From: Halorubrum sp. Hd13
GTDB taxonomy: Archaea > Halobacteriota > Halobacteria > Halobacteriales > Haloferacaceae
Length of the DNA stretch: 64,000 nucleotides
NCBI RefSeq assembly: GCF_002252755.1
Contig: NZ_NHOY01000094.1
Coordinates: forward strand, 1 to 64,000
Direction of reading: 5' to 3'
The position numbers and the translations under genes were made by a program. Below are positions 1 through 64,000 of the stretch, one piece after another. The notes below the pieces were generated by a model. It was given only the letters and a program-made list of their open reading frames with translations. It did not search any database and was not told the DNA's origin. Every line of letters begins with the position of its first letter. Positions within the stretch are counted from its first letter, which is position 1.

Positions 1-50
1 CATACCTCGCCCGCCTCGCCGGCCGGTCGAATTATCGGATCGTGTAATTT

Positions 51-72
51 GTCCTTTACTCCTAAGTAGGAC
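51..72 (+). promoter_or_regulatory. Possible operator/promoter with inverted repeat upstream of the transducer gene
   Basis: GTCCT at 51-55 is mirrored by AGGAC at 68-72, and CCTA/TAGG form a smaller palindrome at 61-70. The palindrome ends about 26 bases before the ATG at 96, where a haloarchaeal TATA box for a leaderless or short-leader transcript would lie. A regulator bound here would block TBP/TFB. This is inference from position and symmetry only. Confidence 0.3.
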
Positions 73-95
73 AGTTTTCTCCGGGCGAACAACGG

Positions 96-1667
96 ATGTT
101 GAACTCGATCACCACGCGGTACGGCCGACGGGTCGGGGCGGCCGTGCTCTTGACCCTGGCGGCGACGCTGGGCTTCGTCGCGCTCTTCGCGGCCCACGTC
201 GCGACGACCGGCACGGCGGCGGCCGCGACCGCGTCGCTTGTCTCGGTCGGGGTCGTCGTCACGCTGAACCTCGGACTGCTCGGAATCGTACTGATCGGCA
301 ACGTCGCGGTCGAGCTCCGGCGGCTGACGGAGACGGCCGAGGCGGTCGGCCGCGGCGACTTCGACGCCCGCGCCACCTCCGACCGGGGCGACGAGATCGG
401 GCGCCTGTTCGCCGCTTTCGACGACACCCGGCGGTCGCTCCGGGACGCGGTCGCCGAGTCCGAACGCGCCGAGGCGGAGGCGGAGGCGGCCCGCCGGGAG
501 GCGGAGGAGATGTCGGACGAGATCTTGGCGCGCGCCGAGACGATCGGCGGCGCCATGGAACGGGCGGCCGACGGCGACCTCTCGCGGCGGCTCCCCGAGG
601 AGAGCGAGGTCGACGCGATCGAGCGCATCACCGCCGCCTACAACGAGATGACGGGCGGGCTCTCGGAGACCGTCGACGACATCCAGTCGTTCGCGAGCGA
701 CGTGGAGTCGACCAGCGAGGAGATGGCGACGCGCGCCGACGAGGTCGCCGGGATGAACGAGGAGGTGGCCGCCGAGATGCGGGCGCTTGCCGACGAGCTG
801 GACGAGCAGACCGATCGGCTTCGCGAGACGGCCAGGGACACCGACGACTTCTCCGCGACCGTCGAGGAGATCGCGTCGACGACCGACGAGGTGGCGGGCG
901 ACGCGACCGCCGCCGCCGAGCTCGGGACGCGGGGCGAGGAGCGCGCGACCGAGGCGGTCGAGGCGATCGTCGCGATCGGCGACCTGCTGGCGGAGCTGGA
1001 CGACCTCGTGGCCGGGCTCGACGACCGGATGGACGGGGTCGCGGAGACGACCGACGTGATCTCCGACATCGCCGAGCAGACGAACATCCTCGCGCTGAAC
1101 GCCTCGATCGAGGCGTCGCGGGCGGGCGAGGACGGCGACGGGTTCGCGGTCGTCGCCGACGAGGTGAAGGGGCTCGCCGAGGAGACCCGCGAGTCGACGA
1201 CCGAGATCGAGGCGACCATCGGGGAGGTGACCGAGGACGTCTCCGCGGTCGCCGGCGAGATGGACCGGACGATGGGGGAGCTCGACGAGACGACCGCGGC
1301 GGTCCGCGCGGCCGGCGACGCGATCGAGGAGCTCACCGGGACCGTCGAGGACGTGGACGTGGCGATGGGCGACATCGCGCGGGCGACCGACGAGGGCGCG
1401 GAGGGGATCGAGTCCGTCGCGGCGCGCGTCGAGTCGGTCCACGCCTCGGCCACCGACGCCGCGGACCGCGCGCGGTCGCTGGCGGGGACCGCGGACGACA
1501 CCGCCGAGACCGTCGGCGACCTCGCCGAGACGGCGACGGCGCTCTCGGAGCGGACCGCGTCGCTCTCCGAGCGACTCGACCAGTTCGAGACGCGACGGGA
1601 CGCGGGCGCCGGACCGGCGGCCGAGCCGGGCGCCGCCGCCGACTCGGAGGTGACGGCCGATGATTGA
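96..1667 (+). CDS. Htr-type transducer (methyl-accepting chemotaxis protein) paired with an opsin-like protein
   Basis: This 523-residue membrane transducer would relay a signal from a membrane partner to CheA/CheW and so control the flagellar motor. It has two membrane helices (about 12-35 and 44-70) joined by only about ten outside residues, so there is no room for a ligand-binding domain. A HAMP domain follows (about 66-118), then a long methyl-accepting coiled coil with the conserved tip around [16 protein letters not shown] and [15 protein letters not shown]. The plan matches Natronomonas HtrII, the partner of sensory rhodopsin II. Asn58 in TM2, in the string LNLGLL, lines up with the HtrII asparagine that hydrogen-bonds to the rhodopsin. 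The gene overlaps the opsin-like gene by 8 bases, as htr-sop pairs often do. The family call is firm; the stimulus is unknown because the partner cannot bind retinal in the usual way. Confidence 0.9.
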
Positions 1668-2418
1668 GCCGTCCACGGTTCGGTTCGTGTCCGCGGGGAT
1701 CTACGCCGTCTCCGCCGTCGTCCTGCTCGCGCTCGCGCGCCGCAAACCGGCGGCGCTGCGCCGGTACTGTTACCCGTTCGTCGCGGTCGTCGCGACCGCG
1801 GCCGTCGGCGTCGGGCTGTGGGGGGCCGGGATCGGGACGTTCTCGGTCGCGAACGGCACGCTGGAGGGCGGACAGGTGCTCACCGACTACGTGGCGTACC
1901 CGTTCCTGTTCGGGTTCGCGGCGTTCGTGGCGGGGACGAGCCGGCGGTACGTCGGCGCCGTGGTCGCCCTCATCGTCGCGATGCGGGTCGGCTACGACGT
2001 CGCCGAGGTGTTCGAGGGGCCCCTCGCGCTGGCGGGCACCGGAACCATCCTCGTCGGCTACGTCGCGCTGGTCTGGCTCTACTTCGGGCCGATCGCGGGC
2101 GCGGCGTCCCGCCAGCCGCCGGCCCGCGAGCTGTTCTACAAGAAGACCCGGAACCTCGTCCTGTTCGCCTTCGGGGTCCTCATCGCGTGGGCGATGTTCC
2201 AGATCGCCGGGCTGCTCGACGCGTTCACCGGCACGGTGACGCTGGAGTACCTCGACCTGCTCCTGCGCGTCGGCTTCGCGGGCTTCGCGTTCGCGAACGT
2301 GGAGACGCTGGCGGCGGGCGAAGAACCGGAGACGAGCGGCGGCTCGGCGCCGGGCGGCGACGCCGGGGCGGCACCGACCGACTCGGGACCGAACGCGGCG
2401 ACGTCTGGCGCGGACTGA
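1660..2418 (+). CDS. Opsin-like seven-helix protein lacking the retinal Schiff-base lysine
   Basis: This 252-residue protein has seven predicted membrane helices and aligns almost without gaps to sensory rhodopsin II (NpSRII), helped by the strings [20 protein letters not shown] and [10 protein letters not shown]. In helix G the counterion Asp is kept (Asp199), but the retinal-binding lysine is Arg203 (codon CGC at 2266-2268). The only lysines are Lys29, Lys161 and Lys162, all in loops. Other pocket residues are also changed, using NpSRII numbering from memory: Arg72 to Gln, Asp75 to Thr, Trp76 to Asp, Trp171 to Phe, Tyr174 to Leu and Trp178 to Ala. Tyr197 matches the Tyr199 that contacts the transducer. 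The reading frame is intact and overlaps the transducer gene. I infer a non-photochemical opsin relative that still docks on its transducer; the ligand or signal is unknown. The C-terminal 30 residues are low complexity. Confidence 0.85.
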
Positions 2419-2510
2419 CGTCCCGTCCGGCGCGGATCGGGCGGACTGACGTTCCGTCCAGCGCGGGCCGGGCGGACGGACTTATGTCGCCGCCGCCCGG
2501 ATCGGATCGC

Positions 2511-3128
2511 ATGACCGAGAACGCGGACGGGCTCGACGCCGAGCTCCGGGTGCCGTCCTGCGAGCGCTGTCCGGCGCTCGTCGAGTCGCGGAGTCAGATC
2601 GTTGACGGCGTCGGGCCGACCGACGCCGACCTCCTGTTCGTCGGCGAGGGGCCGGGCGCGAACGAGGACGAGCAAGGGGAGCCGTTCGTCGGGCGGTCGG
2701 GGGACGTGCTCGACGAGGCGCTGCGGGACGCCGGCCTCGCGCGGGCGGACGTCCGGATCACCAACTGCGTCCGGTGTCGCCCCCCCGACAACCGGGATCC
2801 GACGACCGAGGAGCTGGCGAACTGCCGGGGCCACCTCGAGAGCGAGATCGACCGGCTCGACCCCGCGCTGATCGTGACGCTGGGGAAGGTGCCGAGCGAG
2901 CACCTGCTCGACCGGTCGGTGGCGATCACGTCGGAGTCGGGCGACGTCGTCGACGCGCGGATCGCGGGCGCGTCGCGGCGCGTCCTGCTCTCCGTCCACC
3001 CGGCGGCGACGCTGTACGACCGGAGCCAGCGCGACGGCTTCTTCGAGACGATCGCCAGGGCGGGCGAGCTGAGCGGCGCGGGCGGCGCGGACGGCGGGAG
3101 CGGTCAGTCGCGGCTCGGCGAGTACTGA
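2511..3128 (+). CDS. udg: Uracil-DNA glycosylase, family 4 (Fe-S type)
   Basis: This 205-residue enzyme removes uracil from DNA as the first step of base excision repair. Motif 1 appears as GEGPGANEDEQGEPFVGRSG (about 45-64) and the second catalytic motif as SVHPAA near residue 160. Four cysteines placed as in family 4 enzymes (Cys17, Cys20, Cys86, Cys105) would hold a 4Fe-4S cluster. An in-frame ATG lies at 2484, but CTTATG around 2481-2486 sits where a weak TATA box for a leaderless start at 2511 would be, so I chose 2511. It is separated from the opsin gene by 92 bases and is probably expressed independently. A 22-bp tandem repeat follows it. Confidence 0.9.
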   Translation: MTENADGLDAELRVPSCERCPALVESRSQIVDGVGPTDADLLFVGEGPGANEDEQGEPFVGRSGDVLDEALRDAGLARADVRITNCVRCRPPDNRDPTTEELANCRGHLESEIDRLDPALIVTLGKVPSEHLLDRSVAITSESGDVVDARIAGASRRVLLSVHPAATLYDRSQRDGFFETIARAGELSGAGGADGGSGQSRLGEY

Positions 3129-3188
3129 CTCGGCCGCGGGAGCGATTCCGGCGACAGCCGGATCGGCCGAGTTCCCAGATGCTCCGAT

Positions 3189-3270
3189 CGGACGGAGTCG
3201 GCGGGAGAATCGGACGGAGTCGGCGGGAGAATCGGACGGAGTCGGCGGGAGAATCGAACGAATCGGCAGG
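3189..3270. repeat. 22-bp tandem repeat, three perfect copies plus a degenerate fourth
   Basis: Perfect copies lie at 3189-3210, 3211-3232 and 3233-3254, followed by a diverged partial copy. The unit begins CGGACGGAGTCGG and ends GGGAGAAT. It is in the non-coding gap between udg and phnD. It looks like replication-slippage expansion; there is no sign of coding or of a clear hairpin. Confidence 0.9.
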
Positions 3271-3325
3271 ATCTACACAGCAAACATAGAAAACGATTAG
3301 TCGCGCCAGTCAGACACACGCTTGT

Positions 3326-4405
3326 ATGTCCGACAACAGGCGGTCGGCGAACCGGCGTACGTTTATCAAGACAGCGGGCGCGGGCGGTGTCGTCGCGCTC
3401 GCCGGCTGTTCCGGCGGCGGCGGCGACGGTTCCGACGGGAGCGACGGCTCCGACGGAAGCGACGGGTCCGACGGCTCCGACGGGAGCGACGGCGGGACCT
3501 CCGGCGAGACGGACGACGTGCCCTCCGCGCAGTTCATCCTGAACCCGGCCGAGGCCGACGTGGAGATCGAACAGCAGTACCAGCCGATGTTCGAGTACCT
3601 CGAGTCCGAGGTCGAGGTCGAGATCGAGTCCGACCGCGCGGCCAGCTACACCGCGACGCTCCAGGCGATGCGGAACGAGCAGGGCGAGATCGCGGACATC
3701 TCGCCGTCCGCGGTCATCGCGGGCGAGGACATCCTCGACGTCGTCGGGGTCCGGGTCGCGTACGGCGCGGCGCGGTACTTCTCGACGACCACGACGACGC
3801 CCGACAGCGGCATCGAGTCGCTCTCCGACCTCGAAGGCGAGCTGATCTACATGGGCGACATCCTCTCCGTCTCGGGGACGCTCGTCCCCCTCACCATGCT
3901 GCAGAACGCGGGCCTCGACATCGGGAACGCCCCCGACGGCGACGCGAACGACTTCGACGCGGAGTACTCCGACCACACCACGGCGCGAGAGCAGATGGTC
4001 CAGCGCGACGACGTGATGGCGGCGACGACCGGCGCCTTCTCCTCGGCCCCGTACGTCCCGCAGGAGCAGTTCGAGGAGATGTCCCAGGACTTCGTCGACA
4101 TCTCGGCGGAGTACGAGGGCGCCGGCGACGAGATCGAGTCGTCCGGGACGGAGCTCCAGCTGCTCGCGGTGTCCGACCCGATCCCGCGCGCGCCGCTGGC
4201 GACGCGGTCCAGCTGGGACGCCCCGGTCAAGGCCGACATCGAGGAGGCCATCCTGAACGTAACCGAGGACGACCTCAGTCACGGCGACGACTACGACGGC
4301 GAGCCGCTCTGGTTCACCGGCGTCCAGGAGGGTAGCATCGAGGACTACGAGCCGATCCGCGACGTGCTCGACCAGCTCGGTCTCGAGTTCGAAGACCTTT
4401 CGTAA
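3326..4405 (+). CDS. phnD: Phosphonate/phosphate-type ABC transporter substrate-binding lipoprotein
   Basis: This 359-residue PhnD-family receptor binds a phosphonate or related oxyanion outside the cell and hands it to the importer made by the next two genes. The N-terminus has a twin-arginine signal (Arg10-Arg11, RRTFIK) and a lipobox ending at Cys28 (LAGC), so it should be exported folded and anchored by a lipid. A Gly/Ser/Asp spacer of about 30 residues with repeated GSD units follows. The PhnD fold starts near residue 65 (SAQFILNP) and contains the family signature of scanning for ISPSAVIAGEDI. phnC starts 27 bases downstream. The real substrate may be phosphate, phosphite or a phosphonate; no phosphonate-degrading gene is nearby. 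Confidence 0.9.
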   Translation: MSDNRRSANRRTFIKTAGAGGVVALAGCSGGGGDGSDGSDGSDGSDGSDGSDGSDGGTSGETDDVPSAQFILNPAEADVEIEQQYQPMFEYLESEVEVEIESDRAASYTATLQAMRNEQGEIADISPSAVIAGEDILDVVGVRVAYGAARYFSTTTTTPDSGIESLSDLEGELIYMGDILSVSGTLVPLTMLQNAGLDIGNAPDGDANDFDAEYSDHTTAREQMVQRDDVMAATTGAFSSAPYVPQEQFEEMSQDFVDISAEYEGAGDEIESSGTELQLLAVSDPIPRAPLATRSSWDAPVKADIEEAILNVTEDDLSHGDDYDGEPLWFTGVQEGSIEDYEPIRDVLDQLGLEFEDLS

Positions 4406-4432
4406 CCACCTCTCAACCTCTCTTTACACCTA

Positions 4433-5251
4433 ATGAGTCGTATTACAGTCGACGGGGTCACGAAGCGGTTCGGCGACACCGTGGCGCTCGACGACGTCTC
4501 GTTCGAGGTCCCCCAGGGCGAGTTCGTCATCGTGCTCGGCGTCTCCGGGTCCGGGAAGTCGACGCTGCTCCGGTGTATGAACGCGCTCGAAACCCCGACT
4601 GACGGGGAGATCCGCGTCGGCGACGAGCCCGTCAACAGCCCCCGCAACGACATCGCGATGATCTTCCAGCAACACAACATCATCGACCAGATGACCGCGT
4701 ACTCCAACGCGCTCACCGGGTCGCTCAACCGGAACACCTTCCTCGACTCCCTGCTCCAGCGGCAGGGCGAGGCGGACAAGCTCCAAGCGTTGGAGGCGCT
4801 CGACACCGTGGGGCTGCTCGACGAGGCCCAACAGAGCGCGAAGCGCATGTCCGGCGGGCAACAGCAGCGCGTCGGCATCGCCCGAGCGCTGGTACAGGAC
4901 CCGACGATACTGCTGGCCGACGAGCCGGTCGCGAGCCTCGACCCGGGCTCCTCCCAGCAGGTCATGGGGTACCTCCGGACCGCCGCGCGCAAGCGTGACC
5001 TGACGGCCGTCATCAGCCTGCATCAGGTGAACCTCGCCCGGAAGTTCGGCGAGCGGTTCATCGGGCTCCGCGACGGGCGGAAGGTGTTCGACGGCTACCG
5101 CGACGAGTTCGACATGGACGTTATCGACGAGATCTACGGCGACATCGACACGGAAGGCATGTTCGCGCCCGACAGCGATCGGGACGGCGACGACGGGTCG
5201 ATCGACGACGCGTCGTCGAAGCCGGTCTCCGGCGGGGGGATGGGACAGTGA
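4433..5251 (+). CDS. phnC: Phosphonate-type ABC transporter ATP-binding protein
   Basis: This 272-residue ATPase powers the importer. Walker A is GVSGSGKST (36-44), the signature is MSGGQQQR (about residue 140), and Walker B is LLADEPVASLD (about residue 163), with the switch His in ISLHQVN. Length and order of motifs are typical for PhnC; the last 35 residues are an acidic, Ser/Gly-rich tail typical of halophiles. The ATG lies 27 bases after the phnD stop, and the GTG start of phnE overlaps the stop of this gene (GTGA), so the three genes form one operon. Confidence 0.93.
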   Translation: MSRITVDGVTKRFGDTVALDDVSFEVPQGEFVIVLGVSGSGKSTLLRCMNALETPTDGEIRVGDEPVNSPRNDIAMIFQQHNIIDQMTAYSNALTGSLNRNTFLDSLLQRQGEADKLQALEALDTVGLLDEAQQSAKRMSGGQQQRVGIARALVQDPTILLADEPVASLDPGSSQQVMGYLRTAARKRDLTAVISLHQVNLARKFGERFIGLRDGRKVFDGYRDEFDMDVIDEIYGDIDTEGMFAPDSDRDGDDGSIDDASSKPVSGGGMGQ

Positions 5252-6216
5252 GCTACGACGAGTCCGTCCGGGAGCGCTACGAGGCGATCGTCCTCGCTCG
5301 GCGCGTCAAGGCGCTCGTGATGGGCCTCGCGTTCGTCGTGCTCGGCGCGGTGTTCTACTACGCGCTCACCTCCGTCGGCTTCTTCGCGGCCAACATCCCC
5401 ACCTACTTCCCGAACTTCCTCAACGCGCTCCGCGACTTCTTCCCGTTCCTCGCGCCGTCGTTCCCCTTCGTCGACCCGGGCGGCTTCCTCGAGTACTGGA
5501 CGTTCATCAATGAGCGGAACCTCATCTGGGGCGGCATCGGAGGCGACACGCCGCTCCTCGGCGAGGCCGGTATCACGCTCGCGATGGGCTTCGCCGGCAC
5601 CGTCATGGGATTCCCGTTCGCGCTGCTGTTCGGAATCTTAGGCTCCGGCCGCGTGACGCCGTTCCCGTTCAACTTCATCTTCCGCGGGCTCATGTCCTCG
5701 ATCCGCGCCATCCCGGCGCTCGTGTGGGGGCTCATCTACATCCCGCTCGGCGGGATCGGTCCCGTCACCGCGACGCTCGCGATCGCGACCGACACTATCG
5801 GCAACCTCGGGCGGCTCTTCACCGACGAACTGGAGGAGATCGAGGACGGACCGATCGAGGCGATGGAGACGACCGGCGCGAACAAGCCGCAGACGATCAC
5901 CTTCGGGATGCTCTCGCAGGTGACGACGCCGTTCATCGCGTGGACGCTGTACATCTTCGAGATCAACGTCCGGATCGCCGTCTCGCTCGGGATCATCGGC
6001 GGCGGCGGGCTCGGGAACGTGCTCTCCGTCCAGCAGGGGCTGTTCGCGTTCACCAACATGATGGCGACGATCCTCGTCATCCTCGTGCTGATCATCTCCG
6101 TGGAGATCTTCTCTCAGCGGATCCGCTCCGCGCTCCGCGAGGGCGACGAGGCGCAGGGCATCGTGGCGCTGCTGTTGGGCTTCCCGCAGCGGATGGCCGA
6201 GGCGGCGCTGAAGTGA
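5248..6216 (+). CDS. phnE: Phosphonate-type ABC transporter permease
   Basis: This 322-residue inner-membrane permease forms the channel of the importer. About six membrane helices are visible, including VMGLAFVVLGAVFYYAL and a C-terminal ATILVILVLIISVEIF. The cytoplasmic EAA-like loop that contacts PhnC is present around DELEEIEDGPIEAMETTGAN. Translation starts with GTG at 5248, overlapping the TGA of phnC by four bases, which implies coupled translation. PhnE proteins are often 260-300 residues; the extra length is a periplasmic segment between the first two helices. Confidence 0.92.
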   Translation: MSYDESVRERYEAIVLARRVKALVMGLAFVVLGAVFYYALTSVGFFAANIPTYFPNFLNALRDFFPFLAPSFPFVDPGGFLEYWTFINERNLIWGGIGGDTPLLGEAGITLAMGFAGTVMGFPFALLFGILGSGRVTPFPFNFIFRGLMSSIRAIPALVWGLIYIPLGGIGPVTATLAIATDTIGNLGRLFTDELEEIEDGPIEAMETTGANKPQTITFGMLSQVTTPFIAWTLYIFEINVRIAVSLGIIGGGGLGNVLSVQQGLFAFTNMMATILVILVLIISVEIFSQRIRSALREGDEAQGIVALLLGFPQRMAEAALK

Positions 6217-6447
6217 GGGCGCCGCCGGACCGACCGCGGATCGACCGCGTTCGACGCTCCCTGCGCCACGCGCGTCCGCGTCGTCGCGGCATCGCCGCCG
6301 CGCGCGTCCGCGTCGTCGACGACACCGCCGCCATGCGCGCCCGCGTCGTCTGATCCCGCCCGACGCCGGGCCGCCCCGCCCCGCCGCGCCGCCGCGCGCG
6401 ACTGTCACAAGGGAAACCGACTTTTCGATGCCCCTCCCAGTGAGGGT
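6217..6447. other. Intergenic gap with GC-rich direct repeats
   Basis: The gap between phnE and hisH holds two close copies of a block reading CGCGCGTCCGCGTCGTCG (around 6262-6280 and 6299-6317) and a more diverged third near 6335-6350. TTTTCG at about 6421 lies 25-30 bases before the hisH ATG and may be its TATA element. No small gene is apparent. Confidence 0.5.
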
Positions 6448-7161
6448 ATGAGCACCTTCGAGCCGCCCGCGGAGACGCTGGCGGACGTCGTTCTGGTCGA
6501 CTACGGCCTCGGGAACCTCCGGTCGGCGACCCGCGGGCTGGAGCGCGCGGGCGCGTCCGTCGAGATCACCGACGACCCCGAGACGTTCGCGGCCGCCGAC
6601 GGCGTCGTCCTCCCGGGCGTCGGCGCGTTCCGCGAGGGGATGGAGAACGCCGGCCCGCTGCGCGAGGCGCTGACGGACCACGCCGAGGCGGGCCGTCCCC
6701 TGTTCGGCATCTGTCTCGGGATGCAGATGCTCCTGACGACCAGCGAGGAGGCCGACCACGAGGGCGAGGGCGAAGTGACGGGCCTCGATCTGGTCCCCGG
6801 TACCAACGTCCGGTTCGACGTCGACCGCAAGGTCCCGCACATGGGGTGGAACGAGCTCGATGTCGAGCGCGACCACCCGCTCGTCGACGGGGTCGACGGA
6901 TCGGGGTCGGAGACTCCGCAGGCAGACGGACCCACGGGTGGGTCCGTCGACGGCGAGTACGCCTACTTCGTCCACTCGTACTACGCCGAGCCCGACGACC
7001 CGGACGCGGTCGTCGCTACCGCCGACTACGGGGTCGACTTCCCCGCCGTCGTCGCCAACGAGGCGGGCAACGTGTTCGGCACGCAGTTCCACCCCGAGAA
7101 GAGCGGGGAGACGGGGCTCCGGATCCTCCGGAACTTCGTCGAGTACTGCGCGGAGCGGTAG
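6448..7161 (+). CDS. hisH: Imidazole glycerol phosphate synthase, glutaminase subunit
   Basis: HisH releases ammonia from glutamine and passes it to HisF to make imidazole glycerol phosphate and AICAR in histidine synthesis. The class I amidotransferase triad is complete: Cys89 in GICLGMQ, and His215 with Glu217 in FHPEKSG. The protein is 237 residues, longer than the usual 200-215, because of a Gly/Ser/Thr-rich insert around residues 148-168. No other his gene is adjacent; hisE is 23 kb away, so the pathway is scattered as usual in haloarchaea. The next gene starts 8 bases downstream, but its function is unrelated. Confidence 0.93.
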   Translation: MSTFEPPAETLADVVLVDYGLGNLRSATRGLERAGASVEITDDPETFAAADGVVLPGVGAFREGMENAGPLREALTDHAEAGRPLFGICLGMQMLLTTSEEADHEGEGEVTGLDLVPGTNVRFDVDRKVPHMGWNELDVERDHPLVDGVDGSGSETPQADGPTGGSVDGEYAYFVHSYYAEPDDPDAVVATADYGVDFPAVVANEAGNVFGTQFHPEKSGETGLRILRNFVEYCAER

Positions 7162-7169
7162 CGTCGGCG

Positions 7170-9311
7170 ATGGTCGACGACAGCGACTCGGTCCGGATCG
7201 GCGTCGACGTCGGCGGCACGTTCACCGACGTGGCGCTCCTCGTCGGCGACGCCCTCACGACCGCGAAGGTGCCGACGACGACGCCCCAGCACGCCGGCGT
7301 CCTCGACGGGATCCGCGAGGCCTGCGACGCGGCCGAGATCGACCCGGCGGACGTCGACGCCTTCGCGCACGCGACGACGGCCTCGGTCAACGCCCTCTTG
7401 GAGCGCGACGGCGCGCGGACCGCGCTCGTGACGACCGCGGGCTTCCGCGACGTCTTGGAGATCGGCCGCCAGACCCGCCCCTCCCTCTACGACCTGCGCG
7501 CCGAGAAGACGCCCCCGCTCGTCCCTCGCCGACGGCGGTTCGAGGTCGACGAGCGCGCGACGACGGAGGGGACCGAGCGAGCCGTCGACCCCGAGTCGGT
7601 CCGCGACCTCGCCGCGGAGATCTCCGCGAGCGACGCCGAGAGCGTCGCCGTCTCGCTGCTGCACGCGTACGCGCACCCGGAGAACGAGGCCGCGGTCGCG
7701 AGCGTCCTCCGCGGGGAGCTCTCGGTCCCCGTCTCCGCCTCTCACGACGTGCTCCCCGAGTTCCGGGAGTACGAGCGCACGGCGACGACCGTCGCCGACG
7801 CCTACCTGACGCCGGAGCTCGACGACTACCTCGGCCAGGTCGTCGCGGGGGCGCGGGAGCTCGGGCTCCCGGCGCCGCGCGTCATGCGCTCGAACGGCGG
7901 GGTCGCCGACGCGGCGACGGTCCGCGAGAGCGCGGTCACCACGGTCCTCTCCGGACCGGCGGCCGGCGTCGTCGGCGCGGCCGCGGTCGCGGGCGGCGAG
8001 ACGCTCGGCGGAGCGGACGGCGCCACCGGAGCCGCCCCCGCCGCCGTCACCTTCGACATGGGCGGCACGTCGAGCGACGTGAGCCTCGTGCGCGACGGTC
8101 GCGTCGAGCGAACCGCGGAGACGACGGTCGCGGACGTGCCGCTCCGCACGCCGACGGTCGACGTCGAGACGGTCGGCGCGGGCGGCGGATCGATCGCGTG
8201 GACCGACGCCGGCGGCGCGCTCCGCGTCGGGCCGGAGTCCGCGGGCGCCGAGCCCGGGCCGGCCTGCTACGGCAAGGGCGGAACGGAGCCGACGGTCACC
8301 GACGCCGACGTGCTCTTGGGCTACATCGGGCCGGACGCGGCGCTGGGCGGCGACCTCTCGCTCGACGTCGACGCCGCCCGCGAGGCGCTCTCCCGGCTCG
8401 CCGAGGCGGCCGACATCGGCGGCGACGGCGGGTCCGGGGGCGACGGCGAGACCGCGGACGCCCTCGATGCCCCCGCCGCCGCCGCCCGCGGCGTCTACCG
8501 CGTCGCCAACGCGACGATGGCGCGAGCGATCCGGTCGGTGACGGTCGAGCGCGGCCGCGACCCCCGCGACTTCGACCTCGTCGCCTTCGGCGGGGCGGGG
8601 CCGATGCACGCCGCCGCGCTCGCCGACCGGCTCGAGATGGACCGCGTGCTGGTCCCCGGTCCGGCCGGCGTGCTGTCGGCGTACGGGCTGCTCGCGGCCG
8701 ACGAGACCCACGACGCGGCCCGCACGGTCCGGCTGCCGCTGGCCGACGCGACCGCCGTCGACCTCGGCGACGCCTTCGCGGCCCTGACCGACCGCGTCCT
8801 CGACGACGTCTCCGACCCCGCGGCGGCCCGCGTCGACCGCGCGGCCGACTGCCGGTACGCCGGGCAGAGCTTCGAGCTGACCGTCGACGGGGGGAGCGAG
8901 GGCGAAGCCGGAACCGCCGGCGACGCCGGGTCCGCCGTCGACCCCGACGCCCTCGCCGAGCGCTTCGCCGCGGCCCACGAGCGCGCCTACGGCTACCGGC
9001 TCGACGCCGGCGTCGAGGCCGTCACGCTCCGAGTCACGGCCACCGTCGAGGTGGCGGCGCCGACCGTCGCGAGGACGGGCGCGGCCGACGCGGAGCGCGG
9101 CTCCCGCGAGGTCGTCTTCCCCGACGAGGGGACCGTCGCGGCGACCGTGTACGACCGCGACGCGCTGGGGGCCGGGGCGACGCTCGACGGGCCGGCGGTG
9201 CTCGCGGGGACCGAGAGCACGACCGTGGTCCCGCCGGCGTGGGGCGGGCGCGTCCGCCGGGACGGGACGGTGGTGCTCGAGCGGGACGCGGCCGGGGGTG
9301 AGCGGCGATGA
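7170..9311 (+). CDS. hyuA: Hydantoinase/5-oxoprolinase family protein, subunit A
   Basis: This 713-residue protein belongs to the HyuA/OplA family, which uses ATP to open hydantoin or 5-oxoproline rings. The N-terminal phosphate-binding motif DVGGTFTDVAL (about 11-21) starts the ASKHA-like fold, and a second phosphate loop appears as FDMGGTSSDVSL near residue 295. FGGAGPMHA around 475 is the expected C-terminal motif. An ATG with no close upstream alternative was chosen at 7170. The end overlaps the start of hyuB by four bases (ATGA), so A and B are co-translated and likely form a complex. Substrate cannot be told from sequence. Confidence 0.9.
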   Translation: MVDDSDSVRIGVDVGGTFTDVALLVGDALTTAKVPTTTPQHAGVLDGIREACDAAEIDPADVDAFAHATTASVNALLERDGARTALVTTAGFRDVLEIGRQTRPSLYDLRAEKTPPLVPRRRRFEVDERATTEGTERAVDPESVRDLAAEISASDAESVAVSLLHAYAHPENEAAVASVLRGELSVPVSASHDVLPEFREYERTATTVADAYLTPELDDYLGQVVAGARELGLPAPRVMRSNGGVADAATVRESAVTTVLSGPAAGVVGAAAVAGGETLGGADGATGAAPAAVTFDMGGTSSDVSLVRDGRVERTAETTVADVPLRTPTVDVETVGAGGGSIAWTDAGGALRVGPESAGAEPGPACYGKGGTEPTVTDADVLLGYIGPDAALGGDLSLDVDAAREALSRLAEAADIGGDGGSGGDGETADALDAPAAAARGVYRVANATMARAIRSVTVERGRDPRDFDLVAFGGAGPMHAAALADRLEMDRVLVPGPAGVLSAYGLLAADETHDAARTVRLPLADATAVDLGDAFAALTDRVLDDVSDPAAARVDRAADCRYAGQSFELTVDGGSEGEAGTAGDAGSAVDPDALAERFAAAHERAYGYRLDAGVEAVTLRVTATVEVAAPTVARTGAADAERGSREVVFPDEGTVAATVYDRDALGAGATLDGPAVLAGTESTTVVPPAWGGRVRRDGTVVLERDAAGGERR

Positions 9312-11026
9312 GCGGGGACGACGCCGACTCCACCGACGGCCGCGACACCGAGACCGACCCCGACGCCGCCCTCGACCCGGTCACCCTGGAAGTGATGCGC
9401 AATCAGCTGGAGGGCGTCGCCGAGGAGATGGGGCAGGTGCTGATCCGCGGTGCCTACTCGCCGAACATCACGGAGCGACAGGACTGCTCGACCGCCCTCT
9501 TCGACGCCGACGGCCGGATGGTCGCGCAGGCGGAGCACATCCCGGTCCACCTCGGCGCGATGCCCGAAGCCGTCGCGGCCGTGCGCGAGCGCGACCCGAG
9601 CCCCGGCGACGTGTTCGTCCTCAACGACCCGTTCACGGGCGGGACGCACCTCCCGGACGTGACGCTCGTCTCGTCGCTGGCGCTCGACGGCGACGTGGTC
9701 GGGTTCGCGGTCTCCCGCGCGCACCACGCCGACGTCGGCGGCATGGCCCCCGGGAGCATGCCGGCCGGCGCCCGCGAGATCCAGCAGGAGGGGCTCCGCA
9801 TTCCCCCGCTCCGGCTCGTCGACGGCGGCGAGCGCGTCGACGACGTGCTCGACCTGATCCTCGCTAACGTCCGCACCCCGGCGGAGCGCCGCGCCGACCT
9901 CGAAGCGCAGCTCGCGGCCAACGGACGCGCCGGCGACCGGCTCGGTGAGCTCGCCGACGAGCACGGCCGCGCCCGCCTCGAGCGCGCCTTCGACGCCGTG
10001 ATCGACTACTCCCGCGAGCGGATGACCGCGGCGATCGCCGACCTCCCGGACGGGACCTACCGGGCCGAGGACGCGATGGAGGGCGACGGCGTCACCGACG
10101 CCGACGTCCCGATCCGGGCGGCGGTGACGGTCGACGGCGGCCGGCTCGCGATCGACTTCGCCGGCAGCGCCCCGCAGGTCGACGGGAACTGCAACGCGCC
10201 GCTGGCGGTCGCGAAGAGCGCGGTGTACTTCGTCGTGCGCTGCGTCACCGACCCGGAGATCCCGCCGAACCACGGGTGCTACGAGCCGGTGTCGGTGTCG
10301 GCGCCCGACGGATCGGTCCTGAACCCGAACCCGCCGGCGGCGGTCGTCGGCGGGAACGTCGAGACGAGCCAGCGCGTCACGGACGTGGTGCTCGCCGCGC
10401 TCGGCGAGGCGGCCCCGGAGCGGGTGACCGCGGGGAGCCAGGGAACGATGAACAACCTCACGATCGGGGCGCGCGGCGGCGCGACCGGCGACCGCGGCGA
10501 CCGCGACCGCGACGCCGCCGAGTCGTTCACCTACTACGAGACGATCGGCGGCGGCTTCGGCGCGCGCCCGGACGCCGACGGGATGGACGGCGTGCAGGTC
10601 GGGATGACGAACACGCTCAACACGCCGGTGGAGGCGCTGGAGGCGGCGTACCCGCTCCGCGTGGAGCGGTACGCCTTCCGCCCGGACAGCGGCGGCGACG
10701 GGCGCCGCCGCGGCGGGCTCGGACTCGAACGACGGGTTCGCGTCGAGACCGCCGCGACGGTCTCGCTGCTGACGGAGCGTCGGCGCCGCGCCCCCGCGGG
10801 GATCGAGGGCGGCGAGCCGGGCGCCACCGGCGAGAACCTGATCGACGGCGACGCGGTGCCGGCGAAGGCGACCGTCGACGTGGAACCGGGGACGACGGTC
10901 ACGGTCCTGACGCCGGGTGGAGGCGGGTACGGCGACCCGAGCGAGCGCGACCCGACGGCGCGGGAGCGCGACCGCGCGGACGGGAAGGTGACGGGGGAGG
11001 TCGAGCGGTCCGACGACTCCGACTGA
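9308..11026 (+). CDS. hyuB: Hydantoinase/5-oxoprolinase family protein, subunit B
   Basis: This 572-residue HyuB/OplB-family subunit partners HyuA. The family start [20 protein letters not shown] (about 23-42) is clear, followed by [16 protein letters not shown], the metal-site region [10 protein letters not shown], and the characteristic C-terminal [10 protein letters not shown]. The length is at the family norm. It is translationally coupled to hyuA (overlap ATGA). The last 30 residues form a charged tail. The substrate could be 5-oxoproline, a hydantoin or N-methylhydantoin. Confidence 0.9.
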
Positions 11027-11035
11027 CGGCGCGCC

Positions 11036-12049
11036 CTACAGCTCGTCGTAGGGGCCGGGCTTCGCGGCGGTGAGTCGGTCGACCTGCTCGTCCGAGAGGT
11101 CGATGGACGCGGCCGCGAGGTTTTCGGCGAGCTGGTCGACGGTGCGGGCGCCGACGATCGGCGCGGTGACGCCGTCGCGGTGGGCGAGCCACGCGAGCGC
11201 GGTCTGGGCGGGCGAGGCGTCGACCTCGTCGGCGACCGCGTCGAGCTCGTCGTGGACGTCGAAGTTCTCCTCGGTGAGGTACGCCTCCTGGAAGCGGCTC
11301 GACTCGGCCGCCTTCGACTCCTCCGGGAGGTCCTCGTCGCGGTCGTACTTCCCGGTCAGGAACCCCTGTCCGAGCGGGCTCCACGGGGAGACGGCGAGGT
11401 CGCGCTGGCGGGCGAACTCCAGGTAGTCCCCCTCGACCTCGCGGTCGACGAGGTTGTACCGCGGCTGGAGCACGGTGAACGGCTCCCACCCCTCGCTGCG
11501 GGCGATCGCGTTGGCGCGGGCGACCTTCCAGGCGTTCGGGCGGAGCGTGGAGGCGCCGAGGTAGTGGACCTTGCCGGACTCGACGAGCCCGTTCAGCGTC
11601 TTCATCAGCTCGCGGGCCGGCGTCTCGTCGTCCCAGCGGTGGATGTAGAGGACGTCGACGTAGTCGGTGTCGAGCCGGTCGAGGAGGGCGTCGACGCGGT
11701 GGCGGACGTTCTTGCGGTTCGTGCCGCGGCTGTTCGGGTCGCCGTCGCGGATCTGCCAGTACACCTTCGAGGCGACCGTGTAGCGCTCGCGGTCGCGCTC
11801 GGCGAGCCAGTCGCCGATCCAGCGCTCGCAGTCCCCGCCGCCGTACACGTCGGCGGTGTCGATGTACCGGCCGCCGGCGGCCTCGTAGGCGTCGAGCAGC
11901 TCGTGGGCGCGCGCCTCGTCGATCTCCACGTTGCCCGCCTCGGTCACGCGGCCGAAGCGCCACGTGCCGAACTGCAGTTCGCTCGTTCGCAGCCCGGTCC
12001 GACCGAGCGGGACGGTGCCGAGGTCGATCTCGTCGAGTTCGGGCGTCAT
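11036..12049 (-). CDS. Aldo/keto reductase
   Basis: This 337-residue soluble oxidoreductase reduces aldehydes or ketones with NADPH on a TIM barrel. The catalytic tetrad is visible: Asp64 and Tyr69 in RYIDTADVYGGG, Lys95 in VASKV and His137 in LYIHRWD. The NADPH site appears as IVGARTVDQLAENL near the C-terminus. It resembles the Kv-beta/YghZ-like branch used widely in haloarchaea. It converges on hyuB with a nine-base gap and is transcribed alone. The substrate is unknown. Confidence 0.93.
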   Translation of the reverse strand: MTPELDEIDLGTVPLGRTGLRTSELQFGTWRFGRVTEAGNVEIDEARAHELLDAYEAAGGRYIDTADVYGGGDCERWIGDWLAERDRERYTVASKVYWQIRDGDPNSRGTNRKNVRHRVDALLDRLDTDYVDVLYIHRWDDETPARELMKTLNGLVESGKVHYLGASTLRPNAWKVARANAIARSEGWEPFTVLQPRYNLVDREVEGDYLEFARQRDLAVSPWSPLGQGFLTGKYDRDEDLPEESKAAESSRFQEAYLTEENFDVHDELDAVADEVDASPAQTALAWLAHRDGVTAPIVGARTVDQLAENLAAASIDLSDEQVDRLTAAKPGPYDEL

Positions 12050-12139
12050 CTCTCCGAACCTTGTCCCGGTCGCCGCAAAAACCTACAGCAACCGGATGCG
12101 ACGCGTGAACGCCTCTCACGCGACGACGCCGCGGTCCGT

Positions 12140-13639
12140 CTACGACTCGCCTTCCGAGTCGGCCGCCTCGATCACGATGGCGCGCAGGTCGTTGACGTTC
12201 GTGCCGGTCGGGCCGGTACGGAGCAGCGAGCCGGCCTCGTCGAGCAGGGGATATGCGTCGTGGCGGTCGAGGGCGTCGCGGGCGGCGTCCGGGTCCAGCG
12301 TCGTCGCGTCCGCGATCCCGCCCGCGGCGTCGGTCGGGCCGTCGATCCCGTCGGTGTCGGCGCTCGCGACGACGATCCGGGGCCCGTCGTCACCGTCGCC
12401 GTCCTCCCTCCCGTCGCCGCCGAGCGGTCCCTCGGCCAGCGCGAGGCCGGCGCTCGCCGCGAACTCCGCGTTCGGCCCGCCCGTCCCGTCGGCGTCGCCG
12501 AGCGTCACGGTCGTCTCCCCGCCCGAGAGCAACACGGTCGGCGGCTCCGCGGGCGATCCCCGCACCGCGCACTCCTCCGCGATCGCGGCGTGAGTGGTCC
12601 CGGCGCCCCGCGCCTCCCCTCGGACCCCCGCGGCGAGCACCAGCGGCTCGTACCCCCGCTCGGCGGCGGCGTCCGCGGCGTCGTCGAGCGCGGTCCGGCC
12701 GTTGCCGACGACGAACGCCCGGGCGCGGTCGAACGCCGGGTCGCCCGCGGTCGGCGTCTCCGCGAGATCGCCCGCCGCGCCCGCCTCGAGCCGCTCGCGG
12801 ACGGACCCCGGAACGTCCAGGTCGTAGCGGTCCAGCACCGCCAGCGCGTCCGCGTAGGTGGAGGGGTCGGGGACCGTCGGGCCGCTGGCGATCGCGTCGA
12901 GCGGATCGCCGATCACGTCGCTTATCGCGAGGGTGACGACGGTCGCGGGCGCCGCCGACCGCGCGAGCCGGCCGCCCTTCACCGCCGAGCAGTGTTTGCG
13001 GACAGCGTTGATCTCGTCGATCGACGCGCCGCAGGCGAGCAGCCCCTCGGTCAGCTCGCGGAGGTCGTCCGGGGATATCGGGTCCGCGGGCGCCGCGAGC
13101 AGCGCGCTCCCGCCCCCGGTGATCGCGGCGAGTACGAGGTCGTCCGGGCCGGCGCGCTCGACGACGTCGAGCACGCGCCGCGCGCTCTCCACGCCGGCGT
13201 CGCTCGGGACCGGGTGGTCGCCCGGCAGGATCTCCACGCCCGTCGTCGACGGTCGCTCCGCCGGGTCCTCGGTGACGACGACGCCCTCGGCGAACTCGCG
13301 GTCGTCGCCCTCGAGCACGCCGGCGAGCGCGGCGGCGACCTCCGCGGACGCCTTTCCGGCCCCGATCAGGACCACGCGGTCGTAGTCGGCGAGGTCGTAC
13401 TCGCCGGCGCCGTCGGCGCCCGCGGCCGTCGTCGAGCCCTCGATCCGGAGCGTCCCGTCGCGCACCGAGACGGCGCTCGGGATCAGTCGGTCCGGGCGCG
13501 CGGCCGCGATGCCGGCGGCGAGGCAGTCGAGGGCGACGCCGTGGGCCGGCGTCCGGACGAGTCGGTCGCGGTCGCGGAACGTCACGCCGGGCGCGCCGCC
13601 GTCCGAGGCGTCGCCGTCCGGCGGAGAGTCGTCGCTCAT
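12140..13639 (-). CDS. Glycerate 2-kinase (MOFRL family)
   Basis: This 499-residue kinase phosphorylates glycerate at position 2, feeding glycerate or sugar breakdown into lower glycolysis. The DUF4147 N-terminal domain carries VVLIGAGKASAEVA (about 100) and the GDHPVP and AAITGGGSALLAAP motifs. The MOFRL C-terminal domain has LLSGGETTVT and the ASADTDGIDGPTDAAGG signature. An upstream in-frame ATG at 13666 falls inside ATATATG, which is well placed as the TATA box (about 27 bases before the ATG at 13639), so I chose 13639. The same TATA logic predicts a leaderless transcript. Confidence 0.88.
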   Translation of the reverse strand: MSDDSPPDGDASDGGAPGVTFRDRDRLVRTPAHGVALDCLAAGIAAARPDRLIPSAVSVRDGTLRIEGSTTAAGADGAGEYDLADYDRVVLIGAGKASAEVAAALAGVLEGDDREFAEGVVVTEDPAERPSTTGVEILPGDHPVPSDAGVESARRVLDVVERAGPDDLVLAAITGGGSALLAAPADPISPDDLRELTEGLLACGASIDEINAVRKHCSAVKGGRLARSAAPATVVTLAISDVIGDPLDAIASGPTVPDPSTYADALAVLDRYDLDVPGSVRERLEAGAAGDLAETPTAGDPAFDRARAFVVGNGRTALDDAADAAAERGYEPLVLAAGVRGEARGAGTTHAAIAEECAVRGSPAEPPTVLLSGGETTVTLGDADGTGGPNAEFAASAGLALAEGPLGGDGREDGDGDDGPRIVVASADTDGIDGPTDAAGGIADATTLDPDAARDALDRHDAYPLLDEAGSLLRTGPTGTNVNDLRAIVIEAADSEGES

Positions 13640-13660
13640 GCGGAGGCGGTCGGCCGGGGA

Positions 13661-13668
13661 CGACATAT
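13661..13668 (-). promoter_or_regulatory. TATA box of the glycerate kinase gene
   Basis: On the minus strand this reads GGATATATG, with its centre about 26 bases before the chosen ATG at 13639. It decides between two in-frame starts, since the other ATG lies inside the box. Confidence 0.55.
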
Positions 13669-13700
13669 ATCCACGGGGGTCCCGCTCGCGCGTCCGCGAC

Positions 13701-13783
13701 GGTCGCCTCGCGGTGCGCGCTACTCTCCCGCGGTCGCCTCGCGGTGCGCGCTACTCTCCCGCGGTCGCCTCGCGGTGCGCGCT
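13701..13783. repeat. 31-bp tandem repeat containing the stop codon of the DUF99 gene
   Basis: Two full copies (13701-13731, 13732-13762) and a partial third (13763-13783) of a unit beginning GGTCGCCTCGCGGTGCGCGC. Read on the minus strand, the third copy is the last codons of the DUF99 gene and each following copy repeats those codons together with the TAG stop. The period is not a multiple of three, so it does not extend the frame. Confidence 0.9.
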
Positions 13784-14335
13784 CGCCGCGATGGCGGCGA
13801 TCCGGAGCGGCTCGGGCCGCCGGAAGCCGTCTCGCACCAGGTCGCGGACGGCGGCGGCCGCGCGGCCGTCGTCGAGGCCGATCGCGCGGACGAAGAGGGG
13901 GTCACCCGCGGGCTTCCCGTCGGGTTCTCCGCCGCGCTCGACCCGCACCCGCGGCGGGAGCGAGCGGTAGACGCCGAGTCGGCGCTCGAGGGCGTCGCCG
14001 TCGAACGCCTCGCGGAGCGCGGGTTCGAGCCCGGGGCTCGGCTCGTAGCTCACGGCGTAGACGGGGCGGTCGAGGACCTCGTGAAGCCGGCGGAGGTCGA
14101 GGAGGTTGAACCACGCCGGGGCGACGCCGGCGCAGGCGACGTGGCGGACGTCCTCGCGGCCGAGCGCGTCGAAGAGGGCGATCGCGGCGTCGGTGGCGTC
14201 GGTGCCGCCGACGGCGCAGCGCTCGAAGCCGAGTCCGTCGAGGGTCCCGTCGGATCTGACCACGGCGCCGGCTAGGCGGCTGGTTCGGTCGCCGTCGGAG
14301 AAGGCGATTCCGAGCGTCCGGCTCGGCGCTGTCAC
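13751..14335 (-). CDS. DUF99 (UPF0215) family protein
   Basis: The predicted 194-residue protein carries the family start RTLGIAFSDGD and the later motifs LGFERCAVGGTDATDA and VDRPVYAVSYE-like segment around residue 90. DUF99 proteins are widespread in archaea; their fold has been linked to the endonuclease V superfamily, but I know of no firm activity. No ATG is suitably placed; a GTG at 14335 lies four bases after the stop of the upstream small gene, so the two are probably one transcript. The last codons and stop are tandemly repeated downstream. Confidence 0.75.
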   Translation of the reverse strand: MTAPSRTLGIAFSDGDRTSRLAGAVVRSDGTLDGLGFERCAVGGTDATDAAIALFDALGREDVRHVACAGVAPAWFNLLDLRRLHEVLDRPVYAVSYEPSPGLEPALREAFDGDALERRLGVYRSLPPRVRVERGGEPDGKPAGDPLFVRAIGLDDGRAAAAVRDLVRDGFRRPEPLRIAAIAASAHREATAGE

Positions 14336-14339
14336 TCCG

Positions 14340-14522
14340 CTAGTTCTCTTCGGACTTGATCTCCTGGAGCCGGTCGAGAAGTTCGTCGTTGGAGGCGCCG
14401 GGCTCGTAGTCGACGGAGCCCTCGTGTACCTCCTCGGCCGCTCGGACTCCGTCCTCGTCGTCGAAATCCGCGTCCAGGTCTTGGTTCTCCTGTTCGGATT
14501 CGTCGTAGCTTCCGAAGCCCAT
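14340..14522 (-). CDS. Small acidic haloarchaeal protein, DUF5786-like
   Basis: The 60-residue protein starts MGFGSYDESEQENQ, is about one-third Asp/Glu, and ends with a likely helix DELLDRLQEIKSEEN. The start sequence recalls the conserved haloarchaeal DUF5786 family. It has no cysteines, membrane segment or known activity. It lies four bases upstream of the DUF99 gene. An AT-rich promoter-like stretch (TATTACACACAT on the minus strand) immediately precedes it, so it probably leads the pair. Confidence 0.75.
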   Translation of the reverse strand: MGFGSYDESEQENQDLDADFDDEDGVRAAEEVHEGSVDYEPGASNDELLDRLQEIKSEEN

Positions 14523-14620
14523 ATGTGTGTAATACTAACACCCCACCAGTGATAAATCCCCTGCCGGGATCGGGGTCGGGCCCGCACACGTTTTTACGCC
14601 GCGAACGCCCTCGTGTGGAT

Positions 14621-15262
14621 ATGGAGCCGATCACCGTCACCGCCGACGCGGAGGAGTTCACCTGCAACGCGTACCTCGTGCCCGGCGAAGCGCCGACGCT
14701 GGTCGACGCCGGGACGATGCCGGGCGTCGACGACGTCATCGCCGACGCGCTCGCCGACGCCGGCGTCGACGGGTTAGACCGGGTCGTCTTGACCCATCAG
14801 CACCACGACCACGTCGGCGAGCTCGACGCGGTGCTCGACCGGTTCGACGCGACCCTCTACGCGAACGCCTCGCACCCGCGACGGGACGTGGGGATCGTCG
14901 ACGGCGACGAGATCCTGATCGGCGACGAGCCCTGCGAGGTCGTCGAGAGCCCGGGCCACGCCGACGACCACGTCGCGTTCGTGGGCGAGGAGCGGCTCTA
15001 CTCGGGCGACGTGGTCGTGTACAACGACGGCGCGTTCGACGACGGCTCGTTCGGCCGCACGGACATGGCCGGCCAGTCGCGCGAGGACCTGATCGAGAGC
15101 CTCCACACGATTCTCAACGTCCTCCCGGACACCGTCGAAGCGATGTACCCCGGCCACGGCGACGTCTACCGCGCGAGCGACGGCCCAGACACGGTCCGCG
15201 AGGTCATCGAGCGCGCGACCGAGCGCGCCGAGCGCAGAGAGCCGAAGTACCCGGGCGAGTAG
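14621..15262 (+). CDS. Metallo-beta-lactamase fold hydrolase
   Basis: This 213-residue protein has the full metal-binding set of the MBL superfamily: HQHHDHVGE near residue 58, a following His in SPGHADDHV, Asp in LYSGDVV and the final His in YPGHGD. These bind two zinc or iron ions that activate water for hydrolysis. It is glyoxalase-II-like in length, but substrate recognition elements are not diagnostic. GTTTTTACGC about 25-30 bases before the ATG at 14621 is a plausible TATA box, which favours this start over in-frame codons further upstream. Confidence 0.88.
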   Translation: MEPITVTADAEEFTCNAYLVPGEAPTLVDAGTMPGVDDVIADALADAGVDGLDRVVLTHQHHDHVGELDAVLDRFDATLYANASHPRRDVGIVDGDEILIGDEPCEVVESPGHADDHVAFVGEERLYSGDVVVYNDGAFDDGSFGRTDMAGQSREDLIESLHTILNVLPDTVEAMYPGHGDVYRASDGPDTVREVIERATERAERREPKYPGE

Positions 15263-15294
15263 GGGACCAATCGCGGGATCGACGGCGGCGACTA

Positions 15295-15712
15295 TTTATA
15301 AATGGATGTGCGGTGGCGCGTGCCGGCGAGCGCCCAGCGGGCGCGAGTCGCACGCGCGAGGGACGCCGCGAGCGCTGATAAGCGCGAGCGGCGAGGCTGG
15401 GGAGGCGTGAGGCCGCGGTTGCGGTGCGGTATGGGGTGGGACTCAAAAGGGGCAGTCGCGAGGACGAAGCACGGCGCAGTAAGCACCGCAGGAACGAGCG
15501 AAGCGAGTGACGAGGAGCGCAGCAAGCCGCGCGAGTCCTCGCGGCTGGGGCTTTGGAGGTGTTCACTGTCGATCTGTCGTCAGTAATTTATCAGCGAGCG
15601 ACTGGGCTTTGGCGGTGTTCACTGTCGATCTGTCGTCAGTAATTTATCAGCGAGCGGCCGGGGCTTTGGCGGTGTTCGCTGTCGGCTCGGCATCAGCCGC
15701 TTATAAATAGCC
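15295..15712 (+). ncRNA. Structured intergenic element A (candidate non-coding RNA or repeat)
   Basis: The 470-base gap holds no convincing gene but has strong structure. TTTATAAA (15295-15302) is followed 15 bases on by GCGGTGGCGCGTGCCG, then the hairpins GCGCCC-AGC-GGGCGC, GCGCT-GATA-AGCGC (15372-15385) and a 9-bp stem CGCGAGGAC/GTCCTCGCG (15457-15465 with 15535-15543). Between them lies a 20-base block at 15393-15412 that is identical in element B. The tail is three units starting GGGCTTTGG at 15548, 15604 and 15661 (period 56-57), each preceded by an AT-rich TATA-like motif. Element B at 31.7-32.1 kb has the same order of parts on the other strand. Both follow a gene on the same strand. 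It could be a family of promoter-bearing structured RNAs or a miniature repeat element; expression is untested. Confidence 0.55.
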
Positions 15713-15732
15713 GACCGAATCCCCGTACCGAT

Positions 15733-18672
15733 CTAGTCCCAGAACGACTGCGTTCGCGCGTACTCGCGCTCCTGTCGGAGCACGTCGCGGTAGAACTCGT
15801 CTTCGTCCTCGCGCAGCTTGTTGATGATCCGCGCGGCGTTGTGCGGCCCGACCCCCCGCGCCGCCAGCGCGATCACGGCGCGCTTCCCGTGCGTCTGGAC
15901 GAGGCTCGCCGCCCGATGCGCCCGTTTCGTCCGCCGCTCCTGTTCCTCGTCCTTCTCGCTCGCCCGGACCGCTGCGACCGTCTCGTCGTCCCACGGGTTC
16001 AGCGCGGCGACGCGGGTCGACCCGCAGTCGGGGCACTCCGGCTGGTCGGGGACGCGCCGCACCTTCGTCGTGCGCCGCCAGTCGGCGCAGTGGAGACAGA
16101 AGAGGATGACCCGGTCGTTCCGAATCCGCTCGCGTATCGTCTCGATCACGTCGGCGTCGGCGTTCTCCGGGACGAGGAACTCGGTCCCCGCGGAGCGCCC
16201 GGCCGTGCCGAGGGGGGTGCGCTCGCGGGCGATGTCCACGTCGAGAGACCCGCCCTGGATCGCCGCCAACAGGTCCGCCGTCTCCGCGACCGCGAGGTCG
16301 GCGTGGAACACCTCGCGGAGCGCCTCGTCGTAGACGGGCGTCCCCTCTAACGCCGCGAGCAGGCGGTCGCCGCCGAACCGCCCCTTCCCCTCGCGGTAGC
16401 GCTTGACGGCGCCGAACTTCGCGGCGACTTGCGCGAGCGTGAACTTGAGCGCGTCCGATTTCTTCAGGGCGAGTTCGAGGTACGCCTCCAACCGGTCGGG
16501 GTCGGTCGTCTCCAGCACCTCGCGGAAGGTCCCGGGATCGACCCCGTGAGGGACCTCGAACTCGATCCGGTAGGGGTCGACGTCCATTCCGATCGACGAG
16601 CCGGCGCGCTGACCGACGAGCGCGGCGAGCAGGCGCGCGAGCGTCTCGTTGACCTCGTGGCCGAAGGCGGCGTTGACCGCGACGGTACGAGCGCTCCCTT
16701 CGATCACGATCCGGCGGTCGGTGGGGATCGGGTGGCCGGCCTTGACCTGGTCGACGACCGGTTTCAGCGCGGTCGCGACCGTCTCCTCGTCGGCGGGGTA
16801 GCGCTCCGCGAGGTCGCCCGCGACCGCCCCGGGGGTCGACCCCGCCGCGAGCGCCGCGGCGGCGTCGCCCCGGATTCGCCCGACCTCCTCGGCGACGGGC
16901 TTCGGGACCGGAATCTCTTCGCCGATCCACGAGGGCACCTCGCCCGCCGGGTCGGCGATGGGCGTGACGTTCACGCGCTCCTCCTCCTCGTCGACCTCGG
17001 TGATGCGCCACATCTCGCCGCGCTGAATGAACGTCTCGCCCGGGCCGGCGAAGTTGACGACGAACCGCTCGTCTAAGGTGCCGATCCCCCGCCGCGAGGA
17101 CATGTCGTACACCTCGTAGGTGGACTCGTCGGGGATCATCGAGAGGTTCGCGTAGAAGTACTGCCACGTGCCGCCCGACTTCTCTAGCGTGTCGGACTCC
17201 TCGTCGAGCCACAGCAGGCGGTTGCCGTCGAGCTCGCGGACGATCTCTTGGAACTGCGGCTCCGAGAGGTCCCGGAACGGGTAGGCGCTCGTGACGGTGT
17301 CGTACGCCACGCGGGCGTGGACGTCGCCCTCGTCCATCACGACCCCGACGATCTGGTTCGCGACCGTGTCGAGGCTCCCGTGGTGGATCGCGGCCGGCTC
17401 CACGAGCTCGGCGTCGGCGCGCCGGGCGATCGCGAGCGCCTCGAGCGTGTCGTCGCCGCCCTGCGTCACGACGGTCCCCTCCGACACGAGGTCGCGGCGG
17501 TGCCCGGCGCGCCCGACGCGCTGGAGCAGGCGGGCGACCTCCCGCGGGCTCCCGTACTGGACCACGTGGTCGACGCGCCCCACGTCGATCCCGAGCTCCA
17601 TCGAGGAGGTGCAGACGAGTCCGTCGATCTCGCCCGACTTGAACCGGTCCTCGACGTCGATCCGGACGTCCTTCGAGAGCGAGCCGTGGTGGACCTCGAT
17701 CTCGGTGGGGTCGGCGTCCCCGCCGCCTTCCCCGCCGCGTTCGGCCGCCTCTCGCTCCCGCTCCGCGAGCGTCTTGAACCGCGAGCCGAGCGCCTCCGCG
17801 GTCTGTCGCGTGTTGACGAAGATCAGGGTCGACTCGCGGTCCGCGACGATCCCGCGGATCGTCCGCACGTGGCTCGCGGTCGTCTCGTCGACCGCCAGCT
17901 CGCCGGCGAGGGTCGCGTCGCGGTCCGTGATCTCCGGGTCGAGCACGCGCACGTCGGTCCGCGACCCGGCCGCCACCTCGACGATCTCGAACTCGCGGTC
18001 GCCCTCGCGGTTCGGGTCGCGCTTACCGCTGCCGACGAGGAACTTCCCGACCTCCTCCGGAGTCCCCACGGTCGCGGAGAGCCCCACCCGCTGGAACGGC
18101 CCCGCGGCGCGCCGGAGGCGTTCGAGCCCGATAGTCAGCTGCGCGCCGCGCTTCGCGGAGGCGAGCTCGTGGACCTCGTCGATCACGACGTGCGCGACGT
18201 CCTCGAGGCCGACCCGCATCTTCGAGCCCGTCAGGATCGCCTGCAGGCTCTCCGGCGTCGTGATCAACACGTCCGGCGGGTCGTCGGCCTGCTTCGACCG
18301 CTCGTACCGCGTGGTGTCGCCGTGACGCACCGCGACCTCCACGCCGAGCCGGTCGCCCCACCACTCCAGCCGGTCCATCATGTCGCGGTTGAGCGCGCGG
18401 AGCGGGGTGATGTACAGCGCGGAGATCCCCTCGCGGGGCTGGTCGCCCGGCGCGTTTCGGGCGTCGACGATCGCGTCGAAGACGGGGAGCATCGCGGTCT
18501 CCGTCTTCCCGGTCCCCGTCGGGGCGAGGACGAGCGCGTTCCGCCCGGCGGCGAGCGGCGGGATCGCCTCGCGTTGCGGCTCCGTCGGCGTCGAGAACCC
18601 CTGCTCGGAGAGCGCCTCTCGGACCTCGCCCCCGAGGTGCGCGAACGCGTCCATGCCCGACTGTTCCGCCAT
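15733..18672 (-). CDS. lhr: Lhr-family ATP-dependent helicase
   Basis: This 979-residue superfamily 2 helicase probably acts in DNA repair or replication-linked unwinding, as characterised Lhr proteins do. Motif I is APTGTGKTE (about 50-58), motif II is the DEVH box (VIDEVHEL), motif III SATVG, and domain 2 has SSMELGIDVG and QRVGRAGHR. The long C-terminal half contains the winged-helix and Lhr-specific domains, and a zinc-binding-like pair CLHCADW and CPDCGS near residue 880. The length is slightly above the usual 850-950. It is read towards element A and is not clearly in an operon. Confidence 0.92.
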   Translation of the reverse strand: MAEQSGMDAFAHLGGEVREALSEQGFSTPTEPQREAIPPLAAGRNALVLAPTGTGKTETAMLPVFDAIVDARNAPGDQPREGISALYITPLRALNRDMMDRLEWWGDRLGVEVAVRHGDTTRYERSKQADDPPDVLITTPESLQAILTGSKMRVGLEDVAHVVIDEVHELASAKRGAQLTIGLERLRRAAGPFQRVGLSATVGTPEEVGKFLVGSGKRDPNREGDREFEIVEVAAGSRTDVRVLDPEITDRDATLAGELAVDETTASHVRTIRGIVADRESTLIFVNTRQTAEALGSRFKTLAEREREAAERGGEGGGDADPTEIEVHHGSLSKDVRIDVEDRFKSGEIDGLVCTSSMELGIDVGRVDHVVQYGSPREVARLLQRVGRAGHRRDLVSEGTVVTQGGDDTLEALAIARRADAELVEPAAIHHGSLDTVANQIVGVVMDEGDVHARVAYDTVTSAYPFRDLSEPQFQEIVRELDGNRLLWLDEESDTLEKSGGTWQYFYANLSMIPDESTYEVYDMSSRRGIGTLDERFVVNFAGPGETFIQRGEMWRITEVDEEEERVNVTPIADPAGEVPSWIGEEIPVPKPVAEEVGRIRGDAAAALAAGSTPGAVAGDLAERYPADEETVATALKPVVDQVKAGHPIPTDRRIVIEGSARTVAVNAAFGHEVNETLARLLAALVGQRAGSSIGMDVDPYRIEFEVPHGVDPGTFREVLETTDPDRLEAYLELALKKSDALKFTLAQVAAKFGAVKRYREGKGRFGGDRLLAALEGTPVYDEALREVFHADLAVAETADLLAAIQGGSLDVDIARERTPLGTAGRSAGTEFLVPENADADVIETIRERIRNDRVILFCLHCADWRRTTKVRRVPDQPECPDCGSTRVAALNPWDDETVAAVRASEKDEEQERRTKRAHRAASLVQTHGKRAVIALAARGVGPHNAARIINKLREDEDEFYRDVLRQEREYARTQSFWD

Positions 18673-18780
18673 TAGCTGATCGTCGGACGTTGGGCGCTCG
18701 GGCGATTAAGCCCGTCGCTGTGCGAGATCCGTGCGAGCGCTCGGGGGCGCCCCGGCGGTCGCGATAGGCTCCGGGTCGGT

Positions 18781-21420
18781 TCAGTCCGCGATCGAGAGTT
18801 CGACGACGAACACGCTGCCCGTCGGCTCGTTGTCTTCCACCCACACGTCGCCGCCGTACTTGTCGACGAGCGTCTCGACGAGGTAGAGCCCGATGCCCGT
18901 ACCGCCGCTCTCGAGGCCCTTCTCGCCTTCCTGGAAGATCTGTTCTTTGTGTTTATCCTCGATACCGGGACCGTTGTCGGCGATCGACACGCGCACGGCG
19001 TCGTCCGACACGCGCGTCGACACCGTGATCTCCGCCACGTCCTTGTCGTTGTGGACGACCGCGTTCGTCAGGAGGTTCCGGAACACCGCCTCCAACAGGT
19101 CGTCGGCCAACACCGTCACGTCGGGGATCGAGCCGTCGACCGAGAGCGTCGCCCGGTCCTGATCCGAGCGGACCTTCTCGATCTGCTCGGTGAGTTCGTC
19201 GCGGAGGCTCATCGGGGTCCGGTCGGCGCCGACCTGTAGCAGCACGTCCGTGACGTCTTTGGCCGTTTCCGTGATCTCGGCCGCCTGCTTCGCCGCCTCG
19301 ATGACCGTCCGCGCGTACGTTCGACTCCGATCGTCGGGAAGCGAGTCCTTGAGCAGGTCGGTGTACGACTCCACGACCATCAGCTGGTTCCGGATGTCGT
19401 GGCGGACGACCTGATTGAGCAGGGTGAGGTTATCCCGTTGCTGCTCGAGCGTCTGCTCGTACTCCTTGAGCTCGGTCACGTCGCGGGCGTATCCCAAGAC
19501 GGCGTCCTCTCCCGTTTCCGGCATCTTATAGGGGATCTTCACCGTCTGCAGGATGCGCGTTTCGCCGGCCGCCGTCGTCAACGTCTCCTCGCCGATCTCC
19601 TTCGGCTCGCCCGACTCGATCACCTCCAAGTCGTCCTGTCGGAACTCGGCCGAGTCGTCGACGTCGGGGATTATCTCGCCCTCCGAGCGACCCTCGACCT
19701 CCTCGGGCGTCTTCCCGTACGCCTCCGCGGTCGCCTCGTTGGCCAAGAGGTACTCGCCGTCGCGGTTCTTCACGAACACCAGGTCCGGCACGAGGTCGAT
19801 GATCTCCCGGAGCTCCTCGCGGGTCGACTCGAGGGCGATCTCGTACTCCTTCCGCTCCGTGATGTCTTGGAACAGCCCTAACGCGCCGACGACGTTCCCC
19901 ACGTCGTCGAACTGCGGATCGCCGATCCCCCTGACCCACCGAGTCTGCCCGGACGCCGTGACGATCCGCAGTTCGAGATCGTACGGCTCGCCCTCCTCGG
20001 TCAGCCGGTCGAACGCGGTCTCGATGGTCTCTCGGTCGGCCGGATGGTAGTACTCGATGGCTTCCTCAAGCTCGATCGACTCTTCTACGGGCACCCCGTG
20101 GATTCGGTACACCTCGTCGCTCCACGTGAGCGACTCGTCGATCAGATCGACCTCCCACCACCCGATCGACGCGCTTTCTTGCGTCCGCTCGATGAGCGCC
20201 CGCGTGCGTTCCAACTCCGTCTCTCGCCGCTTTCGCTCGTCGATGTCGAGGTGGATGCCGACCGCTCGCACCGGCTCCCCGTCCCCGTCGCGCTCGACGA
20301 TCTTCCCGACGTCGCGGATCCACTTCCACTCGCCGGACGCGGTCCGCATCCGATGTTCCGTGTCGTAGTACTCCGTCTCGCCCGCCATGTGGTCTGACAG
20401 GGCGTCCTCGACCGGCCCGAGATCGTCGGGGTGGACGCGGCGCTCCCACTCCTCGAGGCGCGGTTCGATCTCGTCGGCGGAATGCCCGAGCATCCGCGCC
20501 CACTGATCGTTGAACTCGACTTCGTCGGTGGTCATGTCCCAGTCCCAGATGCCGAGTTGGGCGCCCTCGACCGCGAGTTCGAGGCGGTCTTTGAGCTGCT
20601 GAAGCGCTCGCTCTCCCTCTTTCTGCTCGGTGATGTTCGTCGAGACGCCGCAGACGGCCACGATCTCTCCCTCGTCGTCGTACACGGGTGACTTCCGAGT
20701 GAGGCGGACGCTTTCCCCCGCGGGAGTCGGGATCGTCTCCTCGAGTTCGATCTGCTCGCCGCCGTCGAGGACTCGTAAGTCGTCCGCCCGCGCCTGTTCG
20801 GCGATCTCCTGCGGGAAGAGGTCCTCGTCGGTCATCCCGACGGGATCCTCGTCGACGTCAAACAGGTCGCGGCACGCCTGATTCACCAGGAGATACCGAC
20901 CGTCGGCGTCTTTGAGAAACACCGCCGCCGACATCGTCTCCAACACGGTCTGGAACCGGCGGTACGTGCGCTGATGCTCTCGCTCCTGTCGCTTTTGCGC
21001 GGTGATCTCCCGAGCGACGCCGACGATCCGCGTTATCGTTCCGCCCTCGGTGATCGGCGTCAGCTTCGTCTGCCAGTGGCTCGTCCCGCCCGGGAACGTG
21101 AGCCGCTCCTCGTACTCGACCGTGTCGCCCCGTTCGACGCAGCGGCGGTAGTTCGCGGCGACGACCGCGCCCTGCTCGTCGCCGAGGAGTTCCCGCGGCG
21201 TCTCACCGCGCATCGCGTCCTCGGAGAACCCCGTTTGTTCCTTGTGCGCGGTGTTGTTCTGTCGAAACGTGAACTCGTAGCCGTCGCCGGTCCGCCCGAC
21301 CTCAACGACGAAAACGGCGTCGTCCATCTCGCGAAAAATCGCTTCGTAAACTGCGTCGACGCCCTCGTCGGCCACGCCGAACGAGCTAGCGTTGGTGTTC
21401 GAACGTGCATTCTCGTCCAT
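18781..21420 (-). CDS. Multi-PAS sensor histidine kinase
   Basis: The 879-residue protein has no membrane helix. Five PAS/PAC modules occupy about residues 25-145, 150-270, 275-400, 400-530 and 535-660. A HisKA-type dimerisation helix carries the phospho-acceptor in VVRHDIRNQ near residue 670. The HATPase domain has the N box (NLLTNAVVHND), G1 (DNGPGIE) and G2 (GTGIGLYLV). Haloarchaea have many such soluble kinases that sense redox, oxygen or light through PAS cofactors; the cofactor here cannot be told. No response regulator is adjacent. A TATA-like CCTATATACC lies a short way upstream of the ATG. Confidence 0.92.
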   Translation of the reverse strand: MDENARSNTNASSFGVADEGVDAVYEAIFREMDDAVFVVEVGRTGDGYEFTFRQNNTAHKEQTGFSEDAMRGETPRELLGDEQGAVVAANYRRCVERGDTVEYEERLTFPGGTSHWQTKLTPITEGGTITRIVGVAREITAQKRQEREHQRTYRRFQTVLETMSAAVFLKDADGRYLLVNQACRDLFDVDEDPVGMTDEDLFPQEIAEQARADDLRVLDGGEQIELEETIPTPAGESVRLTRKSPVYDDEGEIVAVCGVSTNITEQKEGERALQQLKDRLELAVEGAQLGIWDWDMTTDEVEFNDQWARMLGHSADEIEPRLEEWERRVHPDDLGPVEDALSDHMAGETEYYDTEHRMRTASGEWKWIRDVGKIVERDGDGEPVRAVGIHLDIDERKRRETELERTRALIERTQESASIGWWEVDLIDESLTWSDEVYRIHGVPVEESIELEEAIEYYHPADRETIETAFDRLTEEGEPYDLELRIVTASGQTRWVRGIGDPQFDDVGNVVGALGLFQDITERKEYEIALESTREELREIIDLVPDLVFVKNRDGEYLLANEATAEAYGKTPEEVEGRSEGEIIPDVDDSAEFRQDDLEVIESGEPKEIGEETLTTAAGETRILQTVKIPYKMPETGEDAVLGYARDVTELKEYEQTLEQQRDNLTLLNQVVRHDIRNQLMVVESYTDLLKDSLPDDRSRTYARTVIEAAKQAAEITETAKDVTDVLLQVGADRTPMSLRDELTEQIEKVRSDQDRATLSVDGSIPDVTVLADDLLEAVFRNLLTNAVVHNDKDVAEITVSTRVSDDAVRVSIADNGPGIEDKHKEQIFQEGEKGLESGGTGIGLYLVETLVDKYGGDVWVEDNEPTGSVFVVELSIAD

Positions 21421-21555
21421 CGGTTCTCTTAGCGGTATATAGGATTAATACGCTGATAAGAGTGCGGATATCGACGCCCGAACTCGAACTCTAACGGGCC
21501 GCGAGGGCGACGAAATCGACGCTCGATCGCCGGATTCGTGCTCGTCGCCTCGGCC

Positions 21556-21640
21556 GTCGCGACCGCTACGTCGCGTCGTCCTCACCAGCCGCGGCCGCTA
21601 CGTCGCGTCGTCCTCACCAGTCGCGACCGCTACGTCACGC
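21556..21640. repeat. 32-bp tandem repeat containing the stop codon of kynU
   Basis: CCGCTACGTC recurs at 21563, 21595 and 21627, giving a 32-bp period with few mismatches. On the minus strand the copy at 21627 is the end of kynU including its TAG at 21630-21632, and the next two copies repeat that TAG and the bases after it. Confidence 0.88.
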
Positions 21641-23066
21641 CGCCCGCACCCGTCGCGTACGCCTCGTGGGCGCCCGACTCGAGGACCGCCTCGATCTCGT
21701 CGACCACGTCCAGCACGTCCGCGAACGAGGTGTACGGAGCGGCCGGACACACGCGTACCACGTTCGGCGGCCGGAAGTCGACGACTACGCCGCGGTCGGT
21801 GAGCGCCTTACTCAGCCGCTCCGCCTCGGGGTGTTCGAGGGCCACGTGGCCGCCGCGGGCCCCGTGCTCGCGCGGGGTTCCGACCGAGACGTCGGGGAGC
21901 CGATCGTCGACGAGCGCGATCAGGAAGTCCGTGAGCGCGAGCGACTTGGCGCGCAGGCGGTCGATCCCCGCCTCCCGCAGGAGCTCGACCGAGCCCTCGA
22001 GGGGCGCGGCCGCCAGCAGCGGGGGCGTCCCGATCTGCCACGCGCCGGCGGAGTCGGCGGGGGTGTACGTCATCCGCATCTCGAACTGCGTCGCCTTCTC
22101 GTGGCCCCACCACCCCGCCAGCGCGGGCGTGAGCCCGTGGTGGCGCTCGGCGACGAACAGCGCGCCGATCGCGCCGGGGCCGGCGTTGAGGTACTTGTAC
22201 GTGCACCACACCGCGAAGTCGACGCCGGCGTCGCCGAACGCGTGCGGGACCGCGCCCGCGGAGTGGGCCGCGTCGAAGCCGGCGTACGCGCCCGCCTCGT
22301 GGGCGGCCGCGGCGATCCGCTCGACGTCGAACAGCTGGCCGGAGCGGTACAGCGCGGTCGGCATCCAGACGATCCCCACGTCGTCGTGCGCTTCCAGCGC
22401 GGCCTCGATGTCTCGGGGGTCGATCGTCCGCCCGTCGCGGCTCTCGACGACGCGGAGCTTCTCGTCGGGGTCGATCCCGCGCTGGCGCAGTTGGGCGCGG
22501 ATCGCGTAGTGGTCGGAGGGGAAGTCGAGCTCGTTGACGAGGACGGCGGGCTCGACGCTCCGGCCCCACTCGCCGTCTGCCCGTGCCATCTCCTCCCGCT
22601 CCGGGCCGTTCCCCGCCAGCAGCTCGTCGAGGAAGGTGCCGATCAGGGTGTGAATGTTGACGGTGATCGAGTTGCCGACGACGACCTCGTCGGGTGCGGC
22701 GCCGACGAGGGGCGCGAGCGCGTCGCCCAGCCGCTCGCCGACCGAGAACCACGGCGGGTCGGCGTCGGTCCACCCGCCGATGAGCAGCTCGCGCCACTCG
22801 TCGACGACGCGGTCGACGCTCGCGAGGGCGGCGTCGCTCGCGGGGCCGAGCGAGTTGCCGTCCATATACAGGCGGTCGCCGGGCACGTGGTACCGGTCGG
22901 CGAACGAGGAGAGCGGGTCGGCCTCGTCGAGGCGAGCGGCGAGGACGGCCGGGTCGGAACCGTCGAAGTCGGGCGCGTCGCCGTCGGGCGCGTCGCCGTC
23001 GGCCGCGCCGCCGGCCAGCCCGTCGCCGGCGAGGGCGTCGCGGGCCGGGGCGTAGGGATCGTCCAT
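21630..23066 (-). CDS. kynU: Kynureninase
   Basis: KynU is a PLP enzyme that splits kynurenine to anthranilate and alanine in tryptophan breakdown, and also acts on 3-hydroxykynurenine. The PLP lysine is Lys291 in CTYKYLNAGPGAIG, preceded by the cofactor Asp in GFDAAHSAGA. The family motif YMDGNSLGP is at 67-75, and GTPPLLAAAPLEGS follows in the C-terminal half. At 478 residues it is longer than bacterial enzymes (about 415), partly because of an acidic N-terminal extension with three GDAPD repeats. No other kynurenine-pathway gene is in the window, so the product may serve NAD synthesis or catabolism elsewhere. Confidence 0.92.
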   Translation of the reverse strand: MDDPYAPARDALAGDGLAGGAADGDAPDGDAPDFDGSDPAVLAARLDEADPLSSFADRYHVPGDRLYMDGNSLGPASDAALASVDRVVDEWRELLIGGWTDADPPWFSVGERLGDALAPLVGAAPDEVVVGNSITVNIHTLIGTFLDELLAGNGPEREEMARADGEWGRSVEPAVLVNELDFPSDHYAIRAQLRQRGIDPDEKLRVVESRDGRTIDPRDIEAALEAHDDVGIVWMPTALYRSGQLFDVERIAAAAHEAGAYAGFDAAHSAGAVPHAFGDAGVDFAVWCTYKYLNAGPGAIGALFVAERHHGLTPALAGWWGHEKATQFEMRMTYTPADSAGAWQIGTPPLLAAAPLEGSVELLREAGIDRLRAKSLALTDFLIALVDDRLPDVSVGTPREHGARGGHVALEHPEAERLSKALTDRGVVVDFRPPNVVRVCPAAPYTSFADVLDVVDEIEAVLESGAHEAYATGAGGVT

Positions 23067-23174
23067 ACCCGATCGGGTGGCGCCGCCGACTAATCGTTTC
23101 CGGGGCGGGCGCGGATTTCCGGTCGAAACCCTGGCACGGGGCGTCTCGGCGGTGGGGAGACAGTATCGACGCGA

Positions 23175-23909
23175 TCAGAGGAAGTCTTCGACGCCCATGC
23201 CCGCGTCCCCCTCGTCCTCGCCGCTTTCTCCACCGGTGGTCGTCCGGAACACCGCCGGGTTGCGCGTCTGGATCCACACGCGGCCCTCGCCGGAGAACTT
23301 CGAGACGAGCCCCTCGCCGCCGAGCACCGCCGACTTGATCGTGCCGTCCGTCTCTCTGGAGACCGTGAGGCCGTCCGTCCACGCGATCAGATGATCGGTG
23401 TCGACCACCGTCGGATCGTCGGGCTTCACGTCCGTCTCGACGATAGAGCCGTACGCCGAGAGGAAGCACTGCCCGGTTCCCGACAGTTCGAGGACGCGGA
23501 GGCTTCCCGAGGAGAAGAAGCCCTGCGCGTCGTTGAACGCCGTGGACCGCTCGACGGTCGGCTCCCACGCGAGGATCGCCCCCGAATTGACCTTGATCGG
23601 CCCGTCTCGGCCGACGTCGACAGCGAAGACGTCACCCGGATGGTCGGGCGCCAGCGTGATCTCGGCCCCGTCCGCCGTCGCCTCGAAGGCGTTCTCCACC
23701 ACGTCCTGACTCGAACTGATCGCCGACTTGATGATCCCGCCGACCCCTTCACCGCCGCCCACCTCGGCGTCCGCGTCGACGCTCTCGCTCCGGCTTATCA
23801 TCGCCCCGGTCTCGGCCATGAGTCGGTCGTCTCGGTCCATGGTCGTTCGCAACACCGCGTAGCTCGGACCCTTCTCGATGGTGTACTGCATCTCGTGCGT
23901 GATATTCAC
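23175..23909 (-). CDS. AIM24 family protein
   Basis: This 244-residue protein matches the AIM24/TIGR00266 family: a double-stranded beta-helix-like fold with motifs MDRDDRLMAETGAMI near the start, VFAVDVG and GSGKF-like turn segments later. The biochemical role of prokaryotic AIM24 proteins is not established; the yeast namesake affects the mitochondrial inner membrane. GTG at 23909 and ATG at 23891 are both possible starts. AT-rich TATA candidates at 23922-23929 and 23932-23938 support both, the first giving a 9-base leader to the ATG and the second a leaderless GTG. It is flanked by convergent or unrelated genes. Confidence 0.82.
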   Translation of the reverse strand: MNITHEMQYTIEKGPSYAVLRTTMDRDDRLMAETGAMISRSESVDADAEVGGGEGVGGIIKSAISSSQDVVENAFEATADGAEITLAPDHPGDVFAVDVGRDGPIKVNSGAILAWEPTVERSTAFNDAQGFFSSGSLRVLELSGTGQCFLSAYGSIVETDVKPDDPTVVDTDHLIAWTDGLTVSRETDGTIKSAVLGGEGLVSKFSGEGRVWIQTRNPAVFRTTTGGESGEDEGDAGMGVEDFL

Positions 23910-24060
23910 ACACTATCATAGATAATTTACGTATTTTTACATTGGATTGGTGTCACTAACCAGTGATGTTCCGCGTCGAGAGCGCCGGCCGGCATCGACC
24001 GGTCGGGCGTCTGCGCCCGGCGACAGTTCGGACGCCGTCTGCCGGACGAGAGCCGGACCC

Positions 24061-26781
24061 CTACTCGACGATGTCGATCGCGGGCCGGCCGGGCTCGGCC
24101 TTCCGGACCACCGCGTCGTCGGCGTCCGCGGCGCGCTCGACGCGGACCGGGGCGTCGAACTCGCGCTCGATCAGCCACGAGGCCGCGCGCAGCGCCTCGT
24201 ACTCCTCGTCGCCCGACAGGGTCTCCTGCAGCGCCTCGCGGTTCGCCTGCAGGTCCTGGCCGTAGGAGGCGGCGTCGTCGCCCCGCTCCCGGATGTGGCT
24301 CTCCGCCATTAGCTCCGAGATGAGGTTGTCCGCGTCGCTGTCGATCGCGACCTCCAGCGCGTCGTACTTCCAGTCGGGCGCGACGACGACGTCGATCCGC
24401 TCGGGGTCCTCGATGCCGGCGACCTCGACGATGTCGCGCACGTCCTCGCGGGTGTTGGTCACCAGTCGGCGCCGCTTCTCGACCGTCTCGCGGTCGACCG
24501 TCGCGGTCGGCCAGTCGGCCTCGACGACGAAGCCGTCGCGACCCAGCGTCGCCCACAGCTCCTCGGCGAGGTGCGGGACGACCGGCGCGAGCAGGCGGAC
24601 GGCGACGTCGAGCCCGCGCTCGTAGGTGTCCGGGTCCGGGTCCGCGTGCCCGCGGTAGCTCCGCAGCGTCCCCACGAGGTCCTGCGCCTCGCGGAGCGCG
24701 ACGTTGAACGTGAGGTCGTCGTACTCGTCGCCCGCGATGGCGACGGCGGCGTCGACCTCGTCGGCGACGTAGTCGTCGACCGTGTCGCGGTCGGCGTCAG
24801 GGGGTGCGGTCTCCGCCGCGCCCGCGGCGTGCCCCTCGACAAGGTCCGTCAGCCGCGCCAGGAAGCGGTGGGTCGACCGGACGCCCTCCTCGGACCAGTC
24901 GAAGTCGCGCTCGGGCTGGGCCGCCTGCATCATGAACAGCCGGGCCGTGTCGGCGCCGTACTCGTCGACGATGCGCTGCGGGGAGACGACGTTCCCCTTC
25001 GACTTGGACATCTTCTCGCCCTCCAGCTGGACCATCCCCTGCGCCAGCAGGTTCGTGAACGGCTCGCGGTGCTCCAGCCCCTCCTCGTCGGCCAGCACCT
25101 TGGTGAAGAAGCGGGAGTACAGTAGGTGCATCACGGCGTGCTCGATGCCGCCGACGTACTGGTCGACCGGCATCCAGTCGTTCGCGCGCTCTAAGTCGAA
25201 GGGCGCGTCGTCGAGGTCGGGCGAGACGTAGCGCAGGAAGTACCACGAGGAGTCGACGAACGTGTCCATCGTGTCTGTCTCGCGGGTCGCGGGCTCGCCG
25301 CACTCCGGACAGGTCGTCGCCTTCCACTCCTCGGCGGCGTCCAGCGGGTTCCCGGTCGTGTTGATGAACTCCGGCAGCTCGACGGGCAGGTCCTCGTCCG
25401 GGACCGTCACCGGGCCGCAGTCGTCGCAGTGGACGACCGGGATCGGGGTGCCCCAGTAGCGCTGGCGGGAGATCCCCCAGTCGCGCAGCTGGTACTGGGT
25501 GCTCTCCGCGGCGCTCTCGATGTCCGCGGTGAGCCGCTCGCGGGCCGTCTCGCTGTCGAGGCCGCTGTACTCGCCGGAGTCGATGAGGACGCCGTCGTCG
25601 GTGAACGCCGCCTCGCTCACGTCCGGCGCGTCCGGAACCGTCTCGCCGTCCCAGTCGTCTGGCTCCGGCACGACGACCGGCCGGATCTCGACGCCCATCT
25701 TCGTCGCAAAGGCGTGGTCGCGCTCGTCGTGCGCGGGCACCGCCATCAGCGCGCCCGTCCCCACGTCCGAGAGGACGAAGTCGGCGACGAAGACGGGGAT
25801 CTCCTCACCCGTGGCCGGGTTCGTGGCCGTGAGGTCGGTCTCGACGCCGTTCGGCTCGTCGCCCTCGGGGTCGGCCTCGTGGTGGACGAACTCGTGGACG
25901 GCGTCGTCCTCGGCGGCAAGCTCCTCGCTGATCGGGTGGTCCGGCGCCAGCGCGAAGAACGTCGCGCCGTGGACGGTGTCGACGCGGGTGGTGAACGCCT
26001 CGACGGGGCCGTACTCCCGCGGCTCGGTTCCCTCGCCGCGTCCGTTCGAGGCGCTCCGCGCCTCGCTCACCTCGAAGTCCAGCGTCGTCCCGTACTGCCG
26101 GCCGATCCAGTTCCGCTGCATCTGGCGCACCGAGTTGGGCCACCCCTCCAGGTCGTCGATGGCCTCCAGCAGCTCGTCGGCGTACTCGGTTATCTTCAGG
26201 AACCACTGGTCGAGGTCGCGGGTCTCGACGGGCGTGTCGCAGCGCCAGCACAGCTCGGCGTCGCCCTCGACCTGCTCGTCGGCGAGGACCGTCTCGCAGG
26301 AGGGACACCAGTTCACCTCGGCGTCGCGCCGCTCCACGAGGTCGGCGTCGGCGAAGCGGTTGAACAGCCACTGGTTCCACTTGTAGTACTCCGGCGTGCA
26401 GGTGGTGATCTCCCGCTCCCAGTCGTAGCCGAACCCCATCGACTTCATCTGGCCCTTCATCGTGTCGATGCAGTCGAACGTCCAGTCGCGGGGGTTGGTG
26501 TCGCGCTCCTTGGCGGCGTTCTCGGCGGGGAGCCCGAACGCGTCCCATCCCATCGGGTGGAGCACGTCGTCGCCGCGCATCCGGCGGTACCTGGCGTACG
26601 CGTCCGTGATGGTGTAGTTGCGGACGTGGCCCATGTGGAGCTTCCCCGACGGGTACGGGTACATCCCCAGCACGTAGGTGGGGTCGTCGGCCTCGTCCGG
26701 CGTGTGATACACGGAGGCGTCCTCCCACGCCTCCTGCCACCGATTCTCGACCGCGGTGTGGTCGTAACCCTCCTGAGACAT
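24061..26781 (-). CDS. leuS: Leucyl-tRNA synthetase
   Basis: This class I synthetase charges tRNA-Leu. The HIGH motif is HMGH in PYPSGKLHMGHVRNY and the KMSKS motif is intact in EGEKMSKSKGNVV. The CP1 editing domain includes the T-rich region and the Asp-containing TGALMAVPAHDERD. Two zinc-knuckle pairs (CPSC and CWRC; CDDC and CPEC) are present. The motif spelling and domain order resemble the bacterial type of LeuRS. An upstream ATG at 26826 would add 15 residues; the start at 26781 (MSQEGYDHTAVE) matches the family N-terminus better, and GCTATACG about 40 bases before it could be the TATA box, giving a short leader. The mature length is 906 residues. Confidence 0.93.
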   Translation of the reverse strand: MSQEGYDHTAVENRWQEAWEDASVYHTPDEADDPTYVLGMYPYPSGKLHMGHVRNYTITDAYARYRRMRGDDVLHPMGWDAFGLPAENAAKERDTNPRDWTFDCIDTMKGQMKSMGFGYDWEREITTCTPEYYKWNQWLFNRFADADLVERRDAEVNWCPSCETVLADEQVEGDAELCWRCDTPVETRDLDQWFLKITEYADELLEAIDDLEGWPNSVRQMQRNWIGRQYGTTLDFEVSEARSASNGRGEGTEPREYGPVEAFTTRVDTVHGATFFALAPDHPISEELAAEDDAVHEFVHHEADPEGDEPNGVETDLTATNPATGEEIPVFVADFVLSDVGTGALMAVPAHDERDHAFATKMGVEIRPVVVPEPDDWDGETVPDAPDVSEAAFTDDGVLIDSGEYSGLDSETARERLTADIESAAESTQYQLRDWGISRQRYWGTPIPVVHCDDCGPVTVPDEDLPVELPEFINTTGNPLDAAEEWKATTCPECGEPATRETDTMDTFVDSSWYFLRYVSPDLDDAPFDLERANDWMPVDQYVGGIEHAVMHLLYSRFFTKVLADEEGLEHREPFTNLLAQGMVQLEGEKMSKSKGNVVSPQRIVDEYGADTARLFMMQAAQPERDFDWSEEGVRSTHRFLARLTDLVEGHAAGAAETAPPDADRDTVDDYVADEVDAAVAIAGDEYDDLTFNVALREAQDLVGTLRSYRGHADPDPDTYERGLDVAVRLLAPVVPHLAEELWATLGRDGFVVEADWPTATVDRETVEKRRRLVTNTREDVRDIVEVAGIEDPERIDVVVAPDWKYDALEVAIDSDADNLISELMAESHIRERGDDAASYGQDLQANREALQETLSGDEEYEALRAASWLIEREFDAPVRVERAADADDAVVRKAEPGRPAIDIVE

Positions 26782-26900
26782 CTGCTTATATACTCGTGGT
26801 CGGGTCGGCGTCGTATAGCTTTCCATCCACTGGTGCGGTGTGACACACCGCCTCGTGGGCGCGAATCGGCCGGTTCCGGGAAGGAAACCGACCGCTCGCC

Positions 26901-29159
26901 CTACAGCTTCCCGGCGTTCCGCGCCTGCTCGACCCGCTTCGTCGCCTGCTCGACCCGCTTCCCGGTCGCGTTCGCGAGCCCGGGCGGGAGCCCCTCGCGC
27001 GCCGCCGCGAGTCGCTCCTCGATCCGCGCGATCCGGTCGAGCACGTTCGCCAGCTGACGCTCCGTCCCCTCGCCGTCGCCCTCGCGGGCGCGCTCCTCGG
27101 CCCGCTCCGCGGCGTCGACCGCGGCCGCGAGCGCGCGTTCGAGCCCGTTCACCGCGTTCGACGGGCCGCCGCCCGAACCGCCTCCGCCGCCGCTCGTCCC
27201 GCTCCCGCCACCTGTGTCGTCGCTCCCGTCGTCGTCATCGCCGTCTCCGTCGCCGCCCTCCGCCGCCGCGGCCGCGACCGCGGCGCGGGTCTCCTCGGCC
27301 ACGTCGGCGACGTAGCCGGCGAGCGGGGCCGCCCCGGTCTCCGGGCGGTCGATCCGGATCGGCGATCGCCCCTCGCCGTCGTCGCCGTCGCCCGAATCCC
27401 CGCCGTCATCGCCTTCCGAGCCCGGCGGGTCCGGGTTGACCCGGTACGCGCCGACCTCTTCGTCGGCGTCGCGGACCTCGGTCGTGTACGCGCCGCCGGC
27501 GTGGACGTAGGCCGCGTCGCTCCCGTCGATCGCGGAGTCGTAGATCCGACCGGCGAAGTCGTCCTCGATCGCCGTCCGCGTCAGGTCGACGTCGCTCTCC
27601 TCGTCCGAGAGCTCCACCTTCCGCGCGTCCTCGCGGGCGACGAGCGGGATCTCGCCGTCGACGCCGGCGGCCGTCACTGGCTCGTCAGCCGAGACCGTCA
27701 GCTCCTCGCTGTGCGGCGCCCGCCCCGCGCCGTTCACCGTCAGCCGGTGGTCGCCCTCGGGGACGCCGTTCGCGACCGCGATCCCGCCCGCGAACGTCGG
27801 GACCGCCTCGGGGTCGCTCTCGATCAGGACGAACGACTCGACGCCCGCGTCGGCCGTCGTCAGCCCCTCGCCGTCGGGGGCCTCGTCGGTCTCGGTCGCC
27901 CGCGTCACGCGGGCGACGACCGCGTCGAGCGCGCCCGCGGCGTCGCCGCCGACTTCCGCGTCGCCGGCGATGGCGTCGTATCGGTCGGCGAGCTCGGCGC
28001 GGTGGTTCCCGGCCGTGACGTCGAGCGCGGGGTTCTCGTAGCGCGGCTGCTCCCACGGCACGCCGGTGGTCGTGATATGGCTCGCGACGGCGTCCTCGAC
28101 CGCCTCGGGGACGGCGAACTCGAAGCTGAGCTGCGGCCCGGTGAACGCCGATATCCCCTCCAGTTCGGCGCTCTCGACGAGTTCGTAGCCGACGACCTCG
28201 TCGACGGTCTCGTCCGCGAGCGCGTCCTCGCGGTCGGCGTGGCGGAACGCGATCCCCGTCTCCCGGAGCGGGAGGTCGGTCGGGGGCGACCGCAGGGCGT
28301 CGAGCGATCGGACGCTCAGCGCCCCGTCGACCAGCGACTCCTCGGTGACGGACGGGAGGTCTGGGTGCTCGTAGATCGGCTCGCCCTCGTACTCGGGGAC
28401 GACGAAGGGGAGCCGGGCCCCCTCGTCGCGGGGGAGCCCGTACGCGATCGGGATCCCGAGGAGGTCCTCGACGGTGTCGATCGTCGTGTTCGTGATGTCC
28501 GCGAGCAGCCCGTCCTCGCCGACCCGCTGGAACCGGTCGGGGATCTCGTTGACCGAGAGCGTGCTGGAGTGCGAGCCGAGCTCGGGAAGGATCCGCGGGA
28601 CCACGTCGGGGTCGGGGTCGAGGAACTCGTTGTTCGGGACGCTCCGGGAGTGCGAGCTGGCGACGTACAGCTGGGGGTCGCCGGTGTCGAGGTCGACGAA
28701 GACGTGGAGCACCTCCCAGTCGTGCCAGTGGAAGTTCGCGGTGAACTGGTCGAACGCGGAGTAGAACCAGAACTGAACGACCGCGAGCGGGGAGTCATCG
28801 TACCGGACCCCGTTGTAGAACACGGTGGGGTTCGGCGGCTCGCCGGCCTCGTCGTACCGCTCGTGGTAGCCGTCGAACGCCGCGAAGCCGTCGACCACCG
28901 TCTCGCCGTCCTCCTCGGTCGCGTACGGGCGCGGGTCCGTGGGGAACCACGGCTCCGCCGAATCGAAGTACAGCGTCGGCGCGAACCGGGCCGCGAGCTC
29001 GTCGAGCCGGTCCGACTCCACCCCGGCGGTCGCGGCGTCGTCCGCCTCGGAGCCGGAGCAGCCGGCGACCGCGGCGCTCCCGGCGCCCGCGAGCGCGCCG
29101 AGGACGGTCCGCCGACCGACGGTCCGCCGGTCGGCGTCCGGATCCGGCTCTCCGGTCAC
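26901..29159 (-). CDS. Tat-exported lipoprotein with a HWHDWE motif, function unknown
   Basis: The 752-residue precursor has twin arginines in VGRRTVLGA and a lipobox ending at Cys34 (VAGC), so it should be a surface-anchored lipoprotein. The domain from about 50 to 320 contains HWHDWE (144-149) followed by a beta-strand VLHVFVDLDTG. That heptad resembles the GHRHDWE signature of NLP necrosis-inducing proteins and the DWE motif of Vps62-like proteins. The middle part has Ig-like strands. Then comes a Gly/Ser/Asp-rich linker (about 640-670) and a final 80-residue coiled coil rich in Ala, Glu and Arg. I do not recognise the protein as a characterised family; the NLP/Vps62 link is weak. Confidence 0.75.
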   Translation of the reverse strand: MTGEPDPDADRRTVGRRTVLGALAGAGSAAVAGCSGSEADDAATAGVESDRLDELAARFAPTLYFDSAEPWFPTDPRPYATEEDGETVVDGFAAFDGYHERYDEAGEPPNPTVFYNGVRYDDSPLAVVQFWFYSAFDQFTANFHWHDWEVLHVFVDLDTGDPQLYVASSHSRSVPNNEFLDPDPDVVPRILPELGSHSSTLSVNEIPDRFQRVGEDGLLADITNTTIDTVEDLLGIPIAYGLPRDEGARLPFVVPEYEGEPIYEHPDLPSVTEESLVDGALSVRSLDALRSPPTDLPLRETGIAFRHADREDALADETVDEVVGYELVESAELEGISAFTGPQLSFEFAVPEAVEDAVASHITTTGVPWEQPRYENPALDVTAGNHRAELADRYDAIAGDAEVGGDAAGALDAVVARVTRATETDEAPDGEGLTTADAGVESFVLIESDPEAVPTFAGGIAVANGVPEGDHRLTVNGAGRAPHSEELTVSADEPVTAAGVDGEIPLVAREDARKVELSDEESDVDLTRTAIEDDFAGRIYDSAIDGSDAAYVHAGGAYTTEVRDADEEVGAYRVNPDPPGSEGDDGGDSGDGDDGEGRSPIRIDRPETGAAPLAGYVADVAEETRAAVAAAAAEGGDGDGDDDDGSDDTGGGSGTSGGGGGSGGGPSNAVNGLERALAAAVDAAERAEERAREGDGEGTERQLANVLDRIARIEERLAAAREGLPPGLANATGKRVEQATKRVEQARNAGKL

Positions 29160-29330
29160 GGGCGGTCCTCCCCGCAGACCGAGGCCGTATCGATCGTCGC
29201 CGCTCGCGGCTCCTGATTCATTTCACTGATTTACGACCGTAGCGCCGAATAAGTCTTCTGACGCCAAGAGACATGCCGCTCGGATGCGCCCGGGAGAAGG
29301 TATTTGCGCCCGGACCCGTGACTCCTCGGT

Positions 29331-29723
29331 ATGGACGGCAAGAAGGCCCTCTACTACGGGGCGATCGCGATCGGGGTGCTGATCGCCCTCTCCGTCGTCG
29401 GGACGATCATCTCCGTTGTGCTCGGAGTCACCTTCTGGGTGCTCACCTGGGCGATCCGGCTCGCCGTGCTGGCGGGGCTCGGCTACGCCGCGTACAAGGC
29501 GGGCTCGTGGCTGCTGAGCGACGACGACGCCGGGTCGTTCGACTCGATCGGCTCGGTGTCGTCGTCGTCCTCGACCGACGCCGGGAGTAATCGACAGGAC
29601 CGCCTCCGCCAGCAGTACGTCGAGGGACAGATCAGCGAGGCGGAGTTCGAGCGCCGGATCGCCAGCGAGCTCGAGACGGAGGAGCTCGACGACATCGACC
29701 GCGAGCTGGAACGGGAGCGGTAG
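29331..29723 (+). CDS. Membrane protein with C-terminal SHOCT-like domain
   Basis: The 130-residue protein has two membrane helices (about 6-31 and 35-58), an acidic serine-rich linker, and a C-terminal helical domain RLRQQYVEGQISEAEFERR (about 95-113). That is the SHOCT signature, a short oligomerisation domain found at ends of many unrelated proteins. The role is unknown. The start at 29331 follows TATTTGCG, which sits about 27 bases upstream as a TATA box. It converges on hisE. Confidence 0.82.
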   Translation: MDGKKALYYGAIAIGVLIALSVVGTIISVVLGVTFWVLTWAIRLAVLAGLGYAAYKAGSWLLSDDDAGSFDSIGSVSSSSSTDAGSNRQDRLRQQYVEGQISEAEFERRIASELETEELDDIDRELERER

Positions 29724-29741
29724 GCGGCGAGCAGTGGGCGG

Positions 29742-30071
29742 TCAGAACCGCTCGCGGAGCTCGCCGCGGAGGTCGTCGAGGTCGAGATCCTTCATCGCGA
29801 GCAGCACCAGCAGGTGATAGACGAGGTCGGCGCTCTCGGCGGTGAGCTCGTCGAGATCGTCGTCCTTCGCCGCGAGGATGGCCTCGGTCGACTCCTCGCC
29901 GATCTTCTCTAAGACGGCGTTCTCGCCCTTCTCGTGGGTAAAAAGCGAGGCCGTGTACGAGCCCTCGGGGAGCTCCGCCTTCCGGGACGCGATGGTGGCG
30001 AACAGCTCGTCGAGGACGGCCTCGGGCGGGGCGTCGGGGTCCTCTCGCGCGTCGGTCTCGGGGTCGCTCAC
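29742..30071 (-). CDS. hisE: Phosphoribosyl-ATP pyrophosphatase
   Basis: HisE removes pyrophosphate from phosphoribosyl-ATP, the second step of histidine synthesis. This 109-residue protein has the MazG-like metal site: EKIGEESTEAILAAKDDD followed by TAESADLVYHLLVLL. Length is typical. The ATG overlaps the stop of pdxT (GTGA arrangement on the minus strand), so hisE is translated downstream of pdxT. HisI is not nearby, so HisE is a separate protein rather than the HisIE fusion. Confidence 0.93.
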   Translation of the reverse strand: MSDPETDAREDPDAPPEAVLDELFATIASRKAELPEGSYTASLFTHEKGENAVLEKIGEESTEAILAAKDDDLDELTAESADLVYHLLVLLAMKDLDLDDLRGELRERF

Positions 30072-30661
30072 GCGACCACCTCGCGATCGGGGAAGAAGGC
30101 GAGGTCGTGGATCCGCGGGTCGTCGGTGAGCTCCGGGTGGAACGCGGTGGCGACGACGGGGCCGTCGCGAACGGCCACCGGGCGGCCGTCGACGGTCGCG
30201 AGCACCTCGACGTCCGAGCCGACCTCGTCGATGAGCGGCGCGCGGATGAAGACGGCGTGGAACGGCTCGTCGAGACCGGTTACCGGCATCTTCGCCTCGA
30301 AGGAGTCCTTCTGTCGACCGAACGCGTTGCGGTCGACGGAGACGTCGACGAGTTCGAGCGCGTCGACGCGGTCGTCCTTCGCGTCCCGCGAGCAGACGAT
30401 GAGGCCGGCGCAGGTGGCGAGCACGGGCTTCCCGCTCGCGACGTGCTCGCGGATCTCCGCGGCGATCCCCTCTCTGTGGATCAGCCGCGAGATGGTCGTC
30501 GACTCCCCGCCCGGCATGAGGAGCACGTCGCAGTTCGGCACGATACCGGCGTCGCGGACCTCGACGACCTCGGCGGACTCGTCGTGAGCGGCCGCGGCGT
30601 TCCGGACGGCGGCGGCGTGCTCGGCCACGTCGCCCTGCACGGCGATGACGCCTGCTTTCAT
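30068..30661 (-). CDS. pdxT: Pyridoxal 5'-phosphate synthase, glutaminase subunit
   Basis: PdxT releases ammonia from glutamine for PdxS (PLP synthase). It belongs to the class I amidotransferases: the nucleophile is the Cys in VLATCAGLIV, and His-Glu are in TAFHPELTDD near the C-terminus. MPGGESTTISRL is the family signature. The chosen ATG at 30661 gives 197 residues beginning MKAGVIAVQGDV; an upstream in-frame ATG would add nine unusual residues. It is the first gene of the pair with hisE. Confidence 0.93.
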   Translation of the reverse strand: MKAGVIAVQGDVAEHAAAVRNAAAAHDESAEVVEVRDAGIVPNCDVLLMPGGESTTISRLIHREGIAAEIREHVASGKPVLATCAGLIVCSRDAKDDRVDALELVDVSVDRNAFGRQKDSFEAKMPVTGLDEPFHAVFIRAPLIDEVGSDVEVLATVDGRPVAVRDGPVVATAFHPELTDDPRIHDLAFFPDREVVA

Positions 30662-30744
30662 GTCACTCACTCGGTCGGGGACGGGCAAAAAGGGCGCGCT
30701 ACCGGTCAGCCGGCGGGAAGTGTTCGAACGGAGACGTCGGACCG

Positions 30745-30909
30745 TTAGGCGACCGTCAGCGAGAGGATCTGCACGAAGACGCCGAAGAGGACGCAGAACG
30801 CGAGGACGGTCTTGGGACTCATCGAGATCGCGTTCCGGTCCTCGTTGTCGAAGTAGCGGACCAGTCCCGCACTGGACATCAGCCCGCCGGAGTTGGAGCC
30901 ACTGCTCAT
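30745..30909 (-). CDS. secG: Preprotein translocase Sec61-beta subunit
   Basis: This 54-residue protein is the small beta subunit of the archaeal SecYE-beta channel. After a Ser/Gly-rich cytoplasmic start (MSSGSNSGGLMSSAGLVRYF) comes the conserved DNEDRNAISMSPKT and one membrane helix VLAFCVLFGVFVQIL. The ATG at 30909 was chosen over upstream codons because Sec61-beta starts are short like this. It lies 83 bases upstream of pdxT but is likely its own unit. Confidence 0.93.
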   Translation of the reverse strand: MSSGSNSGGLMSSAGLVRYFDNEDRNAISMSPKTVLAFCVLFGVFVQILSLTVA

Positions 30910-31056
30910 ACTCGTGAGTGACCCGCGCGGCGTTCTAAACGTTTCGCTCGCGGCCGACGAGCCTCGGCCGCGGCCGGCGAGCCGAATCCGACAGCCCCCG
31001 CGTATCGCCGAGTGGGAAACCCTTATGCGCGGTCCGCCGGTAGAACCGGTCGGATA

Positions 31057-31326
31057 ATGACTGTTCGACTGCTGGATTTTCACGCTGACTGGTGCGGCCC
31101 GTGTAAGACGCAGGACCCGATCCTGGAGGAGATCCAGGAGGACCTCGGCGACGCCTTCGAGCTCCAGAAGGTGAACGTCGACGAGGAGCAGGACGTCGCC
31201 AACCAGTACCAGGTCCGCTCGCTCCCGACGCTGATCATCGAGAACGACGACGGCGTCGTGGACCGCTTCGTCGGCGTCACCCAGCGCGAGGACATCGAGG
31301 CCGCGCTGTCCGAGGCCGGCGCCTGA
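31057..31326 (+). CDS. Thioredoxin
   Basis: This 89-residue protein is a minimal thioredoxin with the active site WCGPCK and the cis-proline loop RSLPTLII. It reduces disulphides in cytoplasmic proteins using electrons from a thioredoxin reductase elsewhere. It is shorter than the usual 105-110 because the first beta strand and helix are missing, a form common in haloarchaea. CTTATGCG about 30 bases upstream may be the TATA box. The start at 31057 (MTVRLLDFHADWC) is the only one giving a normal thioredoxin N-terminus. Confidence 0.92.
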   Translation: MTVRLLDFHADWCGPCKTQDPILEEIQEDLGDAFELQKVNVDEEQDVANQYQVRSLPTLIIENDDGVVDRFVGVTQREDIEAALSEAGA

Positions 31327-31393
31327 GGTTCGGACCGCCCGTTCGGTTTCGGCGGTCCGGGGTACCGCCGACCCGCCGCCGCGTCTCGCAACC

Positions 31394-31400
31394 TTTTATA
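31394..31400 (+). promoter_or_regulatory. TATA box of the L40e gene
   Basis: TTTTATA centred 26 bases before the ATG at 31423, the standard haloarchaeal position for a leaderless transcript. Confidence 0.65.
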
Positions 31401-31422
31401 GCGTCGCCGCGACAGTAGCCGT

Positions 31423-31572
31423 ATGGCCAGCTTCGACGCCGCGGAACGCCGCAACCTCGACCGGCAGATCTGCATGCGCTGTAACGCCCGCAACGCCCCC
31501 GACGCGAAGCGCTGCCGCAAGTGCGGCTACAAGAACCTCCGCCCGAAGGCGACGGAACGCCGCGCCACGTAA
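31423..31572 (+). CDS. rpl40e: 50S ribosomal protein L40e
   Basis: This 49-residue zinc-ribbon ribosomal protein is conserved in archaea and eukaryotes (where it is made as a ubiquitin fusion). The zinc site is two CxxC pairs: CMRC (17-20) and CRKC (31-34). It is basic, unlike most halophile proteins, as expected for an rRNA-binding protein. It lies about 100 bases after thioredoxin, with its own TATA box. Confidence 0.95.
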
Positions 31573-31680
31573 GCGGTCGTCCCCTCATTCGTTCTCTGCG
31601 ACCCGTTTGTTCGGTAGCCGCGGGTGCAATCTGTCTGGTCATCTCTCCGTTGATCGGGTATCGATCGTTGCTCTCGTTGA
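31573..31680. other. Intergenic, nothing recognised
   Basis: Between L40e and element B, I see no gene, hairpin or repeat beyond a T-rich stretch soon after the L40e stop that could terminate transcription. Confidence 0.5.
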
Positions 31681-31689
31681 CGTCGCGAT

Positions 31690-32058
31690 GAACACCTCCA
31701 AAGCCCCAGCCGCTCGCTTATAAGTCGTTGTTGACGCGTTGAACACCTCCAAAGCCCCAGCCGCTCGCTTATAAGTCGTTGTTGACGCGTTGAACACCTC
31801 CAAAGCCCCAGCCGCGAGGCGGGCGCACGCTCGTTGCGCTCCTCGGTCACTCACTTCGTTCGTTCCCTGCGGTGCTTCCGTCGCCTGCGCCCGCCTCGCG
31901 GCTGCCCCTTTGAGTCCCGCCCCGCACCACGACCGCACCTCACGCCTCCCCAGCCTCGTCGGACCGGCGCGACCGCGCCGGTCCGACTCCCTCGCGCGTG
32001 CGATTCGCGCCCTCCGGGCGCTCATCGGCACGCGCCACCGCCGCGTTTGTATATAAAC
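31690..32058 (-). ncRNA. Structured intergenic element B (candidate non-coding RNA or repeat)
   Basis: Read on the minus strand this mirrors element A part for part. TTTATATA is followed about 16 bases on by GCGGTGGCGCGTGCCG, then GCGCCC-GGA-GGGCGC, a 13-bp perfect hairpin (31958-31970 with 31975-31987) at the place of A's 5-bp hairpin, the shared 20-base block (31938-31957), GGACTCAAAGGGGCAG, and a 16-bp perfect stem (31812-31827 with 31886-31901). The tail has three GGGGCTTTGGAGGTGTTC units with a 51-bp period (31690, 31741, 31792), the spacers being identical and carrying CTTATAAG. Stem sequences differ from A but still pair. It follows the polyprenol-kinase-like gene on the same strand. 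Reading frames shift between A and B, which argues against coding. Confidence 0.55.
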
Positions 32059-32131
32059 GCCCTCTGCGTTCCTCGCTCCTCGCTCTTCGCTCGTTGCCGA
32101 GCCGTGATCCGCGCCGTGATCCGCGCTGTGC

Positions 32132-32749
32132 CTACCCCACCACCGCGAGCGCGAGGAGCATCCCGCCGGCGGCGGCGGGCGGGATGGTGAGGTTGTCGTC
32201 GACGGCGACGCCACGGATTATCGGTGGGAGGCCGTCCGCGACCGCGGCGGGGGCGGCGCCCGCGCCCGCGACGACGACGCCGACGTCGGGGCCGAAGGCG
32301 GGGATGGTGAACGGAACGGCGAGCCCGAAGCAGACGAGGAACATCGCGACCCACGCGGCGGGCCGCTTCGCCTCGGTGGCCTCGTTGTCCCCCAGCGCGC
32401 CGCTGACGGGGTCGCCGACCGACAGCATCCACATCGCGGGGATCGCCAGGGTCGGCTCCAAGAGGAGGACCGCGCCGGTCATGCTCACCTGGTACAGCGC
32501 GTAGCCGGCGAGCGCGTCGGTCTCGTACTCCCGGGTGAGCTTCCGGTAGAGCCAGTGGTCGAGCCCGACGACGAGCCGGAGGAACTCCAGCGTGAGGACG
32601 ACGGCGAGCGCGGCGAGGAGGAAGTAGCGCGTCTCCGTCCACGTGAACCAGCCGAGCAGGTACGGCACCGGGTAGAGGGTCCCCCCGGAGTGGACCAGCC
32701 GCCGCTCGAACTCCACGTCGGCCCGCCACTCCGCCGCCGGAAGGGGCAC
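32132..32749 (-). CDS. Dolichol/phytol kinase-like membrane protein
   Basis: The 205-residue protein has about six membrane helices. It carries motifs of the polyprenol kinase / CTP-transferase superfamily (SEC59, VTE5): SVGDPVSGALGDNEA in the middle and DGLPPIIRGVAVDDNLTIP near the C-terminus. Members use CTP to phosphorylate a polyprenol lipid carrier; a role in N-glycosylation lipid supply or in isoprenoid salvage is possible. It starts three bases after the stop of glyS, so the two are co-transcribed. The exact substrate is inference. Confidence 0.72.
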   Translation of the reverse strand: MPLPAAEWRADVEFERRLVHSGGTLYPVPYLLGWFTWTETRYFLLAALAVVLTLEFLRLVVGLDHWLYRKLTREYETDALAGYALYQVSMTGAVLLLEPTLAIPAMWMLSVGDPVSGALGDNEATEAKRPAAWVAMFLVCFGLAVPFTIPAFGPDVGVVVAGAGAAPAAVADGLPPIIRGVAVDDNLTIPPAAAGGMLLALAVVG

Positions 32750-32752
32750 GGG

Positions 32753-34537
32753 TCAGTTGGTCTCGACGTCCGTCTCGACGCTCTGGTACCGGTCCCGCAG
32801 CGCGTCGAACGACTCGCCCGCGCGGAGCGCGGCCAACTCGCCGGCCAGGTCGTCGGCGGGGACCCGGACCTGCGCGGCCGAGTCGCGCTCGCGGACGGTG
32901 ACGGTGTCGGGGCCGCCCCCCTCGATCCCGTCGCGGTCGATCGTGACGCAGAACGGCGTTCCGACCTCGTCCTGGCGGCGGTAGCGCCGCCCGATCGAGC
33001 CGGAGTCGTCGTACGCCACCGCGAGGCCGGCCGCGCGCAGGTCGCCCGCGACCCGGTCCGCGAGGTCGACGAGCCGGTCGTCGTTCGTCACCAGCGGGAA
33101 TACCGCCGCGTCTTGGGGCGCGATCTCGGGCTCCAGCGAGAGGTACGTCCGCGCCTCGTCGTCGACCTCGTCCTCGCGATACGAGTGCGCGAGGAGCGTT
33201 TGGACGGTGCGGCCCACGCCGAAGGACGGCTCGACGACGTGCGGGGTGATGTGCTCGCCGCTCTCGGTGGTCTCCTCGACGGCGAAGTTCGCGACGTCGA
33301 CGTCGACTTCATGCCTTTCACCGTTCACGTCGACCGCGACCGTCTCGCCGTGGAAGGCGTCGGGGTCGCGCTCGGCGAGCGTCTCCAGCGCCGCGGCGAC
33401 CGCGCCGGCGTCGCCGCCGAACTCGGGACCGAGGACCGACATGTCGGGGTCGACCGTCGCGCGCTCGACCGTCTTCGGCTCGTCGTAGCGCTTGAACACG
33501 GTGAACGAGTCGTCGCCGTACTCGCCGTGCTTCGAGAGGTCGTAGTCGGAGCGGTACGAGAAGCCGGCGATCTCGATCCAGTCGCCGTCGACCTCGCTCT
33601 CGGCGTCCCAGCAGTCGGCCGCGTAGTGGGCGCGCTCGCCCGCGAGGTGCTGGCGGAACCGGAACCGGTCGGTGTCGACGCCGACGCGCTCGTACCACGC
33701 CTTCGCGACGCCGAGGTAGTAGCCGACCCACGGGGAGCCGATGACGCCCTCGTCGACCGCCTCGCCCACCGTCGTCTCGACGTACTCGCCGTCCTCGGCC
33801 TCCTGTTCGGTCGCCGGGTACAGCCGGACGTCGACGTCGCGGACGCGGTCCAGCGGGGGTTCGTCCTCCTCCGGGTCGATGAACTGCTCCAGCTCGGCCT
33901 GCGTGAACTCGCGCAGGCGGAGGAGCCCGCCGCGCGGCGAGATCTCGTTGCGGTAGGCGGGTCCGATCTGGGTGATCCCGAACGGGAGGTTCCCGCGGGC
34001 GTACTCCTTCAGTCGCGGGAACTCGACGAAGATCCCCTGGGCCGTCTCCGGCCGGAGGTAGCCGGGGTGGCCGTCGCCCGGGCCGATGTCGGTCGCGAAC
34101 ATGAGGTTGAAGTCCTCGACGGGTTCGCCGGCGAGCGGGGTGCCACAGGAGGGGCAGGCGATCTCGTTGTCCGCGATGAGGTCCTCGACCTCGTCGCCGG
34201 GGAGCGCCTCGGCGTCCTCGATCTCCGTGACGGCCTCCACGAGGTGGTCGGCGCGGTGGGACTCGCCGCACTCGCCGCACTCGACGAGCATGTCGTCGAA
34301 CCCCTCGAGATGGCCGGACGCCTCGAAGACGGCCTCCGGCATTACCGTCGGCGCCTCGATCTCGCGGTTCCCCTCGCGGATGGTGAACCGGTCGCGCCAC
34401 GCGTCCTCGAGGTTCCGCTTCAGCGCCGCGCCCTGCGGACCGAACGTGTAGAAGCCGGCCGTCCCCCCGTACGCGCCGTTCGAGCCGAAAAAGAAGCCCC
34501 GTCGCTTCGCCAGTTCGACGAGGTCGTCCGCGGCCAT
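32753..34537 (-). CDS. glyS: Glycyl-tRNA synthetase
   Basis: This 594-residue class II enzyme charges tRNA-Gly (alpha2 archaeal/eukaryotic type). Class II motif 2 is present as GITQIGPAYRNEISPRGG, motif 3 near PSFGVGRTVQTLL, and the C-terminal anticodon-binding domain from about residue 470. A zinc-binding-like set CGECGE and CPSCGT is inserted near residues 85-140. The ATG at 34537 directly follows the stop of the CBS gene with no bases between. Upstream and downstream genes on the same strand are contiguous, so glyS sits in a three-gene operon. Confidence 0.94.
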   Translation of the reverse strand: MAADDLVELAKRRGFFFGSNGAYGGTAGFYTFGPQGAALKRNLEDAWRDRFTIREGNREIEAPTVMPEAVFEASGHLEGFDDMLVECGECGESHRADHLVEAVTEIEDAEALPGDEVEDLIADNEIACPSCGTPLAGEPVEDFNLMFATDIGPGDGHPGYLRPETAQGIFVEFPRLKEYARGNLPFGITQIGPAYRNEISPRGGLLRLREFTQAELEQFIDPEEDEPPLDRVRDVDVRLYPATEQEAEDGEYVETTVGEAVDEGVIGSPWVGYYLGVAKAWYERVGVDTDRFRFRQHLAGERAHYAADCWDAESEVDGDWIEIAGFSYRSDYDLSKHGEYGDDSFTVFKRYDEPKTVERATVDPDMSVLGPEFGGDAGAVAAALETLAERDPDAFHGETVAVDVNGERHEVDVDVANFAVEETTESGEHITPHVVEPSFGVGRTVQTLLAHSYREDEVDDEARTYLSLEPEIAPQDAAVFPLVTNDDRLVDLADRVAGDLRAAGLAVAYDDSGSIGRRYRRQDEVGTPFCVTIDRDGIEGGGPDTVTVRERDSAAQVRVPADDLAGELAALRAGESFDALRDRYQSVETDVETN

Positions 34538-35386
34538 CTAGAGGCCCTCCAGCAGGTCGACGTCGCGCACGATACCGTTGAGATCGGTCCCGTTGACCAG
34601 GGGAACCTGCTCGATGTCGTTGCTGATGAGTTCCTGTGCGACCTCCTTCGCCGTCCGGGTGCCGCTGACCGTGACGAGGTCCTCCGTCATGAAGTGGCGC
34701 GCCGCCTCCGCCGGGAGCTCCACGTTGCGGGTCGGGAGGTAGCGCGCGCCGGTGGCCTTGATACCCTCCCAGGACCACTCGGAGTCCTGTTCGGCGATCG
34801 AGTCGCCCGTGCTCGCCTCGCCCTCGACGACGCGGGCGACCTCGAGAATGTCGACCTCAGTGAGCATGCCGGCGATCGCGGCGTCGTCGTCGAGCACGAC
34901 CGCGTAGGGGACGTTCGCGAGCCCGATCTCCCGCTCGGCGACCGGCAGCGGGGTCTCGGTGTGGGTCGCGTTGACCGCCTCGGTCGCGAGTTCGCCGACC
35001 TCGGTGCCCCCGTTGATCTCGCCGCGGGCGATCGCCCGCACCACGTCGGTGACGGTGAGGATGCCGACGAGCTCGTCGCCGTCGACGACGGGGAGGCGGC
35101 GGGAGCGCTCGGCGACCATCGTGGCCGCGGCGTCGACGAGGTCCTCGTCCGCGCCGATCGTCGGGACCTCCCGCATCAGCAGCGCGAGCTGGTCTTCGTC
35201 CGGCTGCTCGATGAGGTCGTCGCGAGTGACGAGGCCGCGGTACACCTCGTCGCCGTCGACATCCTTCACGACGGGGACTGAGGAGAAGCCGTACTCCTGG
35301 ATGTACTCCAGCACGTCGTTCCGGCTCCCGGGAATCTCGACGACGACGAGATCCGACCGCGGCGTCATGGCGTCTGACACGTTCAT
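34538..35386 (-). CDS. CBS domain protein with four CBS motifs
   Basis: This 282-residue soluble protein is built from four CBS motifs in two Bateman pairs (about 1-65, 66-130, 140-200 and 225-282). Such modules bind adenine nucleotides and regulate partners. Repeating pieces are VSDAMTPRSDL, VPTIGADEDLVDAAATM, LPVAEREIG and HFMTEDLVTVSG. There is no enzyme domain. Its stop touches the glyS ATG, so it is the first gene of the operon and may link tRNA charging to nucleotide status; that is speculation. A TATA box (GTATACAAG on the minus strand) at 35411-35419 fits the ATG at 35386. Confidence 0.87.
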   Translation of the reverse strand: MNVSDAMTPRSDLVVVEIPGSRNDVLEYIQEYGFSSVPVVKDVDGDEVYRGLVTRDDLIEQPDEDQLALLMREVPTIGADEDLVDAAATMVAERSRRLPVVDGDELVGILTVTDVVRAIARGEINGGTEVGELATEAVNATHTETPLPVAEREIGLANVPYAVVLDDDAAIAGMLTEVDILEVARVVEGEASTGDSIAEQDSEWSWEGIKATGARYLPTRNVELPAEAARHFMTEDLVTVSGTRTAKEVAQELISNDIEQVPLVNGTDLNGIVRDVDLLEGL

Positions 35387-35410
35387 GCACCGTCTTTCAG
35401 CGTGGCACCT

Positions 35411-35419
35411 CTTGTATAC
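35411..35419 (-). promoter_or_regulatory. TATA box of the CBS-glyS operon
   Basis: GTATACAAG on the minus strand, centred about 29 bases before the ATG at 35386. It favours this start over in-frame codons further upstream. Confidence 0.6.
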
Positions 35420-35620
35420 TGCGAAGGTGGTCGGAGACGGCGCGGCCGCGGGTCGGCGCTCGAACGGCGTCACGTATCCGACAACTATCCGACCGATCCG
35501 TCGGATCGACGCCCGACCGGCGCCCCGGGCCGTCCGATCGACGGTTCTATCCCGGATTCGCCGTCGATCCGCTCGATCGAACCGGGAATTCGCCGACTGC
35601 GGTCGGCTTCGGTTCGGAAC

Positions 35621-35629
35621 GCTTATACG
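35621..35629 (+). promoter_or_regulatory. TATA box of the 73-residue protein gene
   Basis: GCTTATACG centred 26 bases before the ATG at 35651; predicts a leaderless transcript. Confidence 0.6.
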
Positions 35630-35650
35630 TACTGTGAACAATTGACAATC

Positions 35651-35872
35651 ATGTCACGGAGTTCCACTCCTTGGGACGACCCGGACCCCGATCACCGTCG
35701 GACCGCGCTGCCCGCGGACCCGACGCTCGACGCCGACGATTCGCCGGACATCATGGCGTCGATCGACTCGTCCGCGTCGCGATCGGAGCTGGTGATCGCG
35801 GACGTCTCGCGGGAGAACGCGTGGGTCTCGGTCGACGAGACCGACGCGACCGTCCTCGAGGAGTGGTGCTGA
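35651..35872 (+). CDS. Small conserved haloarchaeal protein, function unknown
   Basis: The 73-residue acidic protein ends with a compact domain DSPDIMASIDSSASRSELVIADV followed by a WVSVDETDATVLEEW-like tail. The second half reads like a single beta-sheet domain found in many haloarchaeal mini-proteins (DUF7556-like, from memory). There are no cysteines besides the last residue, no membrane segment and no signal. It has its own TATA box and is divergent from the CBS-glyS operon. Confidence 0.7.
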   Translation: MSRSSTPWDDPDPDHRRTALPADPTLDADDSPDIMASIDSSASRSELVIADVSRENAWVSVDETDATVLEEWC

Positions 35873-35973
35873 CTCGGTAGTCGATCGACGGTATCGACGG
35901 CCTTCCGGCCGTCCCGCGCCGCCCCGTTCACCAGCGACTCCCGGCCGCAGTCACGCGGATTCTCGGATATTTT

Positions 35974-36879
35974 TCACGCGGATTCCCGGAGCCCTTCGCC
36001 CAGTTCCCACGCGCGGATCAGCGACGCGATCGTCCGACACGTCGGCGCCGCGGCCCCGAAGCGGTCGGCGCGGTCGGCGACGGCGCCGTAGATCGCGTCG
36101 ACCTCGGTCCGACGCCCCGCGGCGACGTCCTCGTGCATCGACGAGCGGTTGGCCGCGGTTTCGTCGGCGACGCGCTCGACGGCGGTGACCGCCTCGTCCT
36201 CGCCGAGATCAACGCCGTCGGCGCGCGCGACGCGGGCCACCTCGCGGGCCGCCTCGCGCGCCACCTCGCCGCCCGGCCCGTCGAGCGTCGCGCCGTTGGT
36301 GAGGCGCGCGAGCGCGGAGGGGCCGTTTATCCCCGCGTTGACCGCGAGCTTCTCGTACCGGCGTCGGGGCATGTCCGCGGCGACCGTCGTCTCGATCCCG
36401 GCCTCGTCGAACGCGGCGCCGACGCGCTCCGCGAGGGGGTCCCGACCGCCGGCGAGCGAGCCGACGACGACCTCGCCGATCCCCGTACACGTCACCCGTC
36501 CGGGCTCGGCGAGCAGGGCGCCGTAGCTCGCGGTGCCGGCGAGCACGGTCGGGTCGAGCGCGGCGACGAGCCGATCCTCCGTGAGCCCGTTCTGCAGCGA
36601 GCAGACCGCGTCGTACTCGCCGGTCGCGAGCGCCCGCGCCGCCGCGTCGGTGTCGTACGCCTTCGTCGTGACCACGGCGAGATCGGCGGCGCGGTGCGTC
36701 CCGTCGGTGAGCGCCCGCGGACGGACGCGCTCGTCGATCTCCCCGTCGATCCGGAGCCCGTCCTCCCGGATCCGCCGCATGTGCGGGTCGCGTCCGACGA
36801 GGGTGACGTCGTGGCTCCGGGCCAACAGCCCGCCGATCAGGCTGCCGAGCGCGCCGGCGCCGTAGACGAGGACCTCCAT
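35974..36879 (-). CDS. panE: 2-dehydropantoate 2-reductase (ketopantoate reductase)
   Basis: This 301-residue enzyme reduces ketopantoate to pantoate with NADPH for coenzyme A synthesis. The Rossmann motif VYGAGALGSLIGG (4-16) opens the protein. LQNGL near residue 95 and the catalytic Lys in RYEKLAVNAGINGPSAL (about 175) are family marks; archaeal enzymes are known to be feedback-inhibited by CoA. I chose ATG at 36879 (MEVLVYGAG) rather than the one four codons upstream because PanE starts directly at this strand. Confidence 0.9.
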   Translation of the reverse strand: MEVLVYGAGALGSLIGGLLARSHDVTLVGRDPHMRRIREDGLRIDGEIDERVRPRALTDGTHRAADLAVVTTKAYDTDAAARALATGEYDAVCSLQNGLTEDRLVAALDPTVLAGTASYGALLAEPGRVTCTGIGEVVVGSLAGGRDPLAERVGAAFDEAGIETTVAADMPRRRYEKLAVNAGINGPSALARLTNGATLDGPGGEVAREAAREVARVARADGVDLGEDEAVTAVERVADETAANRSSMHEDVAAGRRTEVDAIYGAVADRADRFGAAAPTCRTIASLIRAWELGEGLRESA

Positions 36880-36969
36880 GTGGGGTCCCACGGGGCGCGA
36901 CTGAAAAGGCGTGGCGGTGGCGCGGGCCGCCGACCCGGGAACTCGCCGCTCGTCAGAACTCGCCGCCCG

Positions 36970-38268
36970 TCACCCTTTCAGCCCGCTCCCGGTCAGGGGG
37001 ACGACGACGTCGTCGTCGGCCGCGAGGGTCCCGCGCTCGCGGAGCGCCCGGAGCGCGGCCGGCGCGACGGCGCAGGTCGGCTCGGTGTAGAAGCCCGCCC
37101 GGTGGAGCCGGTCGAGCTCGCGCTCCGCCGCCGACTCCGTCACCGCGAGCGCGTCGCCGCCGGTCTCGGCGACGGCGTCGAGGATCTCCCCTTTCCGAAC
37201 CGGCTCCGCGATCTGGATCCCGTCGGCCGCCGCGTTGACGCGTCCGTCGGGGTGGGCGGCCTCCGGCCCGTGCAGCTCCCGGACGATCGGGGCGACGCCG
37301 GCCGCCTGCGCGCCGAACAGTCGCGGGACCGAGTCGATCCAGCCGGCGCGTTCGAGCCGCCGGAACCCCCGGTACGCGCCGAGGAACAGCGTGCCGTGGC
37401 CGAGCGGCGTGACGACCGCGTCCGGGGCCTCCCAGCCGCGCTGGGCGGCGATCTCGTAGGCGACCGTGGCCGTCCCCTCGAAGAAGGCCGGGTTCCAGGC
37501 GTGGCTGGCGTACCACGCGGCGGCGCCGGGACCTCCGCCACCTTCGCCCGCGTCGCCCTCGCCGTCCTCACTGCCCGCGTCGCCCTTGCCGCCTCCACCG
37601 AGCGCGGCGACGCAGGCGTCGGTCACGTCGCTCCGACCGCCCTCGACCCGGACCGGATCCGCCCCGGCGCGGCGGATCGCGCGGAGCTTCGACTCCTTGA
37701 CGTCGGCCGGCACGTACACCGCGGCGTCGATACCGGCCCGGGCCGCGTACGTCGCGATCGCCGCGCCGGCGTTGCCGGACGAGTCCTCGACGACGCGGTC
37801 GACGCCGAGCTCCCGGGCGCGCGTGAGCGTCGTCGTCGCGCCCCGGTCCTTGAACGATCCGGTGGGGAAGACGTACTCCAGCTTGAACTCGGCGTTCCAC
37901 TCCGCTCCGTCGGGCCCGGTGTCGCCCCGCGAACCGTCCGATTCGCCTCGCGGCCCGTCGGCGTCGACGAGCGGGGTCATCCCCTCGCCGAGCGTCACCC
38001 GGTCGGCGGGGTCGTCGCCGACGGCGAGGAACGCCGCGAACGCCCAGAGCCCGTCACCGGCTGGGAGGGACTCGCCCGCTTCGGCGTCCGGGGCCGGGCG
38101 ATCCGGGATCGGCGGGTCGGCGAAGTTCAGGGGGGCGCCGCACTCGCAACGCCACCGGTCGGCGACGGTCCGACCGCACTCGGGGCAGGCGAGTCGCTCG
38201 GGGGCGTCGTCTCCTCCCGGGCTCGCTTCCCCCGCGTCCGGTCCCGTCTGGTCGTCGTCGGTCCGCAT
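36970..38268 (-). CDS. thrC: Threonine synthase-like PLP enzyme
   Basis: The 432-residue protein has an N-terminal zinc ribbon (CPECGR and CECG, about 28-42) and a fold II PLP domain. The PLP lysine is in PTGSFKDRGATTTL near residue 138 and the substrate loop in EDSSGNAGAAIATYAARAG, with GHGTLFLG further on. It converts O-phosphohomoserine to threonine in the best-known members. A Gly/Glu/Asp-rich insert (GGGGKGDAGSEDGEGDAG) of about 28 residues interrupts the domain and is probably a surface loop. Its start overlaps the stop of the aspartoacylase-family gene (TGATG). A diaminobutyrate or cysteate enzyme cannot be excluded. Confidence 0.83.
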   Translation of the reverse strand: MRTDDDQTGPDAGEASPGGDDAPERLACPECGRTVADRWRCECGAPLNFADPPIPDRPAPDAEAGESLPAGDGLWAFAAFLAVGDDPADRVTLGEGMTPLVDADGPRGESDGSRGDTGPDGAEWNAEFKLEYVFPTGSFKDRGATTTLTRARELGVDRVVEDSSGNAGAAIATYAARAGIDAAVYVPADVKESKLRAIRRAGADPVRVEGGRSDVTDACVAALGGGGKGDAGSEDGEGDAGEGGGGPGAAAWYASHAWNPAFFEGTATVAYEIAAQRGWEAPDAVVTPLGHGTLFLGAYRGFRRLERAGWIDSVPRLFGAQAAGVAPIVRELHGPEAAHPDGRVNAAADGIQIAEPVRKGEILDAVAETGGDALAVTESAAERELDRLHRAGFYTEPTCAVAPAALRALRERGTLAADDDVVVPLTGSGLKG

Positions 38269-39224
38269 CAGTAGCGGTCGACGTTGGTGCCGACCGAGCA
38301 GACGTACTCGCCGGCGGCGACCTGCGGGAGCCGCCTGGTCCGCCAGAAGATCCCGTCGGCGTCGGCGGTCACGCGCCCTTTCAGCTCGCCGAAGGTGTCC
38401 GTCACTTCGAAGAGGGCGTCGCCGGCCTCGACGCGCTCGCCGAGGTCGCGCTCGAATCTGACGAGCCCGCCCGCGGGGGACCCGTACTGGTCGAACCCGC
38501 GCGCCCGGACCTGCCGTTCGACGTCGGCGCCGCCGTCGAGGAAGCCGTAGTGCCGGAGCACGTTGAACACCCCATCGACGCCGTATCGGATCGACTCCTC
38601 GTCCCAGCCGACGGCGCCGCCGAGCTCGGGGTCGATCGTCGGGATCCCGTGCTCCGGCCCGGCCCGCGCGAGCTGACCGTCCGGGCCCTTGATGTCGAGG
38701 ACGTGCCCGCAGCCGAACACCTTCGCGAGCTCCAGGCAGTCGCCGTGGAGGTGATGGCGAATTCCGCACCGCACCCGCGTCTCGTTTATCATCCGGCTGG
38801 TCGATCCCTGGTGGAGGTCTAAGATGAGGTCCGCGCGCTTCGCCGCCTGGAACGTCGCGTGGGCGATCCGCTCGCTCGTCGTCCCGTCCTCGTCGCCGGG
38901 GTACCCCCGGTTCATTTTCCGGTCGTCGATCGGGTTCCGATGCTCCGCGACCTGAAAGCCGAAGTAGTTGACGATGCCGACGACGAGGACCGCGCCGGAC
39001 AGCTCCGTCGGGTCGATCCGCGGGACGACGCGGTTGACGACCCCGAGCCCGTTGAGCTCGTCGCCGTCGCTGACCGCCTGCACGTACAGCGTCTCTCCGT
39101 CCGTCGCGCCGTTGATGACGGCGACCGGCAGCCGCACGGGGCTCCCGTCCCGCGTCTCCCCCACTTCGAGACGGCCCGTGTCCGTCTCGCCCGGCGGGGC
39201 GCGGGCCGTTCCAAGCGTGATCAT
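38268..39224 (-). CDS. Succinylglutamate desuccinylase/aspartoacylase family protein
   Basis: This 318-residue M14-type zinc amidohydrolase has the metal ligands in EHRNPIDDRKMNRGYPGD and in DLILDLHQG (His). A flexible-hinge C-terminal domain LFEVTDTFGELKGRVTADADG is typical of AstE/AspA-like enzymes. It would remove an acyl group from an N-acyl amino acid. ATG at 39224 (MITLGTARAPPG) fits the family N-terminus. It is translationally coupled to the threonine-synthase-like gene, so a linked amino-acid role is likely, but the substrate is unknown. Confidence 0.85.
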   Translation of the reverse strand: MITLGTARAPPGETDTGRLEVGETRDGSPVRLPVAVINGATDGETLYVQAVSDGDELNGLGVVNRVVPRIDPTELSGAVLVVGIVNYFGFQVAEHRNPIDDRKMNRGYPGDEDGTTSERIAHATFQAAKRADLILDLHQGSTSRMINETRVRCGIRHHLHGDCLELAKVFGCGHVLDIKGPDGQLARAGPEHGIPTIDPELGGAVGWDEESIRYGVDGVFNVLRHYGFLDGGADVERQVRARGFDQYGSPAGGLVRFERDLGERVEAGDALFEVTDTFGELKGRVTADADGIFWRTRRLPQVAAGEYVCSVGTNVDRY

Positions 39225-39426
39225 TACGCGAATGTGGGTCGGGCGCCCCTTTATCCGTTCGGTCCACGGCGATTCACCGACACAAGCTTTATCGCCGTCT
39301 CGGTCAACAAACCGGTACCGAGCGCCGCGTTCGCCGGGCGCCCGGGACCGGCACGCGCTCCGTCGCGCCGGACCCGCCCCCGGCGATCCGGCACCCCGGC
39401 CGGCGGTCGGGTGCGGTCCCACACAC
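39225..39426. promoter_or_regulatory. Divergent promoter region
   Basis: The 202-base gap separates divergent genes. GCTTTATCGC near 39289 and nearby AT bases are possible TATA sites for the CHAT gene, but at more than 100 bases they would imply a long leader. Nothing else is recognised. Confidence 0.35.
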
Positions 39427-41595
39427 ATGAGCATCGACATCGACCCGCTGTCTGCCGACGCCGGACTCACGGTCACGGACCACATCGAGAACACCCAGTT
39501 CGAGGTGTACACCGACCGGGCGGTCGACCCGGTCGCGACCCCCGAGCAGGCGCACTACTTCCCGGTCGACGCCAGCGTCACCGTCGAGACCGCGTCGGTC
39601 GAGATCCCCCGGGTCACCATCGTCGAGACGCGCGCCGGCGACGGGACCCTCCTCACTCGGGGCGACTCCTACGCGATGCCGTCGGACCAGTACCATGTCG
39701 GGATCGACCCCGCGCCGACCAAGTTCTACCTCGCCTTCGAGTCCGGCTTCTCGGTGTCGACGACGGACCGAACCACCCGGATCGACCTCGATGCCCCCGC
39801 CGAAGTCGCGCTCGGGTTCCGCTCGCTCCACCAGGTGCCCGCCGGGACGATCGAGACGCCGACCGACCCCGAGTCGCTGATGGACGCCGTGTCGCTGCTG
39901 GGCTCCGCGCTCCAGACGACGAGCCCGGAGCGGTCGTTCCCCACCCTCCGGGGGCACCCGCCGCTGATCGAGGCGGGCGACGAGCTCCGCGTCCCGGACC
40001 GGATCGAACCGCCCGACTCCGGGGTCCGGATCGTCGTGCCGCCGACCTACGAGCACCTCTACCCGATCGTCTCGCTGGCGTACTACCTCGCGGCCGACGT
40101 CGTCCCCGGGGACGCGCCCCGGATCGAGGGCGACGGTTGGAGCCACCCGCTGGAGCCGGACTTCGAGCGCCGGGCCGCCGAGGCGCTCCGGCAGTCGTTC
40201 CACTTCGACTGCCTCGCCCGCACCGAGGGGTTCTACCCGGTCGACCTCCACGAGCGCGAGACGACGGACCTGGACCTCGACTGGGGCCGCCTGTACGACC
40301 TGCCGCTCGCGGAGCGGCTGGGCGAGTACCTCGACGTACCGTTCCGGCGGGTCGAGCCCGAACTCCCGCAGTGGACGCTGACGACCGACGTGCGCCCCGA
40401 TCCCGAGAACGTCGAGATGCTCCCGTTCGTCGCCGGGGAGCTGTCGGTCGTCCGGTCTCCCGAGACGGTCACCCCGGTGACCGCGGGCGAGGGCGGCGGG
40501 GTCGGTCTCTTCCGCGCTCCGAGCGCCGACTCGGCTCCGCGCTCGACGCCGCTCGGTCCCGACGAGTTCGTCCGTGGCGGCGCCGGGACCGAGCCCGTCC
40601 GTGGCGGTGCCGGAACCGAACCCGTCCGTGGCGCCGACGCCGGCGTCTCCCGCGGCGCCGACGCCTCGACCGACCGCAGCGCGGTCCCCGCGGACGCCGA
40701 CTTCGTGCAGCCGGAACCGGTCGACACCGTCGAGCACGCGTGGGTCGGCGAGGGGGTCCCGCTCGACGCCAACAAGGCCACCCTCGACGCGTACTACCGC
40801 CGGCTGGAGGCCGGTCAGGTCGAGCAGTCGCGGATCTCCGTGCTCGTCGTCTGCAACGACGAGCAGATGCGCGAGGAGGGCGAGGTCGCGGACCTGTACG
40901 GTCTCCGCGACATGGTCCAGTTCGACATCGAGGTGCGCCACGACCTCACCCGCGCGGAGATGCGCGACGTCCTCGAGTCCGACGTCGACTTCCTCCACTA
41001 CGTCGGCCACGTCGACCACCGCGGGATGCAGTGTACCGACGAGTACCTCGACTTGACCGACGAGGACCTCGACGTCGGCATCAGCGCCTTCCTGCTCAAC
41101 GCCTGCCAGTCGTACCGGCAGGGCGAGGCGCTGGTCCACCGCGGTTCCCGCGGCGGCATCGTCACTCTCTCCGACGTGGCGAACTCCCCCGCGACGCAGC
41201 TCGGTCGCATCATCGCCCGGCTGATGAACGGCGGCTTCAATCTCCGGACCGCGCTGAACGTCGCGAAGCGCGAACTGATCACCGGCTACCAGTATATCGT
41301 CGTCGGCGACGGTGGGACGACGATCTGTCAGAGCCAGAGCGGGACGGCTGCAGTCGTCGAGGTGCACAACGGTGGGCCACCGTGGGACTTCTCGATCAAA
41401 ACGTACCCGAACGGCCCTTACGGCGTTGGAACGCTGACGACTCCGAACACCGGATCGGATACGGCTAACTACTACGTCCCGAGTAATATCGATCTGCAAA
41501 ATGTACGTGAGTCGGAACTCAAGACGTTTCTCAATCTTGAGGTGCTTCCGGTCTTTACCGAATCGGGACTCGTCTGGAGTGACGAATTCGACTGA
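39427..41595 (+). CDS. CHAT/caspase-like clan CD protease-like protein
   Basis: The 722-residue protein has an N-terminal beta-rich domain of about 390 residues, a low-complexity linker with two copies of RGGAGTEPV (about 380-400), and a C-terminal caspase-fold-like domain. A His-Cys pair fits clan CD: His528 in FLHYVGHVDH and Cys560 in LLNACQSY, followed by GIVTLSDV. CHAT proteases often act as executioners in anti-phage or cell-death circuits, or as processing enzymes. No partner kinase or NTPase is adjacent. From about 41290 the codon usage drops sharply in GC at the third position, so the last 90 codons have a different history. The start at 39427 (MSIDIDPLS) follows a long gap without other ATGs in frame close by. 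Confidence 0.75.
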   Translation: MSIDIDPLSADAGLTVTDHIENTQFEVYTDRAVDPVATPEQAHYFPVDASVTVETASVEIPRVTIVETRAGDGTLLTRGDSYAMPSDQYHVGIDPAPTKFYLAFESGFSVSTTDRTTRIDLDAPAEVALGFRSLHQVPAGTIETPTDPESLMDAVSLLGSALQTTSPERSFPTLRGHPPLIEAGDELRVPDRIEPPDSGVRIVVPPTYEHLYPIVSLAYYLAADVVPGDAPRIEGDGWSHPLEPDFERRAAEALRQSFHFDCLARTEGFYPVDLHERETTDLDLDWGRLYDLPLAERLGEYLDVPFRRVEPELPQWTLTTDVRPDPENVEMLPFVAGELSVVRSPETVTPVTAGEGGGVGLFRAPSADSAPRSTPLGPDEFVRGGAGTEPVRGGAGTEPVRGADAGVSRGADASTDRSAVPADADFVQPEPVDTVEHAWVGEGVPLDANKATLDAYYRRLEAGQVEQSRISVLVVCNDEQMREEGEVADLYGLRDMVQFDIEVRHDLTRAEMRDVLESDVDFLHYVGHVDHRGMQCTDEYLDLTDEDLDVGISAFLLNACQSYRQGEALVHRGSRGGIVTLSDVANSPATQLGRIIARLMNGGFNLRTALNVAKRELITGYQYIVVGDGGTTICQSQSGTAAVVEVHNGGPPWDFSIKTYPNGPYGVGTLTTPNTGSDTANYYVPSNIDLQNVRESELKTFLNLEVLPVFTESGLVWSDEFD

Positions 41596-41727
41596 TTACG
41601 GCCCGGCGGTCGACGAGAGGGCGCCCGCCGCCGCGGGCGCCGCCTGCGTCAGCAGGAGGAGCGCGGTGAACAGGACGCCGGCCATCTTCGGGTGCTCTGC
41701 CACGTATTCTGCAACACTTTCGTGCAT
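41596..41727 (-). CDS. Single-pass mini membrane protein (DUF7503-like)
   Basis: The 43-residue protein reads MHESVAEYVAEHPKMAGV then a membrane helix VLFTALLLLTQAAPAAAG. It recalls the short haloarchaeal DUF7503 proteins, whose function is unknown. Its TAA at 41596-41598 begins one base after the CHAT stop, so the two genes abut tail to tail. Upstream on the minus strand is AT-rich sequence with candidate TATA boxes (ATTTAATTACATGCG). Confidence 0.7.
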   Translation of the reverse strand: MHESVAEYVAEHPKMAGVLFTALLLLTQAAPAAAGALSSTAGP

Positions 41728-41905
41728 ATTACACAAGATATCGCATGTAATTAAATCACACATTATTGTGCGCCAACCATTTTCTGATATTTGAATACTC
41801 AAGAGTTATAAACAAACTCGGCAACGATCGAGCCGATCGGCGCCGCACCGCCTCGCTCGGCCGTATCATCGGTGTATTAAAGGGCGTTTCGGCGCAGTTA
41901 TCAGC
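41728..41905. promoter_or_regulatory. AT-rich divergent gap
   Basis: This gap has a much lower GC content than the rest of the window (runs such as GTAATTAAATCACACATTAT). It contains GAGTTATAAACAA near 41803-41815 and GGTGTATTAAAGG near 41870-41882. The second lies about 25-35 bases before the MFS ATG at 41906 and is its likely TATA box. No gene is seen; together with the odd CHAT tail it marks a recombination boundary. Confidence 0.55.
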
Positions 41906-43252
41906 ATGGGAAAGGCGGACGACGTCGACCTCCTCGACCCGTTCCGTCAGTTCCTCTCGCTGCGGCGGGACGTGCTCGTCCTGTCGCTCGCGATGTTCGC
42001 GTTCAGCCTCGGCTTCCAGATGACGAACCGGTACGTCCCCGAGTACATGTCCGCGTTGGGGGCGAGCGCGTTCGTCATCGGGCTGTTCGGGACCGTCGGA
42101 AACGTCATCGGCGCGGTGTACCCGTACCCGGGCGGGCGGCTCTCGGACCGGATCGGGTCGCGGCTCGCGCTCACGCTGTTCGGACTGTTATCGAGCCTCG
42201 GGTTCGGCGTGTGGCTCGTCGCGCCGACCCTCGGGACCGTGCGGTTCGCGGGCGTCGTCTTCGAGCCGTGGATCTGGATCTTCGTCGGGCTATTCTTAGC
42301 GCAGGCGTGGAAGTCGTTCGGGCTCGGCGCGACGTTCGCGATCGTCAAGCAGTCGGTGCCGCCGGAGCGGCTGGCGCGCGGGTTCGCGAGCACCGAGGTG
42401 TTCCGCCGGACCGCGTTCCTGATCGGCCCGCTGATCGCGGCGGGGATCATCCAGTACGCGGCCGACTTCACCGTGAGCTTCCAGTACGTGCTCGCGGTGG
42501 CGCTCCTGTTCGGCGTTGTCGCCACCGCGCTCCAACACACGCTCTACGACGCGAGCGAGGACACGCTCGGCAAGGAGTTCGAGGGGGTAAGCGAGGTGGT
42601 CGAGGACCTCCGGAGCCTCCCGCCCGAACTCCGCCCGCTGCTCGTCGGCGACACGCTCGTGCGGTTCGCGAACGGAATGGTGTACGTGTTCTTCGTCATC
42701 GTGATCACGCAGTTCCTCGAGGTCGGCCTCGACGTCGGCCCCCTCTCCCTGTCGCCCGCGGCCTTCTTCGGCGTGCTGCTGGCGATCGAGATGTCGGTCG
42801 CGCTCGTCTCTATGCCGCCCGCGGCGCGCGCCGCGGAGCGGGTGGGGCTCAAGCCGGTCGTCGCGCTCGGCTTCCTCGTGTACGCGGTCTTCCCGGTGCT
42901 CCTCATCAACGTCCCCGCCGACGCGCCCCTGACCGCGCCGCTCGTCGTCGCGCTGTTCGCGTTCTCCGGCCTCCGGTTCGCCGGGCTCCCCGCGCACAAG
43001 GCGCTGATCGTCGGCCCCGCAGAGCGCGACACCGGCGGTCGCGTCTCGGGGTCGTACTACCTCCTCCGCAACGCGGTCGTCATCCCGAGCGCGGCGCTCG
43101 GCGGCCTGATCTACGGCGGGTTCTCGGTGCCGGGAACCGGGCTCTCCGTCGCGGGGGATCCCGTCGTCGCGTTCGGGCTCGCGAGCGCGATCGGGCTCGT
43201 CGGCGTGGCCTACTTCGCGCTGTTCGGCGAGGAGTACGACGCGTACGCCTGA
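41906..43252 (+). CDS. Major facilitator superfamily transporter
   Basis: The 448-residue membrane protein has about twelve helices in two halves. The loop 2-3 signature reads GGRLSDRIGSRLAL (about 75-88), standard for MFS. It is close to the drug/sugar-exporter branch, but nothing shows the substrate. A cytoplasmic loop of about 30 residues separates the halves (EDTLGKEFEGVSEVVEDL). It follows the AT-rich gap and is transcribed alone. Confidence 0.9.
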   Translation: MGKADDVDLLDPFRQFLSLRRDVLVLSLAMFAFSLGFQMTNRYVPEYMSALGASAFVIGLFGTVGNVIGAVYPYPGGRLSDRIGSRLALTLFGLLSSLGFGVWLVAPTLGTVRFAGVVFEPWIWIFVGLFLAQAWKSFGLGATFAIVKQSVPPERLARGFASTEVFRRTAFLIGPLIAAGIIQYAADFTVSFQYVLAVALLFGVVATALQHTLYDASEDTLGKEFEGVSEVVEDLRSLPPELRPLLVGDTLVRFANGMVYVFFVIVITQFLEVGLDVGPLSLSPAAFFGVLLAIEMSVALVSMPPAARAAERVGLKPVVALGFLVYAVFPVLLINVPADAPLTAPLVVALFAFSGLRFAGLPAHKALIVGPAERDTGGRVSGSYYLLRNAVVIPSAALGGLIYGGFSVPGTGLSVAGDPVVAFGLASAIGLVGVAYFALFGEEYDAYA

Positions 43253-43330
43253 CCGTCGGCGGAGCGGTGGTTCGAGACGGCGCGCCCCGGTCGCCCCGCC
43301 GTTTTTCACCTCCCGCGACCGAGAGCGGGT

Positions 43331-43579
43331 ATGACGGACACCGCCGCCGCGATACGGGAGGCGTTCGAGCACACCGACTACGACCTCGGCGACGTCGCGG
43401 TCAACCGGCAGCAGGTGCGAGTCCCGGTGCTCCAAGAGGGGGCCGACCCCGACGCGCTCCGCGCGGTGATCGAGGAGGCGCTCGGCGCGGACGCGGTCGT
43501 CGGCGTCACCGTGAGCACGGAGACGATCGACGGCGAGGACACCATCGGGACGGTGGTCTCGTTCCAGCACCGGCCGTGA
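43331..43579 (+). CDS. Small acidic haloarchaeal protein, function unknown
   Basis: This 82-residue protein (MTDTAAAIREAFEHTDYDLG start) has a beta-alpha-beta look: VRVPVLQEG, a helix ALRAVIEEAL and two strands VVGVTVSTETI and TIGTVVSFQH. It has no cysteine, membrane segment or signal. TTTTTCAC about 27 bases before the ATG supports a leaderless start. I do not recognise it; the fold might be a ferredoxin-like subunit. Confidence 0.72.
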   Translation: MTDTAAAIREAFEHTDYDLGDVAVNRQQVRVPVLQEGADPDALRAVIEEALGADAVVGVTVSTETIDGEDTIGTVVSFQHRP

Positions 43580-43624
43580 CGCGGTACGATTAAGCGTGCG
43601 GTACCCGTAGCCACCGCGTATACG

Positions 43625-44422
43625 ATGACGGCCGACCACGGACACGACGGCGCACAGTACCTCGCCGGGTCGCCGGTCCGTGTCGCGGTCCTCCGGACGC
43701 TCCGGCGGGAGCCGCGTCGCCCGGCCGCGCTGACGGACGCGGTCGACGCGACCCGGACGACGGTCCAGCGGATCCTCGGGGGATTCCGCGAGCGCGACTG
43801 GGTCGTCAAACGCGACGCGACCTACCGCGTGACGCCGACGGGGGAGCGCGTCCACGACGCGTACGAGGCCCTGTTGGACGAGGTTGAGCTCGCCGACCGG
43901 TACGGGGGGTTCGCCGCCGACCTCGAACGCGTGGGCGCCGAGTTCCCTCCGGAAGCGCTCGACGCCGGCGAACTGACCGTCGCGACGGACGGGAACCCGC
44001 TCGCCGCGGTCGACCGGATCACCGAGCTCCTCCGCGAGGGCTGCGGCGCCGAGATCCGCGCGGTCTCGCCGATCGTTATCCAGCAGTTCAACCGGGCGGC
44101 CGCGACCGCGCTCGACGCCGGCGCGGAGGTCGAGCTCGTCATCGACCGCGACGTCGTCGAGGCGTCGATCGCCGACTTCGGGCCGGCGACCGACCGAGCG
44201 CTCGACGACGACGACGCGACGGTCTACGTCTCGCCGGAGCCGATCGAGTACGGCGTGTTCAGGTGCGACGACGTCGCCTGCGTGACGGCGTACGACCGCC
44301 GGAACAACCCCCGATGCGTGCTGGAGTCCACGGACCCGGCGGTGGTCGAGTGGGTCGACGACCGGTTCGAGTCGTTCGTCGCCGACGCCAGCCGGCTGTC
44401 AGCCGTCGTCGAGAACGCCTGA
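43625..44422 (+). CDS. Winged-helix transcriptional regulator with FilR1-like domain
   Basis: The 265-residue protein has an N-terminal winged helix (about 15-85) with recognition region TRTTVQRILGGFRERDWV and a C-terminal effector domain similar to the middle domain of FilR1 (PhoU-like or phospholipase-D-like, about 105-260) with CGAEIRAVSPIVIQQF and YDRRNNPRCVLEST. Haloarchaea have many of these one-component regulators of unknown ligand. GCGTATACG just upstream of the ATG may be a TATA element but is too close, so the promoter is uncertain. Confidence 0.85.
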   Translation: MTADHGHDGAQYLAGSPVRVAVLRTLRREPRRPAALTDAVDATRTTVQRILGGFRERDWVVKRDATYRVTPTGERVHDAYEALLDEVELADRYGGFAADLERVGAEFPPEALDAGELTVATDGNPLAAVDRITELLREGCGAEIRAVSPIVIQQFNRAAATALDAGAEVELVIDRDVVEASIADFGPATDRALDDDDATVYVSPEPIEYGVFRCDDVACVTAYDRRNNPRCVLESTDPAVVEWVDDRFESFVADASRLSAVVENA

Positions 44423-44432
44423 TCTGAGGCGA

Positions 44433-44558
44433 TTACGCCTCGGTGTCGCCGTCGGAGTCCCCCGGGGACTCGCGGTCGTCGTCGCGGCGGTCGGGATCGA
44501 AGTTGGCGGGGACGACCGTCGGGTGGTCGATGCCGACGGACGGGGTGCTCGCGCTCAT
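44433..44558 (-). CDS. Putative 41-residue mini-protein
   Basis: The reading frame begins MSASTPSVGIDHPTVVPANF and ends in an Asp/Arg/Ser-rich acidic tail. The third codon positions are G/C throughout, as in real genes of this genome, and the frame starts close behind an AT-rich TATTTTTAG-like box on the minus strand. It could be a short secreted or intracellular mini-protein or nothing. I do not recognise the family. Confidence 0.5.
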   Translation of the reverse strand: MSASTPSVGIDHPTVVPANFDPDRRDDDRESPGDSDGDTEA

Positions 44559-44668
44559 AGCTCTGTCTGGGCGTACGCGACGCACCGACTAAAAATTACT
44601 CATGGGCATAACGCATCCCGCCCGCGGGAGGGTATGTTCAGTGGTTATCCGATTCTCCTATTTCGGGG

Positions 44669-45205
44669 CTACTCGCCGAACTCGTCGGCGTACAGGTCCT
44701 GCGCGTGTTCGATCGCCGCTTTCGCGGCCGCCTTGTCCTCCCAGCCGAGGGTCTCGACCTCTTTCCCGGCCTCGAGGTTCTTGTACGTCGAGAAGAACTC
44801 GTCTATCTCGTCGCGGATCTGCTGGGGGATGTCCGCGAGGTCCTCGATGTGGTCGAAACGGGGGTCCTCGGTGGGCACCGCGATCACCTTGTCGTCCTGC
44901 TCGCCGTCGTCGTCCATCTTCATGAGCGCGACGGGGCGGGCCTCGACGACGCAGCCGGGGAACGTCTGGTCCTCGACGAGCACCATCACGTCGAACGGGT
45001 CCTCGTCGTCGTAGTACGACTGCGGGATGAAGCCGTAGTCGTACGGGTAGTGGACGTTCGAGTGGAGCACGCGGTCGAGGACGACGCCGGGGATGTCCTT
45101 GTCGTACTCGTACTTGTTCCGCTCGCCCTTGAGACACTCCACGACCGCGTAGATCTCGTCGGGCGCGTCCGGACCCGTCTCGAGTTCTTCCCAGAGGTTG
45201 ACCAT
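44669..45205 (-). CDS. ppa: Inorganic pyrophosphatase
   Basis: This 178-residue family I enzyme hydrolyses pyrophosphate and drives biosynthesis forward. Metal-binding acidic residues are in ERNKYEYDKDIPG, YPYDYGFIPQSYYDDEDPFDVM and EDPRFDHIEDLADIPQ; the family signature PYDYGFIP is complete. The ATG at 45205 was picked because sequence before it has no pyrophosphatase character. The upstream gap is long, and the gene is likely a unit of its own. Confidence 0.95.
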   Translation of the reverse strand: MVNLWEELETGPDAPDEIYAVVECLKGERNKYEYDKDIPGVVLDRVLHSNVHYPYDYGFIPQSYYDDEDPFDVMVLVEDQTFPGCVVEARPVALMKMDDDGEQDDKVIAVPTEDPRFDHIEDLADIPQQIRDEIDEFFSTYKNLEAGKEVETLGWEDKAAAKAAIEHAQDLYADEFGE

Positions 45206-45603
45206 GTGCCAGATATTCGGTCCAAGGGTCGCAAAGTCCTTTCGGGTTCCCCTCGCCGTCGCGACCTCGGCGAGGCCGGAGCCCCGTCGACGTGACCCCC
45301 GCTTTTGATCGATCGTCTCGTCGATCCGGCCGTTTCGGAGCCCCGTTCCTCGACCGACATCCGGCCGGTTTACCAGTTGATCAACTGTCAATTTCCACCC
45401 GAACCTTCCGATTCGTCTGATAGATCGTCACGGATGCGTCTCGTTGACCGGCGATCACTCGGATGCGGCGGTCGGTCCGTATCGGCGGCGTCGCATCCGA
45501 TAGCTCCGATATCGGGGGTATCAGGGGTTTCTTCCGCAGCTAGGTATTTAAACACCGACGAACCTTGAGAAAGGTTATAAGTTCGGCTTCCCTTCAGTCA
45601 ACT
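45206..45603. other. Divergent gap with a 12-bp palindrome
   Basis: The 398-base gap between ppa and the PadR-type gene contains a perfect palindrome AGTTGATCAACT at 45375-45386, about 170 bases from the ppa start and 218 from the padR start. GGTATTTAAACACC lies near 45542-45555. No gene is apparent; it may carry regulator sites. Confidence 0.45.
45561..45581 (+). promoter_or_regulatory. Inverted repeat overlapping the TATA box of the PadR gene
   Basis: AACCTT (45561-45566) and AAGGTT (45571-45576) form an inverted repeat with a 4-base spacer. The right arm overlaps TTATAA (45575-45580), whose centre is about 26 bases before the ATG at 45604. A repressor bound here would block TBP; autoregulation by the PadR-type protein is the simple hypothesis. 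Confidence 0.5.
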
Positions 45604-45963
45604 ATGTCAGAGGCACAAGCAGTTACTGACACGGAGGCAGCGCGACCGGCATCGGACCTAACGGCGTTCCAACAGAACATCCTCGCGATTCTGTCGGAGG
45701 AACCCATGTACGGGCTCGCCATCAAGCGCGAGCTGGAGGCGTACTACGGCTCCGAGGTCAACCACGGGCGGCTCTACCCCAACCTCGACGACTTGGTCGA
45801 GGACGGGCTCGTCGAAAAGAGCGAGCTCGACAAGCGGACGAACCAGTACGAGCTGACCGAGGCCGGCCACGACGCGGTCCTCGGACAGCTGGAGTGGGTC
45901 CTCGACCGGTTCGTTACCGACGAGGCGCGCGGCGACGAGATTCGCGCGCTCCTCGGCGAGTAA
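45604..45963 (+). CDS. PadR-family winged-helix regulator
   Basis: This 119-residue regulator has the PadR winged helix: LTAFQQNILAILSEEPMYGL, IKRELEAYYGSEVNHGRLYP and KRTNQYELTEAGHDAV. It is similar in size and motif to the haloarchaeal RosR oxidative-stress regulator, but I cannot prove orthology. The start at 45604 is leaderless-type, with a TATA box and an inverted repeat just upstream. No membrane or ligand domain is seen. Confidence 0.9.
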   Translation: MSEAQAVTDTEAARPASDLTAFQQNILAILSEEPMYGLAIKRELEAYYGSEVNHGRLYPNLDDLVEDGLVEKSELDKRTNQYELTEAGHDAVLGQLEWVLDRFVTDEARGDEIRALLGE

Positions 45964-46105
45964 CGCCCGAAGGCCCCGCGGGACGCACCGGCGAGAGACC
46001 GACGCAATTCTGGCACACGCACGCGCGGTGAAAACCGCGCGCTTCCGACTTCCCGAGCGACGGCGCCGTCGTCGCTGACGCCGCGACCGCCGATCCGGGG
46101 CTCGA

Positions 46106-46783
46106 CTACGGCGAGTCCGGCCCGTCGACCTCGGCGGCGACCGACTCGATCACCGTCAGCGACTCCTCGACGGCGGCGAGCTGCTCGTCCGTCGGCCAGC
46201 CGTTCCGCGGTAGGTACTCCTCCCGGAACTCCTCGCGCACCGCGGGCGCGGCGTCGTCGACCGCGCGGACGTAGTGATTGCTCATGAACGCCGCGAAGCT
46301 GCGGGCGGTGTCGGCGTGCGGCTCGCCGTGCGCGTCGGCGACCGCGTCGGCGACCGCCTCGTTGTAGGCGGCGATCTCGTCGTAGCGGTCGGCGTCGCCC
46401 GGCCCGGACAGCGACACCTCGACGGCCCGGTCGGTGGTCTCGATCCGGTCGAGCTGCACCGTCCCGTCGGCCATCCACTCGTCGGGGTACAACACGAGGG
46501 TGTCGTCGTCCTCGCGGAGCCGCGGGACGTAGTCGTGACCCGCGACGAGTTCGTCGCGGCGCTCGCGGTAGAACGCGGCGGCGGCGTCGTCCTCGGTCCG
46601 CCGGGCGAGCCGCGTGAGCCGCTCCGCCTCGTCGACGACCTCGACCGGCACGTCCGGGACCCGATCGTCGTCGCTCGCGCCGTCCTCGGCCGCGTCCCCG
46701 TCACCCTCGGGCTCTTCGGCCGCCATCACCTCTCGCGCTCGTTCCTTCGCCCACTCCGGGGGTTCGTCGTTAGTTCGCGTCAT
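46106..46783 (-). CDS. Conserved haloarchaeal RnhA-operon protein (DUF7108-like)
   Basis: This 225-residue acidic protein is annotated in relatives as the rnhA operon protein. It has a charged start PPEWAKERAREVMAAEEPE, a likely RNA- or nucleotide-handling core around LVAGHDYVPRLREDDDTLVLYPDEW and a helical end. No catalytic motif is recognised. Its start overlaps the end of rnhA by 14 bases, so the two are co-translated. The function is unknown. Confidence 0.75.
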   Translation of the reverse strand: MTRTNDEPPEWAKERAREVMAAEEPEGDGDAAEDGASDDDRVPDVPVEVVDEAERLTRLARRTEDDAAAAFYRERRDELVAGHDYVPRLREDDDTLVLYPDEWMADGTVQLDRIETTDRAVEVSLSGPGDADRYDEIAAYNEAVADAVADAHGEPHADTARSFAAFMSNHYVRAVDDAAPAVREEFREEYLPRNGWPTDEQLAAVEESLTVIESVAAEVDGPDSP

Positions 46784-47366
46784 CGAGTGCCTCGTTCGCT
46801 AGATCGTCGGCGCGCGCGTTTATCTCCCGCGGAACGTGGCCGATCGACCACCGGTCGAACCGCGCTAACAGCTCTCTGGCGCGCACCCGCTTCTCGCGCA
46901 GTTCGGGGTCGTTGGCGTCCCACTCGCCGCGCACCTGCTTGACGATCAGCTCCGAGTCGCCGCGGACGTCGATCGCCTCGAAGCCGTACTCGTCGGCCGC
47001 CTCCAGCGCCCGGATCAGCGCGGCGTACTCGGCCTGGTTGTTTGTGACCGTCCCGATCCGCTCGCCGCCCTCGGCGACGACGCCGTCGGACGTGACGAGA
47101 CACCAGCCGACCGCGCCGGGCCCGGGGTTCCCGCGGGAGGCGCCGTCGAAGTAGACGTGCGCGCGGCCGCCCCCCTCGCGGATGAGGTTCGTCAGCCGCG
47201 TCGGGTCGCTCCCCTGTACCACGACCTTGTCGTCGTACGCGACGGCGACGGCGCCCTCGCGCTCGGCGCGCCACCGCTCGTGGGCGGTGTTTCCCGGCTC
47301 GATCCGGACGCCGGCGTCCTCCAGACGGGTCCGCGCGGTCACCGGATCGCAGTCGATCGTCGGCAT
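46770..47366 (-). CDS. rnhA: Ribonuclease HI
   Basis: The 198-residue enzyme cleaves the RNA of RNA-DNA hybrids. Catalytic Asp-Glu-Asp-Asp are present in VYFDGASRGNPGPG, NNQAEYAAL, RGDSELIVKQV and ADDLANEA. The first 65 residues form an extra N-terminal domain typical of archaeal RNase HI (hybrid-binding-like). The ATG at 47366 (MPTIDCDPVTARTRLE) is preceded by a 110-base repeat region and then the divergent TFB gene. The neighbour downstream on the same strand overlaps it. Confidence 0.93.
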   Translation of the reverse strand: MPTIDCDPVTARTRLEDAGVRIEPGNTAHERWRAEREGAVAVAYDDKVVVQGSDPTRLTNLIREGGGRAHVYFDGASRGNPGPGAVGWCLVTSDGVVAEGGERIGTVTNNQAEYAALIRALEAADEYGFEAIDVRGDSELIVKQVRGEWDANDPELREKRVRARELLARFDRWSIGHVPREINARADDLANEALDDAN

Positions 47367-47400
47367 TCGTTCGCAGTCGTCGCCGGCGCGTCAAAGGCCT

Positions 47401-47488
47401 GTCCGTCGCCGGTGCGGTGAAGACCGTCCCTCGTCGGTGCGGTGAAGTCGGGTCCGTCGCCGGTGTGGTGAAGACCGTCCCTCGCCGG
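47401..47488. repeat. Imperfect tandem repeat between rnhA and tfb
   Basis: A block starting GTCCGTCGCCGGTG and running into GGTGAAGACCGTCCCTCG occurs at 47401-47437 and 47452-47488 (period 51), with a smaller 25-bp sub-repeat ending GGTGAAG. It lies in the divergent gap between rnhA and tfb. Confidence 0.85.
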
Positions 47489-47565
47489 CGCCTCACCGCG
47501 CGGTCGGGCGATCCCCGTCTCTCACGAACTTTTAAGTTAATCCGTTAAGATAGTATATAAATGCG

Positions 47566-48558
47566 ATGACACGGCCCACCCGGCAACGGGATCACGACCG
47601 GCAGCGTGTGCGGGACGAGGACGTCGACGAAAACGAAATTGACCCGGAAGAGCTGGACCCGGAGGAGTTAGACCCGGAGGACTTCGACCCCGCGGACCTG
47701 ACGCGGACGGCGGACGGCGAACTGATTCACGAGGAGACCGGCCTGATAGTCGAAGAGGAACAGATCGATCCCGGCCCGGAGTGGCGCGCGTTCAATCACT
47801 CGGAGCGGCAGTCGAAGTCGCGCGTCGGCGCCCCGACGACGAAGACGATGCACGACAAGGGGCTGACGACGACGATCGACTGGAAGGACAAGGACGCGTA
47901 CGGACGATCCATCTCCTCGAAGAAGCGCTCGCAGATGCATCGGCTTCGGAAGTGGCAGGAGCGCATCCGGACGAAAGACGCGGGCGAGCGCAACCTCCAG
48001 TTCGCGCTCTCGGAGATCGACCGGATGGCGAGCGCGCTCGGCGTCCCCCGATCCGTCAGGGAGGTCGCCTCGGTCATCTACCGACGCGCGCTCAACGAGG
48101 ACCTCATCCGCGGTCGGTCGATCGAGGGCGTCTCCACCGCCGCCCTTTACGCCGCCTGTCGTAAGGAGGGCATTCCCCGGTCGCTGGAGGAGATCTCCGA
48201 CGTCTCCCGAGTCGACCGCAAGGAGATCGGCCGGACGTACCGCTACATCTCCCAGGAGCTCGGCTTAGAGATGCGTCCGGTCGACCCGAAGAAGTACGTC
48301 CCCCGCTTCTCCTCCGAGCTCGAACTGAGCGAGGAGGTCCAGTCGAAGGCCAACGAGATCATCGAGACGACCGCCGAGAAGGGGCTCCTCTCCGGGAAGT
48401 CCCCGACCGGGTACGCCGCCGCCGCGATCTACGCGGCCTCGCTGCTGTGTAACGAGAAGAAGACCCAACGCGAGGTCGCCGACGTCGCGCAGGTGACGGA
48501 GGTCACCATCCGCAACCGGTACCAGGAGCAGATCGAGGCGATGGGGATCCACAGCTGA
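47566..48558 (+). CDS. tfb: Transcription factor TFB (TFIIB homologue) with cysteine-less N-terminus
   Basis: This 330-residue factor recruits RNA polymerase to TBP-bound promoters. The B-reader/linker region appears as [19 protein letters not shown], and two cyclin folds follow (about 125-225 and 225-330) with [19 protein letters not shown] and [17 protein letters not shown]. Normal TFB begins with a zinc ribbon of four cysteines; here that region holds [20 protein letters not shown] (about 27-46) with no cysteine. The cyclin domains look fully normal, so it may be a specialist factor among several TFBs. AT-rich sequence before the ATG includes TTAAGATAGTATATAAATG, so a TATA box overlaps the immediate leader. 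Confidence 0.93.
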
Positions 48559-48642
48559 ACGAAGCGACGGGGATCCACGACTAGGCGCCGGCGCGGGAGA
48601 GCGGCGCGGTGTTTTTCGGCTCGCGCGCACGTACCGTAACGC

Positions 48643-49575
48643 ATGCTCGTCTGCGGGACGCACCGAGGGCTGTATCGGCTCGACGATCCGCTGGACGACC
48701 CGACTCGGGTCGCCGCGTGCGGGCGGGTCCGCGAGGTCGTCCGCAGCGGCGACGCCCGAATCGCCGCGACCGAGGAGGGGCTGCTCCGCTCGACCGACGG
48801 GACCGAGTGGGACCGCTTCGAGCTCTCCGAGGACCCGTTTTCCGTCCTCGCCGGTCCGGAGACGGTCCTCGTCGGCACCCGGCCGGTCGGCGTACAGCGG
48901 GCGGGCCCGGACCCGGAGACCGGGGACTGGCGGTTCGACCCCGTCGGCGACCTCGCCGCGCATCCGCACGGGGAACGGTGGCGCGACCGGGCGCCGGACG
49001 GCGAGCCGAGCGTCAGGACGCTCGCCATGCACCCGGACGACGGGGTCCTCGCGGGGCTCGAACCGGGCGGCGTCTACGCCTTCGGCGGGGAGTTCTGGCG
49101 GCGGTACGGCCGCGGCGTCCACGACGACGTCCACGACCTGCGCGTGCTCGGCGACGGCGGCGTCGTCGCCGCCACCGGGAACGGGCTCTACCGGACCGAC
49201 GACGGCGACCGGTGGCACCGGCTCGACACCGACTTCCGCGACTTCTGGGCGAACTACTTCCGCGAGGCGATCGTCCACGGCGGGCGGCTCTACGCCGGGG
49301 CGAACCGCTGGGGGCCGGACGCGCCCTCGGGCGTGACACTCTCGGCGCCCGCGGACGACGGGGAGTTCGACGCCGATGCCGACCCCGTGCCCGCCGCCGA
49401 CCCGGCGTTCGTGGTCTCGTGGGCTGTCACCGGGGACGCCCTCGTCGGCGGGACGCTGCGCGTCGACGACGACGGGTTCGCCGCCGAGGAGCCGGCGCCG
49501 CTGGTCGTGCGCGAGGACGGCGCGTGGAGCACCGGCGCGACGCTGCCGGCCGGCGTCACGTCGCTCGCGACCTGA
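48643..49575 (+). CDS. Beta-propeller protein, function unknown
   Basis: This 310-residue protein has repeats of the BNR/propeller type: GTHRGLYRLDD, EEGLLRSTDGTEWDRFELSEDP, LEPGGVYAFGGEFW, GNGLYRTDDGDRWHRLD. They suggest six or seven blades. No signal peptide or catalytic residue is seen, so it should be cytosolic. It starts 84 bases after tfb and sits 57 bases before nreA, a neighbourhood that may matter for DNA repair; no function is proved. GTTTTTCG about 30 bases before the ATG is a plausible TATA box. Confidence 0.78.
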   Translation: MLVCGTHRGLYRLDDPLDDPTRVAACGRVREVVRSGDARIAATEEGLLRSTDGTEWDRFELSEDPFSVLAGPETVLVGTRPVGVQRAGPDPETGDWRFDPVGDLAAHPHGERWRDRAPDGEPSVRTLAMHPDDGVLAGLEPGGVYAFGGEFWRRYGRGVHDDVHDLRVLGDGGVVAATGNGLYRTDDGDRWHRLDTDFRDFWANYFREAIVHGGRLYAGANRWGPDAPSGVTLSAPADDGEFDADADPVPAADPAFVVSWAVTGDALVGGTLRVDDDGFAAEEPAPLVVREDGAWSTGATLPAGVTSLAT

Positions 49576-49631
49576 CCGCCGCCCGGCCGACGGCGACATC
49601 GTCAAGTCCGACTCGCCCCTAGCACCGGCGA

Positions 49632-50975
49632 ATGCGTCTCGACGAGTTCATCGAGTTCGAGGCGAACGAGCGCGCCGAGCGGCGGCGCCTCGCCGCCGAG
49701 AAGGACTACGGCATCTTGGACCGCCTGGACTCCTTCGAGCGGCGCTTCGAGGAGCACGTCTCCGACGACGCCGTGGTCGGCAGCGTCTCCCCCTCCATCT
49801 TCGTCGGTCGCTCGGACTACCCGAACGTCTCGACCGGGCTGCTGTCGCCGGTCGGCCGCGAGGAGCGCGCGGCCGCGTTCGAGACCTCCGCGTCGTGGTA
49901 CGACGAAGGGGTCTCCATCTCGGACGTGTTCGACCGCCGGACCAGCCTGCTCAACTCGGCGCGCGGCGTCGACGTCAGGGACGTCGGTGCGAGCGCCGAC
50001 GCCGTGGGGGGCGTCTCCGCCTCCGTCACCGCGGGCGCCGACGCGGCCGCGAGCGTCCACGACGCGTGGAACGGCTGGGTCGGCGTCCAGCGGGAGGTCG
50101 CCATCGCCGACCGCCCGGTCGACGTGGAGATCGGGCTCGACGGGGCGCCCGACCTCGACTTCGACGTCGGCACGCAGGACATCAAGACGCCGACCGGACC
50201 CCGCGCGGCCGCCCGCACCGCGGAGCTCGGCGAGAACCCGCACGTCCCCCGCCCGATACAGAAGACCCTGGAGGACGACGACTGGCGCGCCGAGGGCGCG
50301 ATGACGTACCTCTACCGCCGCGGGTTCGACGTGTACGAGATCAACACGATCCTCTCCGCGGGCGCGCTGGGGCGCGGAGAGAACCGCCGGCTCGTCCCGA
50401 CGCGCTGGTCGATCACGGCGGTCGACGACACGGTCGGGCAGTTCCTTCGCGGCTCGATCCGCGATAACCCGACCGTCGACCGGATCGAGGTCCACCGCAA
50501 CGAGTACCTCGGCAACGCGTTCTGGGTCGTTCTGGCGCCGGGGCGGTGGGAGTACGAGCTCGTCGAGATGAAGTCGCCCGGTTCGATCTGGAACCCGGAC
50601 CCCGAGGCGGGCGTCTCCCTCGCGGCCGCCAGCGAGGGCCGCGAGGGCCGGACCGGGTACGTCGAGGAGACGGCCGGCGCCTACTACGCGGCCCGGCTGG
50701 GCGTCCTCGAACACCTCGACGACCGCGGGCGACAGGCGAAGGCGCTCGTCTTGCGGCACGTCTCCGACGACTACTGGGGCCCCGTCGGCGTCTGGCAGGT
50801 GCGCGAGGCCGTCAGGAACGCGTTCGACGGGGAGCGCGGGACCGCCGAGACGTTCGGCGAGGCGGTCCGCGGCGTCGCCGAGCACCTCCCGGTGTCGCTC
50901 GGTCGCCTGCGGCGGAAGTCGACGCTCGCGGCCGGGCTGCAGGCGAATCTCAGTGACTTCGCCGACGTCGGGTGA
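49632..50975 (+). CDS. nreA: DNA repair protein NreA
   Basis: The 447-residue protein belongs to the archaeal NreA family, whose Haloferax member aids repair of mitomycin-type damage and binds PCNA. The N-terminal motif GSVSPSIFVGRSDYPNVSTG and the family segment TQDIKTPTGPRAAARTAELG are clear. The C-terminus ends in a PIP box-like QANLSDF (437-443), which would dock on the PCNA sliding clamp. Its small gap to the propeller gene suggests co-expression. The reaction is not known. Confidence 0.9.
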   Translation: MRLDEFIEFEANERAERRRLAAEKDYGILDRLDSFERRFEEHVSDDAVVGSVSPSIFVGRSDYPNVSTGLLSPVGREERAAAFETSASWYDEGVSISDVFDRRTSLLNSARGVDVRDVGASADAVGGVSASVTAGADAAASVHDAWNGWVGVQREVAIADRPVDVEIGLDGAPDLDFDVGTQDIKTPTGPRAAARTAELGENPHVPRPIQKTLEDDDWRAEGAMTYLYRRGFDVYEINTILSAGALGRGENRRLVPTRWSITAVDDTVGQFLRGSIRDNPTVDRIEVHRNEYLGNAFWVVLAPGRWEYELVEMKSPGSIWNPDPEAGVSLAAASEGREGRTGYVEETAGAYYAARLGVLEHLDDRGRQAKALVLRHVSDDYWGPVGVWQVREAVRNAFDGERGTAETFGEAVRGVAEHLPVSLGRLRRKSTLAAGLQANLSDFADVG

Positions 50976-51041
50976 GGTCGCGGAGGCGACCGCGGGTCCC
51001 CGCCCCGATCGCTTTAGTCGCGTCACCGAGTGTGTGGCCTC

Positions 51042-51296
51042 ATGGTTCCCACCGTCCCCGCGTTCGGCGGCGTTCCAGCCGGTCCCGAGCTCGTGATCAT
51101 CCTGATCATCCTCGTCCTCCTCTTCGGCGTTCCAATCGTTCTCATCGCGGCAGGCGTGGTGTTCCTCAAACTGCGCTCTGATAGCGAGGAGGCGGACGCC
51201 GACCGCATCGCGGACCTGGAGGCGGAGGTCGAACGCCTCCGCGAGGAGGTGGACGACGAGCCGGACAGCCGCGACGGCGACGACGATGGCTTATAA
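51042..51296 (+). CDS. Small single-pass membrane protein with coiled-coil tail
   Basis: The 84-residue protein begins MVPTVPAFGGVPAGPEL and has one membrane helix (about 18-42), then an acidic coiled coil DRIADLEAEVERLREEVDDE. The start looks somewhat like TatA, but the amphipathic helix of TatA is missing. GCTTTAGTCG about 28 bases before the ATG at 51042 supports a leaderless start. The TAA stop at the end is embedded in TTATAAA, the TATA-like box of element C. Confidence 0.72.
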   Translation: MVPTVPAFGGVPAGPELVIILIILVLLFGVPIVLIAAGVVFLKLRSDSEEADADRIADLEAEVERLREEVDDEPDSRDGDDDGL

Positions 51297-51496
51297 ACCC
51301 CGATGCGGTGGCGTCGCCGGTGCGTAGCGCCGGCTGTGAGCGAGAGCTTCGCTCTCGCCCCGCGAGCGGCTGCTACGGAGGGATTCACCGCGACGTGATT
51401 CGATGATAAATCCCGATCAGCGACAGCTCACGTTTGGGTAGAATCCCCAGACTCTCTGCCCGCGTCGCTCGCTCCCGTCGTCGTTAACACTCCGTA
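51290..51496 (+). ncRNA. Structured intergenic element C (front half related to A and B)
   Basis: CTTATAAACCCCGAT is followed by GCGGTGGCG, exactly the 15-base spacing seen in element A. It continues into two hairpins: GCCGG/CCGGC (about 51316-51334) and GCGAGAGC-TTC-GCTCTCGC (51340-51358). The GGGGCTTTGG tail of A and B is absent; the rest of the gap up to 51496 shows nothing else. It lies just after a gene on the same strand, like A and B. A short structured RNA or terminator hairpin is possible. Confidence 0.45.
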
Positions 51497-51793
51497 TCAG
51501 TCCTCCGCCCAGTAGTACAGGTCCTCGCGCGGCGCGTCGCAGTTCGGGCAGCTATCGGGAAGCTCCGTCCCGATCTCGCCCATCTCGCCGCACTCCCAAC
51601 AGCGCCACATCACGTAGGCGGTGCCGAACACGTCGCGGGCGTCGGTGAGCCCCAGTTGCCGTGACTCCGACGGCGACGTGACGTAGAAGCCGTCGTCGTC
51701 GACTCCTCGGACCGTCCCGAGTTCCTCGCCGTCCTCGTCGTACACCGGTTGTCCGATGCTCACGTCGGCGAATACGGGTTCTTCGGAGGCCAT
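51497..51793 (-). CDS. Rubredoxin-like zinc-ribbon protein with PRC-like N-terminus
   Basis: The 98-residue protein has an N-terminal beta domain resembling a PRC barrel (VYDEDGEELGTVRGVDDDGFYV) and a C-terminal rubredoxin-like ribbon with CWEC and CPNC. It matches the DUF7130-type proteins of haloarchaea (from memory). A metal, iron or zinc, would be bound by the four cysteines. The ATG at 51793 gives MASEEPVFADV; an in-frame ATG nine codons upstream is less likely. It converges on element C. Confidence 0.8.
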   Translation of the reverse strand: MASEEPVFADVSIGQPVYDEDGEELGTVRGVDDDGFYVTSPSESRQLGLTDARDVFGTAYVMWRCWECGEMGEIGTELPDSCPNCDAPREDLYYWAED

Positions 51794-51904
51794 GCGCGGG
51801 GGTACGCACCGGTCCCTCATAAGTGTGGTATGTGGTCGCGTCCCACAGAAGAAGGAAGATCGATATCGTACCGATGCGACGCGGAGGCGAGGACTGAGAC
51901 GCCG

Positions 51905-52903
51905 TCAGGCGACCGGCGTCCGCTCGACGACGGTCCCGTCGACGGTCGGGTACTGCTCGACGATCTCCCCCTCGTCGAGGTCGCCGTCCTCGATCATCTC
52001 CTCTAAGAGCCACCACGCGATCTCGACGTGGTCCGACTTGACGGTGTAGAAGTCTTCGGGGACGCCGAGCGACTCGAACCGCTCGGGGTCGGCGAACGCC
52101 TTTCCGTAGACGAGGGTGCCGTCGTCGGTCACCTCGTCGAACTCGCGGCGGATGTTCTTCGCCATCCGCTTGAGCCGGTTCCGGTGTTGGGCGGCGTCTT
52201 TGAACACCGACGTACAGAAGTACACCTTCTCGTGGCTCGCCATCTCGGAGACGATCGCGTCGTCCTTCGACCCCTCGACGGCGGACATGTGGCCCTCCTG
52301 TAGCTCGAACCCCTCCTCCTGCATCCGGCGGTAGTTACCGTCGGACATCTCGAACTCGTTGATGTTACAGAACTCAGCGGCGCCCTCGTCTAAGAACTCC
52401 AGGAACTCCGGCTCCGCGCGGATGCCGGGGATCTCGAAGGCGGGCGTGAGCCCCTCCTCCCGGGCGATGTACAGGATCTCCTCCCATTCGGTCCCGTGCA
52501 TGTCGCCCCACAGCTCCACCGGCGGGTGGAAGCGGATCTCGTCGAGCCCCGCCTCCGAGAGGCGGCGCATGTTCTCGCGGCCCCCCGTGATCCCGGTGTA
52601 CAGGTGCGTGTGGTGGTCTTCGCCGAACTCGTCTTTCAGCAGTTCGAGGTAGCGGGTCGTCTTCGCCATCGCCTCCTGCGGTTCGCCGCCGGTGATCGAG
52701 GTGCCGAGCGCGCTCATGCGCTTGGCCTCTTCGATCACGTCCTCGTCGGACTCCACCTTCCGCTCGTTTGCGTACACGTCCGTGACGTTCTTCCGGTTCT
52801 CTCCGAGGGGGCAGTAGAAACAGTCCCGCTGGTCGCAGTAGCCGTAGACGAACAGCACCATCTTACCGCCCTTGGCGCACTGTTCACAGCCCTTGGAGAT
52901 CAT
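51905..52903 (-). CDS. Radical SAM protein
   Basis: This 332-residue protein should bind a 4Fe-4S cluster and SAM. The cluster cysteines are Cys23, Cys28 and Cys31 (CDQRDCFYC), a CX4CX2C spacing rather than the canonical CX3CX2C. An extra CEQC (6-9) could hold a second metal. GGEPQEAMAKTTRYL has the GGEP SAM-binding motif, and the TIM-barrel strands follow (HLYTGITGG, LDEIRFHPPVELW). Haloarchaea conserve it, but no product is known. It precedes the divergent lipoprotein gene. Confidence 0.88.
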   Translation of the reverse strand: MISKGCEQCAKGGKMVLFVYGYCDQRDCFYCPLGENRKNVTDVYANERKVESDEDVIEEAKRMSALGTSITGGEPQEAMAKTTRYLELLKDEFGEDHHTHLYTGITGGRENMRRLSEAGLDEIRFHPPVELWGDMHGTEWEEILYIAREEGLTPAFEIPGIRAEPEFLEFLDEGAAEFCNINEFEMSDGNYRRMQEEGFELQEGHMSAVEGSKDDAIVSEMASHEKVYFCTSVFKDAAQHRNRLKRMAKNIRREFDEVTDDGTLVYGKAFADPERFESLGVPEDFYTVKSDHVEIAWWLLEEMIEDGDLDEGEIVEQYPTVDGTVVERTPVA

Positions 52904-53072
52904 CTGTCCCCTCCTACCGGCCGCGGCGTGAAAAAGCGTGCGAACTCCGCGTTCCCGGGAGAGGCGTTATCACGCCGGTGTCGCGGGCGCCGCGAGCGTG
53001 ACGCGCCGGCGACCCGACCGCTCGGACCGGGCGAACACAAAGTATGTACCGCCCCCGACGCGACCGGAGGCC

Positions 53073-53813
53073 ATGACCCGAGAGCCGACCGCAGACGAGA
53101 GAGCCGAGTCAGCCGACGCCGGGTCCGAGTCGGCCGACGCCGGGCCGTACACTCGCCGTCGCGCGCTCGCCGCCGGCGGTGCAGTCGCGCTCGCCGGCCT
53201 CGCCGGCTGCACCGCGCTCGACGTCGCCACCGGCGAGCCCGCCGAGTTCACCGCGGGGACCGCGACGGTCGCGGACGCGACGCTGTCGGAGAGCGGGTAC
53301 GAGCTCAACGAGGTGACCGACCGGACCGTCTCGCGCGAGTTCGAGGTCGGCGGACAAACCCGAGAGGTCCGCGTGACGAACACCGTCGCCGAGTACGACA
53401 AGGCAGTCGAGCTGTTCGGCCAGCGCTACCAGGCCGCCGTCTTCGCCGCGGTGACGACGCCGCAGGTGCAGGTGCTCGGGCAGGCGCTCAACCCGATCGC
53501 CGAGATGAGCACCCGCGATCGAGCCGAGCTCATCCTGAACCGCTACGAGAACGTCGGCGACTTGGAGCGCGGCTCGGAGTACACGACGACGGTCCTCGGC
53601 GCCGACGCCGAGGTCGTCGTGTACACGGCCGAGGGAGAGATCGAGGGGACGGGGACGAGCACGGAACTGGAGCTTCACATCGGCGAGCCGGTCGCGGCCG
53701 GCGACGACTTCGTCCTCCCGCTCGCCGCGTACCCGGCCGCATTCAGCGACGGCGAGAACGTCCGCCAGATGATGAACGGGATCGAACACGAGCCGGCGTC
53801 GGGCGGGGACTGA
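53073..53813 (+). CDS. Tat lipoprotein of the DUF6517 type
   Basis: This 246-residue precursor has a twin-arginine motif (YTRRRALAAGG) and a lipobox ending in LAGC at about residue 49, so it is exported folded and lipid-anchored. The mature domain is beta-rich with SESGYELNEVTDRTV and a C-terminal YPAAFSDGENVRQMM. It fits the DUF6517 family from memory, whose function is unknown. CAAAGTATGT about 30 bases upstream of ATG 53073 is a TATA candidate. Confidence 0.8.
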   Translation: MTREPTADERAESADAGSESADAGPYTRRRALAAGGAVALAGLAGCTALDVATGEPAEFTAGTATVADATLSESGYELNEVTDRTVSREFEVGGQTREVRVTNTVAEYDKAVELFGQRYQAAVFAAVTTPQVQVLGQALNPIAEMSTRDRAELILNRYENVGDLERGSEYTTTVLGADAEVVVYTAEGEIEGTGTSTELELHIGEPVAAGDDFVLPLAAYPAAFSDGENVRQMMNGIEHEPASGGD

Positions 53814-53923
53814 GCCGACCCGACCGAGGAGACGCGACCGGCACACGGGCCGGAAACTCCCGCCCCCGTGCGCCGCCGCTCCGAGCCGAAAACATATGCC
53901 GGCCCCTCGCATAGCGTCGCGTA

Positions 53924-55051
53924 ATGCTGTTGGTCCTCTGCGTCGACCTCGACGACGACCTCGGCCGCAAGACCGGGATCCCGACCCCGGTGATCGGCGC
54001 CGACGACGTCACGGAGGCCGCCGTCGCACTCGCGACGGCCGACCCGGAGGACTCGGACGTGAACGTCCTCTTCCAGGGCGTGAACGTCCACGACGAACTC
54101 GCGGCCGGCGGCGAGGCGGTCGAGGTCGCCGCCGTCACCGGCGTTGACGGGTCCGACGTGAAGGCGAACCGCGCGGTCGGGAAGGAGGTCGACCGCGTCC
54201 TCGCCGAGCTGTCGACCGGCGAGGAGGTCTCCGCGGTGGTCATCACCGACGGCGCGCAGGACGAATCCGTCCTCCCGGTGATCCGCTCGCGGATGCCGAT
54301 CGACGGGATGCGACGCGTCGTCGTCCGGCAGGCGCAGGACCTCGAATCGCTCTACTACACGATCAAGCAGGTGCTCGCGGACCCGGAGACCCGCGGCACG
54401 ATTCTCGTCCCCCTCGGCGTCCTCCTCCTCATCTATCCGCTGGTCGTCGTCGCGAACCTCTTCGACGTCGCCGGCGCGGCGGTCTTGGGGATCCTCTCCG
54501 GGCTCGTCGGACTCTACTCGCTGTTCCGCGGGCTCGGGCTGGAGGAGACCGTCGACGGGGCGGCCTCGACGGTGCGGAACGTCCTCTACACGGGGCGCGT
54601 GACCCTCGTCACGTACGTCGTCGCGCTCGCGCTGATCGTCGTCGGCGGCGTGCAGGGCGTCGAGACGGTCGAGACGGTCAGCGCTGTCCGCGGCGGGTCG
54701 ATCACCGCCGGCGTGACGCTGGCCGCGTTCGTCCACGGGTTCGTCCAGTGGCTCGCGGTCGCCGGCGTCACCTCCAGCCTCGGTCAGATCACCGACGAGT
54801 ACCTCGGCGGCCGGTTCCGGTGGCGGTACCTCAACGCCCCCTTCTACGTGCTCTCCATCGCGGTCGTGCTGTACGCCGTCTCCGGCTTCTTCCTCCCGGA
54901 CGCGCGGGGGGTCACGTCGCTCGGCCTCCCGGACCTCGCGATGGCGCTCGCGGCCGGGACGCTCACGGCCGTGTTGAGCACGCTCGCGTTCGCCGTCGCG
55001 GAGTCGCAGCTCCCGTCGGCGACGGGCGTCGGCGAGCGGAAGAGCGGGTAG
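53924..55051 (+). CDS. DUF373 family membrane protein
   Basis: The 375-residue protein has an N-terminal soluble domain (MLLVLCVDLDDDLGRKTGIPTPVIG), a middle Rossmann-like part (VSAVVITDGAQDESVLPVI) and about six membrane helices from residue 160 on. DUF373 is conserved in archaea with no known activity. ATG at 53924 follows GAAAACATATGCCGG about 25-35 bases upstream, which includes a TATA-like element. It runs towards the next gene on the opposite strand. Confidence 0.85.
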   Translation: MLLVLCVDLDDDLGRKTGIPTPVIGADDVTEAAVALATADPEDSDVNVLFQGVNVHDELAAGGEAVEVAAVTGVDGSDVKANRAVGKEVDRVLAELSTGEEVSAVVITDGAQDESVLPVIRSRMPIDGMRRVVVRQAQDLESLYYTIKQVLADPETRGTILVPLGVLLLIYPLVVVANLFDVAGAAVLGILSGLVGLYSLFRGLGLEETVDGAASTVRNVLYTGRVTLVTYVVALALIVVGGVQGVETVETVSAVRGGSITAGVTLAAFVHGFVQWLAVAGVTSSLGQITDEYLGGRFRWRYLNAPFYVLSIAVVLYAVSGFFLPDARGVTSLGLPDLAMALAAGTLTAVLSTLAFAVAESQLPSATGVGERKSG

Positions 55052-55088
55052 GTTGCGGGGCGGTACGGCGGCGGAGCGGCCGGGTCCG

Positions 55089-56102
55089 TTACCGGGGCGT
55101 CCACTCCTCGCAGGCGTCCATGTCGTCCATCAGTTCGTCGTGATGGTCGCAGTACGGCTGCATCCCCTGATCGGTCCGGACGTAGTCGAAGTGCGTGCAG
55201 TTCCCGCAGTAGGTGTCGCCGGGGCCGTCCCGCGCGGCGGCGTCGACGCCGGGCGAGACGTCGGCGCCGGCCCGCCCGTCTGAGCCCGGCCCCGCGGGTC
55301 CGTTCGGCCCGTCGGCGGGTCCCGCGTCGCCGAGGGGCGACCGGATGTCGGTGTCGGCCTCGCCGCCGTCGCTCACGCCGGCGGAGCCCCCCCGTCGCTC
55401 GCCCGAGACGCCTCCGGACGAGCCCGTGCCGAGACCGGTTCCCGAACTCGTCGTCGCCCCGTTCCCGGTCGTCGCGTCCGTCCGTCCCGCCCGGTCCGGT
55501 CGGTTCGTCTGCGTCTCCACGTCGCCGTCGGGGGTCCCGCCGAGGAGGCCGACGCCGCCCATCCCGTCGATCTGGTCGCGCTCGACCTCGATAATCTTCG
55601 TCTCGCCCTTGTGGGTCACCTCCATCGTGACGGTGCCCCCGGGGTCGTTGCGCGTCTTGAAGTTGGCGACGCCGACGAAGACGCTCCACAGCGCCGTCGC
55701 GGCGCCGACGAAGTACAGCCCCGCCGTCGGCAGCGTGAGGTCGGTCAGCTCCGGTCGCGGTCCGCTGACCCAGTGGTAGGGGTAGGCGTACGCGAACAGC
55801 GCGACGCCGAGGCACATCACGCTCGCCCCGACGACGGCGGCGACCCGCGTGTTGCGGTCCGCGGGGAGGACGGCCATCACGCCGAGCAACACCAGTGGGA
55901 CGCCCACGCCGCCGAGCACGCCGCCGAGCCGCCGCGCCTCGCCGGAGCTGTAGCCGCTCGGGAGAGTGACCTCCGCGGCGACGAGGAGCCCGACGACGAG
56001 GAGCAGTGTTCCGGCGACGAACGAGCCCACGCCGAGGTAGAGCCGACGCGGGTCGACCTCGGAGCGTCCCCGTCCGCCGTACGCCTCCGAGAGACTGGTC
56101 AT
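55089..56102 (-). CDS. Membrane protein with cysteine-rich tail (DUF7139-like)
   Basis: The 337-residue protein has four membrane helices (about 23-45, 54-72, 80-100 and 120-140), a cytoplasmic linker with low-complexity Gly/Asp/Thr segments, and a C-terminal zinc-like patch YCGNCTHFDYVR...CDHHDELMDDMDACEEW. The start at 56102 (MTSLSEAYGGRG) was selected because upstream codons form only repeat-derived sequence. Its role is unknown; the cysteine-rich end could bind zinc or iron-sulphur. Confidence 0.75.
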   Translation of the reverse strand: MTSLSEAYGGRGRSEVDPRRLYLGVGSFVAGTLLLVVGLLVAAEVTLPSGYSSGEARRLGGVLGGVGVPLVLLGVMAVLPADRNTRVAAVVGASVMCLGVALFAYAYPYHWVSGPRPELTDLTLPTAGLYFVGAATALWSVFVGVANFKTRNDPGGTVTMEVTHKGETKIIEVERDQIDGMGGVGLLGGTPDGDVETQTNRPDRAGRTDATTGNGATTSSGTGLGTGSSGGVSGERRGGSAGVSDGGEADTDIRSPLGDAGPADGPNGPAGPGSDGRAGADVSPGVDAAARDGPGDTYCGNCTHFDYVRTDQGMQPYCDHHDELMDDMDACEEWTPR

Positions 56103-56206
56103 ACGCCGCCTACGTCGTCCTCCCTGAAAACAGTATGTCAGACGTTCGCCCGCGGCGACGGACGGGGCGGCGATTGCGGGGGTGACGGCGCCGCCGGAGG
56201 CCCCCG

Positions 56207-56327
56207 ACATCGGCGCGTCGCCCTCCGACATCGGCGCGTCGCCCTCCGACACCGGCGCGTCGCCCTCCGACACCGGCGCGTCGCCTTCCTACACCAGCGC
56301 GTCGCCTTCCTACACCAGCGCGTCGAT
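56207..56327. repeat. 21-bp tandem repeat (about six copies) containing the stop codon of the BioD/DRTGG gene
   Basis: Copies start at 56207, 56228, 56249, 56270, 56291 and 56312. On the minus strand the 56312 copy holds the final codons of the BioD/DRTGG gene, the stop TAG follows at 56310-56312, and the next copy repeats it. In the outer four copies the TAG is TCG, so the same frame stays open. Confidence 0.9.
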
Positions 56328-57371
56328 GTCGACGTGCGCGTCGAGCAGCTCCGCCATCCGATCGACGGTGCGCGCGTCTCGGGTCCGGCCGCTGCGGACG
56401 ATCCCCTCGGCCCGATCGATCGCGGTGACGGTGTCGGTGTTGAGCGCGAGGACGGGCTTGCCGGCGTCGGCGGCCTTCCCGAGCACCGCGCCCGAGGGCC
56501 GGTGTCCCCCCGTCAGGACGAGGCACGCGACGCCCGAGGCCTCGAGCGCGGCCGTCTGGACGTCCGCGCGGTCGCCGCCCGTGATGACGGCGGCGTCGCG
56601 GGCGCGCCGGAAGTACCGCAGCGCCTCGTCGCCGCCCATCGCGCCCACGAGGAACCGCTCGACGAAGCCGTCGGTCGGGGCGTCGGTGAGCAGCTCGGCG
56701 CCGAGCTCGTCGGCGAGCTCGCCGACGGTGACGCCCGCGAGCTCCTTCTCGTGCGGGATCGCGCCGAACACGGTGATCCCTCTCGACTCGAGGAACGGGA
56801 TCCCGTCCTGGTCGAGCGAGTCGAACGCGTCGTCGGAGACCTTGTTGAAGACGACGCCGGCGAGCCGGTCGCCGAAGGCGTCGGCGGCCGCGAGCACGTC
56901 GTCGAGGTCGTTCGGCGAGCCGTACCCCGCGACGAGCACCACCCGCGCGTCGAGCAGCTCGGCGATGTCGACGTCGGTGAGGTCGACGACGCCGCCGGTG
57001 GTCCAGCTGGCGGCGCCCTCGACGAACATGTGGTCGCGCTCGGCCGCGAGCTCATCGTACTCCTCGCGGACCCGGTCGCGGAGCGCGTCGGGGTCCTCGG
57101 TGCCGCGGATCGCGCCCTCGACGAACGTCGGCGAGTAGACGACGGGCTCCATCTGGTGCATCTCGGCGTCCAGGCCGAGCACGTCGCGGGCGAGCATCGG
57201 GTCCTGGTCGAGCGTCTTGCCGACGTTCGACTGGAGGCGGGTCCCCTTCGGCTTCATGTAGCCGACGCTGCGGTCGCGGTCGGCGGCGAGCCGAGCGAGC
57301 GCGACGGTGATCGCTGTCTTTCCGGCGCCTTCTCCGGTCGCGGTGACGAGTGTCGTGGTGGTGTCTGTCAT
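56310..57371 (-). CDS. BioD-like/DRTGG phosphotransacetylase-family protein
   Basis: This 353-residue protein has an N-terminal BioD-like ATPase domain (Walker A GEGAGKTA at 13-20; FVEGAASWTTGG) and a C-terminal DRTGG domain with VITGGDRADVQTAAL and VLTGGHRPSGAVL. The two-domain form is annotated as phosphotransacetylase-family (Pta N-terminal-like) protein. It starts overlapping the stop of the downstream acetate-CoA ligase, so it is expressed with it. A regulatory role in acetate metabolism is inferred from this pairing. Confidence 0.85.
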   Translation of the reverse strand: MTDTTTTLVTATGEGAGKTAITVALARLAADRDRSVGYMKPKGTRLQSNVGKTLDQDPMLARDVLGLDAEMHQMEPVVYSPTFVEGAIRGTEDPDALRDRVREEYDELAAERDHMFVEGAASWTTGGVVDLTDVDIAELLDARVVLVAGYGSPNDLDDVLAAADAFGDRLAGVVFNKVSDDAFDSLDQDGIPFLESRGITVFGAIPHEKELAGVTVGELADELGAELLTDAPTDGFVERFLVGAMGGDEALRYFRRARDAAVITGGDRADVQTAALEASGVACLVLTGGHRPSGAVLGKAADAGKPVLALNTDTVTAIDRAEGIVRSGRTRDARTVDRMAELLDAHVDIDALV

Positions 57372-59482
57372 TGGTCGAGTTCCTCCGGGTCAACGGTGAG
57401 TCTCACGTCGACGGCGGCGGCGTTCGCCCCGTCGGCGTCGGGCAGTGCGACGAGCGGGTTGATGTCGAGTTCGAGGATGGCCGGGAAGTCGGTGACCAGC
57501 TGCGAGAGCCGACCGATCGTCTCGATCACGGCGTCGACGTCGACCGGGTCCCGGCCGCGGGCGCCGCGCAGCAGCGGCGCCGACTGGATCTCCTCGGTCA
57601 TCTCGCGGGCCTCCGGCTCCGAGACGGGCGCGACGCGGAAGGTGGTGTCCTCCATCACCTCCACGAAGATGCCGCCGAGCCCGAACATCAGCAGCGGGCC
57701 GAACTGCGGGTCGCGGTTCATGCCCACGATAGTCTCGACGCCGTCCTCCAGATCGACCATCTCCTGGACCTGCACGCCGAGCACGGTCGCGTCCGGCTGG
57801 TAGTTGCGCGCCCGGGTGATCAGGTCCTCGTAGGTGTCCGCCACGTCCGCGTCCGAGACGCCGACGGCGACGCCGCCGATGTCGGACTTGTGGAGGATGT
57901 CCGGCGAGACGATCTTCATCACGACGTCGCCGTCGACGCCGGCGGCGACCTCGGCGGCGCGCTCGGGCGTGTCGACGATCTCGCCGTCGGGCGTGGGGAT
58001 CCCGTACGCGTCCAGCAGCTCCATCGCCTCGACGCCGAGGCGGTTGTCGTCGCGGTCGCGCACCGTCTCCAGGATCCCGCGGGCGCGCTCGCGGTCGACG
58101 TCGAAGGACATCGGGTCGTCGTACTCGCGCTCCCTGATGTCGCGGTACCGCGCGAGCGTCGCGAGGCTTTCGATCCCGCGCGCCGGGTCGAAGTAGCAGG
58201 GGATCCCCCGCGCCTGGAGCTGCTGTTTCGGCTCGCGCGTCCGGTCGCCGCCCATCAGACAGGCGGCCACGGGGGCGTCCATCTCCTCGCTGACCGCCTC
58301 GATGGCGTCCGCGAGGTCTGCGAAGTCGATCGTCGCCGTGGGGGCGGCCAGCACGAGGGCGGCCCCGACGTTGTCGTCGGCGACGGTGATTTCCAGGGCC
58401 TCGCGGAACCGCTCCACGTCGGCGTCGCCGATCACGTCGACCGGGTTGTGGATGTTCGCCTCGTCGGGCATCGACTCGGCGAGCGCGTCGCTCGTCTCGG
58501 CGGTGAACGACGCCATGTCGAGGTCGGCGTCGCCGACGGCGTCGGTCGCCATCACGCCGGGGCCGCCGGCGTTGGTGACGATGGCGACGCTGTCGGTGTC
58601 CGGGAGCGGCTGGCTCCCGAGGATACCGGCGGAGTCGAACAGCTCGTCGACCGACTCCGCGCGGATGACCCCGGCCTGATCCAGGCCGGCCTCGTACGCC
58701 TTGTCGGAGCCGGCGAGCGTGCCGGTGTGCGAGGAGGCGGCCTGCGCGCCGGCGCTCGTCCGCCCTGACTTCACGGCGACGATCGGGGTGTCCTGCGTCG
58801 TCTCGCGGGCGGTCTCGATGAACTCGCGGCCGTCCTCGATCCCCTCGAGGTAGCCGATGATCACGTCGGTCTCCTCGTCCGACCCCCAGTGGTCGACGAA
58901 GTCCGTCTCGTCGAGTACGGCCTTGTTGCCGAGCGAGACCACGTCCTTGAAGCCGATCCCGTTGTCGTTGGCCCAGTCGAGGACCGCGGTGACGAACGCG
59001 CCCGACTGGCTCATAAAGGAGAGCCCGCCGGGGAGCGCGTTCTCCGGGCCGAACGTCGCGTTCATGCCCGAGGGCGTCGACATGATCCCCAGGCTGTTGG
59101 GGCCGACGAGGTTGAGGTCGTACTCGTCGGCTATCTCCGCGAGACGCTGCTCCCTCGCGGCCCCGTCCTCCCCCGTCTCGCCGAACCCGGCGGTGATGAC
59201 GACGACGTTCCGGACGCCCGCGGCGCCGCACGCCTCGATCGCGTCCAACACGATCGAGGGCGGGACGACGATCACGGCGACGTCGGCGTCGGCGTCGGCC
59301 ACCTCGTCGACGCAGGGCGTCCCGAGCACCTCGTCGTAGTTCGGGTTGACGGGGACGGTGTCGCCGTCGAAATCGTCGAGGAGATTCGACGTGACGGCGC
59401 GGCCGACGGCCCCCTCGCGCGACGTCGCGCCGACGACGGCGACCCGATCCGGGTCGAACAGCTCGTTGAGCGTACCCATCAA
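57368..59482 (-). CDS. Acetate-CoA ligase (ADP-forming), fused alpha-beta
   Basis: The 704-residue enzyme turns acetyl-CoA, ADP and phosphate into acetate, CoA and ATP, conserving energy in archaeal fermentation. The N-terminal CoA-binding Rossmann domain (VAVVGATSREGAVG), the phospho-His region SHTGTLAGSDKAYEA (about 255-270), and the C-terminal ATP-grasp domain (DVVMKIVSPDILHKSDIGG and DINPLVALPD) are in one chain, the usual haloarchaeal arrangement. The BioD/DRTGG gene overlaps its end by four bases. The start at 59482 fits the family. Confidence 0.92.
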   Translation of the reverse strand: MMGTLNELFDPDRVAVVGATSREGAVGRAVTSNLLDDFDGDTVPVNPNYDEVLGTPCVDEVADADADVAVIVVPPSIVLDAIEACGAAGVRNVVVITAGFGETGEDGAAREQRLAEIADEYDLNLVGPNSLGIMSTPSGMNATFGPENALPGGLSFMSQSGAFVTAVLDWANDNGIGFKDVVSLGNKAVLDETDFVDHWGSDEETDVIIGYLEGIEDGREFIETARETTQDTPIVAVKSGRTSAGAQAASSHTGTLAGSDKAYEAGLDQAGVIRAESVDELFDSAGILGSQPLPDTDSVAIVTNAGGPGVMATDAVGDADLDMASFTAETSDALAESMPDEANIHNPVDVIGDADVERFREALEITVADDNVGAALVLAAPTATIDFADLADAIEAVSEEMDAPVAACLMGGDRTREPKQQLQARGIPCYFDPARGIESLATLARYRDIREREYDDPMSFDVDRERARGILETVRDRDDNRLGVEAMELLDAYGIPTPDGEIVDTPERAAEVAAGVDGDVVMKIVSPDILHKSDIGGVAVGVSDADVADTYEDLITRARNYQPDATVLGVQVQEMVDLEDGVETIVGMNRDPQFGPLLMFGLGGIFVEVMEDTTFRVAPVSEPEAREMTEEIQSAPLLRGARGRDPVDVDAVIETIGRLSQLVTDFPAILELDINPLVALPDADGANAAAVDVRLTVDPEELDQ

Positions 59483-59616
59483 GGTGAATCTACGCGAACC
59501 TGTGGCTTAAGATCCGTGGGAGCGTCTTCGGTAGCGGAGTCAATAACGAACGACCGTTCGGAATCGTCTGGGTCGGACGAGGACCGTCCGCGGATCGGCG
59601 CGGTTCGTCCCCGTCC

Positions 59617-61365
59617 TCAATCGCTCTCCGACCCGCTCCCCGCTCCCGGACCGACGTCCTCCAGACCGTCGACTTCTTTCCCGGCCGCGTGTCCCGTGAC
59701 GTCGCTTCCGGCGTTCGCGCGTCCCACCGCCGTCTCGGGTCGCCCGGGCGGTCTCGCCGTGAGCGACTCCTCGCCCGCCTCCCGGCCGACGCTCGGGACG
59801 GTGAGCGTGACGACGTTGCCGTCCGCGTGCGTGTCGAACGAGAGGTCGCCGCCCGATCGGTTCGCGACCCAGTACACGAGCCAGAGCCCCATCCCGCCCG
59901 TGTGGCGCAGGTCGTCCATCTCCCACCGGTCGGTGATGACGTACCGCTCCTCCGGGGGGATGGGCGGGCAGTTGTCGCGGATCGAAATACCGACCGACTC
60001 CGTCGTCTCGGTCACGTCGACCCGAACCCGCGGCGTCGACTCCGCGTGTTCGATCGCGTTCTCGACGAGCTCGGCGATCGCGTAGTCGAGCTCCGGATGC
60101 GTGAACGCCCGCACGCCTCGCGGGTACGAGACGGAGAGGCTCGCGACGGGATCGCCGTCCGCGGTCGCGTCGGGGTCGCGGTCCCGGTCGGTGGTCGGCT
60201 CGAAGCCGTTCGGCTCGACGTCGGCCGCTCCGTCGGCGGTCGGTCCGCGGTAGCTGACGTCGATCTCGCCGCGGCCGTCGCAGTCGTCGACGACCATGTC
60301 GAGCGCCGCTTCGACGACGGGGGCGACCTCCACCGACTGCGGCGAGCCGCGCTGGCGAAGCAGGTCGATGACCCCGCGCTGCTTCTCGGCGGTCGTCAGC
60401 AGATCGGAGGCGACCCGCCGAACCGTCTCGGCGTCCTCCGCGAGCGCCGCTCCGAGTTCGGCCAGCTCCTCCGGGTCGGTCGGGGGGGTCCCCGCCCCCT
60501 CGCTCTCCCACGCCTCCGGGTCGAACGCGTCCGCGGCCGCCACGCGGTCGACGATCCGCTCCGCGGTGCCGTCGACGATGTTCATGTCGTTGCGGAGCGT
60601 GTGACGGAGCAGGTTGTCCATCACGGCGAGCTGTCGCTCGCGGCGGTACTCGTCGGTGACGTCCTGCGCGAACCCGGTGACAGCGACGACCTCCCCGCTC
60701 TCCACGACCGGCTCGCCGGGCACTCGAACCCACCGGGTGGTCCCGTCTTCCGTCCCGAGCCGGTAGTCGATCAGCGCCGACTCGCCCGCCGAGAGCCGCT
60801 CCATCGCTCGTTCGACGTACGGTCGGTCGTCGGGGTGGACCGCGTCGAGGAAGCTCTCCGGGTTCCGACGGAGCCGGTCGGGGGCGACGTGGAACACGCT
60901 CTCGACGGCGTCGTTGATGAACAACAGCTCGGACCAGTCCGCGGAGAACATCCAGAACACGTCCGGAGACACGGAGGCGATCGTCTCCAGGCGCCGCCGC
61001 GACTCCACCTCGCGGGTCGCGTCGCGGGAGGTCAACACGTAGCCGTCGACGCCCGTCTCCCCGGGGGTGTGAACCCGCGTCCGGAGCCACACCCACCCGC
61101 CGTCCGCGGTGGCGTACCGGTACTCGATCGGTTCGTCCGGGTCGACCTCGCCGGCGACGACCGCCGCGAACGTCTCCCTGAGCCGTCCCTCGTCTTCCGG
61201 GTGGACGAGATCGAACGCGTCCGTCCCGACGAGCGCCTCCGGGTCGAACCCGATCACGTCGGTGGCGGCCGCGTTCAGGTGCCGATAGATCCCGTCTTCG
61301 TCGAGGACCACGACCTTGTCCTGAGCGAGGTTCAGGAGGGTCTCGGGATCCGGACCGGCGTTCAT
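59617..61365 (-). CDS. PAS-domain histidine kinase
   Basis: The 582-residue soluble kinase has PAS modules at about 8-120, 130-245 and possibly a third short one, followed by a HisKA-like helix with NLLRHTLRNDMNIV (acceptor His) and a HATPase domain with ENAIEHAE, DNCPPIP and GMGLWLVYW. The C-terminal 40 residues are disordered. There is no response regulator nearby. The ATG at 61365 was chosen since the in-frame codon nine residues upstream has no PAS character. It is read away from the regulator at 61439-61828. Confidence 0.9.
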   Translation of the reverse strand: MNAGPDPETLLNLAQDKVVVLDEDGIYRHLNAAATDVIGFDPEALVGTDAFDLVHPEDEGRLRETFAAVVAGEVDPDEPIEYRYATADGGWVWLRTRVHTPGETGVDGYVLTSRDATREVESRRRLETIASVSPDVFWMFSADWSELLFINDAVESVFHVAPDRLRRNPESFLDAVHPDDRPYVERAMERLSAGESALIDYRLGTEDGTTRWVRVPGEPVVESGEVVAVTGFAQDVTDEYRRERQLAVMDNLLRHTLRNDMNIVDGTAERIVDRVAAADAFDPEAWESEGAGTPPTDPEELAELGAALAEDAETVRRVASDLLTTAEKQRGVIDLLRQRGSPQSVEVAPVVEAALDMVVDDCDGRGEIDVSYRGPTADGAADVEPNGFEPTTDRDRDPDATADGDPVASLSVSYPRGVRAFTHPELDYAIAELVENAIEHAESTPRVRVDVTETTESVGISIRDNCPPIPPEERYVITDRWEMDDLRHTGGMGLWLVYWVANRSGGDLSFDTHADGNVVTLTVPSVGREAGEESLTARPPGRPETAVGRANAGSDVTGHAAGKEVDGLEDVGPGAGSGSESD

Positions 61366-61438
61366 ACGGTACGGGTTCTCCGGGCGGCACATAAGGCTGA
61401 TCGCCCGATTATCAGCCCGAAAAACCGGCGTTTCAGAG

Positions 61439-61828
61439 TCAGTCGGCAGAGATCCCGGTCGTCTCGGGGGGCGCGGTGAGCGAGTCGATGCTCCCGTCTT
61501 CGACGGTCAGCGTGACGCCGTCGTCACCGAGTTCGACCGCCGCGTCGGTGGCGCCGCGACTGTACTCGGCGGCGTGGTCTCCCTCCGGGTCGAAGCGGAC
61601 TCCCTCGACCAGGAGCGGCGTCTCGCTCAGTCGCTCGACCTTCCGGTAGGCCGTCGAGAGCGCGATGTCGCACGCGTCGGCCAGCTCGCTCGTGGTCATC
61701 GGCGTGTCGGCGGCGCCGAGGATCGCCCGACAGTCGGGGTCCGCGAGGGCGTCGAACGTCGCGTCGAGCGTCTCGTCTCCCTCGGTCGCCGTCGTCGGTC
61801 CAGTCGCGTACGAGGCCTGTCGCTTCAT
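61439..61828 (-). CDS. ArsR-like winged-helix regulator
   Basis: This 129-residue protein has an ArsR/HTH_20-type winged helix (about 20-85): ALADPDCRAILGAADTPMTTSELADACDIALSTAYRKVERL. A short C-terminal beta region follows (VTLTVEDGSIDSL). Haloarchaea use such one-domain regulators widely; the ligand is unknown. An AT-rich hairpin and TATA-like TTATAAAATACC lie about 40-60 bases upstream. It ends 73 bases before the PAS kinase on the same strand and might be co-transcribed. Confidence 0.82.
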   Translation of the reverse strand: MKRQASYATGPTTATEGDETLDATFDALADPDCRAILGAADTPMTTSELADACDIALSTAYRKVERLSETPLLVEGVRFDPEGDHAAEYSRGATDAAVELGDDGVTLTVEDGSIDSLTAPPETTGISAD

Positions 61829-61863
61829 GGATGTAGGTACCCGCTCCACCCACCCCAACACCG

Positions 61864-61892
61864 CCCCTGTATATGAGGGGTATTTTATAAGT
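61864..61892 (-). promoter_or_regulatory. Promoter-like AT-rich site with inverted repeat
   Basis: CCCCT (61864-61868) and AGGGG (61876-61880) form an inverted repeat with a 7-base spacer, next to TATTTTATAAG (61881-61891), whose minus-strand form CTTATAAAATA is TATA-like. It lies about 45-60 bases before the ATG at 61828. An operator plus TATA box is likely. Confidence 0.45.
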
Positions 61893-62066
61893 GAGCGCCG
61901 GAATCGGTCGCCTCCGACCCGTTCGCGGCGGGGTGCCTGCCCGCGCGGAGCGAGGCGCCCGATCGCGTCGCGGCGCGAAGCGAGGCCGGGACGCGGGACC
62001 ACCGGGGTGCGGGACCGCAGACGGGCCCACGGCGTCAACGTTTTGCCCGGGGGCGGTCACGGACGG

Positions 62067-62708
62067 ATGCAGATGGGATCCGGCATCAGAGCGGAGGTTT
62101 CGCTCCCGACGGGGACGCCGTCGCCGTTCGACGGCGTCGCCGACGGTTCGAGCCCGATCTACAGCGTCGCGCGGAGCACGCCGGACGGGGCCGGGGGGTC
62201 GGCCGTCTTCGAGTTCATCGCCGACGCCGACCTGTCGGTGCCCGAGGGGGTCGACGTCGTCTTCGACTACGGCGCCAAGGCCGCGTACCGGTTCGAGGCC
62301 GACTCCTCGGCCGACTCGCCGTTCGCGGTGCTCGACCGGCACGGGCTGCCGGTTTCGGAGACGACGATCCGAGACGGGCGCCTCCTCGTCACGTTCCACG
62401 CGACCGATCTCCCGACGCTCCGATCGGTGCTCGACGCGTTCCGGGAGTCGACCCCGGACATGGAGGTGTTGCGGCTCCTCCAGTCGTCGTCGACGCCGGA
62501 GGAGTCGGACCTGGTCACCGTTGACCGGAGCGACCTCACCGAGCGTCAGCGCGAGGTGCTCACGGCCGCCTACGACGCCGGCTACTTCGATCACCCCAAG
62601 GGGGCGAACGCCGGCGAGGTCGCCGAATCGCTCGGCATCGACCGCTCGACGTTCAGCGAGCATATCGCGGCCGCACAGCGGAAGCTGCTTTCGTCGCTAC
62701 TGGACTGA
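62067..62708 (+). CDS. HTH-10 (bacterio-opsin activator-like) regulator
   Basis: The 213-residue protein has an N-terminal unknown sensory part and a C-terminal HTH-10 domain (about 150-210) with the family string LTERQREVLTAAYDAGYFDHP and IDRSTFSEHIAAAQRKLL. Bat-type regulators control bacterio-opsin and many other genes; this member lacks the PAS/GAF domains of Bat. GTTTTGC about 28 bases before the ATG at 62067 may be its TATA box. The ATG two codons later is an alternative. Confidence 0.88.
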   Translation: MQMGSGIRAEVSLPTGTPSPFDGVADGSSPIYSVARSTPDGAGGSAVFEFIADADLSVPEGVDVVFDYGAKAAYRFEADSSADSPFAVLDRHGLPVSETTIRDGRLLVTFHATDLPTLRSVLDAFRESTPDMEVLRLLQSSSTPEESDLVTVDRSDLTERQREVLTAAYDAGYFDHPKGANAGEVAESLGIDRSTFSEHIAAAQRKLLSSLLD

Positions 62709-62803
62709 GCGGCCGCGTGCGACCGAGAGCCGCCGTTGATCGGATTCCGAAACTTCAGGAATCCAAACCATCCTTCATGAGTGTCTGTGTCGTACTCGTA
62801 TCC

Positions 62804-62959
62804 ATGACGAGTCCAGGGACTCACACGTTCGTCTGCCCGGAGTGCCGTCGGTCGATCGAGGTGGACGACGCTATGCGGGCGACGCTGCTCGACGTCGGCT
62901 GCGTCGTCTGCGGCGAACCCGTCACCGAGAGCGACATCAGCGACCCCCAGACCGCGTAA
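62804..62959 (+). CDS. Zinc-ribbon mini-protein (DUF7560-like)
   Basis: This 51-residue protein has two CxxC pairs: FVCPECRRSIEV and VGCVVCGEP, so it should bind zinc. A paralogue lies at 63662-63814. An in-frame ATG nine codons upstream (62777) is possible, but the CxxC core is the same. Haloarchaea carry many such small zinc proteins; the role is unknown. Confidence 0.78.
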   Translation: MTSPGTHTFVCPECRRSIEVDDAMRATLLDVGCVVCGEPVTESDISDPQTA

Positions 62960-63143
62960 CGCCGCCCCGTCGTTTGCCTCGGCTCTCCCCGCCGTTACCC
63001 CGAGATACGTCGACCGCATCGCCGTCGCCCGCCGAGCGCGCAGACCTCCGCCCGTCGAGCGCGCGGACCTCCACCCGCCTCGCCGGCTCCGCGGTCCGAT
63101 CCGTCTCGTGTCCTTTATCCGGGCGTACGCCGACTCGTTGCGT

Positions 63144-63599
63144 ATGGCGACGAACAGCGAGGTCGAGATGACCGACGCGGAGGTCGACGCGTTCCTCTCG
63201 CACCACGAGACCGGCGTGCTCTCGCTTGCGCGCGACGAGACGCCGTACGCTATCCCGATCTCCTATGGATTCGACGAGGAGTCCCGCGACGCCTTCCTCC
63301 GGCTGGTGTCGACGCCCGACAGCGAGAAGCGTGAGTTCCTCGCCTCGAACCCGAAGGCGCGGATCGTGGTGTACGAGGAGGACGGCGACGAGTACGGCAG
63401 TGTCGTCGGCGTCGGCACGCTCCGCAGGGTCGACCTCGACGAGCTCACGCCCGAGACGATCGCGCAGTACGGGGAGACCCGCCGCCCCCTCTTCGAGATC
63501 TGGGCCGACGGGAAGCCCGACCTCGACATCGACCTCTATCGGTTCGTCCCCGACCGACTCACCGGGCGGACGATCGTCGTCGAGCGCGACGACGAGTGA
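63144..63599 (+). CDS. Pyridoxamine 5'-phosphate oxidase-like flavin/heme-binding protein
   Basis: The 151-residue protein has the split-barrel fold: an N-terminal HHETGVLSLARDETPYAIPISYGFDEE, a middle FLASNPKARIVVYEEDG and a C-terminal RPLFEIWADGKPDL. This family binds FMN, F420 or heme, and many haloarchaeal members are nitroreductase-like or regulatory. The ATG at 63144 (MATNSEVEMTD) is preceded by CTTTATCC about 30 bases upstream, a plausible TATA box. The exact cofactor is unknown. Confidence 0.87.
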   Translation: MATNSEVEMTDAEVDAFLSHHETGVLSLARDETPYAIPISYGFDEESRDAFLRLVSTPDSEKREFLASNPKARIVVYEEDGDEYGSVVGVGTLRRVDLDELTPETIAQYGETRRPLFEIWADGKPDLDIDLYRFVPDRLTGRTIVVERDDE

Positions 63600-63661
63600 G
63601 GCGGCCGCTGACGCGCTGATTTTCGATCGTCACCCGGCGAGCGACCCGTCCGGGCGAGACC

Positions 63662-63814
63662 TTATCTGTCGTCGGTATCGTCGGAGAAGTCGCCCTCGCT
63701 GGCGCCGGTCGTACAGACCGGACAGCCCGTGGCGAGGATCGTCTCCCGCATCTCCTCGTTGACCTCGATGGTCTGCGCGCAGTCCGAACAGGTGAATTGA
63801 ACGGTCGTCAACAC
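63662..63814 (-). CDS. Zinc-ribbon mini-protein, paralogue of the one at 62.8 kb
   Basis: The 50-residue protein FTCSDCAQTIEVNEEMRETI, then ATGCPVC, mirrors the neighbour across the flavin-fold gene, with both CxxC pairs kept. The first in-frame start codon is a GTG at 63844, but CATTTATATCG lies only 7-15 bases upstream of it, too close. Starting at GTG 63814 leaves about 13 bases of leader to a TATA-driven start site, so I chose it. The role is unknown. Confidence 0.68.
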   Translation of the reverse strand: MLTTVQFTCSDCAQTIEVNEEMRETILATGCPVCTTGASEGDFSDDTDDR

Positions 63815-63926
63815 TGGACCTCTCTCGTCTCTCCGAGACGGCACCGTGCGATATAAATGACCGGCTTCGGGGACGGCGGGTCCCCCGTCGGGTACCCTTC
63901 CGGCTTAGTTCGATGCCGTTCCCGCT

Positions 63927-64000
63927 TCAGTCCGTCCGCGGGACCGCGTACGCGCCGACCGCGAGGAACGCGACCGCGAGCGCCGAGAGGACGGCGAGGT
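63927..64000 (-). CDS. Partial membrane protein (C-terminus only)
   Basis: The frame continues past the window edge and ends LAVLSALAVAFLAVGAYAVP then RTD and TGA at 63927-63929. Only the last membrane helix and a short tail are seen; no family can be assigned. Confidence 0.6.
   Translation of the reverse strand, partial: LAVLSALAVAFLAVGAYAVPRTD

Follow-up and report, generated by a model that had tools for sequence, protein, structure and literature searches.

A lysine-less sensory rhodopsin II homologue and its transducer in Halorubrum sp. Hd13: a group A opsin-related protein with a candidate ion-pair switch at the former Schiff-base site

The window analysed here is a stretch of 64,000 nucleotides from Halorubrum sp. 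Hd13 (contig NZ_NHOY01000094.1). It encodes a transducer and an opsin-like protein on the forward strand, with the following features.

96..1667, + strand: htr-type transducer (methyl-accepting chemotaxis protein, MCP), 523 aa; HAMP domain at residues 66-117, MCPsignal domain at residues 298-449, pair of transmembrane (TM) helices assigned from hydropathy
267..269, + strand: codon of Asn58 in TM2 of the transducer, at the position of NpHtrII Asn74, which contacts Tyr199 of sensory rhodopsin II (SRII)
1660..1667, + strand: overlap of 8 nt between the transducer stop and the opsin start
1660..2418, + strand: group A opsin-related protein (ORP), a 7TM, lysine-less SRII homologue, 252 aa
1885..1887, + strand: codon of Asp76, at the NpSRII Trp76 position; proposed acidic partner of Arg203
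1897..1899, + strand: codon of Tyr80, present in 57/57 members of the arginine clade described below, with Thr here in every canonical opsin compared
2248..2250, + strand: codon of Tyr197, equivalent to the transducer contact NpSRII Tyr199 and invariant in the arginine clade
2266..2268, + strand: codon CGC of Arg203, at the Schiff-base lysine position (NpSRII Lys205)

Hydropathy places two TM helices at the N-terminus of the transducer, connected by a loop of very few residues and followed by the HAMP domain and the cytoplasmic MCP domain. The domain scan and hydropathy of this protein showed no extracellular sensor domain. It has all the features of an htr-type transducer, namely two TM helices, HAMP, an MCP signalling domain and an adjacent opsin gene, and the 8-nt overlap is of the sop-htr type, in agreement with the sequence-only reading of this DNA. 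Downstream of the pair (2511-6216), the window encodes a uracil-DNA-glycosylase-like gene and a PhnD/C/E-like phosphonate ABC transporter. We considered this neighbourhood as a hint to a ligand and dropped it; the glycosylase and transporter genes are not kept beside the ORP gene in most relatives, so they do not point to one.

NpSRII is the top phmmer match of the window opsin in the PDB (E 6.6e-9), and in the nearly gap-free alignment Arg203 lies under Lys205, as first read from the sequence. Lysines occur only at positions 29, 161 and 162. The erosion of the retinal pocket beyond this single position was also confirmed: the window opsin has Q72, T75, D76, F171, L174, A178 and R203, which in NpSRII numbering correspond to R72Q, D75T, W76D, W171F, Y174L, W178A and K205R, while Y197 and D199 (NpSRII Y199 and D201) are kept. 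Tyr197, Asp199 and transducer Asn58 had all been listed as conserved transducer contacts. This stands for Tyr197 and Asn58 but not for Asp199, the equivalent of NpSRII Asp201, which we take to be part of the counterion complex and not a transducer contact. The contact between Tyr199 of SRII and Asn74 of NpHtrII is established in the literature (PMC3274258, PMC5292967), and Thr189 is described as a second SRII/HtrII contact (PMC3274258); the window opsin has Asp187 at the latter position.

An AlphaFold2 model of the window opsin, built from 18 sequences (mean pLDDT 84), is a 7TM bundle with a BC hairpin. In a Foldseek search of the PDB with this model, SRII and the SRII/HtrII complex rank best; the best match by E-value is 1jgj (TMt 0.86, Z 24.4), and Z is about 24 against many type 1 opsins. 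The protein has the 7TM type 1 opsin fold and lacks the Schiff-base lysine of SRII. It has no match over the curated cut-off to the Pfam opsin model (PF01036, Bac_rhodopsin). Two Halorubrum ORPs scored below this cut-off. Nearly all ORPs of Halorubrum are missed by the Pfam model, so surveys built on it overlook them.

The observation is real, and lysine-less opsins with transducers are a class already published in 2016. Becker et al. surveyed 80 haloarchaeal genomes, found 48 lysine-less opsins and named them opsin-related proteins (PMC4915679). In their group A, mostly from Halorubrum, Arg replaces the lysine, Asp replaces W76, Leu replaces Y174 and position 178 carries a small residue; 15/16 members adjoin a HAMP/MCP transducer (PMC4915679). 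The sequence-only reading had cited lysine-less relatives from bacteria and fungi, which are known, and left this haloarchaeal transducer-linked class unmentioned. The window opsin has the residues of group A (R203 for Lys, D76, A178, L174 and M108) and the adjacent HAMP/MCP transducer, and clusters with named Halorubrum ORPs apart from the Lys opsins (SH-aLRT 99 for the split of the Lys group). The orthologue that we found in Halorubrum distributum (L104) shares 74% identity with it. By all features tested, the window pair is a further member of ORP group A. Becker et al. detected ORP transcripts in Halorubrum, while the protein was undetected in the native hosts, and proposed that ORPs mediate taxis in response to a non-light stimulus (PMC4915679). 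No later paper on what ORPs do turned up in the literature library searched.

We compared 52 genomes of the genus Halorubrum and aligned 24 intact orthologues, including the window sequence. Arg203 is invariant in all 24 and is encoded by three different codons (CGG in 14, CGC in 8 and CGT in 2), which excludes a sequencing error or chance. An upstream transducer lies beside each of the 24 genes, with an overlap of 4 or 8 nt in most and a gap of 6 nt in two. Two of the observations that could have overturned the initial idea, orthologues that keep the lysine and loss of the transducer pairing in relatives, were looked for: the former number 0/24, and the pairing is kept in 24/24 Halorubrum orthologues and in 54/57 members of the wider clade. 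Over the TM core, dN/dS against the window sequence is 0.14-0.50, showing that the ORP gene is under purifying selection.

The distribution of ORPs in the genus is patchy. One opsin gene (L056) is frameshifted beside an intact transducer, in L057:7914-8234 (+) a deletion has left the beginning of the transducer gene fused in frame to opsin helices F-G, and L038 holds a partial second ORP copy, also a deletion remnant, beside a full one. Such remnants and the patchiness are what a decaying gene pair heading for loss would leave behind. We regard general decay as highly improbable in view of the 24 intact reading frames and their dN/dS values, the transcripts reported in Halorubrum (PMC4915679), and the conservation across many genera of Tyr80 and Tyr199 (invariant) and of Arg (56/57).

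This conservation emerged when we searched 391 haloarchaeal genomes with profiles and placed 149 proteins in a tree. Besides the Lys opsins, the tree contains clade A (57 proteins), a second arginine clade, R2 (15), His types (5) and group B (53). Clade A, which includes the window opsin, spans several genera and families outside Halorubrum. Position 205 is Arg in 56 of its members and Ser in one, and the replacement first noticed in a single gene is thus fixed in orthologues beside htr genes both within and beyond the genus. A transducer gene lies within 30 nt upstream in 54/57, and Tyr80 and Tyr199 are present in 57/57. Among 58 transducers beside Arg205 opsins, the TM2 contact position is Asn in 43 and His in 12; the other 3 did not match the motif. 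Clade A has lost the canonical relay residues Y174 and T204, which counts against the switch proposed below, and most of the clade lacks the pocket aromatics W76, F127, W171, Y174 and W178. Group B has Leu, Val, Ile, Phe, Met or Ala at position 205. L184 and L185 have Met or Ala at this position, group with the hydrophobic type and each have an MCP gene nearby.

The R2 members (L163, L154, L164, L166, L169, L255, L256, L219-L222, L224, L225, L230 and L233) come from another haloarchaeal family. They have Arg205, Tyr76 and Gly178 and keep the canonical signalling residues R72, D/E75, Y174, D201 and mostly T204. Both R2 transducers that we read contain a long extracellular stretch. In L163, the only R2 transducer scanned in Pfam, HAMP and MCPsignal were the sole notable matches, and the long unmatched stretch before HAMP is read as a putative large extracellular domain. 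His occupies the Schiff-base position in L182, L186, L237, L250 and L252, with an MCP gene downstream of the opsin in L182 and L186. The ORP types in the description by Becker et al. are limited to Arg and hydrophobic ones (PMC4915679), so R2 and the His type look like additions to them.

The window genome contains two Brp/Blh genes and three canonical, lysine-bearing opsins, so retinal is very probably present; a shortage of retinal as the cause of lysine loss in this organism is rejected on the basis of the same genes. Outside Halorubrum, no Brp/Blh match was found in 6/29 clade A carriers, and in five of these six, whose genomes are near-complete, no Lys-opsin was found either. Three of the five have no PF01036 match, G362 has only its own two ORPs, and G101 has only a His-type relative. 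The sixth, G327, encodes a halorhodopsin-like, lysine-bearing opsin (L183:2764-3750 (+)). Becker et al. found a similar pattern for ORPs and crtY/brp (PMC4915679).

These data bear on whether an ORP could still sense light, with retinal held non-covalently or with another pigment such as a carotenoid. Retinal is available in the window genome, and an alternate chromophore was left possible by Becker et al. (PMC4915679). On the other hand, the pocket aromatics are gone in most of the clade, a purified ORP from Halorubrum distributum did not bind the retinal supplied and showed no absorption at 480-580 nm (PMC4915679), and the pair occurs in carriers where neither Brp/Blh nor a Lys-opsin was found. 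We therefore consider light sensing distinctly unlikely. That the window opsin is light-blind, as initially suggested, is well supported by the lack of the lysine in every orthologue together with these three observations.

The arginine at position 205 is almost always accompanied by an acid on helix C. Asp or Glu is present at 75 or 76 in 70/71 distinct sequences with Arg205 (the exception is L147), in 18/19 with Lys205 and in 3/5 with His205, and in 0/54 with an uncharged residue at 205. The lone Lys sequence without the acid has Thr75; chloride-pumping halorhodopsins have Thr75. Within clade A the acid shifts repeatedly between 75 and 76 (at least five and at least six changes), and loss of both needs two. 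The link between acid and cation amounts to only two to three phylogenetically independent contrasts (sign test), which makes it a pattern with too few contrasts for significance. This ion-pair pattern also seems to be an addition to the known class. In SRII, disruption of the interhelical salt bridge between the Schiff base and Asp leads to constitutive signalling (Spudich 1997, as cited in PMC5292967). We infer from the sequences that an interhelical ion pair may have been kept with Arg as the cation, the same bond whose breaking activates SRII. Group B ORPs have no cation-acid pair, and such a pair is consequently not needed in all ORPs.

We propose that the window pair works as a taxis receptor that needs no retinal and is switched at the former Schiff-base site, a reading to which we give somewhat better than even chances and in which both the ligand and the switch are inferred. 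The ORP and its cognate Htr would form a receptor complex, most likely steering the archaellum via CheA. Because the transducer has almost no extracellular part, the opsin is likely the sensing subunit. In the retinal site, now empty and also lined by Tyr80, Arg203 (helix G) would pair with Asp76 (helix C) across the helices, and this ion pair would hold the resting state, as does the salt bridge between the protonated Schiff base and Asp in SRII. The pair would be broken by a small polar or ionic stimulus arriving from outside the cell, and the resulting shift of helices F and G would turn TM2 of the transducer through Tyr197 and Asn58. The fixed gene pairing and the conserved contact between Tyr199 and Asn/His74 strongly suggest signalling through the paired transducer, the second half of the original proposal of a light-blind, transducer-coupled receptor; as a whole, that proposal is partly supported. 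The window genome encodes CheA and archaellin; as both occur in 51/52 Halorubrum genomes, their co-occurrence with ORPs is uninformative as a test of taxis.

Alternatively, the ORP might sense a physical property of the membrane (its tension, voltage or temperature, or the ionic strength) rather than a ligand. Field, salt or pressure could act on an ion pair buried among seven TM helices, and a transducer without an extracellular ligand domain would suit such a sensor. Nothing positive favours a physical stimulus, however, and the extracellularly open pocket modelled in three ORPs by Becker et al. (PMC4915679) points away from it; we rate this as rather unlikely. We think it unlikely, too, that the ORP senses nothing itself and serves its transducer, or canonical sensory rhodopsins, by helping with folding or placement or by setting their baseline. 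The opsin nearly always adjoins the transducer, and Rh-noK proteins have been proposed as regulators of a neighbouring proteorhodopsin (PMC10308929), but a specific charged, Tyr-lined site is conserved, and genomes in which the search found no Lys-opsin still have the pair, so regulating canonical rhodopsins is not a general role. Beyond the proposed retinal-independent receptor, a bolder extension is conceivable though doubtful: the Arg-Asp/Glu pair could be a chemically operated switch that reuses the lock of sensory rhodopsins, ORPs would be true chemoreceptors, and versions of this switch would operate in a His clade and in two or more Arg clades.

If ORPs are chromophore-free taxis receptors, microbial rhodopsins would parallel animal GPCRs in putting their fold to use in chemical or physical sensing. 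For asking how such a receptor could be switched, the conserved charge pair provides a residue-level handle, and in the carriers that apparently make no retinal, nature supplies strains where light drops out of the question.

Among known systems, NpSRII/HtrII shares with the window pair the fold, the gene pairing, the Tyr199-Asn74 contact positions and the HAMP/MCP transducer, and differs in having the Schiff-base lysine and the retinal pocket. Rh-noK rhodopsins and freshwater FArhodopsins are likewise type 1 opsins without the lysine, and the replacements in FArhodopsins include Arg, but these proteins are bacterial, are related to xanthorhodopsin and proteorhodopsin, and have their link to flotillin or a pump, not to an MCP (PMC10308929). 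Group B ORPs are lysine-less opsin homologues, many of them close to transducers; they have a hydrophobic residue at 205, Gly75-Tyr76 and a conserved R72, whereas the window opsin has Arg205, Thr75-Asp76 and Gln72. The closest system is ORP group A, mainly from Halorubrum, which shares with the window pair the Lys-to-Arg replacement, W76D, W178A, Y174L, the kept Y199, Asp at 189 and the adjoining HAMP/MCP transducer, with no essential difference between them.
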